Virus record (IMG/VR): IMGVR_UViG_3300033571_016206
Coordinates: 1 to 25,220 of that record
Source of the DNA: a virus
Reading direction: 5' to 3' (one strand)
DNA length: 25,220 nt
Shown: piece after piece, positions 1 through 25,220 of the stretch
How positions within the stretch are numbered: position 1 is the stretch's first letter
How the letters are laid out: each line of letters starts with the position of its first letter
The notes under the pieces: model-generated
Told to the model about the DNA's origin: nothing
Databases searched by the model: none
The model's input: only the letters and a program-made list of their open reading frames with translations
Position numbers and translations under genes: made by a program

Positions 1-1403
1 ACATTCGGTATTCTGATCTTGCATCCACTGGCGGGCTTGAGGCCAGCCGTGCGCGCGGTACGCTCCGCGAAAATGATTGTGCCGCTCTGAGGATTGGAGA
101 AGAAGAATTTCCCACGCTCGTCAGTGCTGTTGACGTACTGGACGGAGGCTGGGGCTATGAGCTGAAGCTCGGTGTACCAGATCCCCTCTGTAGTGACCCC
201 GAGGTAAGAAGGCTGGCCGTTGAGAAGCGTAGGTGTTGCGGAGTTGGAAGCGCCGATGGTTCCAACAAGCCCGCCTGCGGCCAGAGTCGCCACGTTTATC
301 GTAAGCTCGACAAGGAACCAGCCGCCCCCGATGCTTGTGACTGTGTGGCCTGTATTTAGTGGGGTACCAACTGTGGGAGTAGCGACGACTGCGCCAGCCG
401 CGTCAAAGTCAATGATCACCCCGTAGCGGTCTCCGTTCGAAATACCAGATGATACCTGCGCAAAACCCCAGCGCCGGGTGTCTTTTTTCAGGTATGTTCT
501 AAGAGTGTATATGCCTGTTTCAGTTGCAGTAGCAGCAATGGCGTTTGATGTTACGTGAACTGCAGTTGTTGCCGTTTCTTTGAGCTGCCTCGCAGTGTGC
601 AGAAACCCGGCGGGGTCGTTGTACGGCGGGCGCGTTGCAATGTTTACGGTCTCGGTCATGCCATTGACAGCTTGAGTATGAACCTGAACTTGCCCGACCC
701 ACTTTCGGCCAGCGTTCAGCCACCACTCGTAGATGCCGGAGCCTGGGACGGTTTCGATCTGGAGCGCCGGGCATTCGTCAGCCACGGGGAATTGAATGGT
801 CTGGTTGTCGAGACCATTCGTCGTAGCAAGATCATACCAGTCGCCAGTCAGCGCAAAGTTGCCGAGACGTGGGGCGTTAATGGAGGAAGCCTCGCGGCCG
901 ACAACATGTATCCAAGAGCGCTTGCCAGCGCCAGAGGCGGTTATGGTAGCGCCGCCGGGAAGGGTGATTGTCTCGCCGCTTTGGAACGTTCCTGTCTTGC
1001 TGCGAAGCTTGATAAAGCCAGTCGCAGGCATTGCTCCGCCCGCTGCCGCAGGCTCGAGCGACCCAGTGGCCCAGACGCGAGTAAGCTCCCCAGTCGCGCC
1101 GCTCGTTCCACCAGTAACGCCATTTGCTCCGAGAGCGCCCTGTGTTGGAACGTTGCCAGTTGAGGCTGAGAACGGAACTTCCCAAACCTGCGATCCATCG
1201 ATGACAAATGAACCGCCAAGGGTAGACGAAAGAGTGACTGGCCCAAGGACTGCCGCCTGCTGGTTCCAGCGCACGTCAGCATCGACACGAACCGCGCCGC
1301 CGTTGATCGTGATGGTTTCGCCGTTCAGCAGCGGCGCTATTGAGGCGTCATCGTAATTGATCGGCGCGGCAGGCGTGCCGGTGGTTACTGTCTGGTTGGC
1401 CAT
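1..1403 (-). CDS. Large virion or adhesin-like protein, C-terminus missing (runs off left edge)
   Basis: An open frame of 467 codons runs from an ATG at 1403 to the left edge with no stop, so it is a partial gene. The start overlaps the portal stop (TGATG), and GGAG lies 7 bases upstream. The protein begins MANQTVTTGTPAAPINYDD and is rich in Gly, Thr, Ala and Val. Around residues 90-130 there is a Gly/Ala-rich stretch (GANGVTGGTSGATGELTRV). Around residues 320-380 a segment with SSGISNGDRYGVIIDFD and later SIGGGWFLVELTINVA resembles the beta-sandwich, carbohydrate-binding-like modules seen in phage tail fibres and spikes (family knowledge from pattern, not a search). Its place directly after the portal fits a virion protein. 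It could be a head fibre, tail fibre or decoration protein; the exact role is not determined. Confidence 0.75.
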   Translation of the reverse strand, partial: MANQTVTTGTPAAPINYDDASIAPLLNGETITINGGAVRVDADVRWNQQAAVLGPVTLSSTLGGSFVIDGSQVWEVPFSASTGNVPTQGALGANGVTGGTSGATGELTRVWATGSLEPAAAGGAMPATGFIKLRSKTGTFQSGETITLPGGATITASGAGKRSWIHVVGREASSINAPRLGNFALTGDWYDLATTNGLDNQTIQFPVADECPALQIETVPGSGIYEWWLNAGRKWVGQVQVHTQAVNGMTETVNIATRPPYNDPAGFLHTARQLKETATTAVHVTSNAIAATATETGIYTLRTYLKKDTRRWGFAQVSSGISNGDRYGVIIDFDAAGAVVATPTVGTPLNTGHTVTSIGGGWFLVELTINVATLAAGGLVGTIGASNSATPTLLNGQPSYLGVTTEGIWYTELQLIAPASVQYVNSTDERGKFFFSNPQSGTIIFAERTARTAGLKPASGCKIRIPN

Positions 1404-3856
1404 CAGACCGCTCCGCCAGGCGTCACAGGCTCATCGATGGTTTCGACAATCATGCCGTTTTCATCCCGCACAGCCCTGCGCTTCATCGGCTGCGGCGGCG
1501 GCATGTTGACCTGTAGCGGCGGAATGTTCTGGAAGGCCGCTTGCGCGCCGCTGGTCATCGCGCTGCCCAGCGCGGTCCCAAGGCTGTCCGGAATCGTCAG
1601 GTTAATCTGTGGCGGCGCGGGCGGTTCTGTTCGCTCTTTTTGCGCTGCGCTCTTTGCCTCTTTTTCGTTTACCAGTTCCTGTTTGGCCACGTCGCCCATA
1701 ACGCCAATCTTCGCAACCTCGATTTTTGCCTCGCGGTCCTTTTGGCGGTTGATCATTTCTGCTTCGAATTCGGCCTTCTTGTCCTCCAAGGCCTGCGCCA
1801 TCTGCTGCATCTGCGCCTGCATTTCCTGCATCGCTTGCTTCATTTCGGCAATGCGCGCGTCTTCCTCGTCCGCCTTGTTGTAGAACCGCTCGGAGGCATC
1901 CCGGTATCCCGCCTTGCCGTACACCTCGTCGATAATGGCGTCGTCCTTCATGCGCGCCTGGGCGCGGGGACCAAGAAGCCCAAGGACGATCTCAGAAGCT
2001 TGCCGGAACTTTGCCAGCGATTGCAGCGGATCGCTTGATCCAAGGCCGATGTCCACGCTGATCGCAACCTGCGACGTCAGAAGATCGTCCGTGACATCGC
2101 TGATGCCGAAGCGGGGCATAAGCTTGGCGCGCTTGGCGCTGATCGCGATGATGTTGGTATCGCTCTCGTAGTACTGTTCAAGCTTCACGATTTGCCGCAA
2201 CACGGGCTCAACCCATGTCTCGACGTACACCCGCAGATCAAACTCACCCAGCGCATTGGCGCTGGACATCATCATCTGCATACCGCCGACAGTTTCGCCC
2301 AACTGCCGGTTGGTCTGGACGCTGCCAGTGGAGAAGTTGCCCGCCTGGTCGTCGAAATCGGCGTTCAGCTTTTCCATTTCGACAAAGGCTTCTCCGGCCG
2401 CCGATCCGGGCCGGTCGAACTCAACGTCGCCCATGTCCTTCATGTAGACGATGGTGTCTGGCGTCCGGTTCTGGATCGCCCTGACGTCCACCGTGCTGCC
2501 GCGCCGCACCTTGGCCAGTGGCGCGATGGTCTGCTTCACCGTGTCCAGCCGGAGGTTCACCAGGTCGTTGATTTCGCGCTGCAGGGGCTGCCAGCTTTCG
2601 ACCGGCGCCATGGGATCGATCTTGAATGGCTCCAGCGCGCCACAACCGATGACAACAGGACGGGCTCCTCCCTGTTCGGGGTAGGCTTCCTCGACCGGGA
2701 TGACCTCTGAAATCAGCTTGTCCTGGCCCAGCGTCCAGAACACATAGTCCTGCCCCTCAATGCGGAAGAAATTCTCGTGCAGCCAGACCTGCGAATAGGA
2801 CTTGTCCACCGAGAAGTCGGCCATCCGGTCTGTTCCGGACTGCTCGCGCGCTCTCCTGATGCCGGCCGCGCCTGACGTGTCCGAGCTTGAGGCCGCCCCG
2901 GCCAATTGCTCCTTCGACAGCTTGAGGAACCGGACGGCTGACTTGTCGTTGCTGTTCGTCAGGAACGTGTGGGCCGCGTCCACGGTCATCGGGAACCGCA
3001 AGATGAGATAGGCCGAGTCCTGCGCCTGATCCTCCCATGACGCCGACGGATCGCGGATCACGTCCTCGGGCGGTATCAACTCAATCCGCGGCCTATCGCG
3101 CACAATGCGATAGACGGGCTGCCGGGTCGCCGGTTTGGTGACCACCTCTGCCATGCCGATAAGCGGCTGCAACTGCGGCGGAACGGGCATGGTTTCCGGG
3201 GGCACATCCTCGTAGCCAAGGAACTGCCGTCGATACTCCCATGACTGCTTTGAGACGCATATCCCGGTCTGCATCGCGGCCAGATGCGCGCCGGTGGCAA
3301 TCTGGAACCAGGGGACGCCAGCGTTCTCATTGGAGCGGTCCAGGCGGAACCGAAGCAGGGCCGAAATCAGTTCGGCGCCCGCCAGCTGCTGCTGGTCCGC
3401 CTCGTCAGACGCCCGGACGATCAGCGCGTCCGACGTCGAAAACAGCGCCGCCGCGGCTTCAGCCTGCTTTTTGCGAGCCGTGGATCGCGTCTTGGGCCGG
3501 TAAATCTGCGACCGGCCACGGAACCGCGCCGATGAGTACTTGGAGTCGGCAGAGTGCTTGTTGTTGAAGGCGTTATATGCCGACGTCCAGCGCGGCATAA
3601 GGATTTCTTGATATGACTTGCCTTGAGAGTAGGCGCTGCGCACCAGGGACATCAGCTGGCTTTCGGTGAGCGGAAATCCACCCCCCTCCTCCATGGCGTC
3701 ATCCTCGTCGTCGTCCTCTTGGCCCTCAACCTCCTGCTCGTTCGGCTCCTCGGCCATCATCTCGTCGGAAAGGTCAATGCTGCGCCGTCCAAACGTGGCT
3801 CCACCTTCGGCCGCCAGATTGTTCTTGGTGTCCCAATCCTCAATCTTTACGGCCAT
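1403..3856 (-). CDS. Phage portal protein, P22-type
   Basis: About 817 residues, the size of P22-like portal proteins, which form the dodecameric DNA channel at one capsid vertex and dock terminase. An upstream in-frame ATG exists at 3898, but GGAG sits 8 bases before the ATG at 3856 (MAVKIEDWDTK), and the previous gene ends at 3862, so 3856 is preferred. Visible features: an acidic N-terminal stretch (EVEGQEDDDEDDAMEEGGG); a portal core with RGRSQIYRPKTRSTARKKQ and VIRDPSASWEDQAQDSAYL; and a Met/Gln-rich coiled-coil segment near residues 660-730 (AEMKQAMQEMQAQMQQMAQ). The C-terminus is Pro-rich and ends MKRRAVRDENGMIVETIDE, a tail pattern common in this family. The large terminase lies four genes upstream. 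The match is from recognised family pattern and context. Confidence 0.88.
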   Translation of the reverse strand: MAVKIEDWDTKNNLAAEGGATFGRRSIDLSDEMMAEEPNEQEVEGQEDDDEDDAMEEGGGFPLTESQLMSLVRSAYSQGKSYQEILMPRWTSAYNAFNNKHSADSKYSSARFRGRSQIYRPKTRSTARKKQAEAAAALFSTSDALIVRASDEADQQQLAGAELISALLRFRLDRSNENAGVPWFQIATGAHLAAMQTGICVSKQSWEYRRQFLGYEDVPPETMPVPPQLQPLIGMAEVVTKPATRQPVYRIVRDRPRIELIPPEDVIRDPSASWEDQAQDSAYLILRFPMTVDAAHTFLTNSNDKSAVRFLKLSKEQLAGAASSSDTSGAAGIRRAREQSGTDRMADFSVDKSYSQVWLHENFFRIEGQDYVFWTLGQDKLISEVIPVEEAYPEQGGARPVVIGCGALEPFKIDPMAPVESWQPLQREINDLVNLRLDTVKQTIAPLAKVRRGSTVDVRAIQNRTPDTIVYMKDMGDVEFDRPGSAAGEAFVEMEKLNADFDDQAGNFSTGSVQTNRQLGETVGGMQMMMSSANALGEFDLRVYVETWVEPVLRQIVKLEQYYESDTNIIAISAKRAKLMPRFGISDVTDDLLTSQVAISVDIGLGSSDPLQSLAKFRQASEIVLGLLGPRAQARMKDDAIIDEVYGKAGYRDASERFYNKADEEDARIAEMKQAMQEMQAQMQQMAQALEDKKAEFEAEMINRQKDREAKIEVAKIGVMGDVAKQELVNEKEAKSAAQKERTEPPAPPQINLTIPDSLGTALGSAMTSGAQAAFQNIPPLQVNMPPPQPMKRRAVRDENGMIVETIDEPVTPGGAV

Positions 3857-3861
3857 TGGTA

Positions 3862-4275
3862 TTACTCCGGAGGCCGCTTGTTGCGGTTGAACACCCACGG
3901 CCTGGCGCTGTTGGCAGCGCGCCAGTCAGCCATGGAGAAGCCCGTCCGGGGCAAACGCAGGCGTTCAAGAATCTCGCCAGCGTACCTGACCACGCTTCTG
4001 AGGCCCGGGTCTGAGGCAAGGGTGGACAGCTTGATCGTGACCGGCCACTGAATGAAGCCTTGCAATGCGATCTTCACGATCCCGTGCTCGGCCTCGGCCA
4101 TGACGCCCCACGGATGGCCTGGGTAAGCCTCGGACAGCTTCCACCCGATCTTCCGGCACAGGTCCGCATTGACGGCGGCAAAGTCGCCATGCGGGTCCAT
4201 GAGGCCATTTTCGGTCTGAATCTGGACAGGCCCGTTGCGTTCGAAACCGAACAGGCGATGGTCTGGCGATAACAT
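3862..4275 (-). CDS. Hypothetical phage protein between terminase and portal
   Basis: A 137-residue protein starting MLSPDHRLFGFERNG, ending 5 bases before the portal start and beginning 6 bases after the preceding 60-residue gene. GGAG lies about 11 bases upstream of the ATG. The sequence is soluble and mixed alpha/beta in character, with no membrane segment or cysteine cluster and no catalytic motif I recognise. Position in the packaging block suggests a structural, chaperone or connector-associated role, but no function can be assigned from the sequence. Confidence 0.75.
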   Translation of the reverse strand: MLSPDHRLFGFERNGPVQIQTENGLMDPHGDFAAVNADLCRKIGWKLSEAYPGHPWGVMAEAEHGIVKIALQGFIQWPVTIKLSTLASDPGLRSVVRYAGEILERLRLPRTGFSMADWRAANSARPWVFNRNKRPPE

Positions 4276-4281
4276 GGACCG

Positions 4282-4464
4282 TCAGTCTCCGTATGCGCCG
4301 GACTTGTTGGTCACTTCGCGGAACACCCGCTTGCCGCCGGCAAACTCGTAGCTCACCGGCTCGCGGCCCTCGACGTAGAACTCGGGGTCGGCCTCTATGC
4401 ACATCTGACGCAGCGTGCGCACCCGGACCTTCACCGGGATGGCCTGGGGGCTGGTGACTGGCAT
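4282..4464 (-). CDS. Small hypothetical phage protein (60 aa)
   Basis: The frame is open upstream to 4650, but the ATG at 4464 (MPVTSPQAIPVKVRVRTLRQ) is preferred: GAGG lies 5 bases before it and it begins 7 bases after the stop of the preceding gene. The upstream part of the open frame is Pro/Arg/Ser-rich and looks like out-of-frame shadow. The 60-residue product is charged and has no recognised domain. Its place in the terminase-portal block suggests a minor virion or assembly protein. Confidence 0.65.
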   Translation of the reverse strand: MPVTSPQAIPVKVRVRTLRQMCIEADPEFYVEGREPVSYEFAGGKRVFREVTNKSGAYGD

Positions 4465-4471
4465 GGCCGCC

Positions 4472-4843
4472 TCAGAACTGCTCGCTGATTTCAAGCGTGC
4501 CCGCCGTGGCATCGGCTTGGATGGCGGCGATCCATGGCGTGGCTGGCACGTCAATGTTGAGCCGCTCGCCTTGGGCAATGTAGTGGCTGGTCGAGGTTGC
4601 CGTCGGGGAAGACGAGGCAACGACGTACCTGATGTTTGCGCCGCGGGCAAAAATCGAAACGCGCGAGCAAGTGGTGGTCAGCGCCACCGAGGCCGATGCC
4701 GCGCCGGCGGCGAGCTGACGGGCTACGGTAGGCTGTGACAACGGCTCGACCAGGATGCGGCCTGTGTTGTCGATTGGCTGATACTCCGCAATGGCGCCTT
4801 CCGCCAAAACCGGCCTGTCATTGCTGAATCGCGGTGCTCTCAT
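4472..4843 (-). CDS. Putative small virion protein (123 aa)
   Basis: Begins MRAPRFSNDRPVLAEGAIAE 10 bases after the large terminase stop, with AGGA about 8 bases upstream. The second half (residues about 55-120) reads as a small beta-rich domain: CSRVSIFARGANIRYVV, then HYIAQGERLNIDVP, then GTLEISEQF at the C-terminus. That beta pattern with a closing GTLEISE is common in small structural proteins next to phage terminases (family pattern, not searched). It is Ala/Thr/Ser-rich with no catalytic motif. Head decoration or head-completion is possible, unproven. Confidence 0.7.
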   Translation of the reverse strand: MRAPRFSNDRPVLAEGAIAEYQPIDNTGRILVEPLSQPTVARQLAAGAASASVALTTTCSRVSIFARGANIRYVVASSSPTATSTSHYIAQGERLNIDVPATPWIAAIQADATAGTLEISEQF

Positions 4844-4853
4844 GGGTTCCGTC

Positions 4854-6590
4854 CTATGCGTCAGGGTAAATCTGGAGGCTTGGCGCCACGCGGTCGATGT
4901 CGATAGCAGGCGTGGGCTTCATGTCGTAGATGCGGGATACGGCGTCTACCAAGTCATCGTGGCTGCCGAAGGGGAACGTCAGCATTTCATTGATCAGTGC
5001 GTGCGTCAGGTCGTAGATGTTCCCGTCCTCATCGCGGCGTACGATCGCCTGCGGAATGCGGAACTTGGTTCCCATGGCCTCTGCCGCGCGCATCTGCCGG
5101 GTCGGGCCGCGCACGGGCATGTAATCGACCTTCATGTCGGCTTCGTTGTACTTCCAGTAGCAGTCGCCGAACTCCGGGTGCTTGATGATGGGCGGCAGGT
5201 AGAACCGCCCAAGCTCAAAATCAGGCTGAAGGCGCTGTACGCGGTCCTTCTTTGAGTTTGATCCCTCATTCGGCCACGCCAATTCCGCGATGGCGAATTG
5301 GTCATTCTCGTCTTTCAGGGCCAGCATCTTCTCCTGAAAGTACTCGTCATCGGTTTGCTGGCCAAAACGCTCATAGCCCACACTGATCAGCTTGACGCCT
5401 GGTGCATCCCGCCATTTGCGATGCAGCATCAGCAGCATGTCCCAGCGCTCACTAAGCTTCATGCGGTGCCTGGCGCCGTCGAGGAGGTACTTCACTCCTT
5501 GCGCGTCCACACCGACAACCGCAATCGCTGTCCGGTCGTTTCGTTGCAGTCGCCCCCGGCTAGGGTCGCCCATGATATAGACGTTCATCGTCACAGGCCG
5601 GATTTCGTAGGGCCGGAACCACTTGGCCTCGAACATGGCTTGTTTCCCGGCGGCCGGGTTCTGAAGCATCTGCGCGGCCAAGGTGGACCGCTGCGCGATC
5701 TTTGTCTGATCCCACGTTTTTTGTGACAGGAACACCGGCTTGCCTTCGGGGCGTCCATTGTGGGTTGCCGGATGCAGCCGGACTTGCACCACCTTTCGCT
5801 CGATCATGGTCTGGTATGTGTCGCCGAAGGCATAGCGCGTTCCCACGTAGCGGCGGATAGTGCCATCACCGCAGCCTAGGTTGTCGCTCAACTCCCACGC
5901 CTCGGTCGCTTTGGTGATCTGCTCGGGGTTCGAGACGTTTCGCAGCTCGATCATGTCGTCGAACACCAGTACACGAAAGTGGACGCCCGTTGGCTGGCCT
6001 TCGACAAGCCCCCATGCCTCAACCGTGGCCTCTTTTGGGTTGCTGGTGCGCTTGAGAACAATGCCGCCATTCAGGCTCCAGCGCGGCGACTCCCGGTCAG
6101 GCTGCCAGAACAAGACGTCAGGAAAGCAATTCTTGAGCCTGTCGTTCACGCCCAGCTCGTGCATGATCTGCGCGAGGAACTTCGACGCCGTTTGCCGGGA
6201 ATAAGAGAAAATTCCGACGGTCAATTCCGGATCATTGAGTATGTCCTGAATCGTCAGCGCGAAAGTGATGATCGTCGATTTGTAGTGAGTACGCGCCCAC
6301 AGGTCGAGGTGCCCATTGGGAGAAGCCTCAACCTCGCGCACACGGTCGAATATCCACGGATGCACCGCGTCCCGGCGGTTGCACATGCCGACCAACAGGT
6401 AGAACAAATCATTCAGCGCCAGAAACGCCCGGTCAGCGGTTGTCGGCTTCAGCGCTTCGAAACGGTTGTAGAAATCGAGCGTCTCGTCCAGGTCGAGGGT
6501 TGGCAGCATCTCGCCGACTGCCTGAGCAAGATCGGGTATCGCGCTGTCGGGCCGCAGGTATCGCAGGCCGCGCAAGGCCCGCGCCGGCAT
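4854..6590 (-). CDS. terL: Terminase large subunit (packaging ATPase/nuclease)
   Basis: 578 residues, normal length for a phage large terminase, which pumps DNA through the portal and cuts the concatemer. The N-terminal ATPase has a variant Walker A, WARTHYKST at residues 98-106 (the R-x-x-Y-K-S/T form common in this family), followed by a Walker B VLVFDD at about 207-212. The C-terminal RNase H-like nuclease shows the first acidic residue in YIMGDPSRG (D342) and the last acidic cluster in SHDDLVDAV (about 543-551). GGAG lies 9 bases before the ATG. Together with the downstream portal and upstream small-terminase-like gene this identifies the packaging module. Confidence 0.93.
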   Translation of the reverse strand: MPARALRGLRYLRPDSAIPDLAQAVGEMLPTLDLDETLDFYNRFEALKPTTADRAFLALNDLFYLLVGMCNRRDAVHPWIFDRVREVEASPNGHLDLWARTHYKSTIITFALTIQDILNDPELTVGIFSYSRQTASKFLAQIMHELGVNDRLKNCFPDVLFWQPDRESPRWSLNGGIVLKRTSNPKEATVEAWGLVEGQPTGVHFRVLVFDDMIELRNVSNPEQITKATEAWELSDNLGCGDGTIRRYVGTRYAFGDTYQTMIERKVVQVRLHPATHNGRPEGKPVFLSQKTWDQTKIAQRSTLAAQMLQNPAAGKQAMFEAKWFRPYEIRPVTMNVYIMGDPSRGRLQRNDRTAIAVVGVDAQGVKYLLDGARHRMKLSERWDMLLMLHRKWRDAPGVKLISVGYERFGQQTDDEYFQEKMLALKDENDQFAIAELAWPNEGSNSKKDRVQRLQPDFELGRFYLPPIIKHPEFGDCYWKYNEADMKVDYMPVRGPTRQMRAAEAMGTKFRIPQAIVRRDEDGNIYDLTHALINEMLTFPFGSHDDLVDAVSRIYDMKPTPAIDIDRVAPSLQIYPDA

Positions 6591-6602
6591 GATGTGCTCT
6601 CC

Positions 6603-6881
6603 CTACCCCTTGCTGGCCGCGTAGGCCTGGCAGGCGGTGACAAACTGCGAGATGACATAGGCCAACTCACCCTCGCGCGGTTGCGCCTTGCCGTTCATTG
6701 CCTTTGACGCGTCGTAATCCCAGGTCACCTGCGCCACCGGCATGGCGTGATTGTCGGGGTCTGTCACGAAAGCCCGCATCCTGGTGCGGCCATCAAGCAG
6801 TTCGATTTCGGCCTCAAACGGCTGCGGCAGGGCGGCGTCCATGGCCGCTCGCACGTTCCGTTGGTCGGCAGGCCGGAACAT
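6603..6881 (-). CDS. Hypothetical phage protein between terminase subunits (92 aa)
   Basis: The frame is open upstream to 7055, but the ATG at 6881 (MFRPADQRNVRAAMDAALP) lies 2 bases after the stop of the small-terminase-like gene, so that start is preferred even though its ribosome site is weak. The product contains FEAEIELLDGRTRMRAFV and later QPREGELAYVISQFVTACQ, suggesting a compact mixed alpha/beta fold without cysteines or membrane segments. No domain is recognised. Translational coupling to both neighbours suggests a packaging or head-assembly role. Confidence 0.7.
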   Translation of the reverse strand: MFRPADQRNVRAAMDAALPQPFEAEIELLDGRTRMRAFVTDPDNHAMPVAQVTWDYDASKAMNGKAQPREGELAYVISQFVTACQAYAASKG

Positions 6882-6883
6882 CG

Positions 6884-7438
6884 TCAGTTGGCTCGCTTGA
6901 AGGGCGCCACCACCACTTCTGGCTCGACGCGGTTCATCAAGGCGGGCGACACATTCAACAGCGCGCCGCGGCGCTTGTCGTCGGTGATTGCCTTGCCGCG
7001 CTCGATGTGGATCAACGCCTCGATCTTCTCGCAGCAGTCCAGCGCGGCCGCCCATTCGTCGATGGTGGTAATCGGCATGACCTTGATGGTTTCGTAGAGC
7101 CTGGCGACCAGCTGTGCTTTGGCTCCAAGGAACACATCGGCGGCCATTTCGCTCGACACGTCGCGCGCTTCTTTGAGGGCCGCGATGATGTTTTCAGCGG
7201 GGATGATTTCCTCTTTCTGCGTCCGTGCCAGCTTCCACTTTTTGTCGGCATTGCACCAGCGCTCCAGCGTGGTGCGCGGGGCGTGATAGCCCTGCTCCTG
7301 CAGCTGAAGGGCGAAGTCGGCGATTGTCGGCCGGCCGGACTGGAACCACAGCGCGCGGGCCAGCGCGGGGGTGATCTTCTCGCCCGTCGGGACCGACTTC
7401 TCGCGGGCGGGCGGCGGCGCGGCTTTTTCGGTTGTCAT
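6884..7438 (-). CDS. Putative terminase small subunit (HTH-containing)
   Basis: 184 residues from the ATG at 7438 (MTTEKAAPPPAREKSV), which has GGGAG 8 bases upstream. The open frame continues to 7561, but that extension reads through a terminator hairpin and is not credible as protein. After a Pro/Lys-rich N-terminus, residues about 20-75 look like a helix-turn-helix (ADFALQLQEQGYHAPRTTLE then RWCNADKKWKLAR). The rest is helical and charged, as in small terminases, which recognise the packaging site and load the large subunit. Assignment depends mainly on the HTH and on position at the head of the packaging operon; primary sequence similarity is weak in this family. Confidence 0.65.
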   Translation of the reverse strand: MTTEKAAPPPAREKSVPTGEKITPALARALWFQSGRPTIADFALQLQEQGYHAPRTTLERWCNADKKWKLARTQKEEIIPAENIIAALKEARDVSSEMAADVFLGAKAQLVARLYETIKVMPITTIDEWAAALDCCEKIEALIHIERGKAITDDKRRGALLNVSPALMNRVEPEVVVAPFKRAN

Positions 7439-7454
7439 GGGAATGCTCCCTGAT

Positions 7455-7470
7455 TGTTTAACATGAAACA
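7455..7470. promoter_or_regulatory. parS-like 16-bp near-palindrome
   Basis: TGTTTAACATGAAACA differs from the ParB-binding consensus parS (TGTTTCACGTGAAACA) at two of 16 positions. It lies between the small terminase gene start (7438) and the stem of a minus-strand terminator. The match is read directly; binding by host ParB is inference. Confidence 0.45.
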
Positions 7471-7498
7471 GAAAAGCCCGGCGCTTGTGGCGCCGGGC
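7465..7498 (-). terminator. Intrinsic terminator, minus strand
   Basis: A perfect 9-bp GC stem (GCCCGGCGC at 7476-7484 and GCGCCGGGC at 7490-7498) with a 5-base loop. On the minus strand it is followed by TTTTCTGTTTC. It would stop transcripts from the 7603-8244 gene before they enter the packaging operon, unless antiterminated. Confidence 0.85.
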
Positions 7499-7522
7499 CC
7501 CTAACAATTCAACGTGGTTGGA

Positions 7523-7554
7523 GACGATTGAATAGCCCCGGACAGTCAATCGTC
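7523..7554. repeat. Perfect 9-bp inverted repeat
   Basis: GACGATTGA at 7523-7531 and its complement TCAATCGTC at 7546-7554, separated by 14 bases, in the gap between the gene ending at 7603 and the terminator. There is no T-tract, so it is more likely an operator, antitermination site or RNA structure than a terminator. With the neighbouring terminator it accounts for most of the structure in the 164-base gap 7439-7602. Confidence 0.5.
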
Positions 7555-7602
7555 GGGCCATGGCGTTACTGATACACGATTGCTACCAGGGGTCAAGCCC
7601 CC

Positions 7603-8244
7603 TCACTCAATCGCCCAAGCATCGGCCAGCTCTCGCAGCGCGCGCTTCACCCGCAACAGCGCCGCATGGCCAACGGGATACTCCTGGTTGATCACCGCCG
7701 CGCGCATGGCCATCCTGATCAGCCGGCGGGCCGTGCCTGAGCCGCCCGCGATGTGCCGGAGCCGGTATTCGCCCCGCTCGTAGATCACCCGCTGGTCGGC
7801 CACCCAGGCGGTGTAGGACTCGTCGTCCAACTGATCCCGCGCGGCAGCCGTGGCGGCCTCGAGGCGCTCTGTGAGGCCGGTCGCCAGCACCCGCGATAAC
7901 CCTGACGGCTTGGCGGTCGCCCTGCCCCACAGCAGGCGATGCAGGCGGGCGTATTCGCAGGCCGCGCGGTACTCGTCGCTCCCGATGAGATTGCGGGCGT
8001 AGAGCAAGCCTTGGACGGACGCGGAGGCCATTTCAGCGACGGCTCGAACCCCTTTCCCGCCGGTCATCTCGACGCGCCGGGAGGCCACGGCGCAGACGGT
8101 GCCCTGCCCGATCAGCTCGGCCTGGCGCTGCAGCGCGAAGTCCGTCGGCCCCTCATCGCCCGTCGGGGGGCGTTTACTCGGGGTCAGATTATCCCTACGA
8201 GGCGGCGTGACGATAGATTTCCGGCGGTGCAGGCGCGGCATCAT
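7603..8244 (-). CDS. Hypothetical protein, candidate late regulator
   Basis: 213 residues beginning MMPRLHRRKS; the second ATG at 8241 has GGGG 6 bases upstream and may be the true start. The N-terminus is basic (RLHRRKS, PPRRDNLTPSKRP). The body is helical and Arg/Ala-rich, and the C-terminal part (RLIRMAMRAAVINQ through ALLRVKRALRELADAW) is helical and may bind DNA or RNA. No domain is recognised with confidence; it faintly resembles the DUF6456 pattern of alphaproteobacterial regulators. Its position, immediately before a strong terminator that precedes the packaging genes, is where a phage antiterminator or late activator would sit. That role is inference from layout only. Confidence 0.7.
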   Translation of the reverse strand: MMPRLHRRKSIVTPPRRDNLTPSKRPPTGDEGPTDFALQRQAELIGQGTVCAVASRRVEMTGGKGVRAVAEMASASVQGLLYARNLIGSDEYRAACEYARLHRLLWGRATAKPSGLSRVLATGLTERLEAATAAARDQLDDESYTAWVADQRVIYERGEYRLRHIAGGSGTARRLIRMAMRAAVINQEYPVGHAALLRVKRALRELADAWAIE

Positions 8245-8308
8245 TTACCCCATGATGTTGATTTGGCTTGTGTTTTGTCGGGTTTGAAAAAAAACTGGCT
8301 CACCCCTG

Positions 8309-8337
8309 TTGACATGCGCACCCGTTAGGTGCATAAA
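8309..8337 (+). promoter_or_regulatory. Promoter of the plus-strand cassette
   Basis: A perfect -35 box TTGACA at 8309-8314, a 17-base spacer, and CATAAA as the -10 at 8332-8337 (4 of 6 consensus). The spacer holds the first of two operator palindromes. It drives the genes at 8380 and 8746. The rest of the 8245-8379 gap holds an A8 run at 8287-8294 and no clear leftward promoter. Confidence 0.7.
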
Positions 8338-8360
8338 CATATTACGCACCCGATAGGTGC
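8318..8360. promoter_or_regulatory. Tandem operator pair
   Basis: Two 15-bp dyads, GCACCCGTTAGGTGC (8318-8332) and GCACCCGATAGGTGC (8346-8360), identical except for the central base and spaced 28 bp start to start. One fills the -35/-10 spacer and the other lies just past the -10. This is the layout of a repressor operator. The sequence differs from the immunity-region operator near 16255. Confidence 0.75.
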
Positions 8361-8379
8361 TCAACAAAAGGAGATGACG

Positions 8380-8715
8380 ATGTATTACGCCACTCACTAC
8401 AGCGAAGATGGCAAAATCGACCAGGGCGCTGACATAAGCGCCTTCGCGACAGAACAAGAGGCTCGGGATTGGCTGCTGAAAGCTTTCGAGGGCAGCGGCC
8501 TGCAAGAAGATGGGTTTGAGATCGTCATTGAGACCGGCAGCTACGGCGACTGTTGGATCAAATACAGCCGCGCGCCAGAAGATCGCGACCGGTGGGTTAC
8601 CCCTTTCGCCCTCGGCGACCTGTATGTCGCAGCGCCAGGGCAGCACCCCGGCGGCAAAGCATACTGGATCACGCCGCGGCCGGACGTTTTGGTGGCGACC
8701 CCGCGCAAGCAGTAA
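8380..8715 (+). CDS. Hypothetical protein of the moron-like cassette (111 aa)
   Basis: AGGAG ends 6 bases before the ATG at 8380 (MYYATHYSEDGKIDQGAD), which is preferred over the ATG at 8374 and the more upstream one at 8329; the latter would sit within the operator region. The product is acidic and aromatic-rich and contains ATEQEARDWLLKAFEG, ETGSYGDCWIKYSRAPEDRD and GKAYWITPRP. No membrane segment or catalytic motif is recognised. It is the first gene of a two-gene plus-strand unit with its own promoter, paired operators and terminators, lying against minus-strand phage genes. A lysogen-expressed or conditionally expressed accessory role is inferred. Confidence 0.8.
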   Translation: MYYATHYSEDGKIDQGADISAFATEQEARDWLLKAFEGSGLQEDGFEIVIETGSYGDCWIKYSRAPEDRDRWVTPFALGDLYVAAPGQHPGGKAYWITPRPDVLVATPRKQ

Positions 8716-8745
8716 CCCGTCACAACGGTTCGGAGGATTGGAATC

Positions 8746-9063
8746 ATGAAGAAAATCATCAACGGCAAGCGCTACGACACCAACACCGCCACTTTGATCG
8801 GCGGCGCTACGGCGGATTGCTTTTCGTCCGACTTTCGGTGGTGGGACGAAAAGCTCTACCGCACCGCGAGGTCTGGAGCGTATTTTGTGGCCGGCAGTGG
8901 TGGGCCAATGTCCCGCTGGAGTCGCCGCGTCGATGGCAACAACTGGACGGGCGGCGATGGCATCCGGCCCGTATCGGCTGATCAGGCCTTGCAATGGGCC
9001 GAAGCTCACCTTTCCGCCGAAATCGTTGAGGCGCATTTCGGGCGAGCCATCACCGACGCCTGA
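8746..9063 (+). CDS. Hypothetical protein, MKKIINGKRYDT family
   Basis: 105 residues with GGAGG about 9 bases before the ATG. The N-terminus MKKIINGKRYDTNTATLIGG and the later WWDEKLYRTARSGAYFVAG form a pattern I have seen in small uncharacterised proteins of mobile elements across several phyla: a short beta-rich module where a label is followed by an aromatic EKLYRT segment. The C-terminal third (SADQALQWAEAHLSAEIVEA) is helical. It lies 30 bases after the first cassette gene, in the same unit, and is followed by two terminators. Function is unknown. Confidence 0.8.
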   Translation: MKKIINGKRYDTNTATLIGGATADCFSSDFRWWDEKLYRTARSGAYFVAGSGGPMSRWSRRVDGNNWTGGDGIRPVSADQALQWAEAHLSAEIVEAHFGRAITDA

Positions 9064-9089
9064 CAATTCCTCAACATTTTCAACAATAT

Positions 9090-9134
9090 CCGGCGGAACT
9101 TGCAAAATCAGGCAGTTCCGCCGGAAGCGTTTTT
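9090..9134 (+). terminator. Rho-independent terminator of the cassette
   Basis: A perfect 11-bp stem (CCGGCGGAACT at 9090-9100, AGTTCCGCCGG at 9114-9124) with a 13-base loop, followed after five bases by TTTTT at 9130-9134. It lies 27 bases after the stop of the second cassette gene. Confidence 0.75.
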
Positions 9135-9170
9135 CGAGGGTTTTCCGGTGAGAATTGAGGGTGGCGTTGG

Positions 9171-9197
9171 AAAAGCCCGCTGAAACTGGGCTTTTTT
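9171..9197. terminator. Bidirectional terminator between convergent genes
   Basis: AAAAGCCC (9171-9178) pairs with GGGCTTTT (9188-9195) around a 9-base loop, with T-runs on both strands. It lies between the plus-strand cassette and the end of the leftward replication operon at 9234 and should stop both. Confidence 0.85.
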
Positions 9198-9233
9198 CGG
9201 CCTCCGCAAGCGCGCCGTGCTGGTCGTTGGCGG

Positions 9234-10109
9234 TCATGCTGTGGCCCTTGGGTCTGGTTTCCAGTCGGTCCAACCGTCGCCGTCGTCGGGGTCCAGCAGT
9301 TCGGATGGCGCGAGGCAGCCAGGCGCGTGAGGTCGCGGTCCCCATTTCGGGTCCCATTGTCGCCAGTCGCGTGCGGCTTCGAGGCGCTTGCGCCATGTTG
9401 CCATGACCTGGGCCATGTTCACGCCGATCTTTGCTGCGATCGCGTCGAACGTGGCTTGCTGCTTGGCATTGAGCGAGTTCCGGCCGATGGCATCGGTGAG
9501 AAATTTTGTCTCCCACGGCGAGAGGCTGGCCTTTCCTCGGTCGAGCACGTCTGCGGCGATGACGCGGTGCCGGTTGGTGACAGGTTGGGAGGGTGGCGGT
9601 TTGGAAATAACCTCCGGGTCGCGCGCGCGCGGCAAACTCTCAGGTGGTGGAACACTAGCTACTACTGGCATATGGCTATTGGCATATGGCATATGGGCTT
9701 TATCCCCCGGCTTATCCGGTGGGTTATCCCAGTCAGAATTTTGCCTTTGTTTTCTTAGGCTTGGGTTTCCTCCTTTCTTGCCGTTTTTTTCGTTTTTTTC
9801 CGCGATCTTCTCGTCGCGAACCATGCGTCTGCTATATATGCAGCCTCGCCGGTCGCGCGAAAAAACCCCCTTCCCTTCCAGCTCCGCCAGCAGGTCGTCC
9901 ACGGTCGCCTTAGTCTCGCCGGCGATCCTGGCGATGTCATTGCTGTCGAGTGGAGAGCCGTTCACAGCCACGTAGCCGCGCGGGGTTGCCTCCGCCGCTA
10001 CGCATAGCATTCTCATCCAAAGCCCCTGGGCGGCGAGGCTGCATAGCTTCAGGGCCGGGTCGATCCCCCAGTCCGCCCAATAGAACTTCGTCCAGGTGGT
10101 TGCGCTCAT
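9234..10109 (-). CDS. Replisome-organiser-like protein (helicase loader/initiator)
   Basis: 291 residues from the ATG at 10109 (MSATTWTKFYWADWGIDPAL), which overlaps the DnaB stop as ATGA. The N-terminal 110 residues follow the pattern of phage replication proteins of the DnaD/O/DnaT kind: FYWADW, LAAQGLWMRMLCVA, then a winged-helix-like block (SNDIARIAGETKATVDDLLA and KGVFSRDRRG) and a basic stretch (EKNEKNGKKGG). A low-complexity Pro-rich linker with two HMP repeats follows. The C-terminus holds a second helical block (SPWETKFLTDAIGRNSLNAK). Coupling to DnaB supports a role in origin recognition or helicase loading. The exact subfamily is not certain. Confidence 0.7.
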   Translation of the reverse strand: MSATTWTKFYWADWGIDPALKLCSLAAQGLWMRMLCVAAEATPRGYVAVNGSPLDSNDIARIAGETKATVDDLLAELEGKGVFSRDRRGCIYSRRMVRDEKIAEKNEKNGKKGGNPSLRKQRQNSDWDNPPDKPGDKAHMPYANSHMPVVASVPPPESLPRARDPEVISKPPPSQPVTNRHRVIAADVLDRGKASLSPWETKFLTDAIGRNSLNAKQQATFDAIAAKIGVNMAQVMATWRKRLEAARDWRQWDPKWGPRPHAPGCLAPSELLDPDDGDGWTDWKPDPRATA

Positions 10110-11539
10110 GGCCTGCCATCCATGTCCCGGATGGCACCGCACCCCATGTCGGCATAGAACTCCAGCACCGAACAGGGGCCTGACCGGTTCTTCGCGAAGA
10201 TCACTTCGAGGCGGTTCCGGGCGGCCTCCAGCCTGAGGCCCCGGTCACGCTCGCGGTCCATATCGTCGTGCTTGCTTCGCTCCAAATAGTAGGCCTCCCG
10301 ATAGACGAACATCACCACGTCGGCGTCCTGCTCGATGGCGCCACTCCAGCGCAGGTCTGAGAGACCCGGGCGCTTCTCCTCCCGCCCCTCGACGGCCCGG
10401 TTCAACTGGCAGAGGCAAATGACCGCGCATTGCAGGTCCTTGGCCAGCTGCTTGAGGGAGGCCGATATTTCCTCGGTCTCGGCAACCTTGTTCCCGGCAT
10501 AGGCCCCGCTCGCCTTGATCTTGTTCATGTGGTCAATGGCGATGACATCCAGGCGCTTGCCTTCTGCGGCCAGCCGCTGGGCGTATTGCTGGGCCTGGGA
10601 TCGTATCTCAGCCACCGTTTGGCCCGCCCGGTCCGATATCATGAGGGGCAATTCCGCCAGTCGTGGCAGGGCAGCGTACACATGCCGAAACTTTTCCTCG
10701 AAACCAGCGTTCCGGACGGCCGTGGCGGCGATGTCGCGATATTCCACGCGATTGTGCCGGTCATAACTGATGTCGCACAGGGCGATCTCTACAAGCTCTT
10801 GGCGGCCCATCTCTAGACTGGCCAGAAACACGCCGTGGCCCTGCTTGGCGGTGCGGAGCAGCCAGGACAGGGCAACAGTCGTCTTGCCCATGCTGGGGCG
10901 GCCGGCGAGGATGTAGAGCCTGCCCCGCCGCCATCCGCCGATGAGTTGGCGCATCTGATAGCTGCCGGGATAGGCGAACTCTGTTACGCTGTCGGGCGAC
11001 TGGTACGCCGCTGACAGTGCATTCAGCACGTCCGACGCCGCAGCGCCGATCTGTTGGAGCCCGGCCTCAGCCTCTAGGTGGGCCTTGCCAAGGCGCTCGA
11101 TTTCCCCCGCAATCTCATGTGCGGCAGGCCAGTTTCCGGCCTCTACAGCAACGGCGATTTCGTTTTTCAGATAATCCGTCCTGATCATCCGGCAAAGGAA
11201 AGGCACGCAAACCGTCGGCGCGACGGCAACCGCGTAGCGCGCGACCATTTTTGATGATGTCATTCCGATTTCGCGAAGGCTCCAATCGTCCTGCAATCTG
11301 TCCATGACGCGGCGCCAAAGAGGAAATTCGTTCAATCCTTCCTCGACCGTATCACCAATTGCCTCAAAGAACCTGGCGTGAAAGTGCTCGTAGAAATGCT
11401 CGGGCCCAATGATCGCGGCGGCGGTTCGATATGTTGCGGCACAATCGTTGGATACGAGGATGGCTCCGAGCAACAGCATTTCATTGTCGAAGCGAAACTC
11501 GTTGCCGTCCTTGGCGGATGTTGAGAGCGGCGCGTTCAT
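10106..11539 (-). CDS. dnaB: Replicative DNA helicase, DnaB family
   Basis: 477 residues from the ATG at 11539 (MNAPLSTSAKDGNEF) with GGAAGG 7 bases upstream and ATGA overlaps at both ends. The N-terminal domain (FDNEMLLLGAILVSND) is the usual DnaB primase-interacting block. The C-terminal RecA-like motor has Walker A LAGRPSMGKTT (about residues 211-221), the SLEMGRQEL motif, Walker B LDVIAIDHM (about 330-338), CQLNRAVEGREEKRP and SDLRWSGAIEQDADVVMFVYR. One oddity: DnaB proteins usually read IDYLQL at Walker B, here IDHMNK. It unwinds DNA at the phage replication fork. Confidence 0.93.
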   Translation of the reverse strand: MNAPLSTSAKDGNEFRFDNEMLLLGAILVSNDCAATYRTAAAIIGPEHFYEHFHARFFEAIGDTVEEGLNEFPLWRRVMDRLQDDWSLREIGMTSSKMVARYAVAVAPTVCVPFLCRMIRTDYLKNEIAVAVEAGNWPAAHEIAGEIERLGKAHLEAEAGLQQIGAAASDVLNALSAAYQSPDSVTEFAYPGSYQMRQLIGGWRRGRLYILAGRPSMGKTTVALSWLLRTAKQGHGVFLASLEMGRQELVEIALCDISYDRHNRVEYRDIAATAVRNAGFEEKFRHVYAALPRLAELPLMISDRAGQTVAEIRSQAQQYAQRLAAEGKRLDVIAIDHMNKIKASGAYAGNKVAETEEISASLKQLAKDLQCAVICLCQLNRAVEGREEKRPGLSDLRWSGAIEQDADVVMFVYREAYYLERSKHDDMDRERDRGLRLEAARNRLEVIFAKNRSGPCSVLEFYADMGCGAIRDMDGRP

Positions 11540-11760
11540 GGCGCAGCCTTCCACGTTGACTGTTCCCAATGCAGCGCCTCTGGCTTGCATTCTCCGGTCT
11601 CGTGGCGTTCGAACCGGCATCGCGTGCGGGTGCGACGGCACCGGAAATCATCGTCATCGCGATACACTTGAGCGCAGGTCAGGCACGAGTGCGGATCGCG
11701 CTGCCATTCAGGCGTGTCAAGCGGCGGTAGACCCTCAATCCGACCGGGGGCGCGCGTCAT
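11536..11760 (-). CDS. Small Cys-rich protein (74 aa)
   Basis: Starts at the ATG at 11760 (MTRAPGRIEGLPPLDTPEW), overlapping the previous stop as ATGA, and its own stop overlaps the DnaB start the same way. The central part, CLTCAQVYRDDDDFRCRRTR then CRFERHETGEC, has five cysteines, the first four arranged like a zinc-binding knuckle. This suggests a small zinc-stabilised DNA- or protein-binding factor. Being coupled directly to dnaB it may act in replication. No named family is recognised. Confidence 0.7.
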   Translation of the reverse strand: MTRAPGRIEGLPPLDTPEWQRDPHSCLTCAQVYRDDDDFRCRRTRTRCRFERHETGECKPEALHWEQSTWKAAP

Positions 11761-12044
11761 TCTTTCGGACCCTTTATCAGCGATGGCATGTTCCGCGCCG
11801 TCTGTGCTGCGTCGTTGTTCAAGCGATGCGCGTATGCAGCAACAGCACTGGACCAATAACCGCGCACCGCCTTGGTTGTGACGGAGAGCGTCATCGCAAG
11901 GCGTTCGTTTGCCCTCCAGCAGCGCAGGTCTGAAACATCCCTCAGCCGGTAGGTTTCGCGCGGCCACTCATTTTTCGGAACTCCGGCGATGGCAAAGTGA
12001 ACCTCGACCGATACGGGAACCCAATGGATTGAATTGCGCGTCAT
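11757..12044 (-). CDS. Hypothetical protein in replication operon (95 aa)
   Basis: MTRNSIHWVPVSVEVHFAIA; ATGA overlaps join it to both neighbours. The middle (WRANERLAMTLSVTTKAVRG) is helical and the C-terminus (AHRLNNDAAQTARNMPSLIK) is basic. It could be a small DNA-binding helper, but no domain is recognised. Confidence 0.65.
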   Translation of the reverse strand: MTRNSIHWVPVSVEVHFAIAGVPKNEWPRETYRLRDVSDLRCWRANERLAMTLSVTTKAVRGYWSSAVAAYAHRLNNDAAQTARNMPSLIKGPKE

Positions 12045-12247
12045 GCGTCCACCTGCTTAGGCTCAAACTGCCTTCCCTCTGGCCCGCAACCGTATTTTGA
12101 CCGCCTCCGCATTGCCGCAATGACGAACATGTCGCGGAAATCGCACATTTCCGTCTTCTTGAGCATGACCATCCACTTGCAGTCCTCACACTCCGGAACC
12201 TTCTTTCCCTCGCTCATCACGGATGATGGGGTGCTTGCTTCGGTCAT
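12041..12247 (-). CDS. Small Cys-containing hypothetical protein (68 aa)
   Basis: The open frame extends to 12364, but the ATG at 12247 (MTEASTPSSVMSEGKKVPEC) has GGAGG 7 bases upstream and overlaps the preceding mini-ORF as ATGA. Cysteines occur as CEDCKW, CDF and CGP, a possible zinc site. Residues 30-55 are helical and basic (AAMRRRSKYG). Function unknown. Confidence 0.65.
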   Translation of the reverse strand: MTEASTPSSVMSEGKKVPECEDCKWMVMLKKTEMCDFRDMFVIAAMRRRSKYGCGPEGRQFEPKQVDA

Positions 12248-12327
12248 GCTCCGGCCTCCAGTGCTGCTGCGATCCGCCGGCCGATCCAAGCCATCACGGG
12301 CACGGCCATGCTGTTGCCGAGGGTCAT
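12244..12327 (-). pseudogene. C-terminal remnant of a C5 cytosine methyltransferase kept as a 27-codon ORF
   Basis: The 27-residue product contains GNSMAVPVMAWIGRRI, which matches motif X at the C-terminus of DNA (cytosine-5) methyltransferases (consensus GNS-V-V--WI--RI). The rest of an enzyme (motifs I-IX, including the PC and ENV motifs) is not visible upstream in any minus-strand frame. The fragment nevertheless has a clean ATG overlapping the upstream stop (TGATG) and a TGA overlapping the downstream start (ATGA), so it is likely translated. Either a deletion removed a methylase gene and fused its tail end into the operon, or the peptide has been kept for translational coupling or another use. 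Confidence 0.6.
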
Positions 12328-12701
12328 CACCGATACCCCGCCCGTTGTGAGGCAATGATGTCATCCAGCGCCCAACCGATATTCTCAGGCCTGCCGCCGT
12401 TGCTCCACGTGTTGTCAGCGTTGGCCTTCATCGCAAGCAGCGCGTCAAGGCCGGTCGTGCCGTCTGTGTTCTGCTGCCCGTCCAGCACCACCATCACATC
12501 GATTCGTGAACTCACCTGCGGCAGGCACATGAGCCAGAAAATCAGCACGGCTCGGCGGCTTTCCAAACCAACACCGGGCACAACGGCTCCGCTGCTGTCC
12601 GTCGCTCCGGTTGTCAGGCGCTTGTACACGCCAGGAAGCCCTACACGGTCGAGCTTGTCCAGGTGTCTGAGGACCTGAAGCTTGGTGTCATCTGTCATCA
12701 T
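12327..12701 (-). CDS. Hypothetical protein in early operon (124 aa)
   Basis: Starts MMTDDTKLQVLRHLDKLDRV, either at 12701 (ATGA overlap with the previous gene) or at the second ATG at 12698. The middle contains a hydrophobic helix (RRAVLIFWLMCLPQVSSR) and then RIDVMVVLDGQQ. The C-terminus (NIGWALDDIIASQRAG) is helical. No family recognised. Its N-terminal design (short acidic start, then LQVL-HLDKLD) is loosely like that of the gene at 12883-13311, but I do not claim homology. Confidence 0.65.
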   Translation of the reverse strand: MMTDDTKLQVLRHLDKLDRVGLPGVYKRLTTGATDSSGAVVPGVGLESRRAVLIFWLMCLPQVSSRIDVMVVLDGQQNTDGTTGLDALLAMKANADNTWSNGGRPENIGWALDDIIASQRAGYR

Positions 12702-12886
12702 GACGTACCCGACGGCAAGCGCATGATCTCGACCACACGCAAGTCACAACTGGCACCAGACACGTGACGACCGCTAGGGTCCGTTGTCACAGAGGTCAGG
12801 CACGGGTACGTGATCCTGTATCGCACCCAGTCTGGCTTGTTGTCCAAGGGGCAAAAGACGTTCCACCATGTTTCATTCTTCATCAC
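12698..12886 (-). CDS. Small hypothetical protein (62 aa)
   Basis: Start is either GTG at 12886 (GTGA overlap with the previous stop) or ATG at 12883 (TGATG overlap). The sequence is Trp/Cys-rich (NETWWNVFCPLDNKPDWVRY, later ASCDLRVVEIMRL) and beta-like. Function unknown; support comes from tight coupling at both ends. Confidence 0.55.
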   Translation of the reverse strand: MMKNETWWNVFCPLDNKPDWVRYRITYPCLTSVTTDPSGRHVSGASCDLRVVEIMRLPSGTS

Positions 12887-13311
12887 GACATAATGCCCGC
12901 AAAAAAGTCAGCCACCTGCTTGTGCTTCCCGCCCAAAAGCAAGTCATCCAGCGAACATTCGATGTCCACACCGGGTTGCCATTGCGGCCCCAGCCTTTCT
13001 TTGTCAGCAAATCTCATTCTTTGTATGAAGAAGTCCACAAGGGATGCCCGCTTCTCTTCGGTCAGCACCGTGCCCATGGACGCCAGTTCATCAATTGCAA
13101 AGACGACGAGATTGATGACTATGATTGCCTTCTCAATAAGCCACACAGGACCGCCCCAAGTTCCGGGTTCCTTGTCCCACAAGTTGGCCAGCGCCGCGCG
13201 ATAGCCGCGCTCCGGGCATTGGCCTAAGAGGTTCAACACCTCAAGGGCGCGCGGTGTCGCCAGTGCAGCAACAGCGTCCAGCGCGTTGATTTTGAGGGCA
13301 TCCGTAATCAT
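12883..13311 (-). CDS. Hypothetical protein (142 aa)
   Basis: MITDALKINALDAVAALATP; ATGA overlap with the upstream 52-residue membrane protein. The central segment WLIEKAIIVINLVVFAIDEL is strongly hydrophobic and could be a membrane or buried helix. The C-terminus (CSLDDLLLGGKHKQVADFFA) is amphipathic. Adjacent to a small two-helix membrane protein, it may be membrane-associated. No known family recognised. Confidence 0.65.
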   Translation of the reverse strand: MITDALKINALDAVAALATPRALEVLNLLGQCPERGYRAALANLWDKEPGTWGGPVWLIEKAIIVINLVVFAIDELASMGTVLTEEKRASLVDFFIQRMRFADKERLGPQWQPGVDIECSLDDLLLGGKHKQVADFFAGIMS

Positions 13312-13466
13312 GACGTCAGCCTAACCACTACGCACATAGCCAGCGCGCCGAGCAAAAATTGCCAGGCAAAAGTAGGAGACACCACCCCCAATGTTGTGAG
13401 CGCACTTACGCAGGTAGCGACGGCAAGAAGCGCAATCACTGCGCTAAATATGCGAATTGCTGTCAT
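13308..13466 (-). CDS. Small membrane protein (52 aa)
   Basis: A short ORF starting MTAIRIFSAVIALLAVATCV, with ATGA overlaps at both ends. Two hydrophobic helices are visible, about residues 5-29 and 33-50 (FAWQFLLGALAMCVVV), with a Pro turn between them and a basic C-terminal residue. This is a two-pass membrane peptide. Possible holin-like, exclusion or membrane-tethering role; none is shown. Confidence 0.6.
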   Translation of the reverse strand: MTAIRIFSAVIALLAVATCVSALTTLGVVSPTFAWQFLLGALAMCVVVRLTS

Positions 13467-13543
13467 GACGCCGCCGCCCTCATCGTGCGCTGGGTCGCGC
13501 TTGCAGCCTCAATGACAGAGCAGATGCTGAGGTAGCGGGTCAC
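13463..13543 (-). CDS. Candidate 26-residue peptide
   Basis: GTG start at 13543 overlaps the GcrA-like stop (GTGA) and the TGA overlaps the next ATG (ATGA). The peptide reads MTRYLSICSVIEAASATQRT and ends MRAAAS. It exactly fills the gap in a fully coupled operon, which is the only support; it may serve just to carry ribosomes across. Confidence 0.4.
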   Translation of the reverse strand: MTRYLSICSVIEAASATQRTMRAAAS

Positions 13544-14091
13544 GTCATCACCCCCGCGCGCATTGCGAAAGACGGCACGGTGGGCTGCGTCCGTTTCCCG
13601 GCGCGAGGCATCCCGTCGTAGCACCGCGCATGATGATGTTCGCAGTAGCTTGACCCTTTCTTCATCGGCGCGTTGCAGAACCGATGCGGCTTGTCATCCG
13701 TCAATGCGTACCGGCAACCCGTAACCTTGAGGATTGAAACCGGTTTGGTGTTGGGCGGCGGTGGCGGCTCTTTGATGACCGGTGCAGCGCTGACCTCGGC
13801 AAGCGAAAGTATGCTCTTGACGGCCTGTCCCTGAGGCTTGGCAATGGGCTGCGGTCCCGGATTGCGCACACTGCGCGGCGTATATTTGCGGGTGCCTGGC
13901 GGCTTCAGTGGGCCGCGCGATCGGGTCAAGGTAGCGCCGGCGTGTTCAAGCCGATGCACCCTGCCGATGACGGAGTTGCGGCTCCGGTGCAGCGCGATAC
14001 CCACCTGAGTGGCCGACAGGCCCTTGGCCAGCATGTCGGCAAGCTGGGCGTCTTCGTCTGCGGTCCAAAGGCGAGACAGTGACGCGCTCAT
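13540..14091 (-). CDS. GcrA-like cell cycle regulator
   Basis: 183 residues from the ATG at 14091 ([20 protein letters not shown]), overlapping the upstream stop as ATGA. The N-terminus is the GcrA DNA-binding domain: LWTADEDAQL, then LSATQVGIALHRSRNSVIGR followed by VHRL. The C-terminus has the conserved GcrA Cys/His block GCRYALTDDKPHRFCNA then GSSYCEHHHARCY, which in GcrA contacts sigma-70. A Pro-rich linker joins them. In Caulobacter GcrA activates promoters with CcrM-methylated GANTC sites. A phage copy could redirect host polymerase or time phage genes to the cell cycle (inference). Confidence 0.88.
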   Translation of the reverse strand: MSASLSRLWTADEDAQLADMLAKGLSATQVGIALHRSRNSVIGRVHRLEHAGATLTRSRGPLKPPGTRKYTPRSVRNPGPQPIAKPQGQAVKSILSLAEVSAAPVIKEPPPPPNTKPVSILKVTGCRYALTDDKPHRFCNAPMKKGSSYCEHHHARCYDGMPRAGKRTQPTVPSFAMRAGVMT

Positions 14092-14516
14092 GCCGCCACC
14101 CGCGCGTTGCGAATGGCTCCCCACCCAGTCAGCGCGGCGCTGGCATTGGCCAGGCTGCGCACCACCGCCGTTTGGTGCCCATTGGCCTCCATGGACCGCA
14201 GGAAGGCCTTCTGTTCCGCACTGAGGCAGCCGCCTCGCGACTTGACCTCAATGAAGGCAAACCGTCCGCCGGGCATGGAGATGGCGAAATCCGCGACCCC
14301 AGCCAACACGCCCATGGCCCGGAACCGCGCGGCCTCGCGCTTGCTGCGCTTCCCGCCGTTCGGCGTGTGCCACCAGACGACGCCCGGCGCTGCGGCAACC
14401 TCAAGCAGCTGGACGATCGCAATGTGAACCTGATCTTCCTCGCGATGCATCGCAACGACTTCTTCGCGCAAGGCAGCGGTCGTGCGCTTCCGCGCCCACT
14501 GATAGCCGGTTGTCAT
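14088..14516 (-). CDS. VRR-NUC domain nuclease
   Basis: 142 residues with ATGA overlaps at both ends. VRR-NUC is a PD-(D/E)XK-type nuclease domain found in phage and in FAN1, cutting branched or flap DNA. Visible hallmarks: [20 protein letters not shown] (residues 50-69), GVADFAI with D76, and FIEVKSRGG with E90 and K92 forming the D-ExK site, then LSAEQKAFL. Domain length and order are normal, with a short N-terminal extension ([13 protein letters not shown]). Its place among replication genes suggests recombination or fork processing. Confidence 0.88.
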
Positions 14517-14806
14517 GACCGCCCCTCCTGGCTCCTCATCGCGGCCCGCCCCAAGGGCGTGTCCGCAAGCATCCCCAGCGCCGCCATGTAGGTGGCAATC
14601 AGCGCTTCTTCCTCCGCGCGCTCGGCGGCTTCCTTGCGGCGCAAGCCGATCACCTTGCGAAGAATCTTGGTGTCGAAACCGTTGGCCTTGGCCTCGGCAT
14701 AGACTTCCTTGATGTCGGTTGCGATCGTCCTCTTTTCTTCTTCGAGCCGCTCAATGCGCTCGACAATGGCCTTGAGCTGGCCATCGGAATTTGAGCCGAT
14801 TGTCAT
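14513..14806 (-). CDS. GapR-like (DUF2312) nucleoid protein
   Basis: 97 residues. The block [20 protein letters not shown] followed by [20 protein letters not shown] is the DUF2312/GapR signature: a coiled coil plus helical DNA clamp. Normal length for the family is about 80-90. GapR in Caulobacter encircles overtwisted, AT-rich DNA ahead of forks and polymerases and stimulates topoisomerases. A phage version coupled to nuclease and GcrA-like genes may aid phage replication or compete with host GapR (inference). Start overlaps the previous stop as ATGA. Confidence 0.88.
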
Positions 14807-15405
14807 GGTGATCTTGCCTCCGTTTCAGTGACAATGCGCAAAAGCTCTGCTGTTTGCCGCTCACGCATGGACGGCGTGCCGTCCGCAAGCTGCGCCTCCG
14901 TTGCGGTTCGCATCAAAAATTTCCAAAGCCGAAATGAGCGAAGGTGCTTTGCGGGCCTGTCCCCGTCTATCGCCAGAACCCATTTTGCTTCCCAGGCGGC
15001 CTCCATGGCGAAGGCAACCGCCAGCGCAGCTGAAGTCCGCAGTGTTTCCTTCTTATTGATGCCGCGCGCGGCGATCCACGCGGCGCGGTGCTGCCGCAGC
15101 AATTCGTTTTCGTCCGCGCCGCCTTTCGCGTAGCGCTCGGCGGCGTCCAGGGCAGCTCCACATGCGGGGTCCAAGAAAAGATGCTCGACTTGGCGCGCAC
15201 ACCAGATGCCAAACTGAAGCCATTCTTTCGCGTATTGAGGCTCCGCGCGGCAGCACCATCCCAGCGCATCCACGTCGTAAATCTCGACGATGCGCGCCAA
15301 CGGCAGCGGATCGTCTGGACCGCCGGGAAACGGCGTCAAGAGTAGTTCGCCCACCGGCTGCCATGTTTGCCGCGCCGCGAGACGATCCAATGTGGTGGTG
15401 ATCAT
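14803..15405 (-). CDS. Hypothetical phage protein (200 aa)
   Basis: [20 protein letters not shown], with AGGGG 6 bases upstream. Largely helical: an N-terminal part ([20 protein letters not shown]), then repeats-like helices ([50 protein letters not shown]). The helical central part resembles a pattern seen in phage and bacterial proteins often labelled putative immunity proteins, but no function can be assigned. Its stop overlaps the GapR-like start. Confidence 0.75.
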
Positions 15406-15456
15406 GGCCGCCCCTGCGGCGGCTTGCGGTCCCGCCCGGCGGCACGGCAGATCGCG

Positions 15457-15861
15457 TCAGCCTGCCTTGCGGCGGCCGCCCTGCTGGATTTCAGCTTCGA
15501 TACGCGCCACGAGAGCCTTCGCCTCTCCCATGAGAGCCGCAGCGCCATCCATGCCATTTTGATCACGCTGCATGTGCTCGATACGGCTGATTTCAACCCG
15601 TACAGCATCAAGCTGGCGCTGGAGCAGGCGGCGGTAAGCAGCGACCAGCCGGGTCCAGGTAGTGAGAGATACGTCTTTCGGCCGCCGTGACGGCTGGAGA
15701 AATCTGCGCACCACGCTGGGGCTGAGTTGAGCCTGTCTCGCGATGAATTGGACGGTCTGTTGGTCTGTTTCATGGCTCCCCCGCGCGGCGCGATACATCA
15801 ACTGCACAATGCCCTCGGCGCGCTCGACGGCATCAATGGCTTGGTTCAAACTCTGCAACAC
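15457..15861 (-). CDS. Putative DNA-binding protein of the early operon
   Basis: 134 residues from a GTG at 15861, chosen because a very strong AGGAGG lies 6 bases upstream. Residues about 35-75 look like a helix-turn-helix (FIARQAQLSPSVVRRFLQPS then RRPKDVSLTTWTRL). A long helix with basic residues follows (AYRRLLQRQLDAVRVEISRI), and the C-terminus is GGRRKAG. It could be an early transcription regulator comparable in position to lambda CII or YdaT. A 51-base gap separates it from the next gene and shows no clear ORF. Confidence 0.7.
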   Translation of the reverse strand: MLQSLNQAIDAVERAEGIVQLMYRAARGSHETDQQTVQFIARQAQLSPSVVRRFLQPSRRPKDVSLTTWTRLVAAYRRLLQRQLDAVRVEISRIEHMQRDQNGMDGAAALMGEAKALVARIEAEIQQGGRRKAG

Positions 15862-15864
15862 TCG

Positions 15865-15906
15865 CTACCTCCTCCTCACACACTCACGCTGCCATTCTGT
15901 ACCCAT
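15865..15906 (-). CDS. Candidate 13-codon leader peptide
   Basis: MGTEWQRECVRRR followed by TAG. The last three codons are AGG AGG AGG and form the Shine-Dalgarno of the next gene, whose GTG starts 4 bases after this stop. Ribosomes finishing the leader would sit on that site, so it may control the downstream start. There is no strong ribosome site of its own. Confidence 0.3.
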   Translation of the reverse strand: MGTEWQRECVRRR

Positions 15907-15925
15907 GACAAGAACACGATGGCCG

Positions 15926-16039
15926 CTACGGCGGCAAAGGGGGGCGGGCCGCCAACGGAGGACAACGGCGGCCCGCAAGCAGCGCCCGGACCGGCAGGGA
16001 GGCAACAGGTGCGAGCGTTGCTGTTGATGAATTGGTCAT
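15926..16039 (-). CDS. Candidate small ORF after the Cro-like gene (37 aa)
   Basis: MTNSSTATLAPVASLPVRAL; the start overlaps the YdaS/Cro-like stop as ATGA. The product is Ala/Pro/Arg-rich and low complexity. Coupling is the only support. It may be real or simply a read-on frame. Confidence 0.35.
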   Translation of the reverse strand: MTNSSTATLAPVASLPVRALLAGRRCPPLAARPPLPP

Positions 16040-16248
16040 GCTCTGGAGCTCCGCGCTATTTCGAAAATGTCAGGCCGCAGTCTGTGGCGCGGAATGCCAG
16101 TCAGCCGTTCCAACTGAACAACCCGCTCGGCTGGCACCGCTGTTTTTCCCCAGCGGTAAAGCGTCACTCGGTTAATTCCCAGCCGATCAGCCAAGGCCGT
16201 CACCCTGCCGCGCTCCTCGCTCAGATAGTTCGTCAATGGAGATGTCAT
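16036..16248 (-). CDS. YdaS/Cro-like HTH regulator
   Basis: 70 residues from the ATG at 16248 (MTSPLTNYLSEERGRVTALA). The HTH covers ALADRLGINRVTLYRWGKTA, followed by VPAERVVQLERLTGIPRHRL and RPDIF. This last block (VPAERV--LE--TG--R--LRPDIF) is the signature of the Cro/YdaS family. It is the first gene of the leftward replication operon and is divergent from a putative repressor, the classic Cro position. It likely binds the dyads at 16255-16315. The open frame extends to 16344, but the dyad makes that extension unlikely. Confidence 0.85.
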   Translation of the reverse strand: MTSPLTNYLSEERGRVTALADRLGINRVTLYRWGKTAVPAERVVQLERLTGIPRHRLRPDIFEIARSSRA

Positions 16249-16254
16249 GGCGCT

Positions 16255-16315
16255 TTTCGTTGCATACAGCGCAACGAAAGTCAAGCCCCGTTGTTTCCTG
16301 CAATAACGACAGGAA
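16255..16315. promoter_or_regulatory. Immunity-region operators and leftward promoter element
   Basis: A perfect dyad TTTCGTTGC (16255-16263), 7-base spacer, GCAACGAAA (16271-16279). A second dyad, TTCCTG (16295-16300) and CAGGAA (16310-16315), lies to its right, with a further CGTTG half-site at about 16290. A minus-strand -35-like TTGACT (16284-16279) abuts the first dyad, so binding there would block transcription of the Cro-like gene. A clear -10 box is not seen. Confidence 0.7.
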
Positions 16316-16330
16316 GTTAGGCGCCCGGTT

Positions 16331-16681
16331 ATGTTGCTTTCCATGCCGATTCACGTCATCCACGGATCAAAAAATCCAAACCGGCTGCACTACTTGGCAG
16401 ACTGGATCGAGCGCAGGCACCTCAAGCAGGCCGATGTCGTTCGCGCGCTCGGCGTGGATAAAGCGACGGTTTCACGTTGGTGCTCGGGCCAGATGCCGGA
16501 GCAAAAAAACCTCGATCAGCTTATTGGGTTTCTTGCCTTAGAAGACCCGAATGACCTGTTTCGACACCCCGATGACACCTGGATTCGGCGGTTCTTTGTG
16601 GGGCGCAGCCGCGATGAAATAGACCACATTCGCCGGGTGTTGGAGGTCACATTCCCTAAACGTGACGGTACAAACGGCTAG
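16331..16681 (+). CDS. Putative phage repressor (XRE-type HTH)
   Basis: 116 residues if started at 16331 (TTAGG about 9 bases upstream), 112 if at 16343 (MPIHVIHGSKNPNRLHYLAD). The HTH is residues about 30-60: HLKQADVVRALGVDKATVSR then WCSGQMPEQKNL. The C-terminal half is acidic and aromatic (DDTWIRRFFVGRSRDEIDHI) and lacks a LexA-like peptidase, so it would not self-cleave in the SOS response as lambda CI does. It is divergent from the Cro-like gene across operator dyads, which supports a lysogeny-repressor role. Confidence 0.78.
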   Translation: MLLSMPIHVIHGSKNPNRLHYLADWIERRHLKQADVVRALGVDKATVSRWCSGQMPEQKNLDQLIGFLALEDPNDLFRHPDDTWIRRFFVGRSRDEIDHIRRVLEVTFPKRDGTNG

Positions 16682-16688
16682 GGTAGTC

Positions 16689-16946
16689 ATGGGCGATATT
16701 GGCGGGTTTCTCGTGCGCGGCCTGATGTGGGTGGCGGCAGGCTTGGCCATTTCACGAGCCCTCCACCTTTCCAGCGCCGGAATCACCTTCTTGTTCGCCG
16801 GCTGGCTGGCGGGCCTTGCCGTCATAGGCTGGATCAACGCCCGTCAATGGCCGTCGCCAGTCCATAGCGTGATTGCGGGATACGGCGCGCTGCTGGTGAT
16901 GGCGGCAGCACTCCTGCTTGCTCTGAGAAATTTTCAAGCTCCATAA
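16689..16946 (+). CDS. Small three-helix membrane protein downstream of the repressor
   Basis: 85 residues from the ATG at 16689 (MGDIGGFLVRGLMWVAAGLA), 7 bases after the repressor stop. An upstream start at 16662 is possible. Three hydrophobic helices: about residues 5-23, 29-48 (AGITFLFAGWLAGLAVIG) and 58-79 (AGYGALLVMAAALLLAL). A membrane protein co-transcribed with the repressor would be made in the lysogen; superinfection exclusion is a reasonable guess but only a guess. Confidence 0.7.
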   Translation: MGDIGGFLVRGLMWVAAGLAISRALHLSSAGITFLFAGWLAGLAVIGWINARQWPSPVHSVIAGYGALLVMAAALLLALRNFQAP

Positions 16947-16998
16947 AGCATTGATTTTCTGACGGTTCAACCCGCTGCGGAGGCGGATTGAGCCATGC

Positions 16999-17054
16999 TT
17001 CGTTGTTTCTAGAGCAACATTTCCCTTGCGAAGCGTTACATTGTATGCAACTAT
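16999..17054 (+). promoter_or_regulatory. Operator-like dyad and tentative promoter of the accessory operon
   Basis: TTCGTTGT (16999-17006), 7 bases, GCAACATT (17014-17021) has the same half-site sequence and spacing as the immunity dyad at 16255-16279 (12 of 16 half-site positions agree). Right of it lie TTGCGA (17026-17031) and, 17 bases on, AACTAT as a weak -35/-10 pair. It lies in the 134-base gap before the gene at 17081. Confidence 0.5.
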
Positions 17055-17080
17055 GCCCTCCACACAACGGAGGACGACAC

Positions 17081-17359
17081 ATGAAGCCCATTGACGGCAT
17101 TGATTTGAAGGAACTCGTCCAGAAGGAGCGGGATGACCACTTTCGGGAGCGCGAAGAAGAAGTACTGAAAGTCATTCGCGGCGTGATGACAAACCAACGG
17201 TCTCTGGCGTTCCAGATCGATCAAAAACAAAAGGAATTGCAGAAACTACTTGATGCCAAGGCAAAAGTAGATGCCCGCATCGCCCTGATTGAGCAGGGCA
17301 ATTGGTCCGTCCTCGGAGACAACTCCAAGAAGGACGAGCCGGACAACTCCACCAAGTAA
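17081..17359 (+). CDS. Coiled-coil hypothetical protein (92 aa)
   Basis: ATG at 17081 (MKPIDGIDLKELVQKERDDH) with GGAGG 8 bases upstream; the open frame reaches back to 16988 but through the operator region. The middle (REREEEVLKVIRGVMTNQRS and AFQIDQKQKELQKLLDAKAK) is a long charged coiled coil, and the C-terminus is hydrophilic. It is the first gene of the accessory operon. No family recognised. Confidence 0.75.
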   Translation: MKPIDGIDLKELVQKERDDHFREREEEVLKVIRGVMTNQRSLAFQIDQKQKELQKLLDAKAKVDARIALIEQGNWSVLGDNSKKDEPDNSTK

Positions 17360-17390
17360 CCACCGCTTTGTCATCAACGGAGGACCACAC

Positions 17391-17789
17391 ATGACGACAC
17401 TAACCATCGAACAAGCTGTCGCGCTGGTAAGCGCCATGAGCAACAACAAGCCAGCAACGCCCGAAGCAGACGCGCCGAAGCTCACCATCATTGGCGAGTT
17501 GGGGCGGCCTGTGATTGTACGCAGCTGTGACGCGGGCGTGCTGTTTGGCGAATACGCCGGGAACGACGGTTCTACCGTGCATCTTTTGAATGCACGTCAA
17601 ATGTGGCGCTGGCACGCAGCAGAAGGCGGAACCCTGATTGACTGCGCTACGGAGGGCGTGATCCCGGCAAAGTGCAAGTTCTCACCGAGTAGAGCGTCGG
17701 TGACGGTGTTTAACGCCTGCGCGCTGATTGATTGCTCCATCAAGGCGGCGGCGTCCATTCGCAGCGTTGCGGGTGAAAAATGGGAATAG
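17391..17789 (+). CDS. DUF6948-like hypothetical protein (132 aa)
   Basis: ATG at 17391 (MTTLTIEQAVALVSAMSNNK), preceded by a leader AACGGAGGACCACAC nearly identical to that of the previous gene. The core PVIVRSCDAGVLFGEYAGND then VHLLNARQMWRWHAAEGGTL matches the pattern of a small beta-rich family found in many phages (VIVRTYSAGVHFGEL-type, DUF6948 from memory). The C-terminal FNACALIDCSIKAAASIRSV completes it. Function is unknown for the family. Confidence 0.75.
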   Translation: MTTLTIEQAVALVSAMSNNKPATPEADAPKLTIIGELGRPVIVRSCDAGVLFGEYAGNDGSTVHLLNARQMWRWHAAEGGTLIDCATEGVIPAKCKFSPSRASVTVFNACALIDCSIKAAASIRSVAGEKWE

Positions 17790-18046
17790 ATTTCATGATC
17801 GTTTTCAACCCTGATTACAACCCTCGAAATGATAACTCGGGCTGGGGCGAGGGCGATGGCTCGGGCTTGGGCTCGGGCTGGGGCTCGGGCGAGGGCGAGG
17901 GCGATGGCTCGGGCTCGGGCCGGGGCTCGGGCTGGGGCGAGGGCGATGGCTCGGGCTGGGGCTCGGGCTGGGGCTCGGGCGAGGGCGAGGGCGATGGCTC
18001 GGGCTGGGGCGAGGGCGATGGCTCGGGCTTGGGCCATGAGGAATAA
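17780..18046 (+). CDS. Gly-dipeptide repeat protein
   Basis: 88 residues if started at 17780 (overlapping the previous gene by 10 bases) or 83 from ATG 17795 ([14 protein letters not shown]). After this short head, 33 consecutive X-Gly dipeptides follow, where X is Ser, Trp, Glu, Asp, Leu or Arg (for example [12 protein letters not shown]), then HEE. All of it is encoded by a hexanucleotide array. Such Gly-rich repeats are seen in uncharacterised phage and bacterial proteins. Because both strands of the array are open in several frames, coding status rests on the plus-strand operon context. Function unknown. Confidence 0.6.
17837..18034 (+). repeat. 33-unit hexanucleotide array (NNGGGC)
   Basis: Thirty-three tandem six-base units of form NNGGGC (GATGGC in four of them). 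A higher-order 72-bp block starting TCGGGCTGGGGCGAGGGC at 17837 recurs at 17927, a 90-bp period, with few changes. G3 runs every six bases give strong G-quadruplex potential on the coding strand. Confidence 0.9.
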
Positions 18047-18049
18047 TCA

Positions 18050-18364
18050 ATGCGCTGCAGCCTAACATTAGACTGGACCGTAGAAATTCCGCTGTCAGAC
18101 GATCCGGACGACGTGGAGTCGGAAGATGTCAAGCTCGAACTCGCGTACGACTACGATGACGGCGGCCTGATCTGGGAAGTTGAGTGCATCCGTTCCGTAG
18201 AGGTTGAGTGCAAAACCGACGGCAAGCGCGAATGGTGCATTGAAACCCGGCAGCCTGTCACCGGCCAGCGAAAAGCGGCGATGATGGCGTTTGTCGAGAC
18301 CCAGCGCCCGAAGATCAGCGGTGCGATTCAGGATCAGCTCGAAGACGCGGATTATGCGTGGTGA
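18050..18364 (+). CDS. Hypothetical protein (104 aa)
   Basis: [20 protein letters not shown], with GAGG about 10 bases upstream. The N-terminal two thirds are acidic and beta-rich ([20 protein letters not shown] and [20 protein letters not shown]), the rest helical. No recognised domain. Shares the DDPDDVE-type phrase with the gene ending at 19391, a short coincidence. Confidence 0.7.
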
Positions 18365-18399
18365 TGGCTGGGTATAGCTACAAAGCAGTGGAGGAGGAC

Positions 18400-18645
18400 A
18401 TGGTTCCGTTTGCGCCAGATAAATCAATTCTAGAAACCTTGGAGGAACTTCGAGTCATTAATCGACATAACCAGAACGCGTTTATGAAAGTTGATGCCGA
18501 GCGCAACAAACTCCGCGCCGTCAATGCGGAACTGCTGGCGGCGATTAAGCAACTAATTGGCACGAGCCAGGCCAGCCCCGCCGAGTGGGTAAAGGCATGT
18601 GCTGACGTTGCCGCCGCCATAGCCCGCGCGGAGGGCAAGCAATGA
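18400..18645 (+). CDS. Ead/Ea22-like small phage protein (81 aa)
   Basis: The ATG at 18400 (MVPFAPDKSILETLEELRVI) has GGAGG 5 bases upstream; a longer start exists at 18358 (GTG) or 18364 (ATG), overlapping the previous gene. A helical coiled-coil (VDAERNKLRAVNAELLAAIK) leads to the C-terminal motif DVAAAIARAEGK. That ELLAA...AAIARAEG ending is a common tail of accessory phage proteins such as Ead/Ea22-like ones. Function not known. Confidence 0.65.
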   Translation: MVPFAPDKSILETLEELRVINRHNQNAFMKVDAERNKLRAVNAELLAAIKQLIGTSQASPAEWVKACADVAAAIARAEGKQ

Positions 18646-18941
18646 GCGAGCACACGCCTGGGCATTGGGAAATAGTCAGAGAAGATGACGGCCGATTTAT
18701 CGATATTGTCGATGTAAATGGAGACGGCATCCTGAGTACTCTTAGGTACCGCAACGCTGAGTCAGCCGCAAACATTCACTTGCTTGCCGCCGCGCCTGAT
18801 CTGCTGGCGGCGCTGAAAGAGATTGCGGAGGGCTGCATATCGCGCCCGCCCGCTCACTTGGACGTCGGAAAAAACCGCACCAAGGCGGAGATTGAGTCTA
18901 TCGCACTTGCCGCCATAGCCCGCGCGGAGGGCCTGTTGTGA
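18642..18941 (+). CDS. Ead/Ea22-like small phage protein (99 aa)
   Basis: MSEHTPGHWEIVREDDGRFI; ATGA overlap with the previous gene. N-terminal HTPGHWEIV plus NAESAANIHLLAAAPDLLAA is a pattern found in many phage early proteins. The C-terminus ends IALAAIARAEGLL, sharing a 24-bp identical DNA stretch with the preceding gene. Function unknown. Confidence 0.7.
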   Translation: MSEHTPGHWEIVREDDGRFIDIVDVNGDGILSTLRYRNAESAANIHLLAAAPDLLAALKEIAEGCISRPPAHLDVGKNRTKAEIESIALAAIARAEGLL

Positions 18942-19138
18942 AAACGCGGTGGATATACAACAAGGTGCAAACCATCGTCGCGGAAAGCAATGCTGTTTGG
19001 GATTGGCCAGACGTTCGCGACCTGTGCGACCAGATTACGGGCGGGGAAATTGGCCCGCGCACACTTGATAGGCTGGCAGATGGAGCAACAAACAGACTCC
19101 AAAAACATCATCCTAATCTAATTGATCTGGACCGTTAA
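18938..19138 (+). CDS. Small hypothetical protein (66 aa)
   Basis: GTG start overlapping the previous stop (GTGA). MKTRWIYNKVQTIVAESNAV then WDWPDVRDLCDQITGGEIGP and a helical tail. The middle is HTH-like in pattern, but this is weak. Function unknown. Confidence 0.55.
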   Translation: MKTRWIYNKVQTIVAESNAVWDWPDVRDLCDQITGGEIGPRTLDRLADGATNRLQKHHPNLIDLDR

Positions 19139-19154
19139 CATGGGAGGGCAAGCA

Positions 19155-19391
19155 ATGAGCAACAAAAGGCTGAAGGCGGTGCAAGAGTTGAGCCGGAAGC
19201 TGGACATCGCGCGAATCCATCCTCGCTGGGAACAATCAGAGCTTATAGCGATAGCTATTGTTGAGTGCATCGAAGATGCGCTTGGGATTGATAAGGCCCC
19301 GCCGCAAGGGCCGCTTAGCGCGGTAGACGGTGCTCTAGGCATCAAGAAAGCCCCGGCGCGCGATCCGGACGACGTGGACATGGGGCGATAG
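19155..19391 (+). CDS. Small hypothetical protein with an internal repeat (78 aa)
   Basis: ATG at 19155 (MSNKRLKAVQELSRKLDIAR), with GGAGG 7 bases upstream; earlier in-frame ATGs at 19122 and 19140 lie within or at the end of the preceding gene. The C-terminal half has a repeated phrase DALGIDKAP and GALGIKKAP. Acidic tail. No family recognised. Confidence 0.6.
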   Translation: MSNKRLKAVQELSRKLDIARIHPRWEQSELIAIAIVECIEDALGIDKAPPQGPLSAVDGALGIKKAPARDPDDVDMGR

Positions 19392-19392
19392 G

Positions 19393-19614
19393 ATGAGTTT
19401 CCTCACAAAATTCGACATTATCGTGCTGCGCGACATGGTGGGCGAAAAAGTCCCCGACCTGACATGGGGCGCTGCCATGAGTGACACCATTGAGAAGCTT
19501 GTTAGAACCGGCCATGTGGTGCGCCATATCGCGGATGATAACGCAATCTCCTACGTGATCACCGACGAGGGCCGCGCTGCTGTCAAGCAGGCCGCTGCGG
19601 AGGCGAGGTCATGA
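19393..19614 (+). CDS. Winged-helix-like small protein (73 aa)
   Basis: MSFLTKFDIIVLRDMVGEKV, starting one base after the previous stop. The pattern VPDLTWGAAMSDTIEKLVRT then GHVVRHIADDNAISYVITDE and GRAAVKQAAA follows a helix, helix, beta-wing order ending in ITDEGR, like small phage winged-helix proteins. It may bind DNA. Function unknown. Confidence 0.6.
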   Translation: MSFLTKFDIIVLRDMVGEKVPDLTWGAAMSDTIEKLVRTGHVVRHIADDNAISYVITDEGRAAVKQAAAEARS

Positions 19615-19829
19615 CGCGCCTTATCATCACCGGCCGCAATTCTGCCCTGCCGTGCGATGCCGCTCAGTCCATGAGCCACATGATGCCGCGATCTGTTGGG
19701 CCAACCACGATTGCCTTTCGCCCTGGCACCGATCTGGAAGCCCGGCTTGCGGCTCACATGCGGGCGGCGGGGATCACAAACCAAGCGGCTGCAATACGCA
19801 TGTTGCTGTTGAAGGCGCTGGCGTCATGA
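19611..19829 (+). CDS. Ribbon-helix-helix-like small protein (72 aa)
   Basis: ATGA overlap with the previous gene. Residues about 30-72 (TTIAFRPGTDLEARLAAHMR then AAGITNQAAAIRMLLLKALA) fit a ribbon-helix-helix fold: a beta strand, then two helices with the usual AAIR-LL--AL end. This suggests a small DNA-binding regulator. The first 30 residues are unlike RHH proteins. Confidence 0.6.
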   Translation: MTRLIITGRNSALPCDAAQSMSHMMPRSVGPTTIAFRPGTDLEARLAAHMRAAGITNQAAAIRMLLLKALAS

Positions 19830-20176
19830 CAGATTCCGCATGGTCCATGCGCCGCGCGGCGGCTGGAGAAGTTGTTGGCGGCGGCTGGCTTGTGGTGAGG
19901 CGCGGCGCCACGACTGGGCGGTTCGTCGTCGATGCTCACAGGTGGCCCATGGAATATGCCGACGCTGCGGACGCGGTGCGCGCTGCCCAGCGCTTGGCAG
20001 CTCAGTTTCCTGGAAACGCTTACTGCGTGCTGAAACAACAGCTTGAAATTATCATTGAGGATTCCGCCGTGATGGCGGATACCGCGGCCGGCGGCTCCGG
20101 TCATCCCCCCGATGCAGGGGCGGCCATGGGTTCCCCACAGCTTAAACCCGTGGCCGCCGCCGGAGGTGACTCATGA
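19826..20176 (+). CDS. Hypothetical protein (116 aa)
   Basis: MTDSAWSMRRAAAGEVVGGG from ATG 19826 (ATGA overlap), though the frame is open to 19652. The N-terminal part WLVVRRGATTGRFVVDAHRW then EYADAADAVRAAQRLAAQFP looks like a small alpha/beta domain of unknown role. The C-terminal 30 residues are Gly/Ala/Pro-rich, and their DNA forms a strong hairpin. Confidence 0.65.
   Translation: MTDSAWSMRRAAAGEVVGGGWLVVRRGATTGRFVVDAHRWPMEYADAADAVRAAQRLAAQFPGNAYCVLKQQLEIIIEDSAVMADTAAGGSGHPPDAGAAMGSPQLKPVAAAGGDS
20120..20157 (+). repeat. 13-bp inverted repeat just before the 20173 start
   Basis: GCGGCCATGGGTT (20120-20132) pairs with AACCCGTGGCCGC (20145-20157) with one mismatch, 12-base loop, inside the C-terminal coding region of the 116-aa gene. 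No T-tract, so not a terminator. It could modulate translation of the next gene. Confidence 0.4.
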
Positions 20177-20571
20177 GGCAGCCGACGCCACAGGCTGCGC
20201 TGTACGCTTGGCACCGCGCCGCGCTGGCTGGTCGCGCGCCGCCCGCCCATGGCGATGATCCGCAGTGCGGTTGGTTCAAGCGCAAGCTGGTTCGCGGCGG
20301 CGTGTTCGTACCTGCGCGCATCTGGATGTATCAGCCAATCTGCGCCGACACCGGCGAGTTGATCGGCGATGAAGCGCTGCAATGCGAGGTCAATGGCCAA
20401 TGCGCCGACCCGCTTGACGCTTGGTCGTGGCTATGCGGCAACCCCATTGCCGAACAGGAGTTTCGCTATCTGTCGGCGCGCATCGACTACGCGGCGCAGC
20501 ATGAGCCCAACGATCCGTTTGCGGCGCCCGGCGCTGCCATCGACCTGAACCGGACACCTTTGCATTTCTGA
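20173..20571 (+). CDS. Hypothetical phage protein (132 aa)
   Basis: MRQPTPQAALYAWHRAALAG, ATGA overlap upstream. It contains PQCGWFKRKLVRGGVFVPAR then IWMYQPICADTGELIGDEAL and QCEVNGQCADPLDAWSWLCG, a pattern repeated in alphaproteobacterial prophages. The two later Cys and the Trp-rich segment suggest a compact fold. It precedes the RecT module by 15 bases. Function unknown. Confidence 0.75.
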   Translation: MRQPTPQAALYAWHRAALAGRAPPAHGDDPQCGWFKRKLVRGGVFVPARIWMYQPICADTGELIGDEALQCEVNGQCADPLDAWSWLCGNPIAEQEFRYLSARIDYAAQHEPNDPFAAPGAAIDLNRTPLHF

Positions 20572-20585
20572 CAGGAGAGAAGCCG

Positions 20586-21374
20586 ATGACTGACGCGCTT
20601 GCTGAATTGCTCAACCACAACCGCCCGCCACCTGATCTTCTGACGGGAGACATGCTGCGCGACAAGCTCCGCGACGAGAATTACGAAATGATTGTGCGCC
20701 GCGACGAACTGCTTGCCGCCGCTGCGCGCGTGCCGGACGTGACAAGCGATGACGCGGCAGGGAAGGTGACGGATTTCGTCAAGCAGTTGGCTGCGCTGGT
20801 CAAATCGGCGGACGCGAAACGAGTCGGCGCAAAGGAGCCCTACCTCGAGGGCGGGCGCACTGTTGACGGCTTCTTCAAGGCAATCACAGACCCGGTGGCG
20901 GCGGCTAAGTCGAACGTCGAGCGCAAGCTGACCATCTATCTGCGCGACAAGGAAGCTAGAGCCCGCCGGGAGCGCGAGGAACAGGAGCGCCAAGCCCGTG
21001 AAGCCGCTGAGGCCGCCCGCCGCGAAGCCGAGGAACGCGCCAGGGCCATGCGTGATCAGGCAAGCCTTGATGCCGCCGTCCAGGCCGAGCAGGCCGCTGA
21101 AACCGCCAGGGCAGACCTTGCGCGGGCCGAGCAGGCCGCCACCGTCAAGGCGGCTGAGTTGAGCCAGACGCGCGGCGAATATGGCTCGCTGTCAAGCCTT
21201 CGCACGGTCTGGACGTTCGACGGCCTTGACCGCAACGGCATCGACCTGGAGGCGCTGCGGCAGCACTTCCCCAGCGACGGCCTTGAGAAGGCGGTCCGCG
21301 CTTTCATCAAAGCCGGTGGCCGCGATCTGCGCGGAGTCCGCATCTTTGAAGCCACCACCGCCGTTGTGCGCTGA
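20586..21374 (+). CDS. Coiled-coil protein upstream of RecT (262 aa)
   Basis: MTDALAELLNHNRPPPDLLT, with AGGAG upstream. Residues about 1-125 form a helical region (LVKSADAKRVGAKEPYLEGG; VDGFFKAITDPVAAAKSNVE). Residues about 125-200 are a long Arg/Glu/Ala coiled coil (REREEQERQAREAAEAARRE). The C-terminal 60 residues (WTFDGLDRNGIDLEALRQHF) form a separate small domain. Phages often place such a protein beside the RecT annealase; it may be an accessory to recombination. No catalytic motif or exonuclease signature is seen, so it does not replace RecE. Confidence 0.75.
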   Translation: MTDALAELLNHNRPPPDLLTGDMLRDKLRDENYEMIVRRDELLAAAARVPDVTSDDAAGKVTDFVKQLAALVKSADAKRVGAKEPYLEGGRTVDGFFKAITDPVAAAKSNVERKLTIYLRDKEARARREREEQERQAREAAEAARREAEERARAMRDQASLDAAVQAEQAAETARADLARAEQAATVKAAELSQTRGEYGSLSSLRTVWTFDGLDRNGIDLEALRQHFPSDGLEKAVRAFIKAGGRDLRGVRIFEATTAVVR

Positions 21375-21401
21375 CGGCACATCCCAACAGGAGTAAATCT
21401 C

Positions 21402-22472
21402 ATGAATGAAGTCGCTGTCAAAACCGACAATCCACTTGTCCGGCTCAATGAACAACTCGAAACCAGAAGCGCGCAGTTTCAAGCCGCGCTTCCCGCGCAT
21501 ATCCCAATCGAAAAGTTCAAGCGTGTCGTGCTGACCGCCGTGCAGCAAAACCCCAAGCTAGCCAAGGCTGACCGGCCAACCCTTTTCACCAGCGCGATGA
21601 AGGCGGCTCAAGACGGTCTGCTGCCCGATGGGCGGGAAGGCGCACTGGTGATCTACAACACCAAGATCAAGGATAATAACGGCGACGAGAAATGGATCGA
21701 CGCCGTTCAGTGGATGCCGATGGTTGCCGGGCTTCGGAAGAAGGTCCGCAACAGCGGCGAGATTGCTACGTGGGAGGCGCATGTCGTTTACGAAAAGGAT
21801 GCCTTTGAGTTCGAGTTGGGCGATGATCCATACATCAAACACAAGCCTTTCATGGGCGGAGACCGCGGCAAGATCATTGCCGCCTATTCCGTGGCTACGC
21901 TGAAATCCGGCGAGAAATCGCGGGAGGTCATGAGCATCGATGAAATCATGGCTATCTGGCGGAAATCATCGAAAGCGAAGGACAAAGACGGCAATCCGAC
22001 AGGGCCGTGGCGCGATCACCAGGGCGAAATGTGCCGGAAGACCGTGGCGCGGCGGCACTCCAAGGTGCTGCCGATGAACACCGACCTTGACGATCTGATC
22101 CGCCGCGATGACGATCTGTACGACATGGAGGGCGCCAGCGACAAAGCGCAGGCCGGGGCGGCAGCAGTTCGACGGCCTCAACTGTCCGACTTTTCGGCAA
22201 TCCCGTCATCCGCACCGACTGACTCTAAGCCGCAGGCCGCCGCTCCTGCCGCCGTTGCCGAAGCCTTGGAGTCGGATGAACCGGAAACAGAACCCGAAGG
22301 CGTGACCATACCTGACGCCATGGCGCTGGGCGATCAGGCGAGGCGCGACGGCAAGCGAAAGGTGGTTCCTCCGGACGTGGCGCAGCTGGGCACCGGCTAT
22401 GGAGATGCCTGGAGAGAGGGTTGGGACAACGCTGACGCCGAATTGGCGGCGGAAAGGAGCGCCGCGCCATGA
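21402..22472 (+). CDS. recT: RecT annealase with C-terminal Rmf-like domain
   Basis: 356 residues. The first 240 are RecT: FKRVVLTAVQQNPKLAKADR, FTSAMKAAQDGLLPDGREGA, DAVQWMPMVAGLRKKVRNSG, then MCRKTVARRHSKVLP, in the normal order. RecT anneals complementary single strands for phage recombination. After an Ala/Pro/Glu-rich linker, residues about 300-350 read MALGDQARRDGKRKVVPP and GYGDAWREGWDNADAE. That is the spaced A-LG-A--G--------W--GW--A pattern of ribosome modulation factor. Such tails are not usual on RecT. No RecE-type or YqaJ nuclease gene is seen next to it. Start has GGAG about 9 bases upstream. Confidence 0.93.
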   Translation: MNEVAVKTDNPLVRLNEQLETRSAQFQAALPAHIPIEKFKRVVLTAVQQNPKLAKADRPTLFTSAMKAAQDGLLPDGREGALVIYNTKIKDNNGDEKWIDAVQWMPMVAGLRKKVRNSGEIATWEAHVVYEKDAFEFELGDDPYIKHKPFMGGDRGKIIAAYSVATLKSGEKSREVMSIDEIMAIWRKSSKAKDKDGNPTGPWRDHQGEMCRKTVARRHSKVLPMNTDLDDLIRRDDDLYDMEGASDKAQAGAAAVRRPQLSDFSAIPSSAPTDSKPQAAAPAAVAEALESDEPETEPEGVTIPDAMALGDQARRDGKRKVVPPDVAQLGTGYGDAWREGWDNADAELAAERSAAP

Positions 22473-22561
22473 CCGATCTTGAAATCGGCCTGTGGGCCAT
22501 GATTGCCGGTTGCATGGTTGCAATCGGCTTTATCCTGCATATCGCGATGAGGCCGGAATGA
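22469..22561 (+). CDS. 30-residue single-pass membrane peptide
   Basis: MTDLEIGLWAMIAGCMVAIG then FILHIAMRPE. ATGA overlaps with both RecT and the next gene. One hydrophobic helix spans residues about 5-27. It is coupled on both sides, so translation is likely; function unknown. Confidence 0.55.
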   Translation: MTDLEIGLWAMIAGCMVAIGFILHIAMRPE

Positions 22562-22833
22562 GCGCGATCGCAACCTGCATTATGCTCGGCGCCGTACTGG
22601 GGTCGATCCTCACGGCGGCAATCATTGCGGTTAGTGCGACCATGATCCGTCGGCCGCCTGGGGGCGCCATGGAGCCGGAGGAATGGGGCGAGCAGGCCTA
22701 CCGCCCACCGCGAACCGCCAATGTTCAGGCGCCCGCACCACACACCAACCCCCACATTATCACGCCCGAGACAGCAACCGCCCCGCGCGTCATCACACGG
22801 CTAACCAGACAGGAAAGGACGACCGAACTATGA
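22558..22833 (+). CDS. Single-pass membrane protein (91 aa)
   Basis: MSAIATCIMLGAVLGSILTA; a hydrophobic helix at residues about 3-30 (ATCIMLGAVLGSILTAAIIA), then RRPPGG and a hydrophilic Pro-rich tail that ends TRLTRQERTTEL. The open frame extends back to 22492, but the ATG at 22558 has the ATGA overlap. Topology suggests a tail in the cytoplasm. Role unknown. Confidence 0.6.
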   Translation: MSAIATCIMLGAVLGSILTAAIIAVSATMIRRPPGGAMEPEEWGEQAYRPPRTANVQAPAPHTNPHIITPETATAPRVITRLTRQERTTEL

Positions 22834-23159
22834 GCATGATAACCACATTCCAGACGATTGAGCGTTTGCGCGCCGCAGCCGTTGAACTCAGACAGAACGT
22901 TCGTGAGGGACACAAAGAGAATGTCGCGATGCTTAAATCTGACCTGAAAGTGATCCTCAACACCATCACCGCTATTGAGGATCATGCGAAGCTCGCTTTC
23001 ACGCATCAGATTGAGAAGACCAACGCATGGCGGGACGACACGATTGCGGAGCTCGACCTTATCATCATCGGATGCACCGAGGCCATTGGCGAATCGTTTG
23101 ATCTGCCGCCGCCTCAGTCGGCAGCAGAAGCGCCAGCGGAGAAGCAGGCTGAACAATAG
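22830..23159 (+). CDS. Helical hypothetical protein (109 aa)
   Basis: MSMITTFQTIERLRAAAVEL, ATGA overlap. All helical, coiled-coil-like (GHKENVAMLKSDLKVILNTI and HQIEKTNAWRDDTIAELDLI), with a Glu/Ala/Pro tail. No recognised family. Confidence 0.65.
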   Translation: MSMITTFQTIERLRAAAVELRQNVREGHKENVAMLKSDLKVILNTITAIEDHAKLAFTHQIEKTNAWRDDTIAELDLIIIGCTEAIGESFDLPPPQSAAEAPAEKQAEQ

Positions 23160-23196
23160 TCGGCAGCATCGGGAAACGATCTATCAGGAGTGAGCC

Positions 23197-23412
23197 ATGA
23201 CCAGAGACGACCATATTAAGTTATGCAAACAGCGCGCTAACGAATACCTAAAGCGCGGCGACGTAAGTAACGCTATAAACTCCATGCTTAGCGATCTTGA
23301 TAAGCATTCAGAAACAAGGGAGATCGGCGCGAAAATGTCAATGGATGGCATGATATGCGTGATTGAAAACGATCTTGATAAGGCACGACGCTTCATAAAC
23401 GATTTTTCTTGA
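23197..23412 (+). CDS. Small phage protein (71 aa), helix-rich
   Basis: MTRDDHIKLCKQRANEYLKR, with AGGAG upstream. The pattern CKQRANEYLKRGDVSNAINS then MLSDLDKHSETREIG is a helical hairpin found in many small phage early proteins. The C-terminal half (MICVIENDLDKARRFINDF) is another helix. The DNA has lower GC than its neighbours, which hints at recent acquisition. Function unknown. Confidence 0.75.
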   Translation: MTRDDHIKLCKQRANEYLKRGDVSNAINSMLSDLDKHSETREIGAKMSMDGMICVIENDLDKARRFINDFS

Positions 23413-23428
23413 TGTGGGGAAACAAGCC

Positions 23429-23677
23429 ATGACCCGAGATCGGATCATCGAGAAGGTCGGGCGGGCGATGTGCCGGGCACAGTGCGATCGCCGTGGCGCT
23501 ATGGCGTGTGACGGCATTTTCAGTTTTGACGACGGATGTTCTGGATACACGGAATTTTTGAAAGCCGCACAGGCGACAATAGCGACGTTGGAGAGTACGG
23601 GATACCATATTGCCCGCATCGGCAAAATGGTTGCGCCGCCCGCCGAGACGACACCAGCGCCGGAGGAGAAGCCATGA
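23429..23677 (+). CDS. Small hypothetical phage protein (82 aa)
   Basis: ATG 23429 (MTRDRIIEKVGRAMCRAQCD) preferred over GTG 23414. It has four Cys in the first 40 residues (CRAQCD, CDG, CSG) and the segment FLKAAQATIATLESTGYHIA, a common helical phage module. Pro/Glu tail. Function unknown. Confidence 0.65.
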   Translation: MTRDRIIEKVGRAMCRAQCDRRGAMACDGIFSFDDGCSGYTEFLKAAQATIATLESTGYHIARIGKMVAPPAETTPAPEEKP

Positions 23678-23784
23678 CCGAAATTCTAACCTATTTCCTT
23701 CTTGGCTTCATCGCTGGCCTCGTGCCGTGCGCGGTGATCCTGTGGTGTTTGATCCATCCTGAGACGTGGTGGCCAAGAAGATGA
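23674..23784 (+). CDS. 36-residue membrane peptide
   Basis: MTEILTYFLLGFIAGLVPCA followed by VILWCLIHPETWWPRR. One or one-and-a-half hydrophobic helices and a basic C-terminus. ATGA overlaps on both sides. Function unknown. Confidence 0.55.
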   Translation: MTEILTYFLLGFIAGLVPCAVILWCLIHPETWWPRR

Positions 23785-24170
23785 GCGATTGCTTTTGCGA
23801 TTATGACCCACCAGCTTTCTACCGGGCAAAGGTAGTCAAGGCGCGCAAAGAACACAGATGCGAAGAATGTCGCCGGACGATCGTGCCGGGCGAGTCGTAT
23901 GAAAAAGCATTTGGCGTTTGGGGTGGTATATCTGACACATTCAAAACGTGTCCGCACTGTCTGGACATACGCCGGTTCGTGGAAAACTCCGTGCCGTGTT
24001 TTTGTTGGATGCACAGAAGTGTTTTGTATGACGCCGGAGACGCCATTGCGGATGCCTATATTCGAGCCAAGGACGAGGTAAAGGGACTGGCTTTCGGGTA
24101 TGGCCGTCTTGTCATTGCTGGCAGGCGGGCACAGAAGGGTTTTCCGACGGCGCTGGAGAAAAACGGATGA
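23781..24170 (+). CDS. Zinc-binding-type hypothetical protein (129 aa)
   Basis: ATG 23781 (MSDCFCDYDPPAFYRAKVVK) overlaps the previous stop as ATGA; a GTG at 23766 is an alternative. Cysteine pairs CFC, CEEC, CPHC and CFC, with HRCEECRRTIVPGESYEKA and TFKTCPHCLDIRRFV, suggest a treble-clef or zinc-ribbon fold. This family is frequent in alphaproteobacterial phages; a DNA-related role is likely but not shown. Confidence 0.75.
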   Translation: MSDCFCDYDPPAFYRAKVVKARKEHRCEECRRTIVPGESYEKAFGVWGGISDTFKTCPHCLDIRRFVENSVPCFCWMHRSVLYDAGDAIADAYIRAKDEVKGLAFGYGRLVIAGRRAQKGFPTALEKNG

Positions 24171-24562
24171 AGCTCCAATCCCCCTCCGACGTGCGCGCCA
24201 TGTTCCCCGATGACAGGCAACCAAGCTTGCGGCGCATCATTTCTGAGGCCCGTTCGCGCGGGTGTTGCGTTCGGCTGGGTCGCGGCATAGGCTTCACGCC
24301 CGCGCAGGTGGAGGCCTTGTTGCAGTCATGCTCCGGCTTAAACGATACAAAGGGCGCCCGTACTGGATCGTCACCGGCACGGTCGCGGGGGTCGGCATAT
24401 TTGAAAGCACGGGAACTGCTGACAGACAGCTTGCCGAGCAATACCGGCTCAGGCGCGAAAGGCAAATCTACGAGGAAGCGGCGCTTGGCAGAAAGCCCGT
24501 CGCCAGTTTCGCGGATGCCGTTGCCGTCTATGTCCAGTCCGGAAGGCGGTCCCGATTCCTGA
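24167..24562 (+). CDS. Excisionase-like DNA-binding protein overlapping the integrase
   Basis: 131 residues: MKLQSPSDVRAMFPDDRQPS, then LRRIISEARSRGCCVRLGRG and IGFTPAQVEALLQ. The first 55 residues look like a small winged-helix or excisionase-type DNA binder that would control integrase direction. The remainder (SPARSRGSAYLKARELLTDS; GAKGKSTRKRRLAESP) is low complexity and basic and overlaps the integrase frame by 235 bases. I recall similar long tails in rhizobial phages, so the overlap may be genuine. Function as Xis is an inference. Confidence 0.65.
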   Translation: MKLQSPSDVRAMFPDDRQPSLRRIISEARSRGCCVRLGRGIGFTPAQVEALLQSCSGLNDTKGARTGSSPARSRGSAYLKARELLTDSLPSNTGSGAKGKSTRKRRLAESPSPVSRMPLPSMSSPEGGPDS

Positions 24563-25220
24563 CGCCGCTCTTGGACCATTTCCGAGAGACGCCGCTTCCT
24601 GACATTGGGCAGGCGGAAATAGATGAAGCGGCGCGGGTGCTGTACCCTCGCGCCGGACCCTCGACAATCAATCGGCAAGTCATCGGCCCTATGGTTGCCG
24701 TCTTACGGGCTGCCGCCAGGGCAAGGCTTGAAGGCGCGGCAATCCCAATGGTCTCCCGCCGGAAAGAGACCCGGCCAGCGGTGCAGCCTGCGAGCGATGA
24801 ACATATCGCCGCGATCCTGCCGCACTTGAAACCGGGTGCCAGGGCGCTTGTGGTCCTCATGACCTACACAGGTCTGCGAACCGGAGAGGCTTTGAGGGTG
24901 TCGGCGAATGATGTCAGGCAAGGCTATGTCCATGTGGCCAAGACGAAGAATGGCCGCCCGCGCATGGTGCCCGTTCCGGACGGCTGGGAGTATCCGGCGG
25001 GAGGTTGGGGCCTATCGAGTAGCCAAGCCCTAGGAAAGGCCCTCAGGCGCGCCCACAAGGCCGCTGGGCTGCCATATATGGACGGGCACCAGATCGGGCG
25101 TCATGCGTTCGCTGCACGGTTCTTGAGGGCTGGCGGAAGCATCAAAGCCCTGAAACAGGCCGGTGACTGGCAGAAATTGGCGGTTGTCGATGAGATTTAT
25201 GGCCACCTGGAGCAATCCGA
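24328..25220 (+). CDS. int: Tyrosine-type phage integrase (C-terminus cut by window edge)
   Basis: An open frame runs from ATG 24328 (MLRLKRYKGRPYWIVTGTVA) through 297 codons to the right edge. GGAGG lies 13 bases upstream, a loose fit. Conserved recombinase residues are in place: Arg in TYTGLRTGEALRV, Lys in HVAKTKNGRPRMVPVP, the His-Arg box GHQIGRHAFAARFL, Trp in AGDWQKLAVVDE and the nucleophile Tyr in EIYGHLEQS. The His is four residues before the Arg, as in a subgroup of integrases with GRH rather than the usual HxLRH. Only a short C-terminal tail is missing. The attachment site should lie beyond the right edge. Confidence 0.92.
   Translation, partial: MLRLKRYKGRPYWIVTGTVAGVGIFESTGTADRQLAEQYRLRRERQIYEEAALGRKPVASFADAVAVYVQSGRRSRFLTPLLDHFRETPLPDIGQAEIDEAARVLYPRAGPSTINRQVIGPMVAVLRAAARARLEGAAIPMVSRRKETRPAVQPASDEHIAAILPHLKPGARALVVLMTYTGLRTGEALRVSANDVRQGYVHVAKTKNGRPRMVPVPDGWEYPAGGWGLSSSQALGKALRRAHKAAGLPYMDGHQIGRHAFAARFLRAGGSIKALKQAGDWQKLAVVDEIYGHLEQS

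Follow-up and report, generated by a model that had tools for sequence, protein, structure and literature searches.

A phage operon whose operator-promoter appears to travel with the conserved small protein P2: a candidate mobile cargo cassette resembling acr-aca operons in mechanism

Which regulator controls a pair of small plus-strand genes, P1 and P2, lying with a promoter and operators of their own between minus-strand phage genes (7603-8244 and 9234-10142) of a 25-kb virus contig (IMG/VR record, 25,220 nt; this whole stretch of DNA is hereafter called the window)? In the preliminary description the pair was considered as a self-contained moron under the control of a different repressor, possibly supplied by the host or by a co-resident prophage, with no obvious regulator gene in the cassette itself. 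The features of the cassette are as follows:

8309..8337, plus strand: promoter of sigma-70 type, with −35 TTGACA at 8309-8314, a 17-bp spacer and −10 CATAAA at 8332-8337
8318-8332, no strand assigned: operator dyad 1, GCACCCGTTAGGTGC, exact, filling the −35/−10 spacer
8346-8360, no strand assigned: operator dyad 2, GCACCCGATAGGTGC, exact, spanning about +2 to +16
8369..8374, plus strand: ribosome-binding site of P1, AAGGAG, assigned by sequence
8380..8715, plus strand: P1, 111 aa, acidic (pI 4.7), variable first gene, candidate cargo
8746..9063, plus strand: P2, 105 aa, conserved core gene, last in the operon
9089..9125, plus strand: terminator 1, strong stem-loop (12-14 bp) followed by GCGTTTTTC, assigned by fold, 3' of P2
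9171..9201, plus strand: terminator 2, AAAAGCCC...GGGCTTTTTT stem-loop with a U run, assigned by sequence

The TTGACA element and the two 15-bp dyads bracketing the −10 box were found where they had been described, dyad 1 in the spacer and dyad 2 at the start of the transcript. The −10 hexamer CATAAA agrees with the consensus at only four of six positions and was therefore overlooked by the consensus scan; CATAnn is kept at this place in the relatives, and the whole layout TTGAC-N4-dyad-ATA recurs upstream of P2 in six viral contigs (L127, L209, L277, L301, L302 and L305). Both dyads are imperfect palindromes with 5-bp arms GCACC/GGTGC and an asymmetric centre CGWTA, and both are unique in the window, where the next-best sites differ by 3 mismatches. 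Ribosome-binding sites precede P1 as well as P2. As for the two terminators proposed earlier, the hairpin at 9089-9125 (−26.7 kcal/mol) is far more stable than shuffled sequences (z −4.5) and can be accepted, while the one at 9171-9201 (−14.9 kcal/mol), folding no better than shuffles (z −0.5), is plausible by its U run. The block is thereby confirmed as a separate, self-terminated plus-strand operon.

The dissimilarity claimed between these operators and those of the immunity region was also borne out: the immunity-region motif TTTCGTTGC, with a dyad at 16255-16279, is a different motif, distinct from the two cassette dyads. In that region a YdaS/Cro-like gene (16036-16344, minus strand) is divergent from an HTH_3 gene (16331-16681, plus strand) with their starts overlapping, and the pair is probably the immunity switch. 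The TTTCGTTGC dyad falls within the listed 16036-16344 frame and not between the two genes; a third TTTCGTTGC half-site, at 5539-5547 within the terminase gene, is probably there by chance. Elsewhere in the window, at 17780-18132, a short tandem repeat gives rise to highly repetitive open frames on both strands, composed of Gly/Ser/Glu/Asp on the plus strand and of Pro/Ser/Glu on the minus strand.

The pattern TTGAC-N4-GCACCN5GGTGC-ATA was scanned for in the viral contigs of IMG/VR and in cellular genomes. Nine matches were registered among the viral contigs, and six of them stand directly before P2 genes, in the six contigs named above, which belong to otherwise unrelated phages. In two of the remaining three (L304 and L306) the contig ends truncate the locus, which leaves L303 as the sole match with other genes. 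Cellular genomes (85,000; 257 Gb) gave nine matches versus about six expected from base composition. Each of the 11 distinct members of the branch to which P2 belongs has a dyad of the GCAC type, exact or variant, in its promoter region (the variants are GCACTCGGTAGGTGC in L004/L005 and GCACTTTTTGAGTGC in L003), and dyad 1 keeps its place between the −35 and −10 elements in almost every one of them, the window included. One dyad was found in L095/L114, while a second or third one is present also in L127, L209, L277 and L326, the last being an independent genome sample found without any operator search, with two 16-bp GCACC..GGTGC dyads at its promoter. The linkage to P2 is exclusive: when whole virus records (4-98 kb) were scanned, the exact dyad proved to be confined to the P2 promoter, and P2 is the only protein family common to all operator-bearing phages, which range from 46 to 71% GC and have unrelated gene sets. 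On the P2 tree, built from few columns and with many weak forks, the operator label needs 3 changes compared with 8.7 for shuffled labels. Palindromes with arms of at least 7 were found in 10 of 40 P2 promoters versus 11 of 234 other promoters of the same contigs (p=1.6e-4), and those with arms of at least 5 in 25 of 40 versus 61 of 234 (p=1e-5). The promoter with its dyad moves together with P2 between unrelated phages and plasmids.

Two other scans were put aside. When viral contigs were searched with the single dyad GCACCCGNTAGGTGC, nearly all among the matches listed were scattered singletons, as expected by chance, and the search for paired GCACCN5GGTGC returned mostly unrelated GCACCANNNTGGTGC repeat arrays and was discarded. 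These arrays, which have no relation to the cassette, are long palindromic ones alternating with GTTAGTGAG/CTTACT repeats in many viral contigs of the range L181-L297 (e.g. L216, L257, L279).

The location of P2 in related phages agrees with the proposed moron nature of the block. In the L095/L114 phage, with a large terminase 48% identical, P2 lies between the small and large terminase genes, unlike its position in the window, and in L299/L300 (terminase about 44% identical) no P2 is present in the stretches examined. A search for close relatives by terminase returned a single near-identical fragment, L298, which starts within the terminase gene and does not reach the cassette. Like other morons, the operon has its own promoter and terminator and opposite-strand neighbours, and it is found elsewhere or is absent in related phages. 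Often the cassette borders the oppositely oriented late operon. Small or large terminase genes adjoin it in L127, L095, L277, L003, L306 and L209, it is not beside terminase in L301, L302 and L305, and a serine recombinase gene is its neighbour in L305 and L326.

Relatives of P2 were detected in 58 viral contigs. Phages with a relative have Lactobacillus, Paracoccus and Methanomicrobiales as annotated hosts, and plasmid-borne relatives come from Halorubrum, Roseovarius, Lactococcus and Caminibacter, among others; in genomes they are rare (3 of 399 in one phylum, 6 of 399 in another). Pfam, PHROGs, NCBIfam and PADLOC gave no match for the window protein, nor did PDB by sequence; one uncharacterised PHROG matches 17 of 60 P2 relatives. 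P2 belongs to a widespread family, hitherto undescribed, that spans phages, plasmids and archaeal elements. In the window it consists entirely of the core (105 residues), with no ribbon-helix-helix domain and no recognised DNA-binding domain, and its structure model (pLDDT 91) has strands followed by two helices. A Foldseek search gave no significant PDB match and otherwise two uncharacterised phage proteins. The best match of the core was 3'cADPR-binding Lockin (PDB 9p8l; E 0.15, TM 0.25, not significant); that to PUR-alpha of Borrelia (PDB 3nm7) had E 0.41 and a query TM-score of about 0.27, also not significant, the weak likeness to both proteins consisting in strands plus a helix. With such values and no match by sequence, P2 was rejected as a homologue of Lockin, an anti-Thoeris sponge. 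On two Roseovarius plasmids (L319 and L322) a near-identical P2-like gene is followed by a gene of the H-NS family, and in L322 an AbiEii-type gene is located nearby.

While P2 is the conserved gene of these operons, what stands between it and the promoter varies: one or two small genes, or none. As first gene the window has P1, L301 a gene for a zinc-ribbon-like protein, L302 one for a protein of 84 aa and L304 one for a protein of 101 aa, its contig stopping before any P2; L004 carries two genes ahead of P2, the first gene is missing in L209, L277 and L305, and in L127 it is reduced to a 10-codon remnant. Altogether 29 cargo proteins of both P2 branches fall into 23 families; among those scanned against Pfam or NCBIfam there was no known anti-defence protein and no useful annotation. 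Searches with P1 of viral contigs, of phages and plasmids, of 399 genomes and of PDB found no homologue, P1 has no homology to known families, and Pfam, PHROGs and NCBIfam show no helix-turn-helix (HTH) in it; by its position alone it is a candidate cargo gene. One recurrent cargo family (F-K/S-RW...DRLYIN type) precedes P2 in L011, L012, L016, L021, L025 and L029 and has relatives on plasmids of Streptomyces, Polaromonas and Mycolicibacterium, some of them annotated as helix-turn-helix.

In most members from AT-richer phages, including Lactobacillus phage LFP01, P2 is about 40 residues longer due to a C-terminal ribbon-helix-helix (RHH) tail. This tail matches RHH_1 with E 7e-4 and 2e-3, just under the gathering score (curated cut-off), and in the model of a tailed P2 it appears as two C-terminal helices. 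Operons of this sister branch start with TTGAC[A/T]TT-(TATATA, AAATAA, GTACAA)-AA and have a palindrome within the 17-bp spacer. In 1.02 Mb, both strands considered, the motif TTGAC[A/T]TT..TATA..AA occurs 21 times, 17 of them within 650 bp upstream of P2 and three others on the same strand at up to 1.5 kb. Over 32 operons the operator distance correlates with the tail distance given the core distance (partial Mantel r=0.30, p=0.0004), compared with r=0.05 (p=0.28) for the core distance given the tail distance. Tracking of the tail by the operator is what binding of the promoter by the tail, hence autoregulation, would give, and this covariation shows that in the tailed branch operator recognition should be encoded within the cassette. 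Since the operator tracks the tail and not the core, DNA binding need not reside in the core of P2, and in the tail-less branch P2 is therefore no more than a candidate regulator. In L023 (10001-10693) the P2-RHH protein is joined at its end to the cargo domain of L013 (53% identity, E=1e-26), and in L013 this domain is a separate cargo gene before P2.

Because the operator-promoter occurs in cells not beyond chance and P2 is the sole gene shared by operator-bearing phages, control seems to travel with the cassette, and the assumption of a foreign repressor is not supported; the search of cellular genomes for the operator-promoter gave only the chance-level count reported above. The statement that the cassette contains no regulator gene is probably wrong, though not disproved: P2 relatives carry a DNA-binding tail, which makes P2 the obvious candidate for this role.

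The explanation that we prefer, with confidence going about half-way, is a mobile, self-limiting cargo operon, acr-aca-like, that represents a new kind centred on P2 and whose variable cargo is probably directed against defence. The strong sigma-70 promoter would fire upon the entry of DNA into the cell, and the early transcript would yield a variable small protein, here P1, together with conserved P2. A repressor made by the cassette would then bind the palindrome within the promoter and the second one at the start site, shutting the burst off as Aca proteins do in anti-CRISPR operons, and in the tail-less branch P2 itself, possibly with a partner, may bind the GCACC dyads. The absence of a recognised DNA-binding domain from the window P2 and the covariation of the tailed-branch operator with the tail argue against the P2 core as the binder. 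By analogy P1 may act against host defence, and for the cargo in general a role in defence or counter-defence is a reasonable assumption.

In acr-aca operons the core promoter always holds one inverted repeat, sometimes followed by a second, the operon is repressed by its own aca product (autorepressors Aca1-10), and all Aca proteins described there are of the helix-turn-helix type (PMC9410906). The P2 operon resembles them as a short operon of phages and other mobile elements with variable small first genes and a conserved last gene, as having a strong promoter with an inverted repeat in its core, often in a second copy, and presumably in its cassette-encoded control. Unlike them, the window operon has no HTH protein by Pfam, PHROGs and NCBIfam, P2 relatives show RHH, and none of the cargo proteins is known to act as an anti-CRISPR. 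Since an HTH Aca protein is missing, the comparison concerns the mechanism only: by analogy the cassette works like acr-aca and is not filed as such. Anti-CRISPR proteins with built-in autoregulation, AcrIIA1, AcrIIA15 and AcrIF24 (PMC10901769, PMC9638941), are similar to tailed P2 in that a core domain is fused to its own DNA-binding domain, to which L023 adds the cargo domain, but theirs is HTH rather than RHH, and the window P2 has no tail. In plasmids of the pLS20 family an RHH repressor, Reg, controls variable establishment genes through conserved operators at promoters (PMC8708921). The RHH domain of tailed P2, conserved operators, variable genes and a mobile element are common to both systems, whereas Reg is a separate protein with operators at several promoters and P2 cassettes are single operons, mostly of phages. 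In archaeal viruses (Aca8) small orphan genes, some of them with demonstrated anti-defence function, can be recognised by an early promoter sequence that they share (PMC11065993), and the shared promoter sequence of P2 cassettes marks small orphan genes likewise; many promoters per virus bear the archaeal motif, whereas the P2 operator is present once per genome and is tied to one protein family.

The main rival to the self-limiting operon is that P2 is an effector, for instance of counter-defence, that binds a conserved ligand or nucleic acid, with P1 as a second effector and the dyads bound by a regulator encoded elsewhere in the phage or host. The core indeed shows unusual conservation across a range that extends from archaeal elements to phages of Lactobacillus, its tail-less members lack a DNA-binding domain, and its top, although not significant, structural match binds 3'cADPR. 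P2 might be active in its own right, since several cassettes (L209, L277, L305) hold it alone. An unlinked regulator, however, is difficult to reconcile with P2 being the only gene common to operator-bearing phages, with the operator not being seen in cellular promoters and with the operator recognition apparently encoded by cassettes of the tailed branch. We consider this rival unlikely, but deserving serious attention.

Morons controlled in trans exist, and the operator is unlike the immunity dyad of the phage, as one may expect of a fitness or defence moron silenced by a repressor of the host or a co-resident prophage. In 85,000 genomes the operator-promoter is no commoner than chance would allow, which makes such control improbable, and finding the same operator in phages with unrelated gene sets and so different GC content speaks against it as well. 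About equally improbable is an autoregulated toxin-antitoxin module with P1 as the toxin and P2 as the antitoxin, or the reverse. Two small genes with an operator in their promoter, carried by phages and plasmids, would suit it, as would the RHH tails of P2 relatives, which resemble those of many antitoxins; but it is contradicted by the P2-only cassettes (L209, L277, L305, and L127 with its 10-codon remnant), where obligate pairing is lost, by first genes coming from many unrelated families and by the failure of P1 and P2 to match any toxin or antitoxin family of PADLOC, Pfam and NCBIfam. A role of the dyads in RNA, or as a DNA recognition site for packaging, an idea prompted by the frequent proximity of the cassette to terminase genes, can hardly be true, as dyad 1 lies between the −35 and −10 elements, outside the transcript and in a fixed phase to the promoter, and three cassettes (L301, L302, L305) are away from terminase.

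Returning to the self-limiting operon, one can extend it further, to P2 as a self-regulating counter-defence core of a new class in bacterial phages, plasmids and archaeal elements. The core would act on a conserved target, operator control would come from the RHH tail or, as here, from the core fold acting on the GC-rich dyad, and operator-promoters would mark dozens of anti-defence gene families. In this full form the proposal is speculative and rather doubtful. How operator control persists where the DNA-binding tail is missing is the question that the family raises. Aca genes have served as a main bait in searches for anti-CRISPR and other anti-defence genes. A second conserved gene, not of the HTH type and with a recognisable operator, would open new operons of phages and plasmids to the same search. 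The P2 operon thus offers a starting point in the search for new phage genes that may counter bacterial defences, and the 23 cargo families already obtained from P2 operons are all without useful annotation.
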